DNA from: Armatimonadota bacterium
GTDB taxonomy: Bacteria; Armatimonadota; HRBIN16
DNA length: 64,000 nucleotides
Direction: 5' to 3'
Assembly: GCA_026003195.1 (NCBI GenBank)
Contig: BPGU01000001.1
Span: forward strand, 310,001 to 374,000
Positions 1 through 64,000 of the stretch are shown here, piece by piece. The position numbers were made by a program, and so were the translations under genes. The notes beneath the pieces are model-generated. The model had not been told where the DNA came from, ran no database searches, and worked only from the letters and a program-made list of their open reading frames with translations. Numbering within the stretch: position 1 is the stretch's first letter; every line of letters begins with the position of its first letter.

Positions 1-714
1 GACCGCGAGATTTTCGGTTTCCGCGAGAAGGCACAGGGAGGCTGGGCACAGTATATGCGCTACCCGGCAAACGCGCGGGTGTACCGTATCCCGGAGAATC
101 TCTCTACCGAACAGGCAGCTCTGGTCGAACCACTGGCGTGTTCCATGCACGCGGTAGACAGGGGGCAGATACAGTTCGGTGATGTGGTGGTTATTGCAGG
201 CATGGGACCTCTGGGTTTGGGCATGGTGGCGTGCGCCCGCCTCAAGAACCCCGGACTGTTAATCGCACTCGACCTGCGCGACCACCGACTGGAGGTGGCG
301 AAGCGATTAGGCGCGGATAGGGTGATGAACCCCTCGCGCGATGATGTGCGCGGCGAAATTCGGCGGCTGACCGACGGCTATGGCTGTGATGTGTACATCG
401 AAGCCACCGGGCATCCTCAGGGCATTTTGCTGGGGCTGGATATCATCCGCAAGGCAGGCAACTTTGTGGTGTTCAGTGTGCTGCAGGAGCCGGTCACGGT
501 GGATTGGACGATTTTGGGCGATGTGAAGGAGCTGAACGTGTACGGCTCGCACCTGGGACCCTACTGCTATCCGAAGGTGATAGACTACCTGAACCGTGGT
601 CTGCTGAAGACTGAGGGAATCGTCACACACCAGCTGCCCCTCTCCGAGTTCCGGCACGGTATTGAGATGGTGCACGAGGGGAAGGAGTCCATCAAGGTAT
701 TGCTGGTACCCTGA
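1..714 (+). CDS. Zinc-type medium-chain alcohol/polyol dehydrogenase, 5' truncated by window edge
   Basis: The reading frame is open from base 1 and ends in TGA at 712-714, so the N-terminal catalytic domain with the zinc ligands lies outside the window. What is visible is the C-terminal half of a medium-chain dehydrogenase/reductase: the conserved LVEPLACSMHAV helix, a Rossmann nucleotide-binding motif (GMGPLGLGMVA) and a following acidic residue in ALDLRDHR that would favour NAD over NADP. The family oxidises secondary alcohols or polyols such as sorbitol, threonine or erythritol. The opening residues GFREKAQGGWAQYM resemble erythritol/threitol-type dehydrogenases, but the substrate cannot be fixed. 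It is convergent with the WD40 gene downstream, only 17 bp away. Confidence 0.85.
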   Translation, partial: DREIFGFREKAQGGWAQYMRYPANARVYRIPENLSTEQAALVEPLACSMHAVDRGQIQFGDVVVIAGMGPLGLGMVACARLKNPGLLIALDLRDHRLEVAKRLGADRVMNPSRDDVRGEIRRLTDGYGCDVYIEATGHPQGILLGLDIIRKAGNFVVFSVLQEPVTVDWTILGDVKELNVYGSHLGPYCYPKVIDYLNRGLLKTEGIVTHQLPLSEFRHGIEMVHEGKESIKVLLVP

Positions 715-731
715 GGTGTGCAGGGAGAGGG

Positions 732-2684
732 CTACTTCCCCTCTGTGGGGGCGACGACCTCTTGGGGTCTGGTCTCGTACACCTTTTGGAGTGCACGATG
801 CACAGCGTCTGGACGATAGTAAGCCAGAAGGTCTCTGCCCGTGTTGCGCTCGATTCTGTTTCCAACGTCCCATGCGACGTGTGACTTCGCCTGCTCCGGG
901 CAGGTGTAGTAACCATCCCCGCTGGCGATGATCCAGCCAGTATCGTCTCCAGCGTACTCCAGGCGCGCAATCAGCCGCCCGTCCTGCCACGAGAACAGTT
1001 TCACTATCGTGCCGTTCTCACCGTGAGCGATAATGCTTCCATCAGGGGAGAGCGCGCAATGGGAGCAAAAATCCCCCGGGGTCCGTCTGTGCTCCCTCTG
1101 ACCGTCAGAGACACGATAGATATCTATCTGTCCACACGCGACAACGTACAGGCGTGAATTATCCGGGGAGAAACCCAGTGTCTGCGCGAGCACAGACGAA
1201 CGCAGTTCGAAAACAGGCTGTATGTGGTGGTCGGAAAGTTTCCACACCGCTATTCCCTCTGACCTTTGCGTCGCCAGCAGGGTACCATCGGAAGAGAGCG
1301 CTGCAATCTGCAATTCGCCGTAGTTGTTGACCCGCGCTATCTCTGTGCCCTGTATATCGTGCAACACCACCTCGCCATCTGCGCTGGCGGAAATAAAGCG
1401 CTGGTCCTCCCCTGTAAAAGCCACATACTGCACGCGCCCGACGTACGGTGCAAGTCGCAGAGGAGCCTGACGTTTCTTGTTCCGGTCCCACCTCAGCACC
1501 TTTCCGTCCGCAGTGCCAGCGAGCAGAGACTCCCCGTCGGGTGAGGTTGCCAGAGCGGTTACAGGCGCGCGCCCCGTGCGGATGACTGCTTCTTTCTCGG
1601 TGCTTGTCGTTTGCCAGATGTGAATGTTCCCCTCCTCATCGCCCACAAACAGATACTTGCCATCGGGCGTGAAGGTCATGCTGTGTACCGGCGAACGAAC
1701 CTTCTCGATCACTCCTTGCAACCTGCTCTCGCCCAGATTCCACAGGCAAATATACTCCTGCTCCTGGGCTATCTGTATCTGTTTGCCGTCCTCCGAAAAG
1801 CCGACGGACTGCACTCGTCCTTTCACCCCAAAACGCCACTCGACGCGCTCCTTCTCTTCTCCGCGGGATGTCTCCCACAGCACCGAATCGCCGTCCTCTG
1901 TGCTGGAGAGCAGGAGGTCTCCCGCTGGTGAAAACGCGAGGGCAACAACAGGCTTCTGCAGGCGGGGCGACCTCCACAACAAGCGTCCTGTTTGCACCTT
2001 CCATACCCTGAGGCTGGCGTCGTCGCCCGCCGTCGCAAGCAGTTTGCCGTCTGCGGTCATCGCCAGCGCGGTGACCTTTCCCCGGTGTGCACGCACCCTG
2101 CACAGCAGTTCACCCTTTTCCCTGCTCCACACATAAGCGCCGCCGCCTTCCGTGCCTGTCACCACGAGACCCCCGTGATCGCTGAAAACCACCGTCGTCA
2201 CAGGGCTGGAGTGCTCTCTCCAAACGGCGAGCAATCTTCCGGTTCGGGTATCCCACACCGCAACCCGTTTATCGTCGCCGCCGAAAGTCGCTATCATGTT
2301 TTTGCCGGGAGAAAAAGCATAATGCACAAAGGGGTAGCCTTCTCGCAGGATGTGGGCGGCGAGGCGAAAATAGGCATGCCGGAACGAGGTGCTATACTCT
2401 TTCCCTCCGCGGTCGGCTGACACGGTAAGTGTTGCTCCGTGCTCACCACCCTGTGCAATCTCCTGATAGCCCCTGCACAGTACCGCCAGCCATCTGCCAT
2501 CAGGTGAGATGGTGATCCGCGCAGTGGACATCAGGTTGCTCGTTGCCAGAGTGGGCAGAGGCGACTGCGGTGAGGCAACGGTCTGCCTGGATAGAGGGCT
2601 CAGTGAGGGTATGCGTTTGGTCACCTGAATACCTGCCAGCGCAACGATGAGGAGAAGGAGAAGTATCCAGAGAATGCGCCGCAT
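732..2684 (-). CDS. Membrane-anchored WD40 repeat protein
   Basis: A 650-residue protein with an N-terminal hydrophobic segment (MRRILWILLLLLIVALAG) acting as a signal anchor, followed by many WD40-like blades recognisable by repeated LAFSPDGK/LLAT..D..VRVW patterns. WD40 propellers are protein-interaction scaffolds and no enzymatic motif is visible. The C-terminal part ends with GWIIASGDGYYTCP, a motif often seen at the end of bacterial WD40 proteins. I chose the ATG at 2684 rather than an upstream in-frame start at 2756 because GGAGG lies 8 bases before it and it starts directly at the signal anchor. It is divergent from metH with about 75 bp between the two starts. The specific role is unknown. 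Confidence 0.85.
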   Translation of the reverse strand: MRRILWILLLLLIVALAGIQVTKRIPSLSPLSRQTVASPQSPLPTLATSNLMSTARITISPDGRWLAVLCRGYQEIAQGGEHGATLTVSADRGGKEYSTSFRHAYFRLAAHILREGYPFVHYAFSPGKNMIATFGGDDKRVAVWDTRTGRLLAVWREHSSPVTTVVFSDHGGLVVTGTEGGGAYVWSREKGELLCRVRAHRGKVTALAMTADGKLLATAGDDASLRVWKVQTGRLLWRSPRLQKPVVALAFSPAGDLLLSSTEDGDSVLWETSRGEEKERVEWRFGVKGRVQSVGFSEDGKQIQIAQEQEYICLWNLGESRLQGVIEKVRSPVHSMTFTPDGKYLFVGDEEGNIHIWQTTSTEKEAVIRTGRAPVTALATSPDGESLLAGTADGKVLRWDRNKKRQAPLRLAPYVGRVQYVAFTGEDQRFISASADGEVVLHDIQGTEIARVNNYGELQIAALSSDGTLLATQRSEGIAVWKLSDHHIQPVFELRSSVLAQTLGFSPDNSRLYVVACGQIDIYRVSDGQREHRRTPGDFCSHCALSPDGSIIAHGENGTIVKLFSWQDGRLIARLEYAGDDTGWIIASGDGYYTCPEQAKSHVAWDVGNRIERNTGRDLLAYYRPDAVHRALQKVYETRPQEVVAPTEGK

Positions 2685-2759
2685 CGCCGTGCCTCCAGAC
2701 GATAAAGCAGGATGGTGTTGCAGGAACATTTTAGCAGCGAACGCAGAGGAGGTCAACCG

Positions 2760-5700
2760 ATGTTCAGTTCGGGTATACTACAATCAGCCATGAATGACGT
2801 TCTGCAGGTAGCCCAATCACGAGTGCTCTTTTTCGACGGGGCGATGGGCACGCAAATTCAGTCCCTGCATCTCAGCGCAGACGATTTTGAGGGACTGGAA
2901 GGGTGTAACGAAGTGCTCAACGCCACGCGCCCGCATCTGATCGCCCAGATTCATGCACGTTATCTGGAAGCTGGGGCGGATATTGTAGAGACCAACACCT
3001 TCGGCGCGAACGCCATGAATCTGGGCGAATATGGCATCGCACACCGGGTATACGAGCTGAACTTTCAGGGAGCGCGCATTGCACGAGAGGTTGCCTCATC
3101 TTGGAGCACAGCCGACCGCCCGCGCTTCGTCGCGGGTTCTATCGGTCCTGGTACCAAACTGCCCACCCTGGAGCACATTACCTTTGAGGAGCTGGAAGCC
3201 ACCTACACCGAACAGGCGCGCGGGCTGCTGGACGGCGGGGCTGACCTCCTGCTGATAGAGACTGTGCAGGACCTGCTGCAGGCAAAAGCGGCCATCAACG
3301 GCTGTCGCAACGCTATGCGTGCCACAGGTCGTACTGTGCCTCTTTTCGTGCAAGTGACCATGGAGACGACGGGTACGATGCTGCTAGGCACTGAAATCGG
3401 CGCGGCGTTGACCACCCTGCTGGCTTTTCCCGACGTAGCCGTCATCGGGATGAATTGTGCTACTGGACCCGAGCTGATGGTGGAACACGTGCGATACCTG
3501 CATCACCAGTCGCCACGCCTTATCAGTATCCAGCCCAATGCAGGTCTGCCCGAGCTGCGCGACGGCAAGACCTTTTATCCGCTCACCCCCGACGAGCTGG
3601 CACAGTACCACCTGCAGTTTGTGGAGGAGTTCGGCGCGAACTTCGTGGGAGGATGTTGCGGCACCACCCCCGAGCATATTCGCAGGGTCGTAGAAACCAT
3701 CGGATTCCGAGAACCCGCCCGGCGCAGCCCAGAGGTGATTCCTGCCTGCTCGAGCCTGTACCAGGCTGTGCCTTACGAGCAAGAGAACTCGTTCCTGATA
3801 GTGGGCGAGCGACTGAACGCTAATGGCTCCAAGCAGTTCCGCGACCTGCTGCTGAACGAGAACTACGATGACATGATCCAGATGGCGCGCGAGCAGACCG
3901 CCGAGGGCGCGAATGTGTTGGACGTGTGCGTGGACTACGTGGGGCGCGATGGCGTGCGTGATATGACCGAAGTGATTCGTCGCCTTGCCACGCAGAGCAC
4001 GCTGCCGCTGATGATAGACTCGACGGAGCCTCCCGTCATCGAAGCCGCGCTCCAGAGGTTGGGCGGGAAGTGCATCGTCAACTCGGTGAACTTTGAAGAC
4101 GGCGGCAAGCGGCTGCATCAGGTGCTGCCGATGTGTCGCAGGTACGGCGCGGCTGTGGTGGCTCTGGCGATTGATGAAGAGGGGCAGGCTCGCACCACCG
4201 AGTGGAAGCTGCGCGTGGCGCGGAGGCTGGTGAAGGTCATCACCGAGGAGTACGGTATCCCCCCGGAAGACATCTTTTTTGACGCGCTCACCTTCCCGCT
4301 CGGCTCAGGGTCGGAAGAGCTGCGGCGGGACGGCATCGCCACCATCGAAGCCATACGACAGTTCAAGCAGGAGTTTCCGCGGTGCCACACCATTCTGGGG
4401 GTGAGCAATGTCTCCTTCGGTTTGAAACCCGCCGCGCGGCATGTGCTGAACTCGGTCTTCCTGCACTACTGTCTGGAGGCAGGGCTGGACGCAGCGATTG
4501 TTCATCCCTCGCGCATTCTGCCCCTGCATCGCATCCCTGAGCAACAGCGCGAGGTTGCCCGACAGCTGATTTTCGACGAGCGGCGCGAGGGCTATGACCC
4601 GCTGGTGGAGTTCATGCGGTTGTTCGAGAAGGCGGGGGCTACCGCCAAACGCGAGGATGAGTGGCAGTCGTTGCCTGTGGAAGAACGCCTGAAACGCGCC
4701 ATTATCGAGGGCAGGCGCAACGGGCTGGAACAGTCGCTGGATGAGGCACTGAAAAGCCATCGCCCGCTGGACATCATCAATAACATCCTGCTGGAAGGGA
4801 TGAAGGTGGTGGGTGACCTGTTCGGCAAGGGCGAGATGCAGCTGCCCTTTGTGCTGCAGTCGGCGGAGGTGATGAAAGCGGCGGTGAACTACCTGACTCC
4901 CTTCATGGAACGCACGGAAGATGTGCAGAAGGGCACCATCGTGCTGGCGACGGTAGCGGGGGACGTGCACGACATCGGCAAGAATCTGGTAGACATCATC
5001 CTCTCCAACAACGGTTATCGGGTCGTCAATCTGGGCATTAAGGTGCCCATTGACCGCATTCTGGAGGCGGCGGACCAGTACCAGGTAGACGCTATCGGCA
5101 TGAGCGGGCTGCTGGTGAAATCCACCATCGTCATGCGCGAGAACCTGGAGGAGATGAACCGCCGAGGCAAGTGGCACTACCCTGTGCTGCTGGGTGGGGC
5201 TGCACTGACCCGCCGCTATGTGGAGGAAGACCTGCGTCGTATCTACAAAGGGCGCGTGTTTTACGGACAGGACGCCTTCGAGGGGCTGGTGATTATGGAG
5301 CACCTGTGCAACCCGGACAAGCCTCTGGAAGGTGCTGAACCCGTCACCGTTGCCCCTCGCCCGAAGCTTCCGGACCCCTCAGAGGTGGCTCGGGAAGAGC
5401 CTGCGGTTGTCGCGGCAACGCATAGCGGGGTGCGTACGGACGTTCCCATTCCTGAGCCGCCTTTCATCGGCACGCGCGTCGTGGAGGACATTCCGCTGGA
5501 GGAGATATATCCCTACATCAATCAGGTGGCGCTGTTCCGCGGGCAGTGGCAGTTTCGTCGGGGTAAGATGAGCAACGAGGAGTTCAACTGCTTCCTCGAG
5601 GAGCATGTGCGCCCCATTTTCGAGCGGTGGAAGCAGCGCGCGAAGGAAGAGGGGTTACTCCAGCCGAAGGTGGTGTACGGCTACTTCTGGGCGAACTCCG

Positions 5701-6242
5701 ACGGCGATGACCTCATCGTCTATCGCGAGGACGGCAAGACCGAGTGGTTGCGCTTTACCTTCCCCCGCCAGCCCTCGCCGCCGCACAAGTGCATCTCCGA
5801 CTTCTTCCGTCCCGTGGAGAGCGGTGAGCGCGATGTGGTGGCGTTTCACCTGGTCACCGTGGGCAGCCGTGTGAGCGAGGCAGAGAGGGAACTGTTTGCC
5901 CAGCATCAGTATCAGGACTACCTGTACCTGCATGGACTCGGTGTGGAAGCGGCTGAAGCGTTAGCAGAATACTGGCACAAGCGCATCCGCGAGGAGCTGG
6001 GCATCGCCGACGAAGACGCGAAGGAGATACGCCTGCTCTTCTCGCTGAAGTATCGGGGCTGTCGCTACTCGTTCGGCTATCCTGCCTGCCCGAACCTGGA
6101 GGATCAGACGAAGCTCTTTGAACTGTTGCGCCCCGAACGCATCGGCGTGACACTCACCGAGGAATACCAGCTGGTTCCCGAGCAGAGTACGTCCGCCATC
6201 ATTGTGCATCACCCGGAGGCGAAGTACTTCAACATACGGTAG
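2760..6242 (+). CDS. metH: Cobalamin-dependent methionine synthase
   Basis: Transfers the methyl group of methyltetrahydrofolate to homocysteine through protein-bound cobalamin, in the cytoplasm. At 1160 residues it is full length for MetH and has all four modules in order. The homocysteine-binding barrel (about 1-325) starts with FFDGAMGTQIQ and has zinc-ligand cysteines in GMNCATGPE (about 232) and VGGCCGTTPE (about 299). The pterin-binding domain follows (ERLNANGSKQFR, about 345-620), then a cobalamin cap and B12 domain with GDVHDIGKN (about 734), whose His is the lower cobalt ligand, and the reactivation domain binding AdoMet with RGCRYSFGYPACPN (about 1098). The start at 2760 has AGAGGAGG about 7 bases upstream. 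No cobalamin or SAM riboswitch fits in the short 5' gap. It overlaps the convergent nagZ-like gene by 14 bp. Confidence 0.98.
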   Translation: MFSSGILQSAMNDVLQVAQSRVLFFDGAMGTQIQSLHLSADDFEGLEGCNEVLNATRPHLIAQIHARYLEAGADIVETNTFGANAMNLGEYGIAHRVYELNFQGARIAREVASSWSTADRPRFVAGSIGPGTKLPTLEHITFEELEATYTEQARGLLDGGADLLLIETVQDLLQAKAAINGCRNAMRATGRTVPLFVQVTMETTGTMLLGTEIGAALTTLLAFPDVAVIGMNCATGPELMVEHVRYLHHQSPRLISIQPNAGLPELRDGKTFYPLTPDELAQYHLQFVEEFGANFVGGCCGTTPEHIRRVVETIGFREPARRSPEVIPACSSLYQAVPYEQENSFLIVGERLNANGSKQFRDLLLNENYDDMIQMAREQTAEGANVLDVCVDYVGRDGVRDMTEVIRRLATQSTLPLMIDSTEPPVIEAALQRLGGKCIVNSVNFEDGGKRLHQVLPMCRRYGAAVVALAIDEEGQARTTEWKLRVARRLVKVITEEYGIPPEDIFFDALTFPLGSGSEELRRDGIATIEAIRQFKQEFPRCHTILGVSNVSFGLKPAARHVLNSVFLHYCLEAGLDAAIVHPSRILPLHRIPEQQREVARQLIFDERREGYDPLVEFMRLFEKAGATAKREDEWQSLPVEERLKRAIIEGRRNGLEQSLDEALKSHRPLDIINNILLEGMKVVGDLFGKGEMQLPFVLQSAEVMKAAVNYLTPFMERTEDVQKGTIVLATVAGDVHDIGKNLVDIILSNNGYRVVNLGIKVPIDRILEAADQYQVDAIGMSGLLVKSTIVMRENLEEMNRRGKWHYPVLLGGAALTRRYVEEDLRRIYKGRVFYGQDAFEGLVIMEHLCNPDKPLEGAEPVTVAPRPKLPDPSEVAREEPAVVAATHSGVRTDVPIPEPPFIGTRVVEDIPLEEIYPYINQVALFRGQWQFRRGKMSNEEFNCFLEEHVRPIFERWKQRAKEEGLLQPKVVYGYFWANSDGDDLIVYREDGKTEWLRFTFPRQPSPPHKCISDFFRPVESGERDVVAFHLVTVGSRVSEAERELFAQHQYQDYLYLHGLGVEAAEALAEYWHKRIREELGIADEDAKEIRLLFSLKYRGCRYSFGYPACPNLEDQTKLFELLRPERIGVTLTEEYQLVPEQSTSAIIVHHPEAKYFNIR

Positions 6243-7827
6243 AAGCGTCGCCATCACCCACTGGTATCTTTCCCGTCGGCACAAATTGCCCAAACAGCGC
6301 GTCCGCCAGTGCCCGGAGCGAGCAAGGACGATAGCCGTAGGTGCACAGATAGTTCTCCACCTCAGGAAATCGGCGAATATCGTATGGTTCGCGCAGGGCG
6401 ACGACAATGAGGCGTTCCCCAAACTGCTGGTGGAGTGCGCGTACCAGTTCCGCCTGTTTTGTCTGGTCTATGGGAGTATTGCTCCACTGTTCAGGCGGAG
6501 AGGTGGCGACAAGACACTGCCCCGCGGAAGCCACCTTCTGTAAAGCTTGTCGTACCTGTTCCTCAGGCAGGGTGGGTTCCAGCTGCACCACCAGCACATC
6601 GGGTTGATAGCGACGAATCTCCTCCGCCAGTCTCGGCAGGCTATGATGCGCGGAGACCACCGCTACCCTCTCGCCTTTCCGCAGGCGATAGCCCTCGTTA
6701 GGTGCCGATCGGACGACAGTGATACTGGCGCGGACAATCTCCTGCTCCAGCGCATCGTGCTCTGGATTCCACCAGGGTTCCCCTTCAGGAGGGGATAAAG
6801 CGGAGAGGAATCTGCACTTGGCTGCGAGCACGCGCGATACCGCTTCGTTCAGTCGTTCTTCAGGTAGATCGCCGCTGTCCACTGCTTCACGAATCGCTTG
6901 CACCGCCGCACGTTGAACCTCCAGCGTGTGTCCGATAAGCACCATATCTGCTCCCGCTTTCAATGCCTCTACCGCTCCCCGCGCCGTACCTACCGTATCG
7001 GCGATGGCTTTCATCTCCAGGCAGTCGGTAATGACCAGACCATTGTAGCCGAGCTGCTCGCGGAGCAGTCCGGTGAGGATGTTTCGCGAGAGAGTGGCTG
7101 GTCGTTCCGCGTCCAGGGCAGGGAAGAGGATATGCGTGGTCATAATGGCTCCGACACCTGCGGCAATCGCCGCGCGAAACGGAACCAGCTCCACCGACTC
7201 CAGCCTCTGGCGGTCTCCCGGGATAACAGGCAGGGCGAGGTGTGAATCGACCGAAGTATCGCCGTGACCGGGAAAGTGCTTCGCGCAGGCGAGTAAGCCG
7301 GTTTGTTGATAGCCGCGTATTGCCGCCGTGCCCATCTGCGCGACCAGCTCGGGGTCTGCGCCATAGGAACGCACGCCGATGATGGGGTTGTCAGGATTGT
7401 TATTCACGTCCATCACCGGCGCGAAGTTCCAGTTGATGCCGAGTGCAAGCAGTTCTCTCGCCTGCACCTGTGCCTGCCGGCAGGCATAGTCAGGGTTGCG
7501 CGTGGCGCCCAGCGCCATGTTGCCCGGAAACTCATGGAAGGGCGCACGCAGGCGGTTCACTGTCCCGCCCTCCTGGTCGATGGCGATAAAGAGGGGAATA
7601 CGCGACAGGCGTTGCAGTTCGGCAAGGGTATGGCGGATTTGCTGTGGGTTCGCGGGGTCGACGTTTCTGCCCAGCAACACGACGCCCCCCACCTGCATCT
7701 CTCTCACCAGAGCGCGAGCGTGTGCGTTGACAGTGCGCGCTTCTTCGCTGGTGTCGCCCTGCCAGCCGAAACACAATACCTGCCCGATGCGCTCGAGGAG
7801 GCTGAGATTCTCAACGGTCGTATCCAT
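6229..7827 (-). CDS. nagZ: Glycoside hydrolase family 3, NagZ-like beta-N-acetylhexosaminidase
   Basis: A 532-residue GH3 protein. The N-terminal barrel has the family hallmarks AIDQEGGTVNRL, the KHFPGHGDTSVDSH loop (about 179-192) in which the His and Asp act as the unusual acid/base of NagZ enzymes, and the nucleophile Asp in VITDCLEMKAI (about 267). NagZ removes N-acetylglucosamine from peptidoglycan fragments during wall recycling. The protein is longer than the single-domain enzyme (about 340) and carries an extra C-terminal alpha/beta domain like many GH3 members. No signal peptide is apparent at the ATG chosen (7827). It lies 19 bp downstream of the FGE-sulfatase family gene and is probably co-transcribed with it. 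The family is certain, the exact substrate less so. Confidence 0.9.
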   Translation of the reverse strand: MDTTVENLSLLERIGQVLCFGWQGDTSEEARTVNAHARALVREMQVGGVVLLGRNVDPANPQQIRHTLAELQRLSRIPLFIAIDQEGGTVNRLRAPFHEFPGNMALGATRNPDYACRQAQVQARELLALGINWNFAPVMDVNNNPDNPIIGVRSYGADPELVAQMGTAAIRGYQQTGLLACAKHFPGHGDTSVDSHLALPVIPGDRQRLESVELVPFRAAIAAGVGAIMTTHILFPALDAERPATLSRNILTGLLREQLGYNGLVITDCLEMKAIADTVGTARGAVEALKAGADMVLIGHTLEVQRAAVQAIREAVDSGDLPEERLNEAVSRVLAAKCRFLSALSPPEGEPWWNPEHDALEQEIVRASITVVRSAPNEGYRLRKGERVAVVSAHHSLPRLAEEIRRYQPDVLVVQLEPTLPEEQVRQALQKVASAGQCLVATSPPEQWSNTPIDQTKQAELVRALHQQFGERLIVVALREPYDIRRFPEVENYLCTYGYRPCSLRALADALFGQFVPTGKIPVGDGDASTVC

Positions 7828-7846
7828 TCTCTGGTACCTGTTGGGT

Positions 7847-8731
7847 TTACGGCTCGCAGACGACGCGCATGCCCACGAAGGGTGCATCGGTGAGCCACCA
7901 TTTGCTCTTCGGGTTCTGGGGGTCGTTCATCTGCCAGTCCGGTGTATACTTCTTGCGGGCGGCGGGATGTACCTTGTCTGGCTCATCGTAGTACGAGCCG
8001 CCGCGCACAACGGGAACGTCGTCGTCCATCGGCTGGCACCACTCAGCGACATTGCCCAGCATGTCATGGATGCCCCAGGCGTTAGGCTGTTTGGTGCCCA
8101 CTTTATGCGTCTTGTCGTCTGAGTTGCCCCAGTGCCAGGCGAGCTTATCCAGCAGTTCGCTGTCCGTGATGGGTCCAGCGGGCAGCACCCCTGCACGACA
8201 GGCGTATTCCCATTCCGCCTCGGTAGGCAAGCGGTATTTCTTACCTGTCTTGGCGGAGAGCCACTCACAGTACTTCTGTGCGGAGAGGTAGCTCATGCTG
8301 ATGGCAGGATAGCCCTTGTGCCCAAAACCCCTGTCTACCGCACCGTAGGGCTTGCTGGGTCGGGAAACGGCGTCTGCACCTCCGGTCTTCTGGGTATCGG
8401 GGGCATCCAGTTTGTGCACGAAGACATCGAACTCGTCCCAGGTGACCTCCGTCTTGCCGATGTAAAACGGTTTGATAGTGACCTGTTTGGGGTTTCCGGT
8501 TTTCGGGTCGGTGATGGTGTATGTTCCGCCGGGCACGGGGATCATTTCGAACTTCACCAGGGTGCCCGGAATGGTTTCCGTGTAGGCGGAAAGGGTCTTG
8601 CCAGCGGTTTGAACCGCAGTATTCATCGCCATGTTCTGCGCGCGTCTCACCTGCGCAGCTCCTGCAACCAGAAGGAGCAGCAGCACCACGCAGGTGAACG
8701 CCAGACTTCTGTAGAAGCTTGGAGGCAGCAT
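7847..8731 (-). CDS. Exported formylglycine-generating-enzyme (SUMF1/FGE-sulfatase) family protein
   Basis: About 294 residues: a signal peptide (FTCVVLLLLLVAGAA) then an FGE-sulfatase domain with its typical sequence blocks MIPVPGGTYTI, FYIGKTEVTWDEF, YRLPTEAEWEYACRAG and GNVAEWC, ending in VVRGGSYYDEP and GMRVVCEP. True FGE oxidises a sulfatase cysteine to formylglycine using a Cys pair, but many bacterial members are carbohydrate- or protein-binding relatives of unknown function; no sulfatase is in the window. Start is uncertain: ATG at 8731 fits the signal peptide but has no obvious ribosome site, while ATG at 8758 has AAGGAGG 15 bases upstream. Both lie in CATG palindromes shared with possible starts of the divergent apbE. 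Confidence 0.85.
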   Translation of the reverse strand: MLPPSFYRSLAFTCVVLLLLLVAGAAQVRRAQNMAMNTAVQTAGKTLSAYTETIPGTLVKFEMIPVPGGTYTITDPKTGNPKQVTIKPFYIGKTEVTWDEFDVFVHKLDAPDTQKTGGADAVSRPSKPYGAVDRGFGHKGYPAISMSYLSAQKYCEWLSAKTGKKYRLPTEAEWEYACRAGVLPAGPITDSELLDKLAWHWGNSDDKTHKVGTKQPNAWGIHDMLGNVAEWCQPMDDDVPVVRGGSYYDEPDKVHPAARKKYTPDWQMNDPQNPKSKWWLTDAPFVGMRVVCEP

Positions 8732-9722
8732 GAGTGAAAGGGGTGAACCAGCTCTCATGACGTTCCGTTCTATCCTCCTTCGAATCCTTCTGCTTGTATG
8801 GACGGAATTTGCCTGTGGTGCGTTACGCCTGAACGCGGCTCCTCTGCACCGCTATCAGTATAACCAGATGGCGATGGGAGTGCAAGTGGCTATTACCGTG
8901 TATGCGCCGGACCGGGCTACCGCCGAACGCGCGTGCACAGCCGCTTTCGAGCGTATTGCGGAGGTGGAGCAGGTTGCCAGCGACTACCGCGCTGACAGCG
9001 AACTGATGCGCTTGTGTGCACAGGCAGGGGGACCGCCAGTGCGCGTGAGCGAGGAACTGTTCACCCTCCTGAAGCGGTCGCAAGAGCTCTCCCGGCGTAC
9101 GGGTGGGGCGTTTGATGTCACGGTAGGACCTTTTGTGCAGCTGTGGCGGCGTGCGCGGCGTACAGGGCAGTTTCCCACGGAGGAGGAACTACAGCAGGCA
9201 AAGCGATGCGTGGGCTACGAGAAGATGGTGCTGAACGATGCCGAGCGCACCGTGCAGCTGCTGGTGCCCGGTATGAGGTTGGATTTGGGTGGTATCGCTA
9301 AAGGCTATGCGCTGGACTGTGCGTTGAAGGTACTGCAACAGCATGGTATCCGTCATGCACTGCTGGAGGCGGGCGGCGACATTGTGGCGGGGCTGGCTCC
9401 GCCCGGAACAGCAGGCTGGCGCATCAGGATAGAAAACGCCTCGCCGGAAAGGCAGTGGGTATATTTGGCATCGGGAGCGATCTCCTCCTCGGGGGATACC
9501 GAGCAATATGTGGAATATCAGGGGAAGCGCTACTCGCACATTGTGGATCCGCGCACTGGCTGGGGCTTGACGACGCGCGTCGCCGCAACGGTTATCGCCC
9601 GCGACGGCATCACCTCTGATAGCCTTGCCACTGCTTTGTGCGTGCTGGGGCAGGATGCCGGAATGCAGCTGATACGGGCGGTGCCTGGAGCGCGGGCTTA
9701 CATCCGTGAAGTCAGAGAGTGA
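8730..9722 (+). CDS. apbE: FAD:protein FMN transferase (ApbE family), exported
   Basis: A 330-residue protein with an N-terminal signal sequence (FRSILLRILLLVW). ApbE proteins attach FMN covalently to threonine residues of redox proteins such as Nqr or Rnf subunits, using FAD and magnesium outside the cytoplasmic membrane. Diagnostic segments are MRLDLGGIAKGYALD, LLEAGGDI, SGDTEQYVEYQGKRYSHIVDPRTG and the metal-site region ITSDSLATAL. ATG at 8730 has GGAGG only 4 bases upstream; an alternative ATG at 8757 starts closer to the signal peptide. No target flavoprotein gene is nearby. It is transcribed divergently from the FGE-family gene with virtually no intergenic space, so its promoter must lie inside that gene. 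Confidence 0.93.
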   Translation: MSERGEPALMTFRSILLRILLLVWTEFACGALRLNAAPLHRYQYNQMAMGVQVAITVYAPDRATAERACTAAFERIAEVEQVASDYRADSELMRLCAQAGGPPVRVSEELFTLLKRSQELSRRTGGAFDVTVGPFVQLWRRARRTGQFPTEEELQQAKRCVGYEKMVLNDAERTVQLLVPGMRLDLGGIAKGYALDCALKVLQQHGIRHALLEAGGDIVAGLAPPGTAGWRIRIENASPERQWVYLASGAISSSGDTEQYVEYQGKRYSHIVDPRTGWGLTTRVAATVIARDGITSDSLATALCVLGQDAGMQLIRAVPGARAYIREVRE

Positions 9723-9743
9723 CGTGGGAGGGATATTCGCAGG

Positions 9744-9815
9744 GCAAGCCGGTGTGCCTCGCACCGCTGATTTGTCTTGCGGGATTCCCGGGAGCGTCTC
9801 CGACCGAACCGGAGA
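9744..9815. other. Structured intergenic region after apbE
   Basis: Two nested stems and one hairpin are visible: GCAAG (9744-9748) with CTTGC (9776-9780) enclosing GGTGTG-CCT-CGCACC (9751-9765), followed by TCTCCG/CGGAGA (9797-9802 with 9810-9815). No T-run follows, so it is not a classical terminator, and it does not match the cobalamin riboswitch consensus. It may stabilise or end the apbE transcript. Confidence 0.4.
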
Positions 9816-9863
9816 TTTCCAGCCCAGTGAAAAAAAACCGCAATACTTCTAGCCCGAATGATA

Positions 9864-9892
9864 TTGACAATCTTCGAAGGTACGTGTATAAT
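9864..9892 (+). promoter_or_regulatory. Consensus sigma-70 promoter of the LacI/prepilin cassette
   Basis: TTGACA at 9864-9869 and TATAAT at 9887-9892 are separated by exactly 17 bases, a perfect match to the housekeeping promoter consensus. Transcription would start near 9899, inside the adjoining palindrome, giving a leader of about 20-25 bases before the ATG at 9922. Confidence 0.9.
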
Positions 9893-9914
9893 CCTTTTGA
9901 AACGTTTCAAAAGG
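9893..9914. promoter_or_regulatory. 22-bp perfect palindromic operator, LacI type
   Basis: The half site CCTTTTGAAAC is followed directly by its exact reverse complement, with the central CG typical of LacI/GalR operators (core GAAACGTTTC). It begins at the base after the -10 box and covers the expected transcription start, so a bound repressor would block initiation. The regulator encoded 8 bp downstream is the natural candidate, making this an autoregulatory loop. Confidence 0.9.
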
Positions 9915-9921
9915 CGTGGGA

Positions 9922-11805
9922 ATGCGAAAGCGAACGACCATCATCGAAGTCGCAGAGCGGGCTGGAGTGTCCGTAGGTACGGTTTCCAACATACTACGGG
10001 GTGCCACCCACCTGCACCACCCCGATACGGTACGGAAAGTGACGCAAGCCATGCAAGAGCTGAACTACCGTCCGAGTCGGGTGGCGCGGAGCCTGGTAAC
10101 ACGCCGCACGCACACGATTGGGCTGGTGGTAGAGCCTCAGCACGGTCGCTTGACGACGAACCCCTATCTGGTTGGCGTGCTGGATGGCGCACTGGAGTGC
10201 ATGACGGAGCATGGCTACCAGATAAAGATTATCACCCTGGTACGGATTGACCGCGATTACATGCTACACCAGGTGCAGGATCACTCGACGGACGGCATTC
10301 TGCTGGTCGCTCCGCGCTCTGACAGCCCCTTGATTCACTGGGTGGTGGAGCAGGGGATACCTGCTGTCGTCGCGGGCGGCTGGTTGCCTGATCTGCCGGT
10401 CTCCTGCGTGGAGGTGGACAACGAAGGGGGCGTCTACGAGGGTGTGCGCTACCTGATGGAGCAGGGACACCAGCGCATCGGCATCGTCGCGGGTCCCTTA
10501 CACCAGACCAGCGCCGTGCAGCGTGAGCAGGGGTATCTGCGTGCGCTGCAAGAAGCAGGGATCCCCTTCGAACCGCGCTGGTTATATCGCGGCGATTACA
10601 CTGCTGAGTCAGGCAGGTTGGGTGTGCTGACCCTTCTGCGCAACGACCCCGATCTAACGGCTGTTGTATGTGGGAACGATGTAGTGGCGATCGGGGCGTT
10701 GCAGGCGTTGCAGGCTCAGGGAATCCGTGTGCCGGACCAGGTGAGCTTACTGGGTTTCGATGACCTTCCGGAAGGCACACTGGTTGCTCCGCGCCTGACG
10801 ACGATTCATCATCCGCGCCATGAAATCGGGTACCTGGCAGCACAGGTGCTTCTAGAGCGGCTGAACAAGCCTGATGCTCCTGTGGTGCGCAAAACAGTGC
10901 CGACGCGCCTCGTCATCCGTGAGAGCGTGGCACCACCCATACAGAAAAACACAGAGTTCGTCAGGAGGGAAAAGACCATGAAACGCAACGGATTCACACT
11001 GATCGAGTTGCTCGTCGTTATCGCGATTATTGCGATACTGGCGGCAATTTTGTTCCCGGTGTTTGCTCAGGCTCGGGAGAAGGCACGGCAGTCTTCCTGT
11101 CTGAGCAACACGAAGAACCTTGCCCTGGCAAACCTGATGTACGCTCAGGATTACGATGAGACCTTCTGTGCGCAGGGCGAGCCAACCTCCAACAACGGCT
11201 GGGGCTGGCAGATGACCTGGATTGTGCATACCCAGCCTTACATGAAGAACTACGATATCATCCGCTGCCCAAGCGATCCGCATCAGGTTCCCGACTGGTC
11301 GGGACCGAAGTACAGCTACGTGGCAAACGGTGTTATCGCGGGGAACTGCGGCGGCAGCTGGTACTGGAAGTTCATCGGCGTGATTAACGCCTCTCGCTCG
11401 TGGTTTGAGATGACTCCGCGCGCAGTGGCAGGGGTGGCTATGCCTGCAGAAACCATCCTGCTGGCGGAGCGTCACGAGATGCCACCCAGCTCGTGGATGC
11501 AGCCGATGCACGGCGCCTTCTCGCCCTGGGCGACGGTGCTGATAGGTCCAGACGCAGTGGATGCTGGCAACTCGCTGCCCGGTCAGCGCACCTCTGGCGG
11601 CGATGGCACGTGGGCACCTCCTGTGCCCAACTCCGATGGCTATATTGCCACCACGCACTCTGGCAAGAGCAACTTTGCCTTCGCCGACGGCCACGCCAAG
11701 GCGTTGAAGCCGAGCAGCACGGTGAACGCCGACCCGAATACCTACAGCAACACGGGCTGTCACACCGGTTTCTTCTACATGTGGGACGCTACCCGCACGC
11801 AGTAA
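9922..11805 (+). CDS. LacI-family transcriptional regulator, reading frame continuous with a prepilin-like protein
   Basis: Residues 1-60 form the LacI helix-turn-helix ([20 protein letters not shown]) and hinge helix ([13 protein letters not shown]); residues about 60-343 are the periplasmic-binding-protein-like sensor fold with [26 protein letters not shown] and [10 protein letters not shown]. Such repressors bind a sugar or related ligand and control nearby genes. There is no stop where LacI proteins normally end (after [10 protein letters not shown]); the frame runs straight on through position 10977 into the prepilin-like protein, giving 627 codons. The regulator may be translated as a fusion, or the second part may start independently at 10978, which has its own strong ribosome site. 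The start at 9922 has AAGG 7 bases upstream; a GTG at 9916 is the alternative. Confidence 0.88.
10978..11805 (+). CDS. Prepilin-like exported protein with H-x9-DG domain (DUF1559-like)
   Basis: A 275-residue product if started at the ATG at 10978, which has AGGAGGG 8 bases upstream. It begins [20 protein letters not shown], a type IV prepilin/type II pseudopilin signal: a basic leader ending in Gly, cleavage before Phe, Glu at +5 and a hydrophobic helix. Then come [13 protein letters not shown] and the DYDETF block, and near the C-terminus [15 protein letters not shown], the H-x9-DG motif. Such proteins are processed by prepilin peptidase and exposed at the cell surface; their function is largely unknown. 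They are numerous in Planctomycetes and Armatimonadota. A paralogue is encoded at 60904-61776. The gene lies in frame inside the 3' part of the LacI reading frame. Confidence 0.9.
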
Positions 11806-11814
11806 TTCGTCACT

Positions 11815-11837
11815 GGGCTGGCGCGTTGCGCCAGCCC
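11815..11837 (+). terminator. Strong intercistronic hairpin
   Basis: A perfect 10-bp stem (GGGCTGGCGC with GCGCCAGCCC) closes a GTT loop between the prepilin-like gene and the lipoprotein gene. No T-run follows, so it more likely protects the upstream message or attenuates read-through than terminates fully. Confidence 0.7.
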
Positions 11838-11863
11838 GGCTTGTAAGCAGGAGGAACAGCAGG

Positions 11864-12115
11864 ATGAAAAGATTCTTCTGGCTGATAGTGGCGGCGATTG
11901 CAGTGACGTTGACCGGTTGCGCGAAGAAGCAGCAGTTTGGGGACAAGCCTGAGGACTGGAAAAAAACGGGACCACCGCCCGACTACCTCAAGGCGATCGC
12001 TCCGGCAACCGGTGGCCAGTCTCTGCAGGGAGTACCGAGCGCACCGGCTGGCGGTGCACAGCAACAGCAACCACCCGCTCCCCCCGCTCCACCACCGGCA
12101 AGGCAGGGGAAGTAA
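11864..12115 (+). CDS. Small proline-rich lipoprotein
   Basis: An 83-residue protein beginning MKRFFWLIVAAIAVTLTGC, a lipoprotein signal peptide with lipobox LTGC, so it should be cleaved before Cys and lipid-anchored. The mature part is short and ends in a low-complexity QQQQPPAPPAPPPARQGK tail typical of flexible cell-wall spacers. An AGGAGGA ribosome site is 10 bases upstream. It follows the prepilin-like gene and shares its transcription unit, ending at a clear terminator. No homology to a known function is recognisable. Confidence 0.85.
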   Translation: MKRFFWLIVAAIAVTLTGCAKKQQFGDKPEDWKKTGPPPDYLKAIAPATGGQSLQGVPSAPAGGAQQQQPPAPPAPPPARQGK

Positions 12116-12124
12116 GTAAAGTAA

Positions 12125-12153
12125 AGGGGCAGGGTAACTGCCCCTCTTGTTTT
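12125..12153 (+). terminator. Rho-independent terminator of the LacI/prepilin/lipoprotein operon
   Basis: Stem AGGGGCAG (12125-12132) pairs with CTGCCCCT (12138-12145) around GGTAA and is followed by CTTGTTTT. Confidence 0.85.
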
Positions 12154-12203
12154 AGCCGACTGTGGTCCGTATGGAAGCCGCCGTTTTGTGAGAAGTGGTA
12201 GCC

Positions 12204-13175
12204 TCACAACTCTATGGGCAGAGCCATCTGCTCCCACCGTGCGGATTGTGCGAGGGATGATAGCTGTTCGCACAAAAGCCTTTCTGTATCTACAGGGAAA
12301 GCGTAGGCTCCCTGCTTGAGCAGGAATGCGTTATCTTCCGGAGCGTTCTCGCCAGTGTACACGAACAGAGGCGTCCAGCCGCTTCGGATGTTCTCGATAG
12401 CACCTGCCCAGGTGCCACCTCTTTCCTGTTCGCAGGCGATTACCAGAGCAAACTGCGCCAGGGCGTAGATTATCTTATTGCGCCCCATAGCATTGCCCGC
12501 CGTGAAACCGCTTTGGGGGTGGTATGGCGAAATGAGGCACAATTTGTCTGCAAGCAGGTAATCGCGCAGAGTGTAGGAGGTAGCTTTCCGTGCGAGGTCC
12601 GCCGCCAGTACCCCTACGCATGTGCCCCCTTCTTCCAGCGCTCCCAACATAGCGGCTCTATCTACACCCTTTGCGCCGCCCGAGATAACTGTGCACGCTT
12701 CGTGAGCACAACGGTTGGCCACATACCGCGCCACTTCCAGCAGGCTCTCGCTTGCATGACGTGAGCCGACGATAGCCAGCCCTCCCTGTTGGAGCAGCGC
12801 AGGGTTGCCGAAACCGTACAGTAACACGGGAGCTTGTTTGCGCAGCTTCTCGTGCAGCACCGCAGGATAATGCCTGTCCTCCCACGAGGCTACCCACATC
12901 CCTGCATTGCTCCATTTTTCCATCCACAACGCCACCTGCGCACCGCGATCGAGCAAGGATTTCAACCGCTCTGCAGAGATGCCGTGCTGCATCTCCCCTT
13001 GGAGCAAAAGCAGGTAAGTATCGGGTGATAGCAACGTCTCTACTGGATAATCTTTCTCGCCCAGCCAGCTGAGAAGTGCGACATACTCTGATTGTGACAG
13101 GGGCTGTACCGGCTCGCTACCCGTGTGTGCACAGAGCAATAAGGCTACCTGTGTGTTGGGGGAAAGAGCGTACAT
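12204..13175 (-). CDS. DprA/Smf-like protein paired with RecQ-PRTase
   Basis: A 323-residue protein whose central part has the Rossmann-like DprA fold: LAIVGSRHAS (about 133), VISGGAKGVDRAAM (about 163) and GFTAGNAMGRNKIIYALA (about 222). DprA binds single-stranded DNA and loads RecA during natural transformation, but DprA-like proteins are also found in conflict-system operons where they may sense a nucleotide or DNA ligand. The N-terminal region (about 1-105) is unlike the usual SAM domain and no C-terminal winged helix is evident. It starts 6 bp after the RecQ-PRTase stop on the same strand, so the two are almost certainly co-transcribed and translationally coupled. This argues for a dedicated partner rather than the housekeeping DprA. 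Confidence 0.85.
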   Translation of the reverse strand: MYALSPNTQVALLLCAHTGSEPVQPLSQSEYVALLSWLGEKDYPVETLLSPDTYLLLLQGEMQHGISAERLKSLLDRGAQVALWMEKWSNAGMWVASWEDRHYPAVLHEKLRKQAPVLLYGFGNPALLQQGGLAIVGSRHASESLLEVARYVANRCAHEACTVISGGAKGVDRAAMLGALEEGGTCVGVLAADLARKATSYTLRDYLLADKLCLISPYHPQSGFTAGNAMGRNKIIYALAQFALVIACEQERGGTWAGAIENIRSGWTPLFVYTGENAPEDNAFLLKQGAYAFPVDTERLLCEQLSSLAQSARWEQMALPIEL

Positions 13176-13181
13176 GTTCCA

Positions 13182-15284
13182 TTACCCTCCGCGTAGAACC
13201 TGCTTCGCCAGCGCAACAGGAAACACTGCACCACTTCCTGCCTGACGTAGTAGCGCTGCAATCACGGTCATTGTCCACCCTGAGTCTACCACATCGTCCA
13301 CCAGAAAAACAGGCTTGGACATACCCTGCCACGGCTGTACCTCGAACGCGCCGTCCAGATTGCGCACCTGATGGAAGCTGTTCTGCATCTCCTTTTGGGG
13401 ACGGGTTTCACGCACTTTGCGCACACAGGGCACAAAGGGTAGCCCTAACCTCTGGGCAAAGCGCAGGGCAAAGTCAGCTACCAGGCGGGGATGTCTGAGA
13501 GAGGGGACACAGGTCACCCACTGTGGAGCAGGTTGAGGCTGCCACCGTGTGACCATCTCCACCATCCCCTCGACCAGTTCGTCGCTGTAGAAGCCGTCTG
13601 TATATTTGCCTTGCTTGACCAGTATGCCCCATCCAGCGTCTCCCCACAGGCACAGGGCGCGTCCTTGCTCGGCGCGCAAGTTCTCTGGGATTTTACTTTG
13701 TCCACCTGAGATGGGCAGTCCCTCTTTTGCTGGCCACATTTTGCGAGGTTCTATGGGTATCTCAGAGCGTCGCAGGAACCGCACTGCCTCTACCACCATT
13801 TCGTGCTCTACGGAAGGCGATATGATTGGTTTACCGGTGCAGCAGGCGCATTTGCCACAGGGCTGGGCATGGGGGTCGTCCAGAGCCTGCTGCAGGAAGA
13901 GCATGAGACACTGCGTGCTGCGCATGTATTGCTGCATCTGCTCCTGTTCGGCACGACGCAGGGTGGTAAGCCTCTGGACGCGCTCCATGTCGGGCTGGTA
14001 CGGTACTGGGGCGAGCACGTATTTATTGCCCATCTGCAGAATGGGCGATGGAGTCTCAGAGGACAGCAGCCGCAGCACTTTGTCTATCTGCTGGCGTGAC
14101 AGGTTAACGTAGCGTTCCATCTCCGCGACGCTCAAGCCGTTGTCATGTTGCTGCAGGGCGTGCAGGATAGCATTCGTATGTGCTTGTGGTGGAAACGCCG
14201 TGCGGATGAAGTAATCCACGATCTCATCGTCCTCTTCTCCGCCCAGCAACACAATCATCGCATTGTCTAACGACCTGCCAGCTCTGCCAATTTGCTGGTA
14301 GTAGTGTACGACTGAGCCGGGGCGTTGAAAATGTACGACAAAACCGAGGTCAGGCTTATCAAATCCCATGCCCAGCGCCACGGTTGCCACCAGTGCTTTC
14401 ACATCGTTGCGCAATAACTTCTGCTCTAAATCTTCGCGCTCGGTGTTGTCTAAATCGGCGTGGTAGGCGCATACCTGCCATCCTTTCATCTGTAACCAGT
14501 CAGCGACACGTTCCGAGTCGGCAACGGTCAGAGTGTAGATAATGCCGCTACCGGGCAATTCGTGCATGTGGTTGGCGAGCCATGCCATACGTTCCGCCTG
14601 CGAGGGCAAGATGATGTTCTGCAGCCGCAGGCTACGCCGTGCTAAATTGCCTCTGTGGATGCTTAAATCTTCTCCCAGCTGTTGCCGAATGTCTTCCACC
14701 ACCCTGTTGTTGGCGGTCGCAGTGGTAGCCAGCACAGGCACATTGCGCGGTAACAGGCGCAACACCCTGACAATGCGTCGATAGTCTGGACGAAAATCGT
14801 GTCCCCAATCTGAAATGCAGTGCGCTTCGTCAACGATGAGCATCAAGATACGCGAAGCAACACGCTGCAGAATATTTCCGTAAAAATCAGCGTTGGCAAG
14901 ACGCTCTGGACTAATGAGTAGCAGATCCACCTCATCTGCAAGCAGACGCTCCTGAATGTCAAGCCATTGTTTGGTATTGGCGGAGTGGATAGTTACAGCG
15001 CGGACGCCCATGCGTGTCGCCATCTCGATCTGGTTGCGCATGAGCGAAAGCAAGGGGGAAATCAACAGCGATAGACCTTTGTTGCTGTTTTGCTCCCGGA
15101 GCAGCTTCGCCGCGATGAAATACACAATGCTTTTGCCCCAGCCTGTTCGCTGCACCAGAAGCAACCGTTTGCGGTGTGCTACCAGAGCCCCTATCGCTTC
15201 CCATTGACCATCGCGAAAAGCGGCTGACGAGTCTTGTAGTCCCGCCCGCAACAGAGCCAGCGCACGTGCGTGTAATGTACTCAA
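13182..15284 (-). CDS. RecQ-type DNA helicase fused to a phosphoribosyltransferase domain
   Basis: A 700-residue protein. Residues 1-340 are a superfamily 2 RecQ helicase core: Walker A RTGWGKS (46-52), DEAH box followed by CISDWGHDFRPDYRR (152-170), and motif VI QQIGRAGR (330-337). A RecQ-type zinc site follows with Cys459, Cys476, Cys479 and Cys481/482. The HRDC domain is absent; instead residues about 540-700 form a ComF-like phosphoribosyltransferase with the PRPP-binding motif VFLVDDVVDSGWTM (659-672). The start appears to be TTG at 15284, preceded by AAGGTGG. RecQ unwinds 3'-tailed DNA; the fused PRTase suggests nucleotide or base chemistry coupled to unwinding. It is the first gene of a two-gene unit with the DprA-like protein. 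Confidence 0.93.
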   Translation of the reverse strand: MSTLHARALALLRAGLQDSSAAFRDGQWEAIGALVAHRKRLLLVQRTGWGKSIVYFIAAKLLREQNSNKGLSLLISPLLSLMRNQIEMATRMGVRAVTIHSANTKQWLDIQERLLADEVDLLLISPERLANADFYGNILQRVASRILMLIVDEAHCISDWGHDFRPDYRRIVRVLRLLPRNVPVLATTATANNRVVEDIRQQLGEDLSIHRGNLARRSLRLQNIILPSQAERMAWLANHMHELPGSGIIYTLTVADSERVADWLQMKGWQVCAYHADLDNTEREDLEQKLLRNDVKALVATVALGMGFDKPDLGFVVHFQRPGSVVHYYQQIGRAGRSLDNAMIVLLGGEEDDEIVDYFIRTAFPPQAHTNAILHALQQHDNGLSVAEMERYVNLSRQQIDKVLRLLSSETPSPILQMGNKYVLAPVPYQPDMERVQRLTTLRRAEQEQMQQYMRSTQCLMLFLQQALDDPHAQPCGKCACCTGKPIISPSVEHEMVVEAVRFLRRSEIPIEPRKMWPAKEGLPISGGQSKIPENLRAEQGRALCLWGDAGWGILVKQGKYTDGFYSDELVEGMVEMVTRWQPQPAPQWVTCVPSLRHPRLVADFALRFAQRLGLPFVPCVRKVRETRPQKEMQNSFHQVRNLDGAFEVQPWQGMSKPVFLVDDVVDSGWTMTVIAALLRQAGSGAVFPVALAKQVLRGG

Positions 15285-15344
15285 CTACCGCCACCTTCCC
15301 GGCAATTTGAGAAGATCTTCGCCGCAGGTTTCGCTGGCTCCTGC

Positions 15345-17636
15345 CTACGACGCCATCGCCTGCGCGGACCCAGCCTCTTCGCGGTAGTCGCATTCTTTGT
15401 TGGAGCAGACAACGGTCACCTGCTTGCGTCCGTTTTGCTTCTCCACCAGCAGCGAACCGCACTTCGGACAGGTTCTGCCTACCGGCTTGTCCCACAGCGT
15501 GAAGTCGCATTCAGGATAGCGGTTGCAGCCGTAAAACACTTTGCCCCGCATCTTGCCCTTGCGCACTTTGCGCTCCACAATCTGCCCTTGTTTGCACGCG
15601 GGGCAGGTTACGCCAAGCGATTTCTCCAGTGGCTTGCGCGCTTTGCACTGCTCGTTGGTGCAAGCCAGATACTCGCCGTACCTGCCCCAGCGGATGACCA
15701 TTGGCGAGCCGCACTTCTCGCACACCTCATCCGAGGGCTGGTCGGGTGGGGCGGGTTCGCCGCTGCGGGTGACCTTCACGATAGTTTTGCATTCGGGATA
15801 GCGCGAACAGCCCAGGAACTTGCCGTAGCGTCCCTCGCGCAGCAACATCTTCGCGCCGCAGTTGGGGCAGGTGTAGTCGGTCTCCTTCGGCTCGATGCGC
15901 ACGAACTCGCTGCTCTTTTCGGTCTCTTGCAGACGCTTTGCAAATGGCTCGTAGAAGGCACGCAGTACCTCTGTCCACTCCTGCTTACCTTCCTCGATAT
16001 CATCCAGCTGTTGCTCCACACCGGCGGTGAACTGCACGTCCAGGATGTCCGGGAAGTGCTTCACCAGATAGTCGGTGATGGCGATGCCCAGCGGCGTGGG
16101 GTAAAATCGCTTGTCCCTCAGTTCCACGTAACCCCTCTCCACAATGGTGGAAAGGATGGTGGCGTAGGTGCTGGGTCTGCCGATGCCCTTCTCTTCTAGC
16201 GCCTTCACCAGCGTGGCTTCGGTGTAGCGGGGCGGCGGCTCGGTGAAGTGCTGTTCGGGCAGGAGTGCAATCAGCGTCAGGATTTGCCCTTCCATCATGG
16301 GAGGCAGGGGCGGTCGCTCCTCGTCGCTCAGCTCGCCATTGTCCTTGCCCTCCACGTACACGCGCATGAAGCCGTCAAACTTCACGCTGGAGCCTGTGGC
16401 GCGGAAGGTGTAGCGCCCTGCCTGAATATCCACGGTGACCACATCCAGCACCGCAGACGACATCTGGCTCGCGATGAACCGCTGCCAGATGAGCCGATAC
16501 AGCTCATATTGTTCCTTAGACAGGTACTTTTTCACCGATTCAGGAGTGCGCGTGACGGAAGTAGGGCGGATGGCTTCGTGCGCGTCCTGCGCGCCGCCTC
16601 GCGAGCGGTATTGTGGAGGCTTCTCGGGCACGTAGCGTTCTCCGAACTCCCTGAGGATGTATTCTCGGGCTTGCGCCTGTGCCTCAGCGGCGACGCGGGT
16701 GGAGTCGGTGCGCATGTAGGTAATCAAGCCCACGGAGCCCTGTTCACCCAGCTCCACGCCTTCGTACAGCTGCTGGGCTATCTGCATGGTGCGTTTGGCA
16801 CTGAAGCCCAGCTTGCGCGCCGCCTCCTGCTGCAGGGTGCTGGTAATGAAAGGCGGTGAGGGGTTGCGTTTGCGCTCACTGCGCTTGATCTTCTGTACCA
16901 CGTACTGCGCGCCTTCCAGATCCTGCAGCACGGCGTTCGCTTCCCGCTCGTTGTGCAACTCCAGCTTCTCGCCATCGCGCAGGCGCAGGGTAGCATCGAA
17001 AGCGTTCGCTTCGGTGTCGGGGGTGAGGCGGGCGGTAATCGTCCAGTACTCCTCCGGCACGAAGGCTTCGATCTCGCGCTCGCGCTCCACCACCAGCCGC
17101 ACCGCCACCGACTGCACGCGCCCTGCGCTCAGGGTGTTGCGATTTGCCTTCTTCCATAGCAGCGGACTCAGGCTGTAACCCACGATGCGGTCCAGGATGC
17201 GTCGAGCCTGCTGGGCGTTGACGCGATTCATGTCGATATCACGCGGGTTCTGCAGAGCCTGTTGCACCGCCTGACGGGTTATCTCGTTGAACTCGATACG
17301 GCGGGCATGGTGCAGGTTCAGTGCTTCCTTGAGGTGCCAGGCAATGGCTTCGCCCTCACGGTCGGGGTCGGAGGCAAGGTACACTTCCGATGCCCGCTCG
17401 GCTGCCTCTTTCAGCCGTTTGAGCACGTCCTGCCGATCTTGCAGAGTGATGTAAGTTGGGGTGAATCCGTTCTGCACGTCCACGCCGAAATCCTTCTCTG
17501 GCAAGTCGCGCACATGCCCCATCGAGGCTTCCACCTGATACTGGTCGCCCAGGAAGTTTTTGAGCGTCTTCGTCTTTGCAGGCGATTCGACGATGATTAA
17601 CGCCTTCGCTTTATCCGCTTTCTGCTGTTTACTCAT
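15345..17636 (-). CDS. topA: DNA topoisomerase I
   Basis: Type IA topoisomerase, relaxing negative supercoils by single-strand passage; 763 residues. The TOPRIM domain has Glu17 in [11 protein letters not shown] and the acidic triad in SDPDREGEA (89-97); the catalytic Tyr307 sits in [11 protein letters not shown]. The C-terminal third has four Cys4 zinc ribbons (starting [20 protein letters not shown] and RTCPKCG), one more than the three common in the E. coli-type enzyme. The start overlaps the end of era by 8 bp, so era and topA form an operon. The separation of only 60 bp from the following recQ-PRTase unit leaves room for its own promoter. Confidence 0.97.
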
Positions 17637-18528
17637 AGCCCAGCTCCCTCAGTGCTCGTGGGTCGCGTCGCCAATCGGGGATGACCTTCACCACCAGCTC
17701 CAGATACACCTTGCTGCCCAGAAACAGTTCTAGCTGTTTGCGTGCCTCCTGCCCAATCTGTTTGAGCATACTCCCACCTTTACCAATCACGATAGATTTG
17801 TGGTTCTCCCGCTCCACGATGATCTCCGCACGGATATACTGTACCCCGTTTTCACGCTCTTCCCAATCGGTGACGCGCACAGCGATGCTGTACGGTATCT
17901 CCTCGCGCAGGTGGCTCATCGCCTGCTCGCGCACGATTTCCGCCGCCCAGTCCTGCCGTGACTGGTCGCTGCGGATGTCCACCGGATAGAAGAACGGCGA
18001 TTCGGGCATCGCCAGCAGAATCTCCTCGCGCAGGCGGTACACCGCCTTTGGGTCTTTCAGCGCGGAGAGGGAGATATGCCTCTGCGCGTTCGGCAGCAGT
18101 GCGGCGTACGCCTGCATCGCCTGCTCCGGATACTTTGCCGCGTCCAGCTTGTTGCCCACAATCCACACCGGCGCGTCTACCCCTTGTAATCGGTTTGCCA
18201 GGTCTTCGTCTTCAGGGGTAGGGGGATGGCGCAGGTCCACCACCCACAGCACCAGATTAATATCCTCCAGTGCGGTGTCTATCTGTTCTCTCATAAACTG
18301 TCCCAAGCGGTCTTTAGGCTGGTGCCAGCCGGGCGTGTCCACAAACACCACCTGCCGGTTGCCCTCGGTGTAGATACCTCGCACACCGCGTCGAGTGGTC
18401 TGCGGGCGCGAGGTGATGGGCGCAACCTTCACTCCCAGCATGACGTTCAGCAACGTGGACTTGCCCACGTTCGGCTTGCCCACAATCGCCACGAAACCGC
18501 AATGGGTGGGTATCTGTCCCGTGTTCAT
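17629..18528 (-). CDS. era: GTPase Era
   Basis: A 299-residue ribosome-assembly GTPase that binds 16S rRNA near its 3' end. G-domain motifs are GKPNVGKST (G1), the T in TTRRGV (G2), DTPGWH (G3) and NKLD (G4); the C-terminal KH domain contains [16 protein letters not shown], and the length is normal for Era. The ATG at 18528 is chosen because AAGGAG is 8 bases upstream. The frame is open up to 18645, but that extension is encoded by an intergenic repeat and reads like repeat peptide (NPSPTRRG), not Era. Upstream gene of the era-topA operon. Confidence 0.96.
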
Positions 18529-18544
18529 TCGCGATGCTCCTTGA

Positions 18545-18632
18545 CCTGACCCCCGACCCCCCTTCCCTGAGAGGGAAAGGGGAAGATTCGCGTCCCCTCT
18601 CCTCGTAGGCGAGGGGTTCGGGGCGAGGTTCA
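18545..18632. repeat. Palindrome-rich intergenic repeat upstream of era
   Basis: The stretch contains two near-palindromic parts: CCCCTTCCCT opposite AGGGAAAGGGG (one base bulge), and CCCCTCTCCTCG opposite CGAGGGG. Its translation contains NPSPTRRG and [14 protein letters not shown], typical of interspersed repeats that appear as spurious N-terminal extensions in many bacterial genomes. No second copy is seen in this window, so family membership is an inference. Confidence 0.5.
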
Positions 18633-18768
18633 CCACTCCTGGCACGCAGGTAGTTGTACCAGCAAGTGTGGGATGCTGTCAAGGGAGATTGCGGCGGCGG
18701 TTGTGTGCGAGGCAAAATGAGCCTTGCCTGCCTTGAGCGTAAGTGGTATGATAGGCGTGGTGTCCACG

Positions 18769-19160
18769 ATGTGACATGCAGCGAGAGAATGGCTGGAGCA
18801 AGCGGATTATGATTTGGAGACGGCGGAGCACATGTTCCGCACGGGACGGTACCTGTATGTTATCTTCTGCTGTCACCTCGCACTTGAAAAAGCACTCAAG
18901 GCTGCGGTGGGGAGGTAACGCAGGAAGTACCGCCACGCGCGCATAGTCTCATCCGCCTGGCGCAGGGAGCGAAGATCAGCCTGCCTGAGGAGTATGCGGA
19001 TTTTCTGGGCGTGCTCAACGATGCCAGTGTGTTGACGCGGTACCCGGCGAATCTGCAAGCGGCGCTTTCCCAATACACACAAACCGTTGCACAGACCTAT
19101 CTACGGAGGGCAAAGGAGGTCCTCGAGTGGATAAAATCTCACCCGCCGTTGAGCGAGTCA
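18769..19160 (+). pseudogene. HEPN-domain toxin gene, inactivated
   Basis: Conceptual translation gives REWLEQADYDLETAEHMFR and CCHLALEKALKAAV, then in the -1 frame VPPRAHSLIRLAQGAKISLP, EEYADFLGVLNDASVLTRYP and RRAKEVLEWIKS: a complete HEPN domain of about 130 residues. Two lesions break it. The ATG at 18769 is followed at once by TGA (codon 2), and a one-base deletion in a G run near 18909-18912 shifts the frame, giving a stop at 18916. No stop closes the frame before the MNT gene begins. HEPN proteins of this type are ribonuclease toxins or nucleotidyltransferase partners. The intact MNT gene follows immediately. A sequencing error at the G run is possible, but it would not remove the codon-2 stop. 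Confidence 0.85.
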
Positions 19161-19669
19161 TCCACAGATACCGAAAACAGCTCGTTGAGCTGGGCATCCG
19201 TCCGCAGCGGCTTATCCTCTTCGGCTCCCATGTGGCAGGCACCCCGGACGAGTGGAGCGATATCGACTTGCTGGTCCTCTCTAAAGACTTTGAAGGCATG
19301 GAGATGCTACAACGACTGGAGAGGCTTGGCATCGCCGCTGCCCGCATCTGGGAGCCTGTGGAGGCGTTAGGCTACACCCCCGAAGAGGTGGAGCGTGTGG
19401 AGCCTGCCACGTTCCTGCGGGAAATCCTGCGCACGAGCGTTGTCGTTTGGGAAGAGGAGCAGCAGCAGGTGATGCAGAACCAACCCCCTTGCCGCGCACG
19501 TCCCTTCACATTCCCCATCGGACGCGGCGTAGAGGACGAACGTCCAGCTGAGCCGAACATCGCGTCCTGCAAAAGCTTGGTTCCTCGTTGTGACCGAGAA
19601 AGCACCTCAGAACCTACAGCCCTGCAAACGGATCATCCGGGTCGTACTCGTCCATCGCGGCGGGGTTGA
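19127..19669 (+). CDS. MNT-family nucleotidyltransferase, partner of a broken HEPN gene
   Basis: A 180-residue protein with the minimal nucleotidyltransferase signature: LILFGSHVAGTPDEWSDIDLLVLS (about 29-52), i.e. GS followed by the D-x-D metal ligands. In HEPN/MNT modules the MNT protein neutralises the HEPN toxin, in known cases by adding AMP to it. GTG at 19127 has GGAGG 6 bases upstream and lies inside the end of the HEPN remnant. Residues beyond about 120 (QPPCRARPFTF and onward) look unlike the family, and the frame overlaps the convergent HerA gene by 56 bp, so the original stop may have been lost. The toxin partner is inactive here, leaving an orphan antitoxin. Confidence 0.85.
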   Translation: MDKISPAVERVIHRYRKQLVELGIRPQRLILFGSHVAGTPDEWSDIDLLVLSKDFEGMEMLQRLERLGIAAARIWEPVEALGYTPEEVERVEPATFLREILRTSVVVWEEEQQQVMQNQPPCRARPFTFPIGRGVEDERPAEPNIASCKSLVPRCDRESTSEPTALQTDHPGRTRPSRRG

Positions 19670-21614
19670 AGGACGGACCGGTCAAACCCGTGGGCGAACC
19701 AAACACGGAGGACGCTACCTTCTTCGGCAGGTGCGCCCGAAACCGCTCTAACACGCGCGAAGGCTCCGGTCGTTCCAGCAGCACGCGGTGCATGGCTTCG
19801 CTCACCCGGTCTTCGTCGATGCCGTTGCTCTGCGCGGCAACATCGTCTATCACCGCCTTCACCTGCAGGTACTCCAGCGTGGGGTCCAGCTCGCGCAGTA
19901 CCTCCCACACCGCCACGTCAAACGGCTTCTCCTGCGGGGGATAACGACGGATGCCCTCTGAACCGCGCAGGAAGCAGGGGCGTGGGAAGCGCACGAAGAT
20001 GGGCTGCGTGAAGTGTGGATGGCGCACCAGCACCTCGCCCGGCTCGCATGCCGCCAGCTTCTCCTTCACCGCCTGCCCGAACACGCTGTATCCCGGTTGC
20101 GCCAGCTCTTCCATCTCGATGCGCCCGTAAAGGCTGGTAGCACAGTTGCCTGCCACGCGCCGCTCCACCTGCGAACGGAACTGCTGCGCCCCGAACAGCA
20201 CCAGCCCCAGGTAACGCCCGCGCTCGGTGATGTCCAGCAGGGTGCGCAGCATATAGGTCTCCTTGCCGAAGGAGGGCGCGTACTTGTTCAGCTCGTCCAC
20301 CACCACAATCAGGTGGTCTATCCCCAGCCGATGGCTCTCCATGCGTTTGCGCAGCTCGGCGATGACGCGCGTGATAATCAGATCTTGCTCTTCCTGCTCC
20401 AGCTGCGAGACGTCGATTACGTACACGGTGCGGTCTTCGAAGCGTTCGGGCAGGTCAGAGATGAAACCGCTTTCGCCAATCAGCCCCCGGTAGCGTGTGG
20501 TGAGGTTGCTCAGGCGGTTATACACCTTGCGGATAGTGGGGTAGGCGTGTGATCGCCACGCCTCACGCCCGCGTTTCTCAGCGATACGCAGCACCGTGTC
20601 CAGCCATGCGCTCAGCTCGGCGAAGTTGGTCACGGGCATCACAGGTGGCGCACCGGCAGCCTGCTCCTCCTGGTCAAACTCGAACTTACCCGGCTCTACC
20701 GCCCGCTGCTTGATGAACTGCAGGAAAGCATCCGCCTTCACGTCGATATCGTCACGGTTCAACATCACTTCGGTATAGTCCAGCACCTCTTTCAAACCCC
20801 AGTGCAGGGGCAACACGTTGTGGCGCAGGTCGGGGTGCGAGCGCAGGGTGTTCAGGTTCACGCGGTCCTGCTTGAAGGGCGCATAGTACACCACCCTGTC
20901 AAACGGCTTGGGCGTCACGCCCAGCACATCGTACATGCGCCAGTCCTGCTCGGTGAGGAAGCCATCCTCCGGAGGCAGGTCGATGAACAGCAGGTCGCCA
21001 CCCTTCACATTGAAAAGCAACGCCGCGACACTCTCCTGGGCGGGTAGCTTCTGGAAGATAGCCTGCAACAGGAACATGATGGCGCTGGTTTTGGCGGCTA
21101 AGCCCGAAGTGCCGGTGACGTTGAGGTGCCCCGCGTCGGGACCGAGCAGGAAACGGCTATCCAGCGTAATGGGTGAGAGCGTCTCGCCGTTGCGGTATAC
21201 TCCCGCCGGGATAGCGTAGGGGATGAAGGCGTCCATGCGCAACGCCATGCGCACGTCCTGCGCGTCCGCCAGATACACCGGAGCAATCGGTGGGGGTTGC
21301 ACCGGTTCCTCTGGCATCTGGCGCAGCACCGAGGCGACGTACAGGTGCATCTCCGGGCGCAGGGTGGGTGACTCCGCTTCCGCCACCCCGTCCGAGCCGA
21401 TGTAGTCGTAGATGGGCGTCTCGAGGTCGTTGTAGCCGAAGCCTTCGGTGACCACACCCCACACGGTGCGCTTCTCACTGCGCACCACCACGATCGTACC
21501 GATACCTACTGGCGCATCGGGTGTACACCAGAAGTTGAAAGTGAAAGCGGTATTAGGCTTGCGCTCGGTACCGACCACGCGCCCTATCGGTTTGTCGTTC
21601 GCTGGCGTTGCCAT
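19614..21614 (-). CDS. herA: HerA-family ATPase/translocase (DUF87)
   Basis: A 666-residue hexameric FtsK/HerA-type ATPase. The N-terminal barrel (about 1-110) is followed by an ATPase core whose P-loop is GTSGLAAKTS (168-177), a variant of GxxGxGKT found in this subfamily, and Walker B LIVVVDELNKYAP with a conserved Glu. The partner nuclease NurA is encoded close by (22478-23530); HerA-NurA complexes resect DNA ends in archaea and some bacteria. Here the two genes are on the same strand but separated by an oppositely oriented Uma2 gene, so they are not a simple operon. GGTGAGGTG is placed about 7 bases before the ATG. Confidence 0.9.
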   Translation of the reverse strand: MATPANDKPIGRVVGTERKPNTAFTFNFWCTPDAPVGIGTIVVVRSEKRTVWGVVTEGFGYNDLETPIYDYIGSDGVAEAESPTLRPEMHLYVASVLRQMPEEPVQPPPIAPVYLADAQDVRMALRMDAFIPYAIPAGVYRNGETLSPITLDSRFLLGPDAGHLNVTGTSGLAAKTSAIMFLLQAIFQKLPAQESVAALLFNVKGGDLLFIDLPPEDGFLTEQDWRMYDVLGVTPKPFDRVVYYAPFKQDRVNLNTLRSHPDLRHNVLPLHWGLKEVLDYTEVMLNRDDIDVKADAFLQFIKQRAVEPGKFEFDQEEQAAGAPPVMPVTNFAELSAWLDTVLRIAEKRGREAWRSHAYPTIRKVYNRLSNLTTRYRGLIGESGFISDLPERFEDRTVYVIDVSQLEQEEQDLIITRVIAELRKRMESHRLGIDHLIVVVDELNKYAPSFGKETYMLRTLLDITERGRYLGLVLFGAQQFRSQVERRVAGNCATSLYGRIEMEELAQPGYSVFGQAVKEKLAACEPGEVLVRHPHFTQPIFVRFPRPCFLRGSEGIRRYPPQEKPFDVAVWEVLRELDPTLEYLQVKAVIDDVAAQSNGIDEDRVSEAMHRVLLERPEPSRVLERFRAHLPKKVASSVFGSPTGLTGPSFNPAAMDEYDPDDPFAGL

Positions 21615-21758
21615 GGCTGCACCTCACCCATGAGAGATTTTCATTATGTAGAAATTTCTCTGTAATCTGGAGGTTTCCTGCTCCTCGGGATACCCATGCT
21701 GTTGCTTGCACATATATGCTAACATGAAGTCGTATTCTGGTAAAGGCAGGTGAGGCGT

Positions 21759-22472
21759 ATGGTTGTCCTTTCACCAGAGATGGAGAAGGAACTGCGCGAA
21801 GAGGAAGAGCTACACCCCGCGAGCGACGGCAAGCCCATAGCGGACAACACCAAACAGCTGCGCTGGATTGTGACCATCTACACGGGACTGGCGGGTATGT
21901 TCCGAGATAATCCGAACGTGTTTGTGGGGGCAGACCTATTGTGGTACCCCGAACGCGGTCATCCCGAAATCCGCATCGCGCCCGACGTGCTGGTGGTTTT
22001 CGGCAGACCCAAAGGAGACCGTACCGCCTACCGCCAGTGGCGCGAGGAGAACACACCGCTGCACGTGGTGTTCGAGATGATGTCACCGAGCAACCGCTTC
22101 CACGAGATGATGGAGAAACTGGCTTTCTACGACAAGTACGGTGTGGAGGAGTATTACCTGTACGACCCTGACCGGGGCGCGCTGGACGGCTGGGTACGCC
22201 GCGAGGGACGCCTGCAACCGATTGAACAGTTGCAGGGATGGGTGAGCCCGCGTCTGGGCATCCGATTCGATCTGGACGAAGATGGGCAGCTCATCCTGAC
22301 ACGCCCCGACGGTCAGCGCTTCCTCTCGCCGGAGGAGATAGAGGCACAGCGCGAGGAGGCGTTGCGCAGGGCGGAGGAAGAGCGCCAGAGAGCGGAACGC
22401 GAGCAACAACGTGCGGAGCGACTGGCTGCCCGGCTGTGCGAACTGGGCATCGAGGACGTAGACGCGCCATAG
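21759..22472 (+). CDS. Uma2 family endonuclease-like protein
   Basis: A 237-residue PDDEXK-fold protein. The Uma2 core shows PDVLVVF (Asp of the active site), VFEMMSPSNRFHEMMEK (the Glu/Ser region) and FYDKYGVEEYYLYDPD, followed by a charged coiled-coil tail (about 185-230) rich in EEAL, RRAEEERQR and QRAERLAARL. Uma2 genes are abundant in cyanobacteria, Chloroflexi and Armatimonadota, usually many copies per genome; their function is unproven. ATG at 21759 with AGGTGAGG just upstream is preferred over GTG at 21750. It sits between herA and nurA, divergent from herA and tail-to-tail with nurA (5 bp gap), as expected of a later insertion. Confidence 0.88.
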   Translation: MVVLSPEMEKELREEEELHPASDGKPIADNTKQLRWIVTIYTGLAGMFRDNPNVFVGADLLWYPERGHPEIRIAPDVLVVFGRPKGDRTAYRQWREENTPLHVVFEMMSPSNRFHEMMEKLAFYDKYGVEEYYLYDPDRGALDGWVRREGRLQPIEQLQGWVSPRLGIRFDLDEDGQLILTRPDGQRFLSPEEIEAQREEALRRAEEERQRAEREQQRAERLAARLCELGIEDVDAP

Positions 22473-22477
22473 CAAGC

Positions 22478-23530
22478 CTACACCAGCTGCGCTAACGCCT
22501 CCAGCTGCGCCACGCTGGGCGCAAGAGCACGCAGATACTGCTCGCAGTCGCGCATGGGGTACAGCAGACGGTCGTAGCGAGGGTCGGGCACGCTCAGCGG
22601 CACGCGGTCTTCCAACAACCATGCGGAAAGGGAGTCCACATGCGCCAGCAGAGTCTGCGCAGCGGGCATCTCTACGCGCAGCAGCCCGTAGAGCAGACTT
22701 CCCTTCGCCGGGTCGTGCAGACGCAGAAACCACGAGTAGACCGCCGGTTGCCCCGCACGGGTGATGGCGAACACACTACTGCGCTCCCCCTTGCGTAAAC
22801 CGTATACCACCTGCATCTGTTCGGGCGTCAGGGCGCGTTCCACGCTTGTGCTGCTCTTCGCCAGCCCGATCAGGTGGGCGTCGGGCATCGTGCTGGCGAT
22901 CTCAGCGATACCCCCATCCACCACCAGCCAGTCCTCCGAACCCTGCTGACGGAGCCAGTGCAACCACCGCTGTGCCAGATCACGTTCCATTATCTCGCGA
23001 TCGTTGGAGATGCGGTTCGCTGCCTGTTGAATCAGCGCGGGGTGCGAAGGCAGAGGCTCACCGGGCTCGGTGTCGCGCAGAGGGATACCATGCTGACGCA
23101 GACCATCCACGTCCACATAGCGCAGAGGAGCGTACAGGGCGTCCCGTTGTTGCAGAGGAGAACCTTCCTGCAAGCAACACAGGCGTCTGTCCACCCGCGA
23201 ACGCACCACCGCCGACAGGTAGGCGTAAAAGACGGGAATCACGCCCTCGTAATACAGGATGCGCTGGCGCTGGATGCCGTCCAGAAAGTGGCGCAGGGCG
23301 TTGGGCTGGGCAACAGGGCGCACGGGCACCGCCTGCATCGCGGCGTGTTCCACCACCTTGAGGCTTGCCACTGCGTCCTCCGCGGGCGACTGTTGCGCCT
23401 GGGCAAGCATATCCAGCTGCTCTGCCTGCGTGGGTGCTGCCCGCAGGCGGAAATGATTCTGCCGAAGATAACGGCGTAAACGGTCTAAGGTGGTTGTCGG
23501 CGATGCCCCCATCGCAGTGCACCCCGTCAC
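22478..23530 (-). CDS. nurA: NurA-domain nuclease
   Basis: A 350-residue protein with the NurA layout: an early metal-binding Asp in ALRHFLDGIQRQRILYYEG, VIPVFYAYLSAVVR, then WLVVDGGIAE and DAHLIGLAKSS, and a C-terminal pair of blocks in RLHDPAKGSLLYGLLRVEMP. NurA is a 5'-3' exonuclease/single-strand endonuclease working with HerA at double-strand breaks. GTG at 23530 has AGGGAG 6 bases upstream; an ATG at 23512 is the alternative. The first 60 residues are less conserved. Its HerA partner lies 0.9 kb downstream beyond the Uma2 gene. Confidence 0.8.
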   Translation of the reverse strand: MTGCTAMGASPTTTLDRLRRYLRQNHFRLRAAPTQAEQLDMLAQAQQSPAEDAVASLKVVEHAAMQAVPVRPVAQPNALRHFLDGIQRQRILYYEGVIPVFYAYLSAVVRSRVDRRLCCLQEGSPLQQRDALYAPLRYVDVDGLRQHGIPLRDTEPGEPLPSHPALIQQAANRISNDREIMERDLAQRWLHWLRQQGSEDWLVVDGGIAEIASTMPDAHLIGLAKSSTSVERALTPEQMQVVYGLRKGERSSVFAITRAGQPAVYSWFLRLHDPAKGSLLYGLLRVEMPAAQTLLAHVDSLSAWLLEDRVPLSVPDPRYDRLLYPMRDCEQYLRALAPSVAQLEALAQLV

Positions 23531-23704
23531 GAAGTGCTCCCTGCTGCGCCCTGCTTTTTGTATAGACGCAGCAAAGGCGAAAATGTTTCATCTCTTTGCC
23601 CGTAGAGTGACACCAAGCAAGACTGTGTTATTGCCGAACAGCGACTACGGAAGGGAGACCGTCTTCCTGGTAGCATCTGCAGGATACACCTCTCCGAAAC
23701 CCGT

Positions 23705-23717
23705 ATGTACTGTACAT
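23705..23717. promoter_or_regulatory. Palindrome upstream of the DUF1080 gene
   Basis: ATGTAC-T-GTACAT is a perfect 13-bp inverted repeat 22 bp before the ATG. It lies in the 209-bp divergent region between nurA and the DUF1080 gene and could be an operator; no regulator is assignable. Confidence 0.35.
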
Positions 23718-23739
23718 CAGAACAGGGAGGCACATTGCT

Positions 23740-24489
23740 ATGGCACAGACGAAAATTGGCTATGACGACACTCCTTTCCTGCCCGGCACGAAATGGCGCG
23801 TGCATGATGGCAACCGCCCACAGCCACGTGTGGTCACGCCCGGAACCTGCAGCACGCAGGAAAAGCCGGGTGAGCCGCCGTCGGACGCCATTATCCTGTT
23901 CGACGGCACAAGCCTCGCGGGCTGGGAGTCGGTAAACGGGGGCGAAGCGCGCTGGAAAGTGGAGAACGGCTACATGGAGGTCGTGCCCGGCACGGGGGAT
24001 ATCCAGACCCGAGAGCACTTCGGCGATTGCCAGCTGCATCTGGAATGGGCTGCGCCTGCGGTGGTGAAGGGCGAGGGACAGGGACGCGGCAACAGTGGCG
24101 TGTTCCTGATGGGGCGTTACGAGATTCAGGTGCTGGACTGCTACGACAACATCACCTACCCGGACGGCACCACCGCCGCCATCTATGGGCAGTATCCGCC
24201 GCTGGTGAATGCTTGCCGCAAGCCCGGCGAGTGGCAGACCTATGACATCATCTGGCTCGCCCCACGCTTTGAAGGCGAAAATCTGGTGCGTCCGGCGATA
24301 GTGACCGTCTTGCACAACGGCGTGGTGGTGCATCATGCCACCGAGCTGATGGGCGCCACACAGCATCGCATCCTGCCCTCATATACGCCCCATCCGCCGG
24401 TGGGACCGCTGCGCCTGCAAGATCACGGCGACCTGGTGCGCTACCGCAACATCTGGTATCGTCCCTTGAAGGGGTACGACGAGGAGTAG
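23740..24489 (+). CDS. DUF1080 (3-keto-disaccharide hydrolase) domain protein
   Basis: A 249-residue protein with the concanavalin-like DUF1080 fold: [60 protein letters not shown] and [13 protein letters not shown]. Some members hydrolyse 3-keto-glycosides; others are uncharacterised. No signal peptide is seen although many relatives are exported. GGGAGG is 10 bases upstream of the ATG. The gene stands alone, convergent with the M60-like peptidase, and a folded element follows it. Confidence 0.9.
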
Positions 24490-24536
24490 CAAAGTCTGTT
24501 CGGATCGTTTCTTACTATACCGGTGTCGTCCAGCGA

Positions 24537-24622
24537 TGGAAAATCGCGGGCAACTGACGGACGAAACCTGCTGGTGCAGGTTCCCAACCCCGAAGGGGGG
24601 CAATAGTTGCCCGCGACTTCCA
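24537..24622. other. Multi-branched inverted-repeat element between convergent genes
   Basis: A perfect 12-bp outer stem (TCGCGGGCAACT, 24544-24555, with AGTTGCCCGCGA, 24605-24616) extends by TGGAA/TTCCA across a small internal loop. It encloses a 7-bp hairpin AACCTGC-TGGT-GCAGGTT and a CCCC-GAA-GGGG hairpin, i.e. a three-way junction. There is no T-run. It may be a bidirectional transcription barrier, a small mobile palindromic element or a structured RNA. Confidence 0.6.
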
Positions 24623-24677
24623 GCCATAATGTCTTGGTGTGAAGGGGTAGCTGGTCACGTGCCTGTATGCATGAATA

Positions 24678-26888
24678 CTACTTTTGCAGATCCTCTGGAA
24701 TCCACACGGGGAGAGGTGTCACCGCCTCACGTGCCTCCTGCGAGATAGGCACTCCCCACACGTCGAAGAACGGTGCGAGGTTTCTCCCGATTGCCCGCGA
24801 TAGCCGTATCATCCACTGGTCGCGTTTCTGCTCGTCCGTACGGGGACGTTCCTGCGGGGGCAGCTGACGATACTCCGCGATGACCTGCTTCACAGGCTCC
24901 CAGCCGAACTCTTCGATGACCTGAATGTACATCGTTAGCGCGAGGAATGGGTCACTCTTCCACTCTTCGAAGCGCGCTCCGCGAGCGATGTACTCCTTCA
25001 CTCGCTGTAGCCGTTTCTGACGGTCTCGGATGGCGGGGTGTCCCTGGTCAAACGGTTGTGCCAGCACTTTGTGATAGACATACATGGAGAACAGGTTCAC
25101 GGTCACCTCGCCGGTGCCTTCAAAGGTCCAGTCCCCGCTCTGGTGGTTGTGTCCCATCTCGTGGAAATGCCCCCAGGATCCTTCTCGACGCAGGCGAGGC
25201 AGGTCTACCACCAGTTCCGCTACGTCCATCCACGTCATGATGGGGTAGCCGGAATGCATATAGCCTGCGGAAATCTGCCTGTCGCAGACATACCGTTCGG
25301 GGTAGGGGCGTTCTGCGGGAATGGCAGCCAGCTCGGCGCAGGCGTCAACGACGGCATCCCAGAACTCCAGCACGCTTTCGGGGTCGTCCAGCGTGCGTAC
25401 CACGCGCGAAGGCACGCTGAGAATCACCCGCTTGCCCTGCAGCTCCGCCCACGGAGCAGGCGCGTGGCGAATCGTACGACGCCATGCATCCAGGCTGGTC
25501 TTGCCCCGCACGAAGTGGGGGGCTTCCACCGCGCCACGAATACTGATGGTTATTCTGCCAAGCGAGCATCCTTCGGGTACTTCTATTAAGATGGCGCCGC
25601 CGAACGCGCTCACGACGCGGGTAACTGCGGACTTCAACGGGAAGCTGAAACTGATTTCCGGGGCGCGTTCCCATTTGGGGAGGTGCCAGAGCGTGTCGGT
25701 GTGCACGCCGATGCGTACCGAAAGCCCCTTATCTACAGCGGAAGCGGGTATCTCGACGGTAATGACCTCCCCGGGTGCGGCGTACAGACCAGTACTGTGC
25801 CAGCGAGGGATGCGTGTATCGATGGAGAGAGTGCGTTCTACTCTGGGCGCATCTGAAGGAACGGCGCCCGGAAAGGTTTGTGCGGAGGGATGAGCTTTCA
25901 CCTTTTCCGGCGGCAGGCGCTTGATCTGCTCTGTCTGCACCGCGATGGCGAGGCGGGCTAGCGGCTCCGCCTGCGTGACCGGCTTGCTCAGCGATACCAG
26001 CTCCTGCGGCACTTGTGCACAGGCTTTCTGCAGGTCAGAGAGAAAACGTGTTTGTGTGGGCGAGACGGTACGCAGCGCTTGCTCCAGCGTCCATTCCGCT
26101 TGACGCAGACGGTTCTGCATGGCTGGGTCGGACGAGGAAGGTAGTTGCCGTAGCGTTTGCAATGCTACCAGCGCATGGCACTCTGCTGGCGGAGTGATGT
26201 CGACACGGTACCCTCTGGGGGAAGTGGTAGACAGGTAGCCGTCTGCCCAGTACACGCCTGCGTCCGCCATCAGCAGGTTGCCGTGATGGTCGGTAATTCT
26301 CTTGCCGGGGTTCAGCTGCAACCATCCCCAGCCCAGATCCGCCAGCAACAAGCCCTTTCCCCCGCGTGCCCAGCGGTGCACCTGCTGGATTTGCTCCGGG
26401 CGCAGCGATGCCGGGCTACAGCACAACACCTGCACGCTCTTCAACTGCTGGAGCCATCCTTCCCCGTCCAGTGGCTGCACCTGCACACCTTGCTCGCGCA
26501 GAAAAGTTACCAGTTCCGGTTGCTGGTAGACCCCAACAACAGCCTTCTCCTTGCCGCGGCTCAGCCAGCGAATGGCGTTCAGTAACATCTTGCCGGTATC
26601 GGCGGTCTGTATGGCTCCTGCTCCGAAGTAGCCGGGGTGTCCCAGGATGACAGCGCGCGCTTTGCCCCATTGCACCGCGGCAACGACCGGTTCGAAGACA
26701 CCGTCATTCGCCTGAGCACACACGATGGGGACAGCATTGGGAGAGGTAAGCACCAGTGGACCCGGAATACCCGGCGCGGCGATTTCTGCAACGTTTCGTA
26801 GTATCTGTGATCGAATGTCCTCTGCTGGTGTACCATACACGTAGCCAGCAATCAGTAGACTGCACATCAGAGACAATCCGCACCTCAT
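24678..26888 (-). CDS. Secreted M60-like (enhancin-type) zinc metallopeptidase
   Basis: A 736-residue protein with an N-terminal signal peptide (LSLMCSLLIAGYVYGT). The C-terminal region has the gluzincin motif HEMGHNHQSGDW (about 590), matching the HExGH pattern of M60 proteases, with a downstream Glu in EGTGEVTVNLFSMY as the likely third zinc ligand. Upstream are a glutamine-amidotransferase-like domain (about 60-240) and a beta-sandwich region (about 370-480), an arrangement common to M60 proteins acting on glycoproteins or mucin-like substrates. It is transcribed alone and convergent with the DUF1080 gene. Confidence 0.85.
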   Translation of the reverse strand: MRCGLSLMCSLLIAGYVYGTPAEDIRSQILRNVAEIAAPGIPGPLVLTSPNAVPIVCAQANDGVFEPVVAAVQWGKARAVILGHPGYFGAGAIQTADTGKMLLNAIRWLSRGKEKAVVGVYQQPELVTFLREQGVQVQPLDGEGWLQQLKSVQVLCCSPASLRPEQIQQVHRWARGGKGLLLADLGWGWLQLNPGKRITDHHGNLLMADAGVYWADGYLSTTSPRGYRVDITPPAECHALVALQTLRQLPSSSDPAMQNRLRQAEWTLEQALRTVSPTQTRFLSDLQKACAQVPQELVSLSKPVTQAEPLARLAIAVQTEQIKRLPPEKVKAHPSAQTFPGAVPSDAPRVERTLSIDTRIPRWHSTGLYAAPGEVITVEIPASAVDKGLSVRIGVHTDTLWHLPKWERAPEISFSFPLKSAVTRVVSAFGGAILIEVPEGCSLGRITISIRGAVEAPHFVRGKTSLDAWRRTIRHAPAPWAELQGKRVILSVPSRVVRTLDDPESVLEFWDAVVDACAELAAIPAERPYPERYVCDRQISAGYMHSGYPIMTWMDVAELVVDLPRLRREGSWGHFHEMGHNHQSGDWTFEGTGEVTVNLFSMYVYHKVLAQPFDQGHPAIRDRQKRLQRVKEYIARGARFEEWKSDPFLALTMYIQVIEEFGWEPVKQVIAEYRQLPPQERPRTDEQKRDQWMIRLSRAIGRNLAPFFDVWGVPISQEAREAVTPLPVWIPEDLQK

Positions 26889-26951
26889 ACTTTCACCTCA
26901 ACGATGGATGGCTTTCAATCGCTGAACAAGAGCCTTGCCCTTCTGCAGGCT

Positions 26952-28562
26952 TTACTCCTCTTGCGCAGAACCCTTCCCTGCTCGCTTTCCCGGTGCCGTC
27001 GAAGCCCGTCGCTTGCGAGATGGCGCAGGGAGGGCTGTCACCGTCTCGGCTGGCAAATGCTTGGCAGGCTCCGCGTCGGGCGGCGAGGAGGCAGGGCGGG
27101 CGCGGTCGGCTGCCCACTTCCTCAGACTGGTGATGCTCTCGCGCATGGTGCGCGACAGGGGCACGGTGCGTTGAATCTCCTGCAAGATGGTTTCGTCGTC
27201 CAGCTCCACGCCTCGATGAAAGGCGTCGTAAAGCGCCGAGATGATAACCTGTTCGATTTCCGCTCCGCTGAAGCCTTCTGCCGCTTGAGCCAGCTTGCTG
27301 ATGTGGAACTTCTTCGGGTCTCGCCCACGTTTGCGCAGATGGATGGTGAAAATCTCCTCGCGTTCCTTCTGGCTGGGCAGGTCAATGAAGAAAATCTCAT
27401 CGAAACGCCCCTTGCGCAGCAGCTCCGGCGGCAAAGCACTCACATCGTTGGCAGTCGCTACGACAAACACTGGTGATTGCTTTTCCTGCAGCCACGTGAG
27501 AAACGAGGCGAACACGCGCGCGGTGGTGCCTCCGTCCGAGAATCCTGAAGACTGAGAGCCTGCAAAGCCCTTCTCCAACTCGTCAATCCACAACACCGCC
27601 GGCGCAACCGATTCGGCGGTGCGGATGGCGCGACGCATGTTCTCTTCTGATGCCCCTACCAACCCTGCAAAGATGCGTCCCACGTCCATGCGCAACACAG
27701 GCAGCTTCCACAGCGAACCGATAGCGCGCGCCGCCAGACTCTTACCACACCCCTGTACGCCGATCAGCAGCACCCCCTTCGGGGCGGGCAATCCGAACCG
27801 TTGTGCCTCATCGGTGAAGGCTCGGGTGCGCTTGCGGATCCAGTCCTTCAGCAGGTCCAGTCCCCCCACGTTTTCGAAGGCTTCGGTGGCGCGGTAGTAC
27901 TCCAGGATGCCCGACTTGCGGATAATCTGCTCCTTCTCCCACAGCACCACCTCCACATCCAGCCTGCGCTTTTGCACCAGCGAGCGGGCGAACACATTCT
28001 CCGCCTCCATCAGCGTCAATCCCGTTGCCGCCTTGAGCAGCATCTCCCGCTGTTCAGGGGTGAGCGAAACGTCCACGTTCGGGTTATCCTTGACCGATTC
28101 AATCACCCTGTCCAGCATCTCGCCAATCTCTTGCACGGTGGGCAGGGGCACGTCAATCACCGTGATCTCCTTCTCCAGCTCCGGCGGCAACACCAGCACC
28201 GGCGCGAGGATGAAGAGGGAGATGTAGGTACGGCGCAGTGCCACGCTCAGGTCGCGCAGGCGGCGTTTCACCACGCTGTCGTTCAGGGCGGTGTGGAAAT
28301 CCTTGAGCAGCACCACCGAATGCTGGGGCAGTCGCTCGATACTGAGCAGCACCTCTATGGGGCGCAGGGTGGTGGTGTCGGTCTGTCCGGGATGTTCTAC
28401 CAGTCCTCGGGTAAGGCTCCAGGTGTACAGGCGTTTGTTGAGCCTTGCCGTCACCCCTCTCAGCTCCTCCTCCACTCGCTGCTCTTCAGAGGAGATGAGG
28501 TAGACAATCGGATAGCGTGCCCGGATCAGCGTCTCCAGCTCTTGACGGAAAGAGTTGTTCAT
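26952..28562 (-). CDS. Ycf46-like AAA+ ATPase
   Basis: A 536-residue AAA+ protein. An N-terminal domain (about 1-240) resembles the Ycf46 extension, with [22 protein letters not shown] and LKDFHTAL; the ATPase module has Walker A GVQGCGKS (about 268), Walker [10 protein letters not shown], a sensor-1 region [22 protein letters not shown] and a C-terminal lid ([11 protein letters not shown]). Ycf46 homologues are implicated in carbon uptake regulation in cyanobacteria; the function elsewhere is unknown. The tail (about 480-536) is basic and disordered. The ATG overlaps the MFS stop by 4 bp (ATGA), so the two are translationally coupled. Confidence 0.9.
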
Positions 28563-29764
28563 GCCTGCCCTCCTGTTTGCGTGACCACCCGCATCCTTGC
28601 CTCAGCGGGGGCGGTTTGTCTTGCCAGCGTGAAGAAGACGCTCGCGCCGACCAGTGATAGAGCGAGCAGGGTGCCGTACAGAGCGGGCAACCCCCAGGCA
28701 TCGGCGACCAGACCGGCAACCAGAGGCATAGTCGCCGAAGCGAGTGAAGCCGCCGCCATCAGCAAGCCCTGTCCACTGGCACGCAGGCGAGGTTCCACCC
28801 TGTCCGCAATGAACGCCATCGACACCGCCGTGATGATGCTGAAGGTCAACCCGTGCATCGTCTGGGTGAGCAGTACCGGCACCGGCGCCCGGAAAACGGT
28901 GAGCAGCAACAGCCGAATCGGCAGGGAGAGAAACGCGATTGCCAGCACGCGCGTGCGCCCGATACGGTCGGAAAGTTTGCCCATCAGTATCATAAAAGGC
29001 ATCTCGAACAGGGCGCTGGTCATGTACGCCAGGCTGATAAACGGCTTGGTTGCCCCCATCCACTGCAGATACAGGCTCAGGTTGGCAGTGGCGGTCATCA
29101 GCGCTCCCACGAAGCAGAAGTGCGCGATGATGTAGAGCAAGATGTCGCGCCGATGCAGCAGGTACAGCACCTCGTTCGCGGAGAGACGGGCAGACTCTTC
29201 CGTCTCTTCCGGGTTTTCCGGAGCCAGCAGCACCACTACGGCAGAGAGCGCAAGCAGCAGTGCCACACTGCGAAACATGCGCGAAGGCTCCAGCAGAGGC
29301 GAGTTCTGCCAGAGCACCAGCATCAGCAATACCAGCAAGTAGCCCACCGTGCCGAACACGCGCAGCTGCCCAAACGACCCTGCCGTGCCCCGATGGCGGA
29401 ACAGGTCTACCACCAGTGCCATCATCACCGACTGACTGGACATGAGACAACCGCCGATGACCGCCGCCAGCAGCAGCGCCACACCGAAGGAGTACACGCT
29501 GGGGAAGAGCAGATACCCCGCCGCTCCCACGAGCATCGTGCCGATGATATACCTTCTTCGTCGACGTGCCTGGTCCGAACGCCAGCCCAGCAGGATGCTC
29601 GCTATCGCGCCGCTCAGCGAGAACACCGACAGCACGGCTCCTACCTGCGCATACGAGAAGCCACGCTCGCGCAGGAACACCGGAAAGAAAGGATGGGTGA
29701 ACGCTACCGCAGCGAACAAGAGAAAGTAATAACTCGCAATACTCACCCTCGCGCGTAACAACAC
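28559..29764 (-). CDS. MFS transporter
   Basis: About 401 residues with roughly 12 hydrophobic segments. The first reads SIASYYFLLFAAVAFTHPFF, and the loop after TM2 is LLGWRSDQARRRRRYI, the MFS signature region; a second copy is LMGKLSDRIGRTRVLA. The layout is that of the HcaT/LacY-like (MFS_1_like) group, which transports sugars or aromatic acids; the substrate is not deducible. The frame is open to 29947, but AAGGAGG lies just before GTG at 29764 (or TTG at 29761), so I place the start there. It is upstream of, and overlaps, the Ycf46-like gene. Confidence 0.88.
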   Translation of the reverse strand: MLLRARVSIASYYFLLFAAVAFTHPFFPVFLRERGFSYAQVGAVLSVFSLSGAIASILLGWRSDQARRRRRYIIGTMLVGAAGYLLFPSVYSFGVALLLAAVIGGCLMSSQSVMMALVVDLFRHRGTAGSFGQLRVFGTVGYLLVLLMLVLWQNSPLLEPSRMFRSVALLLALSAVVVLLAPENPEETEESARLSANEVLYLLHRRDILLYIIAHFCFVGALMTATANLSLYLQWMGATKPFISLAYMTSALFEMPFMILMGKLSDRIGRTRVLAIAFLSLPIRLLLLTVFRAPVPVLLTQTMHGLTFSIITAVSMAFIADRVEPRLRASGQGLLMAAASLASATMPLVAGLVADAWGLPALYGTLLALSLVGASVFFTLARQTAPAEARMRVVTQTGGQA

Positions 29765-29782
29765 TGCCTCCTTCTCTGCAAC

Positions 29783-29799
29783 CCTTTTGCACCAAAAGG
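29783..29799. promoter_or_regulatory. Inverted repeat near the MFS promoter
   Basis: CCTTTTG-CAC-CAAAAGG lies 19 bp upstream of the MFS start. The half sites equal the outer part of the LacI operator at 9893-9914, but the spacing differs, so shared control is doubtful. Confidence 0.3.
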
Positions 29800-29979
29800 A
29801 TACCACTTTTGTAAGTTCTTCGCAAATAGGCGGGCTCTCGCAGGGCGAGCGAACACAGATTACGGATTGGGAGAGTATCTGTGAAAAAAAGGACGATTCG
29901 CCGATAATAAGTGTAGCCATAGACTTGTAGGCATATTCACGGAGCAAGTGACAGCTCCGGGCAAAAGGAGGTTTGATCC

Positions 29980-32142
29980 ATGAAGATGTCGTTCAGGCAG
30001 CGCAAGGTTCTCCCCATGTGGTGGGGCGTGTGCCTGGTAGCACTCTCGGTCATGTCTCTCGTCGGGTGCGGAGGCGGAGGAGGCGGCGGGGGAAACCTCC
30101 TCACGCTGAGCGGTGACGTGACCGTACCCGGTGGCACCTCCCGGCAGGCTATGGGCGGCTATGCGCTCGCTAACGCAACGGTCAAAGCGTACGCCTGGCC
30201 CAACCTCACTGATGCCATCGCACAGGGCACTACCGATTCGAACGGCCACTACGTGCTCACCCTTCCCGAAAGCGCCGCTGGCAAGGATATCGTGGTCATC
30301 GCCACCAAACAGGTAGGCGATAAAATGGTGCGCGTGGCGACCGTGAGCCCTGATGTGCCCGCTGAGGGCAGAAGTAACGTCAACCTCGACGCGGTAACCA
30401 CCTTCGCACTGGAGGAGATCGCGCGTATCCGGGAACAGGAAGGGTTGAGTGACCTTTCCCCCGGCGGGGTAGCAACCGTTATGGAGCGCATCAGAGAGCA
30501 GCTGGGTGATTGGAATGGCGACCTGACCACCGTGCTGCCTTCCCAAATTGGTGGTGGACTGCGAGAGGAAGGTCTACAGACGACGATACAGAACATCGTG
30601 CAGCAGCACAAAGGCGCGCTGAAAGGCTCCACCGGTAATCCTGACGTTGACCGTGCCCGCAGCATGATGCAGACCATGCGCGACATGATGGGCACCGTCG
30701 TCGGTAACGGCAGAGATGAAGGCACGGCAATAGAGGACGCCCTGAACATGACCCAGCAAGCGCTGGATGCTCAGCTCGCTGCCACCGAAGCCTTCGGCGA
30801 ACGCTTCGATGTGATGATGAACATGCTGGGCATGCTGGATGAGCAACCACCGGGCGAGTACCGACTCTACCGCGACCAGTGGGGTTATCTGCGCATTGAG
30901 AGAACGGGCGACATCGAGGGTGGAAAGACCTGGAAGGTGACATCTCAGGTAGAAGGAGCCTCCAGTGGACTGGTACTTACCGTTACCACGGAGCAACCGC
31001 TGGGAGTCTACCGCTTTGACCCGGCTGCAGGCAAGTACACCATCACTGCCACGAAGTCGGGGGTGAACTACAGTGCCACACTGACCCCCACCATCAACGA
31101 GGCGAACCGCACCATCCAGTTCAACGCCTCGATCAACCTGCAGGATAACGCGCTTTCGCAAGCGATCACCTTCAACGGAACCCTGCTGGCAACGATGGCG
31201 CAGATGCCGTCGGGAGATGCTCCACCCCAGATTACCAGTGTAAGCTTCAACGGTCAACTCAACTCGCAGTATGGCTCCGCGCAGGTAACCAATCTGAGGG
31301 CAGAGTTTGACCCCGACGCCAGCCAGGAAGATTCGCTCAAGCGCATTACCCTGCAGAGCCTGCAGGCGCAAATCACTGCCAGACCGTTCTCCCTCAGCCT
31401 GCAGGGGGTGGATATTCCCTTCATGAAGCTGAACGGAGGCGGTACCGCTCCGACCAGCGTCACGATCAACACGCTGCAAATCACCGGTCGCGACAAGAAC
31501 AACGCGCAAATGTCCCTGACCATCTCAGAGGTGAGTGCGACGCTGGTCGAGTATCGCGACCCGGTGAACGGCATGGGCAGCGGTGTCATCAAGACTCTGC
31601 AGGGCAAGATAGCCTTCGCCTCCGGCAGGTTATCTCTAAATGGCGAGGTAGACGGCACGTGGAACAACCCGCTACCGTTCTCCCAGATACCCGACGCGGG
31701 CAACAGGTTGTCTACCTTCCCGGAGGGCAACATCCGCATCCGGGGTAACATGACGCCTGCTATCGGCAAGCCGGCAGCAGTCGACATCACCATCGCCTCC
31801 ACGCCGAAAGCCTCTCCACCGAAGGTCACGGTGAGCGCCGCCTTCTCCTATGGCAATGAGAGCATGCAGACGAGTGTGGAGATGGTGCTGGCGGAATATC
31901 CCGACGGTGTGCATCCTGCTTCGGGAACCATCAGCATGAGCCACTCCCCGTCGGGCATGCGCATCCAGGTGACCGGTGGGGACAATCAACCGGTAAGCGG
32001 TGCTATCCGGAAATCGGATGGTACCAAGGTGGCTGATATCGGTGAGGCCATAGAGCTGGGCATCCAGGAGCTCGGACACGCCGGTATTGTGAAGTATGTA
32101 GACGGCACCTTCGAGACGCTGGAGTCTCTGCTACCCAAGTAG
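29980..32142 (+). CDS. Large glycine-tract lipoprotein, function unknown
   Basis: A 720-residue protein with signal peptide and lipobox LVGC, then a GGGGGGGG tract typical of surface lipoproteins in this type of organism. Residues about 45-130 look like a carboxypeptidase-regulatory (transthyretin-like) domain (LANATVKAYAW, TTDSNGHYVLTLP); about 140-290 is helical; the rest is a series of beta-rich repeats containing patterns such as ISLNGQVDGTW and ITSVSFNGQLNS, reminiscent of extended barrel/stalk repeats. AAGGAGG is 8 bases before the ATG. A 6-bp hairpin (CGGAGC/GCTCCG) lies just upstream in the leader. Probably co-transcribed with the next gene, 6 bp away. I do not recognise a function. 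Confidence 0.8.
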   Translation: MKMSFRQRKVLPMWWGVCLVALSVMSLVGCGGGGGGGGNLLTLSGDVTVPGGTSRQAMGGYALANATVKAYAWPNLTDAIAQGTTDSNGHYVLTLPESAAGKDIVVIATKQVGDKMVRVATVSPDVPAEGRSNVNLDAVTTFALEEIARIREQEGLSDLSPGGVATVMERIREQLGDWNGDLTTVLPSQIGGGLREEGLQTTIQNIVQQHKGALKGSTGNPDVDRARSMMQTMRDMMGTVVGNGRDEGTAIEDALNMTQQALDAQLAATEAFGERFDVMMNMLGMLDEQPPGEYRLYRDQWGYLRIERTGDIEGGKTWKVTSQVEGASSGLVLTVTTEQPLGVYRFDPAAGKYTITATKSGVNYSATLTPTINEANRTIQFNASINLQDNALSQAITFNGTLLATMAQMPSGDAPPQITSVSFNGQLNSQYGSAQVTNLRAEFDPDASQEDSLKRITLQSLQAQITARPFSLSLQGVDIPFMKLNGGGTAPTSVTINTLQITGRDKNNAQMSLTISEVSATLVEYRDPVNGMGSGVIKTLQGKIAFASGRLSLNGEVDGTWNNPLPFSQIPDAGNRLSTFPEGNIRIRGNMTPAIGKPAAVDITIASTPKASPPKVTVSAAFSYGNESMQTSVEMVLAEYPDGVHPASGTISMSHSPSGMRIQVTGGDNQPVSGAIRKSDGTKVADIGEAIELGIQELGHAGIVKYVDGTFETLESLLPK

Positions 32143-32148
32143 CAGGCG

Positions 32149-33330
32149 ATGCGCAGTGCACGAGCGAACGGGAAAACCGTGATGAGGCGAGCAGACTGGA
32201 CGCTTCGCACGGGCGGTTCGCTCGTGCTCTTGGTTGGTATGCTCTTCACTGTTGCGAGTGCAGAGCCAGTGGTGCTGCCACCTGTCTGGACGGAGGCACA
32301 GTGGGTTCAGCACCTGATCTCTGCCCCTGTGGACAAAGGCGAGCAGATGGAGATGGGATATCACCTGCTCGCTCGTACGAACGTCCGACCTCTTCTGGGA
32401 AGCACCGCAGTGGAACAGCCTTTTGCGGGGGAACACGGCTATTACCGTTTTGCCTCGTTGAGCGAGATTCGGCTCTGCTTGCCTCGCTGGCAAGTGAGTT
32501 ATGCCTTCGGCGTCGCTGACCGCTTTGAGGGCGATCAGGGGGCGGTGCACCTTTATCTGGGAGGCGTGGACCAGATGCAGCTCCCCAGCACAGATACCGA
32601 TGTCTCCGCCACGCTGAACCGCTCAGCAGTGAACCGCTGGACGGTGGAGCACCTGGTGCCTTTGCATCGTGAACCGGATAACGGTTGGCTGCTCCTCGCA
32701 GGAAGCCTGTATCTCTCGCGGCGGATTCAACAGGGGACCCTGATCGGCAGGTGGCAGAACGCACAGTTCGACGGCAATCTGCTATTGGATACCACGCTGG
32801 GGCTGAATCCCGCACAGACGCGCAGCACAGGATGGGGAATTCATCTGGCTCTGTCGCTGCCTCTGTCCGAACGGTGGAGGCTGGGCTTCTGGGGGGAGAA
32901 TCTGCTGGGCGAACTCCGGCAACGCCGGATACAGCGCATCACCGCGCGCGTGCTGGCAAACACGATTGTTCCCGACGCCGATGGGTTCCTGCACGCCGCG
33001 CCGCTCCTGTCGGGTCGGATCGATCACCTCGCGGAAGACCTCTGCTGGCAGCGCAAGCTCACGCTGGGAATGGCGTATCGACAGGCAAAGGGTACGTGGC
33101 TTCTCTTCGCTTCACACGGTGCCGAGCAGGAGTTCTCGGTCGGCTACGCTTCTCCCAGATACTGGGTGCTTTTCTCTTTGCCCCGTGCGGAGTGGCAACT
33201 GGCTTATCATGCGGGACAGTGTGAGCTGGTGATGGGGCTATCCTCTCTCAACCCTTCTCAGGCGAAACATGCCACTCTCAGCCTGCGCTGGTCGGCTCCA
33301 CTGGGGTGCAAACACCCTTACCATCGGTAG
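32149..33330 (+). CDS. Exported beta-rich (outer-membrane-like) protein, unknown
   Basis: A 393-residue protein with a signal peptide (GSLVLLVGMLFTVASA) after an ATG at 32149; ATG at 32182 would give a more usual signal peptide length. The mature part alternates hydrophobic and polar residues (IHLALSLPLSERWRLGFWGEN, shown in part; WQLAYHAGQCELVMGL), as in beta-barrel outer-membrane proteins, and no catalytic motif is visible. It follows the lipoprotein gene by 6 bp, suggesting a surface-exposed pair. The end overlaps the convergent GH2-like gene by 13 bp. Confidence 0.7.
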   Translation: MRSARANGKTVMRRADWTLRTGGSLVLLVGMLFTVASAEPVVLPPVWTEAQWVQHLISAPVDKGEQMEMGYHLLARTNVRPLLGSTAVEQPFAGEHGYYRFASLSEIRLCLPRWQVSYAFGVADRFEGDQGAVHLYLGGVDQMQLPSTDTDVSATLNRSAVNRWTVEHLVPLHREPDNGWLLLAGSLYLSRRIQQGTLIGRWQNAQFDGNLLLDTTLGLNPAQTRSTGWGIHLALSLPLSERWRLGFWGENLLGELRQRRIQRITARVLANTIVPDADGFLHAAPLLSGRIDHLAEDLCWQRKLTLGMAYRQAKGTWLLFASHGAEQEFSVGYASPRYWVLFSLPRAEWQLAYHAGQCELVMGLSSLNPSQAKHATLSLRWSAPLGCKHPYHR

Positions 33331-36300
33331 TACCGATACGGGTTATCGCCTGCCGCTTGGTTTTCCAGATGGTCGGGATGATAGAAACCCCTGGCTGCCG
33401 GCTCTGGTGGTGAGGGGCGAAGCGACGGTTCTGCCAGCCAAAGGGTCACGGGTTGGTTCCCTAAGCCACTGAAATTGAGCCGCGCGTTGTTCTCGGTGCG
33501 AGTGGCAACGAACCGAAACCTCACCTGGCGCCATGCTGTTGTCACCCTGACCGTTTCCCATAGCCCTAAGCTGTCGTAGGAGGGTCCTGCCTGTTGCAGG
33601 GTGAGAGTGAGCGTGTGCAGCTTGTCCGCTTTTACCCAGAAAGTGACCTCGTACAGCGCACCTCCTCGAACGGAAAGATTGCGCTGGTTCCATTGTACAT
33701 GCCAGCCTTCTGTGCCCGGTTGTGTGACGACGATCTTCACGGCTTTGCTTACCTGATGCAGCGACGACGGTACATCATCCACGACAGAGGCTTCCGCACG
33801 AGCGTTGCCATGCTGTTCCAGCGTCCATCCGGTCAGACCTTTCTCCAACGTGTGATTGGTCAGCAGTTCGTTTTCGGAGGGAGCAGGCACCGATGCGTTT
33901 CCCTCGCCTGTAAACTCGAGACTACGGTCGTCCATTTCAAAGGTTGCGCCGAGATTCGCCAGTAGCTGAGCCAGCGTCCGGGTCAACCTCCATGCGGAGT
34001 ACCGCAGGTAAGTTCGCTCGCCGGTATTCAGCATGTCCGGTGTCACAGCGATGAGCAGCGCGCTCCCTTGCCCCACCTGCACTCGCCCCAGTAATCCGCT
34101 CGCGCCCACTTCTGCCTGCTCTCCGCCGGTGAAGACGGGTAAAATCACGTCGGTTCGTAGCCGCAGGTCCGAGGGGGACAGACCACGACATTCGCTCCAG
34201 GAGGGTACTTGCAGCGAACCACCGAAGGGGCGTCGTTCCGTACGAAAGCCAAAGGGTAGAGGTTCGCCTTCCCTGGGTAAGAAGAAAACCCTGCCACCTC
34301 TCTGCATGAACCTGCGTAGTTGCGCTTCGTCCACCGGAGCACCCCTACCCACCAGGAGCAGAGCAGGTGGGGACGGGACCTGCTCGGTGCGCCGATAGCG
34401 TACGCCAACCAGACGCAATAGCTTCTCGCTTTGCTCATTGCCCATGAAAAAGGTGGTCAGGCGCGGGCGAGGAGTTGCCTTTGCTGCGTAGAACAGCAGT
34501 CGTCTCATCAGTTCCATCGCCACAGGATCGCGTCGCGTGCGCGCTTCCATGTCCAGCGTACACCACACGATCAGACCTTTGCCGTAATGCAACTCCATCA
34601 GGGGTGTGTAAGCCAGGTCAAACTCGCCTTCCAGCACTGGCGTCCAGCCGCTGCGATGTGGCTTCTCAATGGCGGCACTGCATACGCTTCCCTGGTTGCC
34701 CCAGTGCCAGCCGAAGGCGGGGTCGCTGCCCGGAAACTCCTCCACGCCGCCCCAGAACTCCGGCACCAGAGTGCCTTTTCCGTTCCAGTCGCGCAGATCG
34801 GTATCGTCCAGTCCCTGCACCACAGGATGGTTCTTCTGCGAAGGGACGATGAACACCCGTCGGCTGACATGACCCGCCACCCGGAAGCCGGCTCTGTCGC
34901 GCAACCAGTCGGGGGAGTGGGCAAAGAGGATCACTCTGCCACCGCTGGCAAGCACTGCTTTGAGAGAGCCGGGCAACAGACCTTTCTCCAGCGCTCGGCG
35001 ACCGATGACCAGTAAGCGAACGTCTGGTTGACCCTTCCAAACCCGCACCGAAGCTCCCATCTCTCTGAGCAGTTTGGTGGTGCTCCCTTCCGGGTCCCAG
35101 ACGAAGATGGGCGCTGGCAAACCCGACGGTCGGGTGGCTGGGTACACGCGGAAGGTGAAGGCGTCCTGGTGCTCCGTCGCCCCAATGCGGGCTGTCAGGC
35201 GAATCACCCCGTTCGTCACTGTCCTGACTGCGGGCGCTGTAAAGGTGATGGGCACAAAGCGCACGGCTGCAGGTGCCAGTGTGCCGTGTTGTTCTCCTGT
35301 CGCCAGAACCTTTGGACCCACTGAGATGCTCCAGCGCACGCGAAAGGGTTGCTCGGTGCGGGTGTCGTTGATCAGCACCGCTTGTTTCTGCACCGGTTGA
35401 CCGTGGGTGAAGTGGTGCTCCTTCGCGGCGAAGTTGTCGGGCGCGCCGGCGATCCATGCCATGGTGGCACTGTTGCCCTCGACAAGCGCTTTGCCTGCCG
35501 GCAAAGGATGCCATCCCCCCTCGGTCTGCAGGTAGAACGCTGCCCACCGCGGCAACGTGTCGTGGTATACCCCTGGGCGTCCTTCGCTCGGTGGGAGGTG
35601 TACGAGCTGCTCCGCTATCGCATGATCCCGTCGCCAGCACTGAGGCTCCATCTCCCAGGGCACCATTCCACCCGAGATGCCCCACGTGCGCCAGCTGCGC
35701 CAGGTGTTGCGGATATACAGTGCCTGCAGTTGTTGGAACGCCGGCAGCTCCATGAGCTCACGTGCTCCGTGCCAGCTGGAGTAGCGCTGACCTTCCACCA
35801 GTGTGCGAGCGATTCGGTCGCGGTAAGCAGCCGTTTCGGTGGAGTATGCCTCAGCACCCAGGTAGATAGCAGCAAACTCGGTAGCTAGCGGTTCCGTGAA
35901 GATCGCATCTCCGAATCCGTTGCGTCCTCGCAGGAAAGTGGCGTGGAACGGCGTGCCGAACTCTATCGCCAGGAACGGCAGATCGCCGCGGCGCACCCAG
36001 TCGCTGAGCCACTCCTCTCGCTCCTGCAGGGGAATCAGGTTGAGATACATGTTTACCGAATGCAGGTCACCCACGTCAGCGCCCTGGTGGGTAAAAGCTG
36101 CCCGGGTGGGGTCGTTGCTCTTGATGATAGCGATACCTTCCCGCCCCGCTGCTGCCACCCGGTCGGTGCGCAGTCCTCGCCTGCCAATCCGTTTGGGGTT
36201 CTGGTCTTGCGGTATGCCGAACAGGTTGGCTGTGGTCACCCAGAGTACGATAGACGGGTGGTTGCGGAGGCGCTTCATCTCCTGCAGCATGATCGCCGTC

Positions 36301-37553
36301 CATTCCTCTTTGCGCTGGTCCCACGTCAGTTGCCCGTTCGAGCCGAAGAGGAATGGCGACAGAGACGGCAACGCTCCTATCACCAGAAATCCCTTGCGGT
36401 CGGCGATCTCTGCCCACAGGTGGCGGAAGTGGATTCGCCCTCGTTCCCGATCGTCCCAGGGCCACTGTTCCCCGATTTGGAAACCCATCTTCTGGTATCC
36501 GTCTATCACACTGCTGATGTACTCAGGACAGCCATTGTAGTCGGTCCACTCGTCGGGGAGGCAGATGGGGCGCAGATGGATCTCTTGACCGTTCAGCATA
36601 AACCGTCGCCCCTCTATCCAGAACTCCCGAAAGCCAAAGGTCACAGCGTATTCATCGTCTATGCCTGCCCCTTGCGCTCGCAAGAAGAGGGTGTACAGGT
36701 GCGGTTGCATGACATCCCAGAGACGAGGGTGCTCCCATTGCCACACCAATCGCAATCGTTGTGTCTGCGCAGGGCGAACTGTTCTGACGGCTTGAAACTG
36801 GCGTTCGGTTTGCCCCTGCGCGTTGACCACCCGGGCGACAAAGCGTACCGCGCCCGAGCCTGTTGGTTCCAGCCCTGCCAGCTCTACGTCCACAGCCAGT
36901 TCACGACGGCGCACCGAGGGCTGAACGAACACATCCGCAATGCGCGCTCCCCGGGGTTGGCTGTGCAGGAAAACATCTCCGGTTAGCCCGCATGCCCATT
37001 GCCACCCTTGAAAATCGTGGCTGGTTTGCCTGCCCTCTATCAGGTCGCGTACCTGCTGCTCGTCAGGGGTAGCGACTACCAGCAAGCGCAGATGTGCCTC
37101 CTGTCCGGCTTGAACGGCATCTGTGATATCCACTTCACCGCCCGGCCACTGCACCTCTCCACACTGCTTGCCGTTGACGAAAACCACTGCGTCGGTGCAC
37201 ACCCGCTGCAGCTCCAGCACTATTCGACGCCCCTGCCAGTGGCTGGGGATGGAGACCGTGCGCTCGTACCAACCTCGGGCGGTTTTGTCGGAGAAGGTGT
37301 CCCACTGGGCGCCGGTCCCCCGCTGAACCAAACCGGGCAACCGAAAACCTGCCCAGCGCCCCGGCACGCGAATCTGTCCCCACGCTGTCTGGTCGCCGAT
37401 TGGTTCGACGATGGCTGGTCCAATAGCGGGCATGAATCGCCATGTCCCGTTCAGGCACAAACTGTCCCGGGTAGACGTAGAGACCGGTTGTGCCCATGCT
37501 GCAATCATTGCCGTCATCAGCCACCCTATGAGCAGAATGTTCCGTGACCTCAT
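33318..37553 (-). CDS. Large secreted GH2-like glycoside hydrolase, catalytic acid/base apparently lost
   Basis: A 1411-residue exported protein (signal peptide ILLIGWLMTAMIAAWA). Residues about 30-200 form the GH2 sugar-binding domain (LNGTWRFMP, RGWYERTVSIPSHWQG, VFVNGKQCGE), then the immunoglobulin-like domain and the TIM barrel. The acid/base site, normally NE in WSxGNE, reads IVLWVTTANLFG, so the Glu is replaced by Leu; the presumed nucleophile Glu remains in FLAIEFGTP. A glutamine-amidotransferase-like beta-galactosidase trimer domain and a C-terminal carbohydrate-binding module (ENELLTNHTLEKGLTGWTLE) follow. It may bind rather than cleave sugars. ATG at 37553 begins the signal peptide; the open frame extends to 37739 but overlaps mazG. 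Confidence 0.82.
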   Translation of the reverse strand: MRSRNILLIGWLMTAMIAAWAQPVSTSTRDSLCLNGTWRFMPAIGPAIVEPIGDQTAWGQIRVPGRWAGFRLPGLVQRGTGAQWDTFSDKTARGWYERTVSIPSHWQGRRIVLELQRVCTDAVVFVNGKQCGEVQWPGGEVDITDAVQAGQEAHLRLLVVATPDEQQVRDLIEGRQTSHDFQGWQWACGLTGDVFLHSQPRGARIADVFVQPSVRRRELAVDVELAGLEPTGSGAVRFVARVVNAQGQTERQFQAVRTVRPAQTQRLRLVWQWEHPRLWDVMQPHLYTLFLRAQGAGIDDEYAVTFGFREFWIEGRRFMLNGQEIHLRPICLPDEWTDYNGCPEYISSVIDGYQKMGFQIGEQWPWDDRERGRIHFRHLWAEIADRKGFLVIGALPSLSPFLFGSNGQLTWDQRKEEWTAIMLQEMKRLRNHPSIVLWVTTANLFGIPQDQNPKRIGRRGLRTDRVAAAGREGIAIIKSNDPTRAAFTHQGADVGDLHSVNMYLNLIPLQEREEWLSDWVRRGDLPFLAIEFGTPFHATFLRGRNGFGDAIFTEPLATEFAAIYLGAEAYSTETAAYRDRIARTLVEGQRYSSWHGARELMELPAFQQLQALYIRNTWRSWRTWGISGGMVPWEMEPQCWRRDHAIAEQLVHLPPSEGRPGVYHDTLPRWAAFYLQTEGGWHPLPAGKALVEGNSATMAWIAGAPDNFAAKEHHFTHGQPVQKQAVLINDTRTEQPFRVRWSISVGPKVLATGEQHGTLAPAAVRFVPITFTAPAVRTVTNGVIRLTARIGATEHQDAFTFRVYPATRPSGLPAPIFVWDPEGSTTKLLREMGASVRVWKGQPDVRLLVIGRRALEKGLLPGSLKAVLASGGRVILFAHSPDWLRDRAGFRVAGHVSRRVFIVPSQKNHPVVQGLDDTDLRDWNGKGTLVPEFWGGVEEFPGSDPAFGWHWGNQGSVCSAAIEKPHRSGWTPVLEGEFDLAYTPLMELHYGKGLIVWCTLDMEARTRRDPVAMELMRRLLFYAAKATPRPRLTTFFMGNEQSEKLLRLVGVRYRRTEQVPSPPALLLVGRGAPVDEAQLRRFMQRGGRVFFLPREGEPLPFGFRTERRPFGGSLQVPSWSECRGLSPSDLRLRTDVILPVFTGGEQAEVGASGLLGRVQVGQGSALLIAVTPDMLNTGERTYLRYSAWRLTRTLAQLLANLGATFEMDDRSLEFTGEGNASVPAPSENELLTNHTLEKGLTGWTLEQHGNARAEASVVDDVPSSLHQVSKAVKIVVTQPGTEGWHVQWNQRNLSVRGGALYEVTFWVKADKLHTLTLTLQQAGPSYDSLGLWETVRVTTAWRQVRFRFVATRTENNARLNFSGLGNQPVTLWLAEPSLRPSPPEPAARGFYHPDHLENQAAGDNPYRYYRW

Positions 37554-37763
37554 TCCCGACCACCCCCATCCATCCTGTTCCACAGGACGATGCCTGTTAC
37601 TCCTGACCTTGATTCGGTTCTCGCTCACCGCGTACGCTCCTGCGTGCTCCATATCTTGACAGAAGGCATGCGGTTGCGTTGCAGGGTTTGTGCACGAAAG
37701 CGTCACATGTGCTAGAATAGGGGTGTGGAAACGAACCACAGGGAGGTTTCAAATCGTTATCCG

Positions 37764-39212
37764 ATGATGACCATCGTTGGCTTAGGGGCAGGGAACCCTT
37801 CTGCGTTGTCTCAGCAGGCATGGGAGGTGCTGCGTTCCGGACAGCCAGTGTGGTTGCGTACGGCGATACATCCCACGGTAAACGCCCTCCAAGAGGCTGG
37901 CATCTCCTTCCAGTCCTTCGACTCCCTCTATGAGCAGGCGGAGAGCTTTGAGACGCTGTATGCGCAAATCGTAGAGCAACTGCTTGCTCTGGCTCAGGGG
38001 GGAGATATCGTCTACGCTGTGCCGGGGCACCCGCTGGTGGGAGAGGAGAGTGTGCGCCTGCTGCTGGAAAGGGCGCGTGAGCGGGGGATACAGGTGCGCA
38101 TCGTCGGCAGTAGCGGCTTTCTGGAGCCGACGCTGGAAGCACTGGGGTTATGCGTTACCGATGGGTTACAGGTCATCGATGCGCTCTGTGCGTCGCGCTT
38201 TCCGCCTGACCAGTCCATGCACGTGCTATACTATCAGGTGTACGACCCGTTCGTGGCTTCCGACCTGAAGCTGTCCTTGATGCGCTACTATCCCGATGAA
38301 CATCCGGTGCACGTCGTGCGTGCAGCGGGTGTTGCTGGGGAACAGCGAGTGCAAATCGTGCCCCTTTACCAGCTGGATCGTGTGTCCGTAGACCACCTGA
38401 CCAGCGTGTATGTGCCGCCGCTACCCGCCGATGACCGTCGGGATTTCGCTGGGCTGGTGCATATTGTGGCGCGGCTGCGCGGACCGGGCGGTTGTCCCTG
38501 GGATAGAGAGCAGACGCATGAGAGCCTGCGTCCCTACTTGCTGGAAGAGGCTTACGAGGTGCTGGACGCCATGAACACAGGCGACGACGCCAAGCTATGC
38601 GAAGAGCTGGGAGATGTGCTGCTGCAGGTGGTGCTGCACGCGCAGCTGGCGAACGAGGAGAGCCGTTTCGACATTCAGGACGTCGTGTGCCAGCAGTGTG
38701 AAAAGCTGGTGCGGCGACATCCGCACGTCTTTGGGGATGTGCAGGTAGCAGATAGCGCAGAGGTGTTGCGCAACTGGGAACGCATCAAGGCGGAGGAGAA
38801 CAACCACACGCCGAAGCAGTCGGTAATGGACGGCGTGATACCCTCTTTGCCTGCGCTGGTGTTTGCCATGGAGGTCTCCAAGCGGGCGGTGAAGGTGGGT
38901 TTCGAGTGGCCCAACTTGCAGGGTGTGCTGGAGAAGTTCCGTGAGGAGCAGGAAGAGCTGGCGGAAGCCATCGCACAGGGTGATAGAGCGCGTATCGAGG
39001 CAGAAATCGGTGATTTGCTGTTCACGCTGGTGAACATCGCACGACACCTGAAGGTAGATGCCGAACAGGCGCTTCATGCGATGGTGCGACGATTCATTGT
39101 ACGCTTCCAGCAGATGGAGGCAATGGCACGCGAGCAGGGCAAGCAGCTGGAGCACCTGAGTCTGGAGGAATGGGATGCGCTTTGGGAGGCGGCGAAGCGC
39201 CATTCGGAGTGA
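37764..39212 (+). CDS. mazG: MazG-type nucleoside triphosphate pyrophosphohydrolase with YabN-like N-domain
   Basis: A 482-residue two-domain protein. The N-terminal part (about 1-210) is a tetrapyrrole-methylase-like fold (MMTIVGLGAGNP, YAVPGHPLVGEESVRLL), and the C-terminal part is tandem MazG: LRGPGGCPWDREQTHESLRP, EEAYEVLDAM, CEELGDVLLQVVLHAQ and EEQEELAEAIAQGD. MazG hydrolyses NTPs, cleansing the pool of aberrant nucleotides; the fusion matches B. subtilis YabN. A GTG at 37725 is a longer start, but MMTIVGLG is the conserved N-terminus. GGGAGG at 37741-37746 is rather far (17 bases) from the ATG, so the start is uncertain. Confidence 0.92.
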   Translation: MMTIVGLGAGNPSALSQQAWEVLRSGQPVWLRTAIHPTVNALQEAGISFQSFDSLYEQAESFETLYAQIVEQLLALAQGGDIVYAVPGHPLVGEESVRLLLERARERGIQVRIVGSSGFLEPTLEALGLCVTDGLQVIDALCASRFPPDQSMHVLYYQVYDPFVASDLKLSLMRYYPDEHPVHVVRAAGVAGEQRVQIVPLYQLDRVSVDHLTSVYVPPLPADDRRDFAGLVHIVARLRGPGGCPWDREQTHESLRPYLLEEAYEVLDAMNTGDDAKLCEELGDVLLQVVLHAQLANEESRFDIQDVVCQQCEKLVRRHPHVFGDVQVADSAEVLRNWERIKAEENNHTPKQSVMDGVIPSLPALVFAMEVSKRAVKVGFEWPNLQGVLEKFREEQEELAEAIAQGDRARIEAEIGDLLFTLVNIARHLKVDAEQALHAMVRRFIVRFQQMEAMAREQGKQLEHLSLEEWDALWEAAKRHSE

Positions 39213-39344
39213 GAAGAGCAACCCGTCGCAGCCCGGTAACCTCCAGAGGGCATCTTACCTCTCGGAGCAGTTCGGCATCAGGTATCTGTGTGCATCATGG
39301 TGACTGTTCTGGCGATTGCGTTGCCCACAGGGTACATAGAACGC

Positions 39345-40379
39345 TCACATCCGAACAAACGCCTTCACCACGCCGTCTCGATACTCCACGGCGGTATCGA
39401 ACGCCTGCTGACACTGAGCCATCGGGAAGATGTGCGTTGCCAGCCGCGATAGCGGTACTCTGCCCTGCACCACCAGCGTCATCGCCCGTTTCAGAGTGAG
39501 GCGAGAGCGACGCACCATGAGAACACTCAAACCTTTGCGTCGGGCGGCGGAGCCTTCCAACCGGACGTGTCCCGCAGGGTTGGTTCCTATTATCAGGCAC
39601 TTCGCGCCGGGCGCGGCGATTTGTGCCGTTTGCCACTGGGTATCGTCTACCCCCGCACATTCGAACACGTAGTCGAAGCCCCTGCCACTGGTAAAGCGTC
39701 GCGCTTCCGCGACTACATCGGTTTGTGCGGCGTGCACCACTTCGTCCGCGCCCAGCTCCCGTGCCAGATTCAGCCGATGCTCCAGCAAGTCGGTGCAGAA
39801 GAGAGGATGTATCCCCATCTGCTCCAGAATCATCAGCACGCATAGCCCCAGCGTGCCGCAGCCTAATATCGCTGCCGAAGTGCCTGTGCGCACCTTGCCC
39901 AGGTCTACCGCGTGCAGTGCGATTGCCAGAGGCTCCAGCAATACCGCTTCGGCGTCGCTCAGGGTGTCGGGCACCGGCTCCAGCAGGTGCGCGGGATGGG
40001 CAATGCGTTCCTGCATGGCGCCCGCTTTCGGAGGTAAGCCCAGAAAAAGATGATTCGGACAGAGGTTGAGGTCGCCGCGCAGGCAGAACTCACAGCGCAG
40101 GCAGGGTATCGCCGGCTCTATCGCCACCCGCCTGCCGAGAAGATGTGCGTATTCTGAAGAGGTGACTTCCTCCACAATGCCCATCGCCTCATGTCCCAGC
40201 ACAAAAGGCAACGATGCCCTGGCCTCGCCGATGGCGCCGTCGCGGAACAGGTGCAGGTCGGAACCGCAGATGCCTACCTGCAGTACGCGCACCAGCGCGT
40301 CCCCCACCTGTGGTGACGGCTCGGGTACCGAAAGGCACTCCACCTGACGTATACCGGTGAGGCAGACCGAAGATTGCAC
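39345..40379 (-). CDS. Zinc-dependent alcohol/polyol dehydrogenase
   Basis: A 344-residue medium-chain dehydrogenase. The catalytic zinc ligands are in ICGSDLH and LGHEAMG; the structural zinc cysteines are CLRCEFCLRGDLNLC; the Rossmann motif is ILGCGTLGLCVL with an acidic residue after (CTDLLEHR). NAD-dependent oxidation of a sugar alcohol or similar is expected. I take GTG at 40379, with GAGGAGG 9 bases upstream, over GTG at 40403. The last 26 codons reappear almost unchanged as a remnant at 54157-54237. It is followed upstream by the M20 dipeptidase on the same strand, 47 bp away. Confidence 0.9.
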   Translation of the reverse strand: MQSSVCLTGIRQVECLSVPEPSPQVGDALVRVLQVGICGSDLHLFRDGAIGEARASLPFVLGHEAMGIVEEVTSSEYAHLLGRRVAIEPAIPCLRCEFCLRGDLNLCPNHLFLGLPPKAGAMQERIAHPAHLLEPVPDTLSDAEAVLLEPLAIALHAVDLGKVRTGTSAAILGCGTLGLCVLMILEQMGIHPLFCTDLLEHRLNLARELGADEVVHAAQTDVVAEARRFTSGRGFDYVFECAGVDDTQWQTAQIAAPGAKCLIIGTNPAGHVRLEGSAARRKGLSVLMVRRSRLTLKRAMTLVVQGRVPLSRLATHIFPMAQCQQAFDTAVEYRDGVVKAFVRM

Positions 40380-40426
40380 GGTAGATATCCTCCTCTCCTG
40401 CACCCGTTATCACACTCTGTCGTGAC

Positions 40427-41806
40427 TCACTGCGCCAGTTCGTACAGTATCCGTGCGTAGATGAGCGTAATCTTCTGCAAGGTGCTTACCGCGATACGCT
40501 CATCGGGTTCGTGCGCTGCACCATCGCCGTCAAACCCTGTGCCGATAGCCACGATGTTTTGCGTGGCGCGGGCGTAGGTGCCACCTCCCATCGTCTTCGG
40601 TGGACTGTCGTCGCCGGTCTCTTCGCGGTACACCCGCAGGATGGTCTGCAGGAAAGGCGTCTCCAGCGGCACGTAAAGCGGCGCAATGCCGAAGTGACCG
40701 GCGAGCGAAAACCCTGTCGCCCCGATGGTTGTCTGCAGTTGATTCAGCAAGTCGTCCAGCGTCCACGTGACCGGGTAGCGTACGTTCACCGTACACTTCA
40801 CCTTTGAGCCGTCGTACTCAAACACTCCCAGGTTCGTCGTGGTCGCCCCCGACACTTCGTCGCTGTGCGCGATACCCAATGCAGAACCGTCCACGCTGTT
40901 TGCCCAGTCGCGTACGGTGCTCAGCCATGTGGCTTCTTCGGGCAGGTTCAACGGTTTCAGCGCATCCAGCAGCTTCGCCACCGCGTTCACTCCCTCCTCA
41001 GGTGAACTACCATGCGCCGATTTGCCTCGTGCCGTGACCAGCACGCCGTCCTCTTCGGAGGTGGTGACTATCTCTTCGAGACCTGCCAGCGCGCTCTGGA
41101 TGGCTCCAATCTGTTCATCCGTCGCCTGCACAAAGGCTTCTGCGCGGTCCGGCACCATATTCGCCCGCTCTCCGCCGCGCGCCCACGCGATACGGGGAGT
41201 ATTCCCCGAACGGGTCACAGACTTTTCCAGCTGCAGGTTGACAATGCCTTTCTCGGCGTAGATGAGGGGCCAGCCTCCGTCAGGGGTGAAACCGCACGAG
41301 GGTCGTTCTGGTTCCTGCTGGAAGTAGTATTTCATGCACTCCCAGCCGCTCTCTTCATCTCCGCCCACAATCAGACGGATGCGCTTGCGAATGGGCAAAC
41401 CCAGTTCTCGAATAGCTCGCGCTGCGTACATAACGGCAACAGTGGGACCTTTATCGTCTTGTGCACCGCGTGCGTAGATGTAGCCATCGCGCAGCACGCC
41501 TTCGAAGGGGGGCACGCTCCAGCCGTTGCCGGGCGGCACCACGTCCACGTGGCTGAGGGTGGCCACCATCTCATCGCCCTCGCCCATCTCCAGATGCAGG
41601 GCATAGCCGTCGTAGTCCTTCGTACGGAAGCCGTATCGCTCGCCGAACTCCAGCACACGGTCAAAAGCACAGCGAACGCCCAGCCCGAAAGGCGCCAGGG
41701 GCAACGGGTGGCTTTTCACGCTCTCACACTGCAGCAGCGTGCGCAGGTCGGTGACCATCTCTTCGGTGTGTTCTTCTATCCAGCGTTGCAAGGCATCACG
41801 TGCCAT
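40427..41806 (-). CDS. M20 family dipeptidase (PepV/Sapep type)
   Basis: A 459-residue metallopeptidase of family M20. Zinc ligands and catalytic residues are seen in LSHVDVVPPGNGW (His, Asp), RGAQDDKGPTVA (Asp), VGGDEESGWEC (catalytic Glu plus ligand) and TPDGGWPLIYAEKG. The lid domain lies between. These enzymes cleave short dipeptides such as Xaa-His and are cytoplasmic. ATG at 41806 has GGAGGG 10 bases upstream, which is more convincing than the longer frame to 41884. It is oriented with the downstream dehydrogenase and the upstream GH99-like gene. Confidence 0.92.
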   Translation of the reverse strand: MARDALQRWIEEHTEEMVTDLRTLLQCESVKSHPLPLAPFGLGVRCAFDRVLEFGERYGFRTKDYDGYALHLEMGEGDEMVATLSHVDVVPPGNGWSVPPFEGVLRDGYIYARGAQDDKGPTVAVMYAARAIRELGLPIRKRIRLIVGGDEESGWECMKYYFQQEPERPSCGFTPDGGWPLIYAEKGIVNLQLEKSVTRSGNTPRIAWARGGERANMVPDRAEAFVQATDEQIGAIQSALAGLEEIVTTSEEDGVLVTARGKSAHGSSPEEGVNAVAKLLDALKPLNLPEEATWLSTVRDWANSVDGSALGIAHSDEVSGATTTNLGVFEYDGSKVKCTVNVRYPVTWTLDDLLNQLQTTIGATGFSLAGHFGIAPLYVPLETPFLQTILRVYREETGDDSPPKTMGGGTYARATQNIVAIGTGFDGDGAAHEPDERIAVSTLQKITLIYARILYELAQ

Positions 41807-41898
41807 GTGGTCTATCCCTCCTTGTGTTTGCCATTTGGGCAGAGACGCGCTGTTTCCCTGCTGCCAGACAGATTCGCCTGCCATCCCATCCCCACGGT

Positions 41899-42924
41899 TC
41901 AGGTGCGCAACACTCTGCCCACTGCCTCCACGCGCCGGATGTCAGGTTTACCATCTGCACCTAACGTCGGGCACAGCCAGCCGCCTTCGTCATGTTCGTT
42001 CCAGGCGTACGCGATGACCGCGTTTGCCTCGCAGCGTTCGCCGTGTGTCCGCACAAAATCCAGAACCTCCTTGACCGCTAGAGCACACTGTTCCGGGGTA
42101 AACGTCTGGTAATGTTCCGGTCCGGGCTGGTGCCAGGGAACGGGTGTATCCACACGCGGCCGGGGATCCCATCCCCACGATACCAGAGGTATCGCCTGAC
42201 CGACATCCACCATCTGCTGCCACAGTCTCTGCATCTCCCGGAGAGCCTGCTCAAAGGGTGCGCCCTCCCGAGTGCCGCCAGGTAGCGCATAGGCGGAGAT
42301 AGCGTCTGCGCCGATCGCACGGCGTGTCTGTTCTGCCTCACGCGGCACAAAATACATCACGGCAATGTAGGGATTGCCTGCGCCGGCGCGCACGGAGACG
42401 GTCCGAAGAGAGTCCACCGCTCGCCGAAAGGCGTCTATGCTTCCCCACTGTTGCAACACCCATCGGTTCTCATGTGTCAGCAGATACAGGAGCGGGCGGT
42501 CACCCACCACGCGCTGGTAATGTGGCAGGCGGAAATAGCCTACCAACCGACGCACCATGCGGTGATAACCGTCCGGTCCATCAAACCGCTCCCATTCCAC
42601 GATGTTGCAAAAACGCAATCCGTGATCGGGCGGCATTTCTACGAAACGGCGCAGAGGCAGAGAGAGCGGATGGTGCTCAGGATATGTGACGAAAGCCCAG
42701 TAGTCCAGTCCAGCCCTGCGCGCATACGCAATCTCCTGTTCCAAAACGCCTGGACGGTCGCCGCGGATGCGGATGGAACCATTCTTTCCCACCTGGGCGA
42801 ACCACGGCAGGCGGAAACGGTACTGCGGCGGCGAGAGAGTGTTTTCCACCGCTTTACCCACCTCGCTGAGCTCACCGTGCCAGGCATCCCAGCGGATAGC
42901 TCCTACCAGTGCTCTGCGTAGCAT
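41899..42924 (-). CDS. GH99-like / WbsX-family protein
   Basis: A 341-residue protein of the glycoside hydrolase 99-like group: the N-terminal barrel strand AIRWDAWHG, WFAQVGKN, ARRAGLDYWAFVTYPEH, RPLLYLL and C-terminal VIAYAWNEHDEGGWLCPT, in which the acidic pair NEHDEGG is characteristic. Related domains occur in endo-mannosidases and in WbsX proteins linked to polysaccharide synthesis. No signal peptide. The catalytic specificity is unknown. It is upstream of the dipeptidase on the same strand (92 bp gap). Confidence 0.8.
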   Translation of the reverse strand: MLRRALVGAIRWDAWHGELSEVGKAVENTLSPPQYRFRLPWFAQVGKNGSIRIRGDRPGVLEQEIAYARRAGLDYWAFVTYPEHHPLSLPLRRFVEMPPDHGLRFCNIVEWERFDGPDGYHRMVRRLVGYFRLPHYQRVVGDRPLLYLLTHENRWVLQQWGSIDAFRRAVDSLRTVSVRAGAGNPYIAVMYFVPREAEQTRRAIGADAISAYALPGGTREGAPFEQALREMQRLWQQMVDVGQAIPLVSWGWDPRPRVDTPVPWHQPGPEHYQTFTPEQCALAVKEVLDFVRTHGERCEANAVIAYAWNEHDEGGWLCPTLGADGKPDIRRVEAVGRVLRT

Positions 42925-43009
42925 CGATAGCCTCCAGAGTGCTATTGCCCCGGTATAATGATGAGATTCTCCTTCTCATCTGTCTCCCGATCGGACACCT
43001 CGCAGATGA

Positions 43010-43711
43010 TCATGCCGAACGGGCGGTTAGCATTTCGCGGAAGAAATTTTCCAGGATACGCTTGCCGTCCGGGAATCTCTCGGTATACAGTTCGGGATGG
43101 AACTGCACGCTCACAATCGGCCTCTGCAGATGGCGCATTGCCTGGATACGACACTCAGGGGTGGAAGCCAGCAGTTTGAAACCAGGTGGCAGCTTTTTGA
43201 TCTCGCAATAGTGTGCCTCCCGCACAATGGGCGGGTCGCCGCAACCTTCAAACAGCGGGTCCGGCTCGTGCAGGGTCAGTTCGTAGAAGCCGTTTTCCAT
43301 GAAATATTCCGGGTGGTAGTCGGGGTTGATAATCGGCTCGCCGGGACGGCGCAGACGCATCGGCTCGTCATACAGGCGTTCTGCGGTGCGTAGCGTCCCG
43401 TTGAACAGAAAACCTAACAGCTGGTGACCGCCACAGAAAGCAAGGATGGGAATGTCCTCGAACGTCTCCACAACGTCCGCGACGGGGTAGAAATCCCGCA
43501 CCTCGAAATCCTGAAAAGAGCGTCCAAAACCGCTCAGGATAATGGCTTCAGGTTGCACCTGGCGCACGAAGTCCACGCTGAGCCGGTAGAAAGGCACAGT
43601 CAGGCACCACCTGCCTCCACTGGCTTCTTCCAAGCGCAGGGCGATATGCGTCCATCCCGCAATCGCGCTCTCCCACTCCTCGGGCTGAGAAAAGCAAACG
43701 TAAATCAGCAC
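43010..43711 (-). CDS. Class I glutamine amidotransferase-like protein
   Basis: A 233-residue GATase1 protein. The nucleophile Cys (about 94) is in PILAFCGGHQLLG, and the His/Glu of the triad are in VSVQFHPELYTERF. Such enzymes release ammonia from glutamine for amination or act as gamma-glutamyl hydrolases. GTG at 43711 is preceded by GGAGG with 7 bases spacing and starts at the conserved VLIYVCFSQ strand; the frame extends 12 codons further to 43747 but without support. It stands alone with no synthetase partner nearby. Confidence 0.85.
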   Translation of the reverse strand: MLIYVCFSQPEEWESAIAGWTHIALRLEEASGGRWCLTVPFYRLSVDFVRQVQPEAIILSGFGRSFQDFEVRDFYPVADVVETFEDIPILAFCGGHQLLGFLFNGTLRTAERLYDEPMRLRRPGEPIINPDYHPEYFMENGFYELTLHEPDPLFEGCGDPPIVREAHYCEIKKLPPGFKLLASTPECRIQAMRHLQRPIVSVQFHPELYTERFPDGKRILENFFREMLTARSA

Positions 43712-43930
43712 CTGGATACCTCCTGCATCGGAAACTTGCCACAACATTCCTCATGGTGGAAATAAGCTCCTGCCTTCCTTCCAAAAGGCTTCAGTCCCCT
43801 CCACGCGAGGGAAACATCCATGACTGTTTGCGCGCATACAGGGTCATTGGACCGTGTTGTTTGACTTATAAGATAAATTACAAAACTAATTTTGAAAAAA
43901 ATACGCGAATCCTTCTCTAAACCCTTGTTT

Positions 43931-43946
43931 TGGCACGGATTATGCA
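43931..43946 (+). promoter_or_regulatory. Sigma-54 type promoter of the subtilase gene
   Basis: TGGCACG-GATT-ATGCA matches the -24/-12 consensus TGGCACG-N4-TTGCA except for one base, with the correct 10 bases between the GG and GC doublets. It lies about 130 bp before the protease ATG at 44076, in a 364-bp intergenic region (43712-44075) that is otherwise AT-rich. Transcription would start near 43957. Activation by an enhancer-binding protein is implied; its binding site is not identified. Confidence 0.8.
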
Positions 43947-44075
43947 TATATAGTAATATGGCATGGTAGATTCCATCCGCCGAACATGCCGTGACGCAAA
44001 CAGGGCGAGAACTTGCACTCACCCAGACCGGACTGGGCAGCGAGCGATGCCCTGAAAAGAGGGGAGGTTATCTCC

Positions 44076-47000
44076 ATGAGACTCAACCGCAACCGGCTTC
44101 TGCCTGCGGTGTGGATGTTGATGGTGCTGCCGCTGCTGAGCGTGTCGGCACTGGCGCCGGCACAGCAGGCGAAGAAGCCCAGCTCCGTATCCGGCGTATT
44201 CTATCCTCTTCCGGTTAGCCCGCTCGACATGCTCCTCACTGCACCCGGAATACAACCCCCACTTGTCTATGAAACCTCCGTCGCACACACCCGCCCCGAG
44301 AAAGCCAACCCCAACCGACCTGTCGGTCCCGCATACCTGCAGGAAGGACAGGCTGTGGGCAATGAGGGCGTGGTGGACGCTGGTCGCTTCCCGCTTCCCT
44401 TCGGCACCAAGGGCGAGAAGGTCGCACTGGCGTTCCTCAGCGGAGAGTATATCCCCCCGCCAGGCGAAAAGCTGCAGCCTGCACTGGCGCGGCTGGCGCA
44501 ACAGCGGGCAGCACAACTCTCCGCACAAACCTCCATCACCAAACCTGCAGTGTATGCGCTCATCCTGCTGAACGGCAGGCTGGACGAGGGCTTGCAGGCG
44601 TGGCTTCAGGAGCGCGGGGTGGAACTGCTCGGCTTCTACCCCTACAGTGCCTATCAGGCGCGGATACCGGTGGATGTGCTGAACGCAGTGGCTTCTCATC
44701 CGCAGGTGCGCTGGGTGGGGCAGCCCAACCCGGTGCAGAAGTTAGACCCCGAGTTGCTCTACTTCATGGGCGACGGGACAGGCGAGCGCGTCTGGCTGTA
44801 TGTGAACCTGTTCGGTGCGGATGAAGGCGCGAAGGCAGCTATCGAGAGCATGGCGGCGGAGACGGGTGTGTACGACCCCTCGCTGGGCGTGCTGGCGATA
44901 GTGGCGGACGCGGCGACGGTGAACCGCCTGCTGGACATGGACGCGGTGCTGTTTGTGGAGCCGATACGACAGGCTCACGTGATGCACACTCAATCGCAGG
45001 CATCGATCAACGCCGACCTCTTGTGGTATTACCAGCACGATGGTCGTCCTGAAGGTGGACGCTCCATCAAGGTGGGTGTGATGGACACCGGAGTGCGCAT
45101 CTCGCACCAGGACCTCGCCAACATCCGCTACGGTAGCGCAGGCTACAACCGCACCTCCGAGACACAATGGTATGACGACCAGCATGGTCACGGTACACAT
45201 GTGTCCGGCACCTTCATGGGCGAAGGGCGAGCGCAGTTCCGGTATCGGGGCACGGCGCAGGGTCTGCGAGACACGGATGTAGATGGCTACGACTTTCTGT
45301 TTAGCAAAGTGTTCCGTGCAGACGGACACTCGGAAGGCGACTCTGTCTACCAGGGTCTGCTGGACATGCAGGGCAGAGAGACGCGCTACAAGCGACAGGT
45401 GTTCAACTATAGTGGCGGTGCCAGCGGCACCAACCTGGTCGGTACGGATGCCCAGTCTCGCAAAGTGGATGAGATATTCCAGCAGAACATCGTGCCGGTG
45501 ATTGCTGCTGGCAACGACGGTCCGAACGAGGGAACAGTGGGCTCACCCGGCGTGGCAAAAGGCGCGTTCACCGTGGGTTCTATCTACGATGACGGTGAGA
45601 CGACAGTGGACCAGATGCGCAGTACCTCCTCGCGCGGTCCCACAGGTGACGGACGGGTGAAACCAGACGTGGTCGCCTGCGGTATCTGGATTGACTCGCT
45701 GAGTAACACCAGTGACACCGGATACAACCTCGGCTGGAGCGGCACGTCGATGGCGGCTCCTCATGTGGCTGGGCTGGTGGCGGGGATGATAGGTCACTAC
45801 AACATGACCGCATGGGCAACCAAGTCCACTATCATTGCCAATGCCATCAACCTCGGTCATGCCACCACCGCCCAGGGGCGAGGCAAGGTGGATTCTATGC
45901 TCTCCCACTACGCGATAGACGGCAGCTGGAACACCACTTGGGACTCCAACGGCGGCACCGGCAGCCTCAAGACCATCGACTTCAGCCTGTCCCAGAACGT
46001 GGCTCTGCTGCGTATCGTGCTGGTGTATCCCGACGCGCCCGCCCCATCGGGCGGAAGCGTTGCGCTCAAGAACGACCTCGACCTCTATCTGGACAAGGAG
46101 CCTTTCACCGGAGGAGCCAGCGGGGAATGGTACTCTCTCTCCAGCCGCGACAATGTGGAGGTCATTAACGTCACCAACGCCACCGCAGGCAACTATCGCA
46201 TTAAGGTGTACACCTACTCCCAGAATGAAGGCTCTTCGCAGGCATGGGCGGTGACTCGAAAATACGTGGTCGGCGACACCACCCCGAACGTGACCATCTC
46301 GCTCAGCGCTCCGGTAGCGGTCAGACCCAACGTGAACTTTGACGTTACCGGCACCGCACAAGCGGGATCCTACGTTGCCTCTGGTGTTTTCGGCGACCTC
46401 GATGTGCTGACAGCAGGCGTCACGCTCAACGGTATGACCTACGTGCGTTACGCGCCCGACGGCGCTGAAGAGAGCGTATCCTTCGTGGGCGAAGACGGTA
46501 TGAACCAGGGCAATATCCCTGCAGGATACAGTCGTCGCCTCATCTGGAGCCTGAAGGGAACCACCGAGGGTAGCAAGAGCATCCGTTACGACATCCAGTC
46601 GATCAACGGCGGAACCGCCTCGGTCACCCGCACGGTGATCGTAGACGGCACTGCCCCCACGAACTGGCAGGGCTTCCAGCCCGACTGGACAAACGATCCC
46701 ACACCCAACTGCTCCATCCAGGTGCAGGACACCCTGTCAGGACTGAACACGAGCGAACTGCACTACTGGTACTGGACCGCAGCCACCGGCACGCAGGGAC
46801 CGTTTACCTGCACCACCACCGCTTCCAACGGCTCCACCGCTCTGGAACGCATCACCGCCAGTAACGTGCCCTTCAATCAGGAAGGTGCAACAGGGCAGAA
46901 CCAGATATACTTCCGCGCCTACGACCGAGCGGGCAACTACAGTAGCAGCGGCTGGCAGGTGGTGAAGATAGACCTCACCGAGCCGCAGGACTGGCAGAAC

Positions 47001-48341
47001 TTCACCATCACCAGCGTGGGTAGCACCGGATTGACGCCCACCTGCACGGTGCAGGTACGGGACGTGTTGTCCGGTCTGGCGACCTCGGTGCCGAGCTGGT
47101 ATCGCTATTCCAAAGATGGGGGAACGACCTGGAGCAGCTGGTATAGCGCGGTGACTACCGGTTCGGATGGCACCACAGCCTTCCAAACCATCACCGCCAG
47201 CGACGTGCCCTTCAACCAGCAGAGCGCGACGCAGAACAGAATCCAGTTCGCGGTGCGCGATGTGGCAGGAAACTGGGGCTACAGTCCGCAGTACACGGTG
47301 GCGACCAGGTATACCACCACGCTGGACCTGGACAACGCTTCGGGCACGATAGGGCAGTATGCCACGTTGACCGCCACCCTGCGCCGGGTGGTAGACAACG
47401 CGCCGGTGTCGGGCAAGAGCATCAGTTTCGTGGTGGATGGAAATTCCGCGGGTTCCGCTACCACCAATGCTTCGGGGGTAGCCACCCGTTCGTGGATAGT
47501 AACCTCCGGGGTGCTGGGCAACTGCCCGATGAGCGCCTCCTTTGCGGGGGACCTCATGTATCACGGCACGTCGGATACCGCCACCTTCCGCCGCTATGCA
47601 AACACCACAGTGGACGTGTCCAACGTTTCGGGTGTACGCGGAGAGACGGTGACCCTGAACGCAAAGCTCACGCGCACGCACGATGGAGCGCTGATAGTGG
47701 GGCGCACGCTCAGATTCAAGGTGGATGGCAATCCGATCGGTAGCGCGGTGACCAATTCCAGTGCAGTTGCCACTGTGCCCTACACCATCCCGGCAGGAGC
47801 CTCACTGGGCGACCACGTGATTGAAGTGAACTTTGCAGGGGATGACCCGCTCAATCCGAGCAGTGGCAGGGGTATACTCACGGTTGCGCCGAACGTATAC
47901 ACCATCAGCGGTCAAGTGCTTCTGCAAGATTACACCGCAGACCCCACCGACACGCCGGTAACCATCGAACTGCGCAACCCGGGTGACACCACCCCGCTGG
48001 AGACGCATATCGTGCTGCTGGACGGCAACCTTTACGCTTTCAGCACCACCCGCACCGGCACGTTCGATGTGTCGGCAAAGGCGTCGCACTGGCTGAGGCA
48101 GGTGCGCGGTAGCATCTCCATCGTGGGCAACACGACGGTGAACTTCAGCCTGGTCAACGGTGACGTCGATGGAGACAACGAGGTCACGCTGTTCGATTTC
48201 GGGCAGCTGGTCGCCGCATTCGGCAGTATGCTCGGCGATGCCAATTGGAACGCCAACGCCGATCTGGACGGGGATGAGGAGGTCACCCTGTTTGACTTCG
48301 GCATCCTCGTCAAGAACTTCGGCTTGATTGGGGATGAGTAA
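44076..48341 (+). CDS. Secreted S8 subtilisin-like protease with Ig-like domains and dockerin-type C-terminus
   Basis: A 1421-residue exported protease. Signal peptide (residues 7-28), then an inhibitor-like prodomain (to about 300) and the S8 catalytic domain with Asp337 in GVMDTGVRIS, His372 in GHGTHVSG, the oxyanion Asn480 in AAGND and Ser558 in GTSMAAPHVAG. A proprotein-convertase-like beta domain follows (about 640-760), then repeated Ig/bacterial beta domains (about 800-1330). The last 60 residues contain two calcium loops DVDGDNEVTLFDFG and DLDGDEEVTLFDFG, a dockerin type I-like domain for cell-surface attachment. GGGGAGG is 9 bases before the ATG. A sigma-54 promoter precedes it and a hairpin follows. 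Confidence 0.92.
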   Translation: MRLNRNRLLPAVWMLMVLPLLSVSALAPAQQAKKPSSVSGVFYPLPVSPLDMLLTAPGIQPPLVYETSVAHTRPEKANPNRPVGPAYLQEGQAVGNEGVVDAGRFPLPFGTKGEKVALAFLSGEYIPPPGEKLQPALARLAQQRAAQLSAQTSITKPAVYALILLNGRLDEGLQAWLQERGVELLGFYPYSAYQARIPVDVLNAVASHPQVRWVGQPNPVQKLDPELLYFMGDGTGERVWLYVNLFGADEGAKAAIESMAAETGVYDPSLGVLAIVADAATVNRLLDMDAVLFVEPIRQAHVMHTQSQASINADLLWYYQHDGRPEGGRSIKVGVMDTGVRISHQDLANIRYGSAGYNRTSETQWYDDQHGHGTHVSGTFMGEGRAQFRYRGTAQGLRDTDVDGYDFLFSKVFRADGHSEGDSVYQGLLDMQGRETRYKRQVFNYSGGASGTNLVGTDAQSRKVDEIFQQNIVPVIAAGNDGPNEGTVGSPGVAKGAFTVGSIYDDGETTVDQMRSTSSRGPTGDGRVKPDVVACGIWIDSLSNTSDTGYNLGWSGTSMAAPHVAGLVAGMIGHYNMTAWATKSTIIANAINLGHATTAQGRGKVDSMLSHYAIDGSWNTTWDSNGGTGSLKTIDFSLSQNVALLRIVLVYPDAPAPSGGSVALKNDLDLYLDKEPFTGGASGEWYSLSSRDNVEVINVTNATAGNYRIKVYTYSQNEGSSQAWAVTRKYVVGDTTPNVTISLSAPVAVRPNVNFDVTGTAQAGSYVASGVFGDLDVLTAGVTLNGMTYVRYAPDGAEESVSFVGEDGMNQGNIPAGYSRRLIWSLKGTTEGSKSIRYDIQSINGGTASVTRTVIVDGTAPTNWQGFQPDWTNDPTPNCSIQVQDTLSGLNTSELHYWYWTAATGTQGPFTCTTTASNGSTALERITASNVPFNQEGATGQNQIYFRAYDRAGNYSSSGWQVVKIDLTEPQDWQNFTITSVGSTGLTPTCTVQVRDVLSGLATSVPSWYRYSKDGGTTWSSWYSAVTTGSDGTTAFQTITASDVPFNQQSATQNRIQFAVRDVAGNWGYSPQYTVATRYTTTLDLDNASGTIGQYATLTATLRRVVDNAPVSGKSISFVVDGNSAGSATTNASGVATRSWIVTSGVLGNCPMSASFAGDLMYHGTSDTATFRRYANTTVDVSNVSGVRGETVTLNAKLTRTHDGALIVGRTLRFKVDGNPIGSAVTNSSAVATVPYTIPAGASLGDHVIEVNFAGDDPLNPSSGRGILTVAPNVYTISGQVLLQDYTADPTDTPVTIELRNPGDTTPLETHIVLLDGNLYAFSTTRTGTFDVSAKASHWLRQVRGSISIVGNTTVNFSLVNGDVDGDNEVTLFDFGQLVAAFGSMLGDANWNANADLDGDEEVTLFDFGILVKNFGLIGDE

Positions 48342-48350
48342 GGCTTCAGG

Positions 48351-48372
48351 GGGGCGCACCGCCGTGCGCCCC
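48351..48372 (+). terminator. Hairpin after the protease gene
   Basis: GGGGCGCAC (48351-48359) pairs with GTGCGCCCC (48364-48372), 9 bp with a CGCC loop, 10 bp after the stop. No T-run follows. Confidence 0.6.
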
Positions 48373-48416
48373 TCCACATCCTCCTCCCCGCGTGCGAGGA
48401 GGTCAGGTAGTGCTGT

Positions 48417-48460
48417 TTGAGGGCTCGGCTCCCGCCGAGCCGTCCGTTTCGGACGCGACA
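48417..48460. repeat. Dispersed hairpin repeat, copy 1
   Basis: GGCTCGGC-TCCC-GCCGAGCC (48422-48441) is followed at once by GTCCG-TTT-CGGAC (48442-48454). The block starting GAGGGC shares 19 of 24 bases with 61881-61904, indicating a repeat family. A further hairpin (CCTCCTC/GAGGAGG) lies just upstream. Confidence 0.5.
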
Positions 48461-48544
48461 GAACGCATTCCTCCAAAGACGCACCTGCGGTTGTGCGAGA
48501 GGCAGCGGCAAATGGCGAGTTTTCCGAACAACCACCGAGACAGC

Positions 48545-48572
48545 TTGACAAACACCCTCTTTCCAAGATAAC
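48545..48572 (+). promoter_or_regulatory. Probable sigma-70 promoter of the glycine-rich membrane protein
   Basis: TTGACA at 48545-48550 with GATAAC at 48567-48572, spacing 16. The -10 is a 4/6 match, so only moderately supported. Confidence 0.5.
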
Positions 48573-48621
48573 ATGCTGATAGAACACGGTACGACCGTTG
48601 AACAGAAGGGGAGGTCTCCCG

Positions 48622-49053
48622 ATGCGAAGTTCCAGAAAGGGGTTTGAGCTCGACCCCATCACCCTGGGCACCATCGCGCTGGGCATCGTGCTCGTGGTGG
48701 TGTTCATCGTGATCGGCAACAACCGCATGCCTCAGCCCGTATCGCCTTCGTACGCCAGTACGTCTACCGGCGGAATGGGCGGTGCGCCAGCGTATGGCGG
48801 AAGCCCCTACGGTGGTGGTGCACCCTACGGCGCACCTACCGGTCCTTATGCGGGTTATGGCGCGCCTCCGGGTATGATGCCGGGTATGGCTCCGCGCGGT
48901 CCCATGCCGGGAATGGCTGGACCCTCCGCCGGCCCGATGCCGGGTCCGTCGTTGAGTGCACCTTCCGGGATGCCATCCGGCGGCGGAGGTGCCGGAGGGC
49001 CTGGCGGACTGGCTGGCAGACGAGGAGGCGGTATGGGGCTAGAGGAAGAGTAG
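48622..49053 (+). CDS. Single-pass membrane protein with Gly/Pro/Met-rich tail
   Basis: A 143-residue protein: a short N-terminus, one transmembrane helix (LGTIALGIVLVVVFIVIG), then a low-complexity tail of GGAPYGAPTGPYAGYGAP and PGMMPGMAP type. There is no catalytic domain; tails like this occur in surface or structural proteins. ATG at 48622 has GGGGAGG upstream. It is followed by an intrinsic terminator and precedes the redoxin operon. Function unknown. Confidence 0.75.
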   Translation: MRSSRKGFELDPITLGTIALGIVLVVVFIVIGNNRMPQPVSPSYASTSTGGMGGAPAYGGSPYGGGAPYGAPTGPYAGYGAPPGMMPGMAPRGPMPGMAGPSAGPMPGPSLSAPSGMPSGGGGAGGPGGLAGRRGGGMGLEEE

Positions 49054-49068
49054 TCCGCCTCTCCCTGG

Positions 49069-49102
49069 GAGCGGCTGCTTTGCTGGCAGCCGCTCGCTTT
49101 AT
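49069..49102 (+). terminator. Rho-independent terminator
   Basis: GAGCGGCTGC (49069-49078) pairs perfectly with GCAGCCGCTC (49086-49095), loop TTTGCTG, followed by GCTTTATC. Confidence 0.8.
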
Positions 49103-49210
49103 CACTCCCCGTTTCTTGAGGTCGAAGCGTTTCCACCTGAGGTAGGGAACCTGTTTATCTCTGCTAACCGTATCGATAACAAAACGCACAAAGCGGGAGG
49201 AGAAGTTTCC

Positions 49211-50287
49211 ATGAATCGCTGGCAGAAGGCTCTGGCAGGTGTAGCAGCTGTTACTGCGGCTATTCTGGGCGCGCTGTGGTTCACCGGCAACCTGTTTGCG
49301 GACCCGCTGTCTCAGGGACGTCCCGCACCCGACTTCACCCTGCAGGACCAGGACGGCAAGCGGCACCGGCTTTCAGCGTATCGCGGCAAGACGGTCGTAC
49401 TCGCCTTCTATCCTGCAGACATGACGCCCGGTTGCACGTTGGAGGCGCGTTCTCTACGCGATACGATGTCCGAATTCCAGCAACTGGGCGTGCAGGTGTT
49501 TGGCATCAGCGTTCAGGATGTGAAGTCCAAGCGCGAGTTCTGTGACAAAGAGGGGCTGAACTATCCCCTGCTCGCAGACGTGGGCGGCAAGGTGGCAAAG
49601 CAGTATGGCGTGCTGATGCCTGCAGGACTGGCTCAGCGGGTAACCTTCATCATCAACCCAGCCGGTCAGATAGCGCAAGTTATCACCGATGTGAACGTCC
49701 AACAGCATGGCAAGCAGGTGCTGGCTTTGCTGCAGCAAAAGCCCACCACTACCGTTACCGTCCACACCTGGCAGGCAAAACTGGGGCAACCCATACCGGA
49801 TTTCCAGCTGCCCCGCGCGGATAACGGCAAGATGGAGTCGGTGTATGGCGACCGCAAGCAAAAGGCAACGGTAGTGATGTTCATCGCCACCCGATGCCCC
49901 ATTTCGAACGCCTACAACGAGCGCATGCGCACCCTCGCACAGCAATACATGGCGAAAGGCATACGCTTCGTGGGCATCAACTCCAACGTGATTGAGCCCA
50001 CCCCGGAAGTAGCGGAACATGCAAAGCAAAACGGCTTCCCCTTCCCGGTGCTGAAGGACGAGGACAATAAGATTGCCGACCGATTCAACGCGCAGTTCAC
50101 CCCCGAAATCTTCGTGATGGATGCGAAGGGCGTGCTGCGCTATCACGGGCGCATCGACGACAGCCAGAACCCGGCGAATATCACCTCGCACGACCTGCGC
50201 GATACGCTGGACGCACTGTTGGCAGGAAAGAACCCACCGCGCGCCGAAACAAAGGCTTTCGGATGCACGATTAAGAGAGTGAGGTAA
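49211..50287 (+). CDS. Double-domain peroxiredoxin/redoxin protein
   Basis: A 358-residue protein with an N-terminal hydrophobic segment (AGVAAVTAAILGALWFTG), so membrane-anchored or exported. Two thioredoxin-like domains are in tandem: first a BCP-type peroxiredoxin (PAPDFTLQDQDGK, PADMTPGCTLEA with the peroxidatic Cys; the usual resolving Cys nearby is absent), then a redoxin domain (ATRCPISNAYNERM). It should reduce peroxides outside the cytoplasm. GGGAGGAGAAG lies 8 bases upstream. Followed 6 bp later by a TlpA-like gene, with DUF58 and VWA genes downstream in the same operon. Confidence 0.88.
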   Translation: MNRWQKALAGVAAVTAAILGALWFTGNLFADPLSQGRPAPDFTLQDQDGKRHRLSAYRGKTVVLAFYPADMTPGCTLEARSLRDTMSEFQQLGVQVFGISVQDVKSKREFCDKEGLNYPLLADVGGKVAKQYGVLMPAGLAQRVTFIINPAGQIAQVITDVNVQQHGKQVLALLQQKPTTTVTVHTWQAKLGQPIPDFQLPRADNGKMESVYGDRKQKATVVMFIATRCPISNAYNERMRTLAQQYMAKGIRFVGINSNVIEPTPEVAEHAKQNGFPFPVLKDEDNKIADRFNAQFTPEIFVMDAKGVLRYHGRIDDSQNPANITSHDLRDTLDALLAGKNPPRAETKAFGCTIKRVR

Positions 50288-50293
50288 GGAGCG

Positions 50294-50791
50294 GTGGTCA
50301 AACGTTCCATCGGTTGGATCGCCGTGTTGCTGGGCATCACACTGCTGGCACAGGCGGCAGCCAAAGTACCACAGGTAGATGGCGCCGGCTTCAAAAAGGA
50401 GCTGGCAAAACGCAAGGGCAAGGTGGTCGTGGTGAACCTGTGGGCAACGTGGTGCCCTCCCTGCCGCGCTGAATTTCCTGCGCTGGTCAAACTGTACAAC
50501 ACCTATCGTAACCGCGGCGTGGATGTGCTTGTCATCTCGGTGGATGATGTAGCGGATGAGGCAAAGGTGGCGCAGTTCCTGCAGCAGCAGAAGGCGAAGA
50601 TGCCCGCGTTCATCAAGAAGCCGGGCGATTCGGAGAAGTTTATCAACGCGGTAGACCGCGATTGGCCCGGGGCGATTCCGTACACAATCGTGTACGACCG
50701 CAATGGCAAGCCTTTTGCCAAGCTCCTCGGTGACCACACCTTTGCCCAGTTCGAAGCGACGGTAAAAAAGGCTCTCGCCCAGCGCAAATGA
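50294..50791 (+). CDS. TlpA-like thioredoxin, exported
   Basis: A 165-residue protein with an N-terminal signal sequence (GWIAVLLGITLLAQAAA) and a thioredoxin fold with the active site NLWATWCPPCRAEFP. TlpA/ResA proteins reduce disulfides in the periplasm, e.g. in cytochrome c maturation. GTG at 50294 with AAGGAG just upstream. The stop overlaps the DUF58 start by 4 bp (ATGA), giving translational coupling. With the preceding redoxin it forms a thiol-redox pair. Confidence 0.9.
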   Translation: MVKRSIGWIAVLLGITLLAQAAAKVPQVDGAGFKKELAKRKGKVVVVNLWATWCPPCRAEFPALVKLYNTYRNRGVDVLVISVDDVADEAKVAQFLQQQKAKMPAFIKKPGDSEKFINAVDRDWPGAIPYTIVYDRNGKPFAKLLGDHTFAQFEATVKKALAQRK

Positions 50792-51678
50792 CCTCTGTGT
50801 CGGAAAACCCTTTGCTGGAGGCGTCCTTCCTGCAGCGCCTCCAGCGTCTGCAACTGCTGGTCCGGCGCCCCCTGCCGGGACAGTGGAAGGGGGAACATCG
50901 TTCGCCCAAACGTGGCTACAGTGTGGAATTTGCCGACTTTCGCGAATATTCTCCGGGCGATGACCTGCGCTACGTGGACTGGAAAGCGTACGGCAGATTA
51001 GACCGCCTCTATCTGAAACAATACGTGGAGGAAGAGGACATCTACGTGCTGCTACTGGTAGATTGCAGTCGTTCCATGCGCTTCGGGGAGCCGACTAAAC
51101 TGCTGTTCGCCCTGCAGGTTGCAGCGGCAATTGGCTATATCGCGCTGTGTCGCTTCCATCGCGTGGGCGCGGGACTGATAGCGGATGGCAATGTGCTCTG
51201 GATGCGCCCTGTGCGCGGCAAGCAGTCACTGGTTCCCCTGCTCCGCTTTCTGGGAAGTCCTCCTGAGGCGCAAAGTACGCTCCTGTCTCACTCTGCAAAG
51301 CAGGTGGTCAACAGCTGGAAACATCGAGGGGCGGTGTACCTGCTCACCGACCTGATGGACCAGGAGTGGAGTGAGGCGCTACGCACCCTGCTCTCCCGCC
51401 GTCACGAACTCACCGTTATCCACACCCTCAGCCCGCAAGAGCTGCACCCCGACCTGATGGGCGATCTGTTGCTGGTGGACAGCGAAACGGGTGAAACGCG
51501 CGAGGTCAGCCTTTCCGCTTCTGCCCTGAAACTTTACCAGCGCGCACTCCAGCAACTGCGCGACAGTGCCTCCGCCCTGTGCGGACATTTCGGGGGCAAC
51601 TACCTGCTGGCAGATACCTCGCAATCGCTGGAGGAGTTTGTGCTGCGCGAGATGCGTGCGAAGGGGGTGCTGGCATGA
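50788..51678 (+). CDS. DUF58 domain protein
   Basis: A 296-residue protein with the DUF58 hallmarks: RGYSVEFADFREYSPGDDLR followed by VDWKAYGRLDRLYLKQ, and a vWA-like strand VLLLVDCSRSMRFG. DUF58 proteins accompany MoxR ATPases and VWA proteins, probably in chaperone-like maturation of surface or metal enzymes. No MoxR gene is in the window. The start overlaps the TlpA stop and the stop overlaps the VWA gene start, so all are co-translated. Confidence 0.9.
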   Translation: MTSVSENPLLEASFLQRLQRLQLLVRRPLPGQWKGEHRSPKRGYSVEFADFREYSPGDDLRYVDWKAYGRLDRLYLKQYVEEEDIYVLLLVDCSRSMRFGEPTKLLFALQVAAAIGYIALCRFHRVGAGLIADGNVLWMRPVRGKQSLVPLLRFLGSPPEAQSTLLSHSAKQVVNSWKHRGAVYLLTDLMDQEWSEALRTLLSRRHELTVIHTLSPQELHPDLMGDLLLVDSETGETREVSLSASALKLYQRALQQLRDSASALCGHFGGNYLLADTSQSLEEFVLREMRAKGVLA

Positions 51679-53513
51679 GGTTCCTTGCCGTGTGGAATCT
51701 GCTGTGGTTTCTGCCTGTCGGTGGGACGATTGTTGTACTCTACATCCTGCGTCTGCGTCGCCGGCGTGTGGAGGTTCCCGCCGTGCTGCTCTGGAGGCAG
51801 GTACTGCAGGACTTTCAGGCGAACGTACCGTGGCAGAGACTGCGCAAGCACTGGTTGTTGCTGGTGCAACTGCTGGCGGCACTCTTACTGGTGCTGGCTG
51901 TGGCACAACCTTATACCCGCGCGTGGATGTACTCCGGCGAGGCGCACGTGCTGGTGCTGGATGGCAGCGCCAGCATGCTGGCAACCGATGTGGCACCTAA
52001 CCGTTTCGAGCGGGCTCGCGCTATGGCGCGAGAGTATCTCCAGAAGATGCCTCCGGGAGATCAGGCAGCCATCGTGCTGGCGGGAGTGCGTCCGCGTGTG
52101 TTGTGCGGATTGACATATAATCGCTCCGAGCTGCTCCGTGCCCTCCAGAGCGCACAACCCTCCGAGACCGGCGCCAACGTTGCCGAGTCGCTCGCGCTAG
52201 CAGCGGCGATTTTGAGCTCTTTCGCCGCCCCAACGATCGAGGTGTTCACCGATGGCGGCTTTGCCGAGCCGCGCGACATCGACACAGGCAGAGCGCGCTT
52301 GCAGTACCATACCGTGGGCACTCGTGCCGAAAACGCAGGCATCGTAGCAATAGACCTGCACGAAGATCGCAACGCTCCGGGGAGATTTGACCTCTTCGTG
52401 GCCGTACGCCACAACAGCGAGAGGGAACGGCGCTACACGATGGAGCTCTGGCGCGGCGATAATCTGGCGGACGCCCAGGAGGTGGTCATACCGCCCAAAT
52501 CGGAAGTTCCCGTGCTGTTCCGCCGGCTGATACCTGCTGACCGCCCTGAGGAGCTGCGCGTTCGGCTGGACACGCGCGACGCCCTCGCCTGCGATAATAC
52601 TGCCTACGCAGTATTGCATCCGGTTCGCCCGCTGAAGGTGTTGCTGGTGACCAGAGGTAACCTCTTCCTGGAAACCGCGCTGAATCTGGACCCGCGCACC
52701 ACTGTCGAGAAGACGACATCCCCGCCCACTACCGAAACAGCCGGCAAGTATGATGTAGTGGTCTACGACAACATTGAGCCGGCTACGCCCCCAACCAGCC
52801 ACGCTGTGCTGATCGGGGTTATCCCGCAGTGGTTTCCGGTGGTGCCTCTGCAAGCGGTGGAGAACAGCGTGGTGGTAGACTGGCACCACACGCACCCCGT
52901 CATGCGCTACGTAGACATCGCCTCGGTTCGTCTGAGCAAGGTCACTCCTGTACTGCCCCAACCGGGAACCGAGACGCTGGCGGAAGTGAGCGAGGGAGCG
53001 GTGATGGTATCCTTGCAGAAGCCGGACAAACGCTGGTTGCTCATCCCTTTCGATGTGACATCTTCCGACTTGCCGCTGCGTGTGGCGTTTCCGGTCATGA
53101 TGCTGAACGCCCTGCGCTGGCTGAGCGCGCCCTCGGAAAGCGCAGAGCGAGGGTTGATACCGGCAGGCGGTCTGGCGGTTATCCCTGTACCGGGTGAGCG
53201 CGAGAAGATAGAGGTGCGCCTGCCCAACGGCAAAACCACCGAACTGAGCGTACAGGATGGAACCGCTCCCTTTGAGGCCACCGTGCAAACCGGTTTTTAT
53301 CGGTGCCCGGATACAGGCTATCTCTTCGCAGTGAATCTTGCGCAACGCGAGGAGACGGATCTGGCAGTGAACCAGTACGGTTCCCCGGCGCTCACCGGCG
53401 CCACCGCCGGCGTCAGGAAAGTACTGGCGCGGCGAGAGTGGTGGCACTGGCTGGCGGGAGTATTACTGGCGGTGATGATACTGGAATGGGTGATGTACCA
53501 CCGAAGGTGGTAA
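51675..53513 (+). CDS. BatA/VWA-domain membrane protein
   Basis: A 612-residue protein. N-terminal BatA domain (LWFLPVGGTIVVLYILRLRR, with FLPVG and basic loop) and second helix HWLLLVQLLAALLLVLAVAQ, then a von Willebrand factor A domain with MIDAS-type HVLVLDGSASM (Asp-x-Ser-x-Ser) and TDGGFAEP. The C-terminal end has another transmembrane helix (WLAGVLLAVMILEWVMY). With DUF58 it forms the Bat/MoxR-associated module. The ATG at 51675 overlaps the DUF58 stop; an upstream frame to 51579 is in DUF58 coding sequence and is not used. Confidence 0.9.
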   Translation: MRFLAVWNLLWFLPVGGTIVVLYILRLRRRRVEVPAVLLWRQVLQDFQANVPWQRLRKHWLLLVQLLAALLLVLAVAQPYTRAWMYSGEAHVLVLDGSASMLATDVAPNRFERARAMAREYLQKMPPGDQAAIVLAGVRPRVLCGLTYNRSELLRALQSAQPSETGANVAESLALAAAILSSFAAPTIEVFTDGGFAEPRDIDTGRARLQYHTVGTRAENAGIVAIDLHEDRNAPGRFDLFVAVRHNSERERRYTMELWRGDNLADAQEVVIPPKSEVPVLFRRLIPADRPEELRVRLDTRDALACDNTAYAVLHPVRPLKVLLVTRGNLFLETALNLDPRTTVEKTTSPPTTETAGKYDVVVYDNIEPATPPTSHAVLIGVIPQWFPVVPLQAVENSVVVDWHHTHPVMRYVDIASVRLSKVTPVLPQPGTETLAEVSEGAVMVSLQKPDKRWLLIPFDVTSSDLPLRVAFPVMMLNALRWLSAPSESAERGLIPAGGLAVIPVPGEREKIEVRLPNGKTTELSVQDGTAPFEATVQTGFYRCPDTGYLFAVNLAQREETDLAVNQYGSPALTGATAGVRKVLARREWWHWLAGVLLAVMILEWVMYHRRW

Positions 53514-53597
53514 AAAAGCGCGTTTCGTAGATTTTACAGCAAAGATAGCGAAAAAACTAATGTTTTTTTCTTACAAAACCCTGTTATATCCCTTGAA

Positions 53598-53613
53598 TGG
53601 CACGGAACTTGCA
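53598..53613 (+). promoter_or_regulatory. Sigma-54 promoter of the PEP-CTERM-like gene
   Basis: TGGCACG-GAAC-TTGCA is an exact match to the sigma-54 consensus TGGCACG-N4-TTGCA with correct spacing. It is 47 bp before the ATG at 53660. Flanking bases (CCCTTG before, ATATA after) resemble those around the promoter at 43931. Confidence 0.92.
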
Positions 53614-53659
53614 ATATATAATATCGGAAGTGGAGAACCAGAGAGGAGAGGTCTTTTCT

Positions 53660-53887
53660 ATGAAAAAATGGGTTTTGCTTGTCGCGGCAGCAGGTGCGCT
53701 CGTGGCATGGCGAGCAGCGGACGCGCAGTCACTCGGCAGACGAGAGAACAATGCCAATCGTCAGCCGGGCAATGTGGTAACGCAGAGTTCACCGGCTGTC
53801 CCGGATGCGAGTACTCTGGTGTTGTTTGCCTCAGGTGCTGCACCCATTGCTTTGTACGCGCTCAAACGGCACCGCATGAAGAAATAG
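53660..53887 (+). CDS. PEP-CTERM-like small exported protein
   Basis: A 75-residue protein: signal peptide KKWVLLVAAAGALVAWRA, a short polar mature part, then VPDAST, a hydrophobic helix LVLFASGAAPIALYAL and basic end KRHRMKK. The VP-x-x-ST/helix/basic layout matches a PEP-CTERM sorting signal, which EpsH-type exosortases cleave. PEP-CTERM genes in other bacteria are often under sigma-54 control through PrsK/PrsR, and a consensus sigma-54 promoter is present. ATG at 53660 has GAGGAGAGG just upstream. No exosortase gene is in the window. Confidence 0.75.
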   Translation: MKKWVLLVAAAGALVAWRAADAQSLGRRENNANRQPGNVVTQSSPAVPDASTLVLFASGAAPIALYALKRHRMKK

Positions 53888-53904
53888 CAGAGGGGGCTAC
53901 CTGT

Positions 53905-54200
53905 TTATGGGAGCGAGGCAGGCAACACCTGCTTCGCCTTGATGTCTATCTGCCCCCTCCCTCCTCGTCGCAGGATGCCCTCCACCATGATTTCCTGCCC
54001 CTGTATGTGGATAAGTATCTACTTTCCGGTCACAAAGAGGCGCCCCGTATCGTCGCGTAGCACCCACTCACTGCGCGTCACAGGGGGACTGCCCCGCAGA
54101 ACGGGCAGTTCGGGTTGGGATTCCAGCCGGCGTTGCGTCCCTGCAAGAATATCCTTATGGCGCAGTGTCAGCAGGCATTCGATACCGCCGCGCAGTATCG
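53905..54200 (-). pseudogene. OB-fold-like gene remnant
   Basis: The minus strand reads, in one frame, ILRGGIECLLTLRHKDIL, QRRLESQPELPVLRGSPPV, EWVLRDDTGRLFVTGK, then a stop (TAG at 54019-54021) and ILIHIQGQEIMVEGILRRGG, with the frame closing at 53905. The pattern WVLRDDTG followed by IMVEGILR is typical of an OB-fold nucleic-acid-binding-like domain. It lacks an intact start and contains an internal stop, so it is a decayed fragment. The family call is low confidence. Confidence 0.45.
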
Positions 54201-54237
54201 AGATGGTGTGGTAAAGGCGTTTGTTTGGATGGATTAA
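54157..54237 (+). pseudogene. 3'-end remnant of an alcohol dehydrogenase gene
   Basis: These 26 codons read MAQCQQAFDTAAQYRDGVVKAF, then VWMD and stop. They match the C-terminus of the dehydrogenase at 39345-40379 (MAQCQQAFDTAVEYRDGVVKAF) almost completely, at the nucleotide level as well. No catalytic part is left, so this is a leftover of a deleted or recombined paralogue. It overlaps the antisense OB-fold remnant, marking a decayed region between the PEP-CTERM-like gene and the coiled-coil gene. Confidence 0.85.
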
Positions 54238-54258
54238 AAGACTGTTCTCGAATCACGG

Positions 54259-54264
54259 TATAAT
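54259..54264 (+). promoter_or_regulatory. -10 box of the coiled-coil nuclease-like gene
   Basis: TATAAT stands 17 bp before the ATG at 54282 with GGTGA as ribosome site between; no good -35 is seen. Confidence 0.5.
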
Positions 54265-54281
54265 ACAACAGGTGACAGAAG

Positions 54282-55415
54282 ATGCCTTTCACGGTACAGG
54301 ATTTAGACGATCTGCTTGCGATTTTGCAGCAGCACCCCGAGTGGAGAGGACGTTTGCTGGAAGCGCTGCTGGGACAGGAGTTTTTCACGCTCCCTCAGCA
54401 GATGCAGAAGCTCATCGAGGCTCAGCAGCGTACAGAGGAGCAGATTGCGGCGTTGACCTCCGCAGTACAAACGCTGGCAGAGGCGCAGCGACGCACGGAG
54501 GAGGAGTTTGCGCGGTATCGCGAGGAGACGAACGCCCGGCTAACCCGTTTAGAGCAGGCGGTAGAGGCTCTGGCAGAGGCGCAGCGACGCAGTGAGGAGG
54601 AGTTTGCGCGGTATCGCGAGGAGACGAACGCCCGGCTAACCCGTTTAGAGCAGGCGGTAGAGGCTCTGGCAGAGGCGCAGCGACGCAGCGAGGAGGAGTT
54701 CGCGCGGTATCGCGAGGAGACGAACGCCCGGCTAACCCGTTTAGAGCAGGCGGTAGAGGCTCTGGCAGAGGCGCAGCGACGCAGCGAGGAGGAGTTCGCG
54801 CGGTACCGTGCCTATGTCGAAGAGCGTTTCAACCGTCTGGAGCAGGTAGTTCAGGAACTCGCGGAGGCACAGCGGCGCACGGAGGAGGAGTTCGCCCGAT
54901 ACCGACAGCAGACAGATGCGCGCTTGGACCGTCTGGAGCGAGGACAGCAACGTCTGGAGGTGGCTTTCGAACGCCTGCAGCGCGAAGTGCGCAACCTGTC
55001 CAACACCATCGGCATGACCGTCGAGGACGAAGCAGAGGACATGGTGGCGTGGGTGCTGAAAAAGCGGGGGTACGTCATCCGCAAATCGGTGCAGTCTGCC
55101 ATCATCGACGGCGAAGTAGATGTCATCTTGCTGGCGACGGATCCTGATGGTCAAGATTTGACCGTGGTGGTGGAAGTAAAGCATCGCCTCGGTACGAAGG
55201 ATGTGTACCGCTGGGCGCAACGGGTGCAATCGAAGAACTACCAGCGCAGGCTCCGAGAGGCGGGTTATGCTCCGCCCTACCTGCCCTACGTGTTCGCGAT
55301 GCGCTTCGATGAACCCACCCTTGAGGTGCTTCGTGCCGTGGGAATCGGTCTGGTGAACCATCGTGGGGAACAGGTGGAAGGCACTTTAGTTATCTCGGGC
55401 AGGGCGACACGCTGA
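54282..55415 (+). CDS. Coiled-coil protein with C-terminal PDDEXK nuclease-like domain
   Basis: A 377-residue protein. Residues about 60-225 are a long coiled coil made of 32-residue repeats (EAQRRSEEEFARYREETNAR type); five copies are visible, three nearly identical. The C-terminal domain (about 245-370) has the PDDEXK signature: DGEVDVILLA (Asp) and VVVEVKHRLGTKDVYRW (Glu-x-Lys), suggesting a DNA-processing or restriction-like enzyme, as in DUF3782-type proteins. Coil-PDDEXK proteins of this kind recur in Cyanobacteria and similar groups with unknown roles. The repeat DNA may expand or contract by slippage. It precedes the permease by 1 bp. Confidence 0.85.
   Translation: MPFTVQDLDDLLAILQQHPEWRGRLLEALLGQEFFTLPQQMQKLIEAQQRTEEQIAALTSAVQTLAEAQRRTEEEFARYREETNARLTRLEQAVEALAEAQRRSEEEFARYREETNARLTRLEQAVEALAEAQRRSEEEFARYREETNARLTRLEQAVEALAEAQRRSEEEFARYRAYVEERFNRLEQVVQELAEAQRRTEEEFARYRQQTDARLDRLERGQQRLEVAFERLQREVRNLSNTIGMTVEDEAEDMVAWVLKKRGYVIRKSVQSAIIDGEVDVILLATDPDGQDLTVVVEVKHRLGTKDVYRWAQRVQSKNYQRRLREAGYAPPYLPYVFAMRFDEPTLEVLRAVGIGLVNHRGEQVEGTLVISGRATR
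54474..54857 (+). repeat. 96-bp tandem repeats inside the coiled-coil gene
   Basis: The block starting CTGGCAGAGGCGCAGCGACG recurs at 54474, 54570, 54666 and 54762, an exact 96-bp (32-codon) period. Units two to four are nearly identical; the last diverges. Confidence 0.95.
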
Positions 55416-55416
55416 G

Positions 55417-56190
55417 GTGTTACCGTACGAGACGTGGCAGATAGCGCTGGGAGCCGTTGCCGCCTTCCTCATCGGTGTTTCCAAAACGGGGGTGCCGGGT
55501 ATCGGCATTCTGGTGGTTCCCCTGTTAGCTGCCGCCTTTGGAGGCAGGGCTTCCGTCGGCACGATGCTACCCATGCTGATTGTGGGCGACCTTTTCGCGG
55601 TCAAGTGGTATCGGCAGCACACCCAGTGGAGCCGTCTGATAGAGCTGATACCCTGGGTAGTTGTGGGAATGGCTTTGGGTGCGCTGGCGTTGTGGCGGCT
55701 TGGTGAAGCAAAAGGGGGCAAAGACCTGCTGGAACCGCTCATCGGTGCGCTGGTGCTGGTCATGCTGGCGATACATCTGCTACGCCAGCGATGGGGCGAT
55801 CGCCTGACCCCACACTCGTCGATAGGTGTAGCCTCTACGGGCACCGCCGCCGGCTTTGCGACCACCGTTTCCAACGCTGCAGGACCCATCATGGGAATCT
55901 ATCTAACCAGCTTGCAGTTACCCAAGGAGCAGTTCATGGGCACGTCCGCCTGGTACTACTTCGCGGTGAACCAGTCCAAGCTGCCGATATTCATCGGGTT
56001 GAGCCTCCTCAACCCGGCTCGTCCCATAATCACAGCGCACAGCCTGCTGTTGAACCTGGTAGTGATACCTGTCATTGTCGCAGGGGTGTATGCAGGAAGG
56101 TGGCTGCTGCCGCGCATCCCGCAGAGACTGTTCGATAGTGTGGTACTGGTGCTGGCGGCAGCAGCTGCGGTGAAACTGATCATTCGCTAA
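55417..56190 (+). CDS. TauE/SafE-type sulfite/organosulfur permease
   Basis: A 257-residue membrane protein with about 8 hydrophobic helices. The TauE family signature is visible in SKTGVPGIGILVVPLLAAAFG, with its mirror in the second half (TTVSNAAGPIMGIYLTSL). These proteins export sulfite or sulfonates, or take up related compounds. The start is GTG at 55417 directly after the stop of the preceding gene, so the two are likely co-transcribed. Substrate not deducible. Confidence 0.85.
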   Translation: MLPYETWQIALGAVAAFLIGVSKTGVPGIGILVVPLLAAAFGGRASVGTMLPMLIVGDLFAVKWYRQHTQWSRLIELIPWVVVGMALGALALWRLGEAKGGKDLLEPLIGALVLVMLAIHLLRQRWGDRLTPHSSIGVASTGTAAGFATTVSNAAGPIMGIYLTSLQLPKEQFMGTSAWYYFAVNQSKLPIFIGLSLLNPARPIITAHSLLLNLVVIPVIVAGVYAGRWLLPRIPQRLFDSVVLVLAAAAAVKLIIR

Positions 56191-56198
56191 GGAGGAGA

Positions 56199-57539
56199 AT
56201 GATGATTGTTCCCACCGATGGGATGGTGATTACCGAAGATACCGTGCTGCAACCGGGCGTATACTATCTGCCGAACGGCATTGCCATCGCTGCCGATGGA
56301 ATCACTCTGGATGGCAACGGGGCATTACTCATCGGCAAGGAGCGTACGGGCGTGGGGGTGCGCGTGGAAGGGCGAAAAGACGTGACCATCAAGGGGCTGC
56401 GTCTGCGCGAGTACTATCACGGCATTCACGCTACCGACTGCAAACGGCTGACCATCACCGACTGCCAGATAACCTCCACCGCCGAAGTAGAGCCGAACAC
56501 CATCTTTCTGGACATCTGGCTACCCGCCGAGAAGGCGTACGGTGGGGGCATCCTGCTATGTCGGGTGGAGGAGAGCCTGATTGCCAGCAATGACCTGCAG
56601 CATCAGATGAACGGTTTGCTGGCGTACCATTGCCGCTATCTGACTGTGCGAGGTAACGTCGCTAACTACTGTAGCGGCTTCGGATTTCATCTATACGACA
56701 CCAGCGACAGCCTGTACGAAGAGAACTTTGCCGACTTTTGCTGCCGCTACGAGCCGCGCGGCGAGCGTTACGGACACATGGGCGCGGACGCCACCGGCTT
56801 TCTCATCGTGTACAAATCCTGCCGGAATACCTTCCGCAGAAACTACGCTCGCCTGGGCGGCGACGGCTTTTTCCTGGCAGGCATGACGCCGCAGATGGAA
56901 CCCGTTGGCTGCGACGACAACCTGTTCGAGAAGAACGACGGCTCCTACAGTCCCAACATCGCTTTTGAAGCCACCTTTAGTCGGGGCAACGTATACCGCA
57001 ATAACTTCGCCAACTACTGCAACTATGGCTTCTGGCTGGGCTTCTCGCGCGAGTTCGTGATAGAGGAAAACCGTATGCTGCACAATCGGCAAGCGGGCAT
57101 TGCGGTAGAAAACGGGGTGGGCTTTACCGTGAGGCGCAACACCTTCCAGGCGTGTGGACACGGTATCTTGCTGTGGAGCAAATATGTGCCCGAGTTTGCC
57201 CAAGCCGTTCCCGACAATGACACCAGCCGCGACTGGCTGATTGAGGAGAACATCTTCACCCGCTGCGGAAAGGGGGTGCGCATCGCGGCAAACCAGGACC
57301 ACGGCATCCGTCCGCTGGAGATGAAGGAAGGCGAGAGAACCGCCCCGCGTCCGCACAGCCACACTATCCGCAAGAACGAGTTTCAGGAGAACCGCGTGGG
57401 CGTAGAACTGGTCAACGCTGACCGCACAATCATCGTCGAGAACCTGATGCATCGCAACGTGGAGGCGAATATTCGCCAGGACGACGCACAAGAAACCACC
57501 ATGAAGTTCAACGTGGGCTACGCTGGTGGTTATCTGTAG
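56199..57539 (+). CDS. Right-handed parallel beta-helix repeat protein
   Basis: A 446-residue protein with NosD/pectate-lyase-like beta-helix coils: repeated short strands such as GIHATDCKRLTITDCQI, NGLLAYHCRYLTVRGNV and VGVELVNADRTIIVENLMH. Such proteins bind or cleave polysaccharides. No signal peptide, so intracellular or exported by another route. GGAGGA sits just before ATG at 56199 (a second ATG at 56202 is possible). Eight bases downstream of the permease gene, suggesting one operon. Confidence 0.85.
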   Translation: MMIVPTDGMVITEDTVLQPGVYYLPNGIAIAADGITLDGNGALLIGKERTGVGVRVEGRKDVTIKGLRLREYYHGIHATDCKRLTITDCQITSTAEVEPNTIFLDIWLPAEKAYGGGILLCRVEESLIASNDLQHQMNGLLAYHCRYLTVRGNVANYCSGFGFHLYDTSDSLYEENFADFCCRYEPRGERYGHMGADATGFLIVYKSCRNTFRRNYARLGGDGFFLAGMTPQMEPVGCDDNLFEKNDGSYSPNIAFEATFSRGNVYRNNFANYCNYGFWLGFSREFVIEENRMLHNRQAGIAVENGVGFTVRRNTFQACGHGILLWSKYVPEFAQAVPDNDTSRDWLIEENIFTRCGKGVRIAANQDHGIRPLEMKEGERTAPRPHSHTIRKNEFQENRVGVELVNADRTIIVENLMHRNVEANIRQDDAQETTMKFNVGYAGGYL

Positions 57540-57653
57540 TCTGCCGCTGGCAGTATGACCAAGCCTTCCCGCTTGCACGAAGGAGATGGGGGAATTTTGC
57601 GCTCCGTCGTGAGCACAACGCTCAGCAGGGACGGAGCGCGATTCTTCAGCAGG

Positions 57654-60209
57654 TTATGGCACCCGTATCCGTATCTCGTAGAGCACCTGGTCACCGCCGT
57701 ACCCGCCGATAACCGCCAGGCGGTTTACCGGTTGTTTGGGATTCGGATCGGCGGCGTAAAGAACGGGTTTGCCGTCCACCAGCAGCCACACCTCACCACC
57801 CCGTCGCGAGAGCTGCAGGCTGTGCTTGCCTGGAGTCATCATCACCTCGCCGTCGCCCTCTTCGCGTCCGAAAAGGCGGAAACGGGTAATCGTGTTGCCG
57901 TAGCCACCCACAAAGGCAATGTAGTCCACGCCCGCATTCATCTGCGGCGTACCGGGCAGGAACGCGCCTAAGATGCCGTCTTGTTTCGCCTCGATTTGCG
58001 CCCACAGGTCGAACTCCAGCGCGTTCAGTCCATCGAGATACACTACCGACTCCTCGTGCCCGGAATGGCGCAGCACACCTCCCTCCAGCTTCCAACCACT
58101 GCCGGTGAACTTCAGCGCGGGGTCATCGGGCACCAGCACGCGCGTCGCCGATTCACGAGTTAACTCGGCAGGAGCATTGGAGGGCATGGGGAAGCGTCCA
58201 TTCGGCTCCAGCATCACCGCGTAGAACAGGTGGTACGGCTCGTACACCGAGTACGCCTTATCGTCGGCGGCGATAACGTCTATCGATGCGCCGATTTCGC
58301 GTCCCCCGCGCGTCCAGAACCATATTCCCTCACCGCGGTTGGGCAGGCTGAACTCGAAGACGGTGGTGCCATCCGCCTTGCGCGAGGATTTCCACTTCAA
58401 GCCCGGCGCGGGTGCCCAGGGGGAGCGCACGGTCAGGGTGTCGCCGTTCAATACCTCTATAGTCTGGATACCCTCACGCGAGAAGACACCTTTGCCCTCG
58501 CCGTCAAAAACGGCGTAGATACGCTTCCAGTTGCCCTTCACGGTGAACAGCCCGTAGTAGGCGTTCTCGTCATGTGCTTGCTTAAAGGTGAAACGCATTC
58601 CACCCTTGTTCATCTCCCCGGCGGGCGGGATATGTTGCCACTCGTTCTCGTCGCCGTCCACTGTGGCGCGGTACGCGTAAATGAACGGCTGCCACGGATA
58701 GAGGGGGTAGAGATCTATGTCATCAGTCAGTCCATCCCTATCGCTGTCCGGGCTGGTGGGGTTCGGCTTGATATACTGGGCAGGCGGTTTGTTGAAGCTG
58801 AACTGCAGGTGCGAGTATGCCCACGTGCTCAGCATCACCTTGCGCAGGTCGGTGATCCTGCCGTCGGTAGAGCGTTTGCGAGGGTTGCTGCCGAATCGCT
58901 TTTCATCCAGAGGCAGACGCGGGTCGTTATCGGGTACGCCGTCCTCGTCGGCGTCGCGTACCGTGAGCGTATAGCCGATATACATGCGCAGCCACTGCGC
59001 GTCGGTGAGGGTGCGATCCCAGTATGCCATGCACTGCCAGTGCTCGCCGTGCCTGCCTGCGCCGTTCCATGTGTTTTCAGAGATAGTTCCGTCGGGGTTG
59101 ACGCGGCGGTAGCGCGGTTCGGGATGGTTGAAGACGATACGGTCGTCCTCGCGGTTCGCCAGCGAGAACGCGCCGAAGGACTCCATCTGATGGTGGAACT
59201 CGTGTGTCACCAGCCAGGCGGTGTCGCCCCCACCCAGGAACTGTGAGCGGGCGGGTATCCCGTCAGGCAAACCGTCTACCCCAAAGGTTCCTCCTCCTGA
59301 GCCATAAAACTCCCACTTCTGGGTGCGAGGGGTCCAGCGGCGGGGAAACGCCTGCTCGATTTGCCCGGGGTAAGGGCGTTCTTCATCAACGGGCTGGGTG
59401 TTGGTGCGCAGGATGTCCTTCGTGTCTACAATGGTAAACTCGCCGCCTCCGGGACCGCGAAAGTCCTCGCCCGGGTAGCTGCGGCAAAGGGGCCATCCTT
59501 TGTAGAAGGCATCCACGTTATCGGGTTCCGGTCCCCAGCGTTGCCAGCGGTCGTCGATGAAAATCTGGAAGTCTACCCAGAAGCGCATTCCGCTGTTGAC
59601 CCAGAAGAAGCGCGAGGCAGCTTCGTACTCCTTGCGAATAATCTCCAGTTCCTGTGGGGTGAGCTTCTGCGGACGCGGGGCGATGGCACCGCTAGCATCG
59701 TGCGCGGAAGCCACGTTGATCACGTTGGGCATAATCAGCACTTTCACCGGCACGTGGATGATGGTCTTGTATCCCTTCGGCGCTTGCGTGGAGACCGCGT
59801 ATTCACGCCGCCACGGCGGTTGCGCACCCCAGCGTTTCTCTTCAGGGGTAGGGGTTGCCCCCGGGTCGTAGATGCGGTAGAAGTAGCGTTTGCCGGGTTG
59901 GAGACCATCTACGGTCACGGTGTGCCACTGTCTGCGTCCGGCAACGCGCACCACCCGCACGTTGGGTTGTGCCCAGAAGTCGGTCTTTTTGCCTTCGGGA
60001 CGCCAGGCAATCATGGGAATATCGCCTTCACGTACCTGCACCATCGTCTCACAGGGTTGCTGCGTGAAGTACTGGAGGGTGAAGCTGGTGCGGGTGATGC
60101 GTGTCACAGGGCGTGTGGGGTCTATGAGAGGTGCGCTATCATCACCAGCGAAGCAGAAGTTGGCAGCACCTCCCATCAGTAACGCGCAGAGCGCGAGAAA
60201 GGTTCTCAT
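57654..60209 (-). CDS. Secreted HExxH metalloprotease-like protein with FnIII and calcium-binding repeats
   Basis: An 851-residue exported protein. Signal peptide (TFLALCALLMGGAANFCFA), a fibronectin III-like N-domain (about 30-125), then a region with WLVTHEFHHQMESFG (about 350), an HExxH zinc-binding motif of a putative metallopeptidase. Two acidic calcium loops follow, DADEDGVPDNDPRLP and DSDRDGLTDDIDLYP, of the thrombospondin type 3 kind, and a C-terminal beta-sandwich (about 740-851) like a LamG/CBM domain. I use the ATG at 60209, 9 bases from AAGGAG; an ATG at 60218 is too close to that site. Peptidase function is inferred from the motif only. Confidence 0.8.
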   Translation of the reverse strand: MRTFLALCALLMGGAANFCFAGDDSAPLIDPTRPVTRITRTSFTLQYFTQQPCETMVQVREGDIPMIAWRPEGKKTDFWAQPNVRVVRVAGRRQWHTVTVDGLQPGKRYFYRIYDPGATPTPEEKRWGAQPPWRREYAVSTQAPKGYKTIIHVPVKVLIMPNVINVASAHDASGAIAPRPQKLTPQELEIIRKEYEAASRFFWVNSGMRFWVDFQIFIDDRWQRWGPEPDNVDAFYKGWPLCRSYPGEDFRGPGGGEFTIVDTKDILRTNTQPVDEERPYPGQIEQAFPRRWTPRTQKWEFYGSGGGTFGVDGLPDGIPARSQFLGGGDTAWLVTHEFHHQMESFGAFSLANREDDRIVFNHPEPRYRRVNPDGTISENTWNGAGRHGEHWQCMAYWDRTLTDAQWLRMYIGYTLTVRDADEDGVPDNDPRLPLDEKRFGSNPRKRSTDGRITDLRKVMLSTWAYSHLQFSFNKPPAQYIKPNPTSPDSDRDGLTDDIDLYPLYPWQPFIYAYRATVDGDENEWQHIPPAGEMNKGGMRFTFKQAHDENAYYGLFTVKGNWKRIYAVFDGEGKGVFSREGIQTIEVLNGDTLTVRSPWAPAPGLKWKSSRKADGTTVFEFSLPNRGEGIWFWTRGGREIGASIDVIAADDKAYSVYEPYHLFYAVMLEPNGRFPMPSNAPAELTRESATRVLVPDDPALKFTGSGWKLEGGVLRHSGHEESVVYLDGLNALEFDLWAQIEAKQDGILGAFLPGTPQMNAGVDYIAFVGGYGNTITRFRLFGREEGDGEVMMTPGKHSLQLSRRGGEVWLLVDGKPVLYAADPNPKQPVNRLAVIGGYGGDQVLYEIRIRVP

Positions 60210-60299
60210 GATCCTCATCTCCTTACCACGAAATAGAAATCCATGGTTTATAGGTTACTCCTTTGTAGAAAAGGTGTCCTTCTCCGTATTTTGCTGTGT

Positions 60300-60461
60300 C
60301 TCTTGCGGCTATAACGTGGCGACATCAGGGGAACGATGACAGTAGAGGAAGTGGATAACGAGTGGTTAACGGGGCGTCAGGCGTTCAGTTCGTGGTTTAC
60401 GACTCGCACGGATAGCCCGTTTGCTTCACGCGTGGGTAGCCACTGGCTACCCACGCTTTTT
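60300..60461 (+). ncRNA. Candidate small RNA ending at a strong terminator
   Basis: No gene is convincing in this 320-bp gap, yet a perfect intrinsic terminator (60430-60461) ends a + strand transcript. A short open frame begins at 60336 but reads through the terminator stem, so it is not convincing as a protein gene. The 5' end is undefined. Confidence 0.35.
60430..60461 (+). terminator. Perfect rho-independent terminator
   Basis: GCGTGGGTAGCC (60430-60441) pairs with GGCTACCCACGC (60445-60456) around ACT, then TTTTT (60457-60461): 12 bp perfect stem. Confidence 0.95.
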
Positions 60462-60519
60462 GCTCTGGATACTGCATTGTTAAGGAGTATTAAGACGAGG
60501 AGTCCCTTCGATGGGGTAG

Positions 60520-60870
<351 letters not shown>

Positions 60871-60903
60871 ACACACTTTATACACTAAGGAGGAATGTCA
60901 GGT

Positions 60904-61776
60904 TTGAAACGGTCCGCCTTCACACTCATCGAGCTGCTGGTGGTCATCGCGATTATCGCGATACTGGCAGCGATCCTGTTCCCCGTCTTTGCCCAGGCGA
61001 GGGACAAAGCACGACAGACTACCTGCTTGTCCAACTGCAAGCAGATAGGATTGGGCATCACGATGTACGTCAACGACTACGACGAGACCTTCCCGCGCAA
61101 CGACGATTGCATCGCCCCCAACGTCGTTCCGTACCAGCCGAACGCCGAGGGGTGCAGTGGTCCCACCTACGGGCAGCGCGTGAACCACTACAAGTGGCAG
61201 TACTGGATTTACCCCTACGTGAAGAACATCCAGATTTTCTTCTGCCCCAGCCGCCCGTTTGACCAGCAGGCATGGCTACAGAACGCCGAAATCTTCGACG
61301 GGGGCTACTCGCTGGCGCTGCACATCACAGGTGCACTGAACACCTGGAACCGCACCGGCAACGCCCAGCAGATTCGCAACTCGTTCCTTGGCGGCACGCT
61401 GGCGGGTGTCCAGCGCCCGTCGGAAACCATGATCCTCATGGAAGACCGCTTCCCGGCTGTGCGGCACTACGTATACGGACCGCAGCCCATCCAGACCATC
61501 TACCCGATGGCGCATCGGCATCTGTGGCAAAACTGGTTTTACCAGAACGGCGTGCTCAACAAGAACAACGCGCCCCACTCCGAGGGTATCGTCATTACCT
61601 ACGTCGACGGGCACGCCAAGTGGATGAACGTCCGTGAGTTCCTCGCCAAGTGCCCCACGGCGCAGGAGTACCAGCCCAGCCCGCGCGATACCTTCCCCAG
61701 CGGTATGGCATGGACGGTCAGCCAGCAGCCCACCTGGGTCGGCGACTGGCCTCTGTGGGGACTGTACGGGTATTGA
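60904..61776 (+). CDS. Prepilin-like exported protein with H-x9-DG motif (DUF1559-like)
   Basis: A 290-residue paralogue of the protein at 10978-11805. It begins [20 protein letters not shown] with Ala, not Gly, at the prepilin cleavage site, followed by [13 protein letters not shown] and DYDETFPRN. The C-terminal [15 protein letters not shown] fits H-x9-DG. I start at TTG 60904, 10 bases from GGAGG, by analogy with [11 protein letters not shown]; the ATG at 60895 is only one base from the ribosome site. It directly follows glnB (33 bp) but probably has its own message ending at a stable hairpin. The target of prepilin peptidase; function unknown. Confidence 0.88.
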
Positions 61777-61784
61777 TAGTGAAA

Positions 61785-61812
61785 GGGGGCAGTCCCGCAA
61801 GGGATTGCCCCC
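61785..61812 (+). terminator. Hairpin after the prepilin-like gene
   Basis: GGGGGCAGTCCC pairs with GGGATTGCCCCC (one G.T) around GCAA. No T-run, so a mixed stabiliser/terminator. Confidence 0.65.
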
Positions 61813-61880
61813 GATTGACTCCCACCGGTAGCACCTGGGCGAGTGAAAGCCCGTTCCTCTACCTGTGCCTTGTCCCCCCC

Positions 61881-61920
61881 GTGGAGGGCGAGGCTTCTGC
61901 CGAGACGTTTTGTGCCCTCT
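61881..61920. repeat. Dispersed hairpin repeat, copy 2
   Basis: GAGGGCGAGGCTTCTGCCGAG followed by ACG shares 19 of 24 bases with the block at 48419-48442. GAGGGC also pairs with GCCCTC at the distal end. Confidence 0.45.
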
Positions 61921-61993
61921 AGAGGAAGCCACTTCTGCATCGCGGTCCTGGTTGGGGTATAATATCCATAGCACTCTGGCAACCCTGTGACTG

Positions 61994-62623
61994 ATGACCA
62001 AACTGTTCATACGAGATCGTGAGCTCATCCTGGCTTCCTCTTCGCCGCGCAGGCGGGAGCTGATGTCTCTACTGGGTATCCCTTTTCAGGTAGTGCCAGC
62101 ACACATCGACGAGACACCTCCTGATGGGCAGTCCCCCCGGGAGATTGCTGTCCATCTGGCGCGTGAAAAGGCGCAAGTGGTTGCGCGGAGCGCACAAAAT
62201 GCTGTGGTGCTGGGTGCGGATACCCTTGTGGTCTGCGATGGGGAAGTGATGGGTAAGCCTCGCGATGCTGAAGAGGCTCTACAGATGCTGCGTCGCCTGA
62301 ATGGGCGCGAACATCAGGTGTTTACCGGCGTGGCTCTGCTGGATGTGGTAGATGGTGTCGTGATGCGTGAGCAGTGCGATGCGGTCTGCACACGAGTGTG
62401 GTTTCGGCGGGTGAGCGAGGAACATCTGCGGCGATATATCCGCACGGGCGAGCCGATGGACAAAGCGGGGGCATACGGGGCGCAGGGATATGGTTCCACC
62501 CTGATTGAGCGCATGGAGGGATGCTACTTTAACGTGGTAGGGTTGCCCGTTTCCCGGGTTTGCGTCATGCTGGAAGCGTGGAACTTCACCCCACTGCAGA
62601 CGGCGTCCGCTCTGGATGTGTGA
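61994..62623 (+). CDS. maf: Maf-family nucleotide pyrophosphatase
   Basis: A 209-residue Maf protein that hydrolyses dTTP/UTP or other non-canonical nucleotides. Active-site blocks: ILASSSPRRRELMSLLG, REKAQ, VVLGADTLVV, GKPRDAEEAL and DKAGAYGAQGYGS. TATAAT (61958-61963) lies about 30 bp upstream, giving a short leader. It once adjoined rpoB; an insertion sequence now separates them. Confidence 0.95.
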   Translation: MTKLFIRDRELILASSSPRRRELMSLLGIPFQVVPAHIDETPPDGQSPREIAVHLAREKAQVVARSAQNAVVLGADTLVVCDGEVMGKPRDAEEALQMLRRLNGREHQVFTGVALLDVVDGVVMREQCDAVCTRVWFRRVSEEHLRRYIRTGEPMDKAGAYGAQGYGSTLIERMEGCYFNVVGLPVSRVCVMLEAWNFTPLQTASALDV

Positions 62624-62654
62624 GGTTTACACAAAAATCTCTGCGAATTGCCCT

Positions 62655-62663
62655 CAAAAGGGT
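62655..62663. repeat. Target site duplication, left copy
   Basis: CAAAAGGGT, identical to 63688-63696; immediately outside the left IS end. Confidence 0.95.
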
Positions 62664-63687
62664 GAGGCTGTTCGAAAAATCGGTGAGTATCGGGTATAAA
62701 ACATACTATGAAACACACACACTTCAGACAAACTACCCTCGCCACCATACGGGTACGCACCATTTACAGCCTTGTCCTGCGCTTTTGCCAACTCCACCCT
62801 CTCCCCAAACGACGCGGACGACCCTGCAAATACTCCGAAGCCCTCATCCTCACCCTCTGGCTGCTTGCCGTGCGCGAAAACGCCTCCTACCGACGCCTGC
62901 TTTTTGCGCTTGCCCCCGAAATCCTGCCCGACCACCCCCTGCCTGCCTTAGGCACGCTCGCCTACCGCTTGCAGCATCTTGCAGACAAACGCCTGCAACA
63001 ACTGCTCCATTGGCTTGCCCAGCAGGGCATGGCGTCAGAGACACTGACCTGTGAAACGCCGTGTGTGTTTGTGGATGGCACGGGCGTGGGATATGCCTCG
63101 CCGTTTTTCGCGCAGTATTTGCGAGGGGCACAGATACGTCAGCAGCGTTCGCATGTGAAGGTGGTGGCGTTGGTGTATTGGCAGGGGGGTCGGGCGTGGG
63201 TGATAGGGTTATCGTGTGGGGCGGCGTATGCGGATGAGGGGCGGCTGTTGGGGGAGTGGGTGGAGCGGTATGGTCGTGGTGGGTTGGGGTCTGGCACTTT
63301 GTTGGTGGGAGACAGGTTGTATGGGTATCGGGCGCGATTGTTGAAGCAGTTGGAGGAGGCGGGTTGGTTGCCTGTGGCGCGTGTGGAGGCAGGGTTGCAT
63401 CAGCAGGTGCGTGCGGATGCGCGGTTGCGTGCGCGTTTGCGTGCGGAGGTGTATGGTTGGGCGTTGGGGGAGCGTTATCGGATAGAGCAGGTGTTTGGGA
63501 GCGTGAAGAGTGCGTATGGGAGCGTGTGGCGAGCGCGTTCGTGGGAGGGTGCGCGGGTATGGGTGTGGGGGATGTTTGTGCTATGGAACATGGTGGGTTT
63601 GGTGCGTGTGCTTGGAGATGGTTCTGATGGTTTTATTGTATGTTGTGTGTGGGTGAGGGGGGGCTGGGTGATTTTTCGAACACCCTC
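62664..63687. mobile_element. Complete insertion sequence with 18-bp inverted ends and 9-bp target duplication
   Basis: The left end GAGGCTGTTCGAAAAATC (62664-62681) and right end (63670-63687, inverse: GAGGGTGTTCGAAAAATC) differ at one base. CAAAAGGGT is duplicated on both flanks. The 1024-bp element carries one DDE transposase. The clean duplication indicates a recent insertion; family probably IS5/IS4-like by protein and duplication length. Confidence 0.95.
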
Positions 63688-63796
63688 CAAAAGGGTTGAC
63701 AAAAGTGCGAGATTGTGCCATACTAATAATTCGTGTGCAAGCGTAGGAGGGTACCCGAATGAAGACTATTCAACACTCGGCAACGCGTACCTCTAA
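62708..63796 (+). CDS. DDE transposase of the insertion sequence
   Basis: A 362-codon frame; about 326 codons lie within the IS, so the transposase has no stop inside the element and reads out to 63796 through the right end and target duplication. The catalytic triad appears in CVFVDGTGVGYAS (Asp), TLLVGDRLYGYRAR (Asp) and ERYRIEQVFGSVKSAY (Glu), fitting an IS4/IS5-type DDE enzyme. An N-terminal region (RGRPCKYSEALILTLWLL) is the usual family start. Base composition flips within the gene: C/A-rich up to about 63060, then G/T-rich. It overlaps the rpoB start region by 38 bp. Confidence 0.9.
   Translation: MKHTHFRQTTLATIRVRTIYSLVLRFCQLHPLPKRRGRPCKYSEALILTLWLLAVRENASYRRLLFALAPEILPDHPLPALGTLAYRLQHLADKRLQQLLHWLAQQGMASETLTCETPCVFVDGTGVGYASPFFAQYLRGAQIRQQRSHVKVVALVYWQGGRAWVIGLSCGAAYADEGRLLGEWVERYGRGGLGSGTLLVGDRLYGYRARLLKQLEEAGWLPVARVEAGLHQQVRADARLRARLRAEVYGWALGERYRIEQVFGSVKSAYGSVWRARSWEGARVWVWGMFVLWNMVGLVRVLGDGSDGFIVCCVWVRGGWVIFRTPSKRVDKSARLCHTNNSCASVGGYPNEDYSTLGNAYL
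63688..63696. repeat. Target site duplication, right copy
   Basis: CAAAAGGGT. Its last T is the first base of the TTGACA box of the rpoB promoter. Confidence 0.95.
63696..63724 (+). promoter_or_regulatory. rpoB promoter, directly abutting the IS
   Basis: TTGACA at 63696-63701, with CATACT (63719-63724, 17-base spacing) or TACTAA (63721-63726) as -10. The -35 is intact but everything upstream of it is now IS sequence. Confidence 0.75.
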
Positions 63797-64000
63797 ACCA
63801 GTGGAACCTCCCAATCTCGTTTCCGTACAGCTAGAATCATACAAGTGGTTTCTGGAAGAGGGACTTCTGGAGCTGTTTCAGAACTTCTCGCCTATCTACG
63901 ACTTTACGGGACAGCAGTTTGTAGAACTTCTCGACTTCACGCTGGGCGAGCCGAAGTATAGCCTGGAAGAGTGCCGCGACCGCGATATGACTTTTGAAGC
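63759..64000 (+). CDS. rpoB: RNA polymerase beta subunit, 3' truncated by window edge
   Basis: The first 80 residues of RpoB, starting MKTIQHSATRTSKPVEPPNL and followed by VSVQLESYKWFLEEGLLELF, then PIYDFTG and LLDFTLGEPKYSLEECRDRD, a characteristic beta-subunit N-terminus with the ESYKWFL block. AGGAGGG lies 7 bases before the ATG. The frame is open to the window end. The usual upstream rplL/rplJ genes are not adjacent; maf and the insertion sequence precede it. Confidence 0.97.
   Translation, partial: MKTIQHSATRTSKPVEPPNLVSVQLESYKWFLEEGLLELFQNFSPIYDFTGQQFVELLDFTLGEPKYSLEECRDRDMTFE

Follow-up and report, generated by a model that had tools for sequence, protein, structure and literature searches.

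The locus consists of two adjacent genes on the reverse strand of the window (the whole 64,000-nucleotide stretch of DNA that was analysed). The first, psyrT (rqlH; 13182..15284, (-)), begins with a TTG codon and encodes a putative toxin of 700 residues, in which a RecQ-like helicase is followed by a C-terminal phosphoribosyltransferase (PRTase). Six nucleotides separate its stop from the ATG start of the second gene, psyrA (rqlI; 12204..13175, (-)), as the initial annotation had given it. This gene encodes a putative antitoxin of 323 residues, a DprA-like SLOG protein. On the same strand, 60 nt upstream of psyrT, lies topA for DNA topoisomerase I (15345..17636, (-)), which overlaps by 8 nt with the gene of the GTPase Era (17629..18645, (-)), likely the first of the transcription unit. 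A hairpin resembling an intrinsic terminator, with a consensus fit on both strands, is located 3' of psyrA (12123..12147, (-)), and no terminator-like site was found between topA and psyrT. Judged from this arrangement, the pair appears to close an era–topA–psyrT–psyrA operon. In the five genomes of the genus where the start codon of psyrT is readable, including the window (position 15284), it is either TTG or GTG; ATG dominates elsewhere in the family.

Profiles, motifs and a structure model of PsyrT all support the fusion of a RecQ helicase to a ComF-like PRTase that the initial annotation had proposed, with every motif it listed intact. The helicase core spans residues 21-360 (14205..15224, (-)) and contains the Walker A motif TGWGKS (residues 47-52; 15129-15146), the DEAH box (residues 152-155; 14820-14831) and GRAGR (residues 333-337), with Pfam matches to DEAD (4.5e-24) and Helicase_C (2.1e-16). 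It is followed by a zinc-binding and winged-helix-like region (residues 361-495; 13800..14204, (-)) with the cysteines C459, C476, C479 and C482. In two relatives (L071:7996-10053 and L073:9187-11241) these cysteines are absent and the rest of PsyrT is conserved. The remainder, residues 496-700 (13185..13799, (-)), forms the PRTase domain with the PRPP motif VDDVVDSGWT at residues 662-671 (13272-13301), the DD pair of which is invariant in 16 aligned relatives. Taken alone, the Pfam match of this part to Pribosyltran is weak (0.001, 18.8 bits, under the Pfam cut-off); the NCBIfam comF match (2.6e-5), the aligned relatives and the confident model agree in pointing to a PRTase. The AlphaFold model has a pLDDT of 88, with about 490 columns that align with the RecQ catalytic core and a confident C-terminal alpha/beta domain behind them. 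The 50 best fold matches were all taken by RecQ-family helicases, with no separate match for the PRTase part among them, and a sequence search found no solved structure of PsyrT or PsyrA. Compared to canonical RecQ (TIGR01389), PsyrT has the helicase core and the zinc/winged-helix region, but it reaches only 298.5 bits against a cut-off of 640.2, has no HRDC domain matched by Pfam or NCBIfam profiles, and carries the additional PRTase.

PsyrA matches the Pfam family DNA_processg_A (2.8e-36) and differs from canonical DprA in its score of 86.6 bits, far from the equivalog cut-off of 191.15. The best fold match of its model (pLDDT 90.5) is DprA of S. pneumoniae, which aligns along the whole length (282 columns), so that the N-terminal helical domain is present in PsyrA (residues 1-88). 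The protein had initially been described as lacking both the SAM and the winged-helix extras of DprA; this is right for the C-terminal winged helix, which most relatives carry and the window protein does not, and wrong for the N-terminal helical part. A short form is also seen in 7 of 64 relatives. The fold is also similar to that of ShosA (8zva, TM 0.67-0.70).

In the PADLOC library, the best matches of the two proteins are the models of PsyrT (971 bits, residues 3-696 of 700) and PsyrA (357 bits, residues 4-306 of 323). These models (PDLC03928, PDLC03927) stand for PsyrTA of Pseudomonas syringae, and they match both window proteins over nearly their full length; the last quarter of the 398 positions of the PsyrA model has no counterpart in the window protein. 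The P. syringae system was reportedly presented by Sberro et al. in 2013. By sequence, the pair is a clear copy of this two-gene toxin–antitoxin system, alias RqlHI. Present in the literature since 2013-2015 and in the defence collection since 2023, the system is already known, and a comparison with defence collections, as proposed in the initial annotation, does not support novelty of the pair.

Published work bears on how such a pair may function. Russell and Mulvey (2015; PMC4670107) described the RqlH/RqlI operon of extraintestinal pathogenic E. coli, in which rqlH comes first. The PRTase domain of RqlH is needed for genotoxicity, mutation of its PRPP motif abolishes toxicity, and the DprA-like RqlI binds the PRTase-bearing part of RqlH and suppresses its toxicity. 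The window pair shares with this operon the RecQ helicase–PRTase order, a DprA-like partner as immediate downstream neighbour in the same orientation and the same PRPP motif. It differs in its position in the topA operon and in the absence from PsyrA of the C-terminal helix-turn-helix of RqlI, an accessory and non-defining element. An analysis from 2017 (PMC5512222) had already described the fusion of a PRTase with a helicase and its coupling to DprA. ShosTA likewise combines a PRTase toxin with a DprA-like antitoxin: ShosT is reported to disturb purine metabolism, a phage protein to trigger the system, and ShosA to be a DNA-binding protein (PMC12593503). Unlike the PRTase of the window, that of ShosT is not fused to a helicase, and in PADLOC the window PsyrA scores 90 bits with ShosA against 357 with PsyrA. 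We count PMC9122126, beside PMC4670107 and PMC12593503, in favour of the PsyrTA reading.

Using the PRTase part as a query against the GTDB collection, we found relatives in at least 594 stretches and retained the 80 nearest, a sample biased to close relatives. In all 73 loci from these named relatives and two viral contigs whose downstream sequence was long enough for evaluation, a DprA-like partner lies just downstream, which bears out the earlier proposal of a dedicated two-gene module. The distance from the psyrT stop to the psyrA start is between -4 and 24 nt in 60 of 64 relatives, and the helicase precedes the PRTase in 81 of 82 loci, the exception starting near a contig end. Since it is conserved across phyla, the arrangement of helicase–PRTase and DprA-like partner is not due to chance. 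A copy on a haloarchaeal plasmid has no annotated partner. In phage records, only ordinary RecQ-like helicase parts were matched, none of them spanning 80% of PsyrT. The pair is spread through many bacterial phyla and patchy within that of the window; in the gene tree, obtained with a quick method and with long branches flagged, many phyla are intermixed and the window's phylum appears in several separate places.

Relatives of the pair are often located in defence islands. One E. coli plasmid carries the pair inside a type I restriction operon, and on an IMG/VR contig it occurs within about 14 kb of sequence together with CBASS genes, AbiEii, a WYL regulator and HsdM/HsdS. Within the window's phylum, 74 genes neighbouring 12 loci matched 112 PADLOC families at 1e-10, with AbiLi, type I restriction, HEC-01 and ShosA among them, compared to 7 families for 74 control genes located elsewhere in nine genomes of the same set; the family count is a proxy only, because one restriction gene matches many models. 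Relatives of HsdM or HsdR were present at 9 of 80 named loci, 1 of the 12 phylum loci and none of 9 controls. Around the window copy no defence island is apparent: of 37 window genes, those matched by PADLOC models gave generic matches (subtilase, AAA-type IetA, HEAT repeats, helicase), and the genes that were checked belong to metabolism or encode peptidases or glycosidases. The defence-island location about which the initial annotation asked often applies to the relatives, when set against control regions, but not to the window copy in its era–topA operon. For the PsyrTA subfamily, a putative anti-phage role is plausible. In one genome of the window's phylum, a ShosA-like protein (L066:15745-16914; 8.2e-59) is encoded a few kb from a PsyrTA pair, which places two DprA-like antitoxins in one neighbourhood.

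Taken together, we estimate a probability of roughly 0.8 that the window genes are a PsyrTA/RqlHI toxin–antitoxin pair, in which a PRTase toxin is carried on a helicase and held in check by a bound DprA-like antitoxin. The present analysis provides the identity, the architecture, the pairing, the defence-island context of the relatives and, within the genus, repeated losses and a mosaic evolution; all catalytic motifs of PsyrT, including the PRPP motif, are intact. The patchy, scattered distribution in the phylum and the losses in the genus also speak for this reading. PRTase toxicity, its neutralisation and physical binding would carry over from RqlHI, and altered purine metabolism from ShosTA. 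By analogy with these relatives, we infer that the window pair may work as they do and that its use may be defence. The RecQ-type motor of PsyrT would act on DNA and the PRTase domain would be the toxic part, probably consuming PRPP and so disturbing the purine nucleotide pool, or modifying nucleotides at DNA. PsyrA would bind the PRTase part and keep it inactive; a disturbance of the pair, as might come from DNA stress or phage infection, would release the PRTase, with induction of the SOS response and growth arrest. Against this toxin–antitoxin and defence reading stand the location of the window copy in a housekeeping operon and the absence of the RqlI-type helix-turn-helix from its antitoxin. 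In addition, one native-host study detected no protection against phages when PsyrTA was expressed in E. coli NILS69 (PMC12409345), and RqlH occurs without a partner in many Gram-positive bacteria (PMC4670107), so that toxicity in the absence of the partner may not be universal.

The operon setting lends itself to a different view, that of a housekeeping DNA-repair or recombination module in which PsyrT takes the place of the canonical RecQ that the genus lacks and acts together with topoisomerase I, PsyrA serving as a recombination mediator of the DprA type. The apparent co-transcription with era and topA speaks for it, as do the conserved position in the genus, where psyrT is present in 6 of 10 genomes and directly follows topA in all six, with psyrA behind it wherever the contig continues, and the lack of a RecQ above the family cut-off in the window genome. 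However, the four genomes without the pair contain no other RecQ-like match at E <= 1e-30, which indicates that the pair is dispensable and not simply the RecQ of the genus. Three of these genomes have carrying sisters in the topA tree (lacking with carrying: G007–G002, G003–G009 and G006–G008, the last with moderate support). In G003, a 71-nt stretch after topA has its best alignment with the 3' end of psyrA of its sister G009 (score 82, compared to 35 for the best of 100 shuffles), as expected of a deletion scar, and in G007 the site is cleanly empty, the sequence 38 nt past topA having 87% identity to the region behind psyrA in G002. The phylum relatives, moreover, are located elsewhere, often among defence genes. 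We therefore regard the housekeeping module as unlikely. The sister pairs, the scar and the empty site indicate that the pair is old in the genus and was lost about three times, the outermost genome G001, also lacking it, not being polarisable; a recent horizontal gain at the window site is rejected in view of them.

When the window genome is compared with its sister G005, divergence is unequal across neighbouring genes, with dS values of 0.44 for topA, 0.17 for psyrT and 1.19 for psyrA. DNA identity drops from 0.945 to 0.745 at the psyrT/psyrA border, and the PsyrA alleles agree fully over roughly the first 32 residues and differ thereafter. On the small basis of this one genome pair, such a pattern points towards recombination moving toxin and antitoxin alleles separately, and it points to a recombination history of the antitoxin that differs from that of the toxin. 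It is improbable, more so than the housekeeping module, that a PsyrTA pair was domesticated in this genus as part of the era–topA operon and that its antitoxin shed the winged helix in the process; expression of the PRTase toxin would then follow that of topoisomerase I and guard against disturbance of DNA supercoiling or of the topA region.

Slightly less credible again is the second-messenger model of the initial annotation, according to which a nucleotide made or consumed by the PRTase is sensed by the DprA-like Rossmann domain. SLOG domains of other families bind nucleotides, and the fold of PsyrA is weakly similar to the LOG/PpnN nucleotide enzymes. There is no sequence evidence of a signal, however, ShosA is reported as DNA-binding (PMC12593503), and the partner in RqlHI counteracts the toxin by attaching to its PRTase-bearing part (PMC4670107), which favours a directly bound antitoxin instead. 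A competence module handling incoming DNA, which the ComF- and DprA-like domains might evoke, is the least probable reading: separate genes for DprA (269.8 bits), ComEC and a ComF-like protein lie elsewhere in the genome, so the pair is not tied to competence genes, it is patchy in the genus, and PsyrA falls far under the DprA cut-off.

As a PsyrTA pair, the window copy is, apart from its setting in the genus, one more member of a common family. What the genus offers is a pair at a fixed place, with several natural losses, a deletion scar, and toxin and antitoxin genes that appear to have recombined separately, which makes cross-neutralisation tests between sister alleles possible.

Other loci were observed in the same genome. 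A divergent DprA/SLOG-like gene of 302 residues (L010:1246-3211, on G000:C3) lies 118 nt upstream of a type II-like DNA methyltransferase. A RecQ/DpdF-like helicase at L002:1-3411 (G000:C3:516700-520110) extends over two overlapping frames, 1-2028 and 1997-3409, for which a frameshift or an assembly error could be the reason, unless there are two chains. In the window, a single frame at 9916-11805 (+) encodes a LacI-family repressor (about residues 1-340) and, fused to it, an N-methyl prepilin/DUF1559 protein. The genome has 98 matching places, where many LacI genes have a prepilin of this kind right behind them and at least two further fusions are apparent, at C1:142196-143797 and C3:341729-343135.
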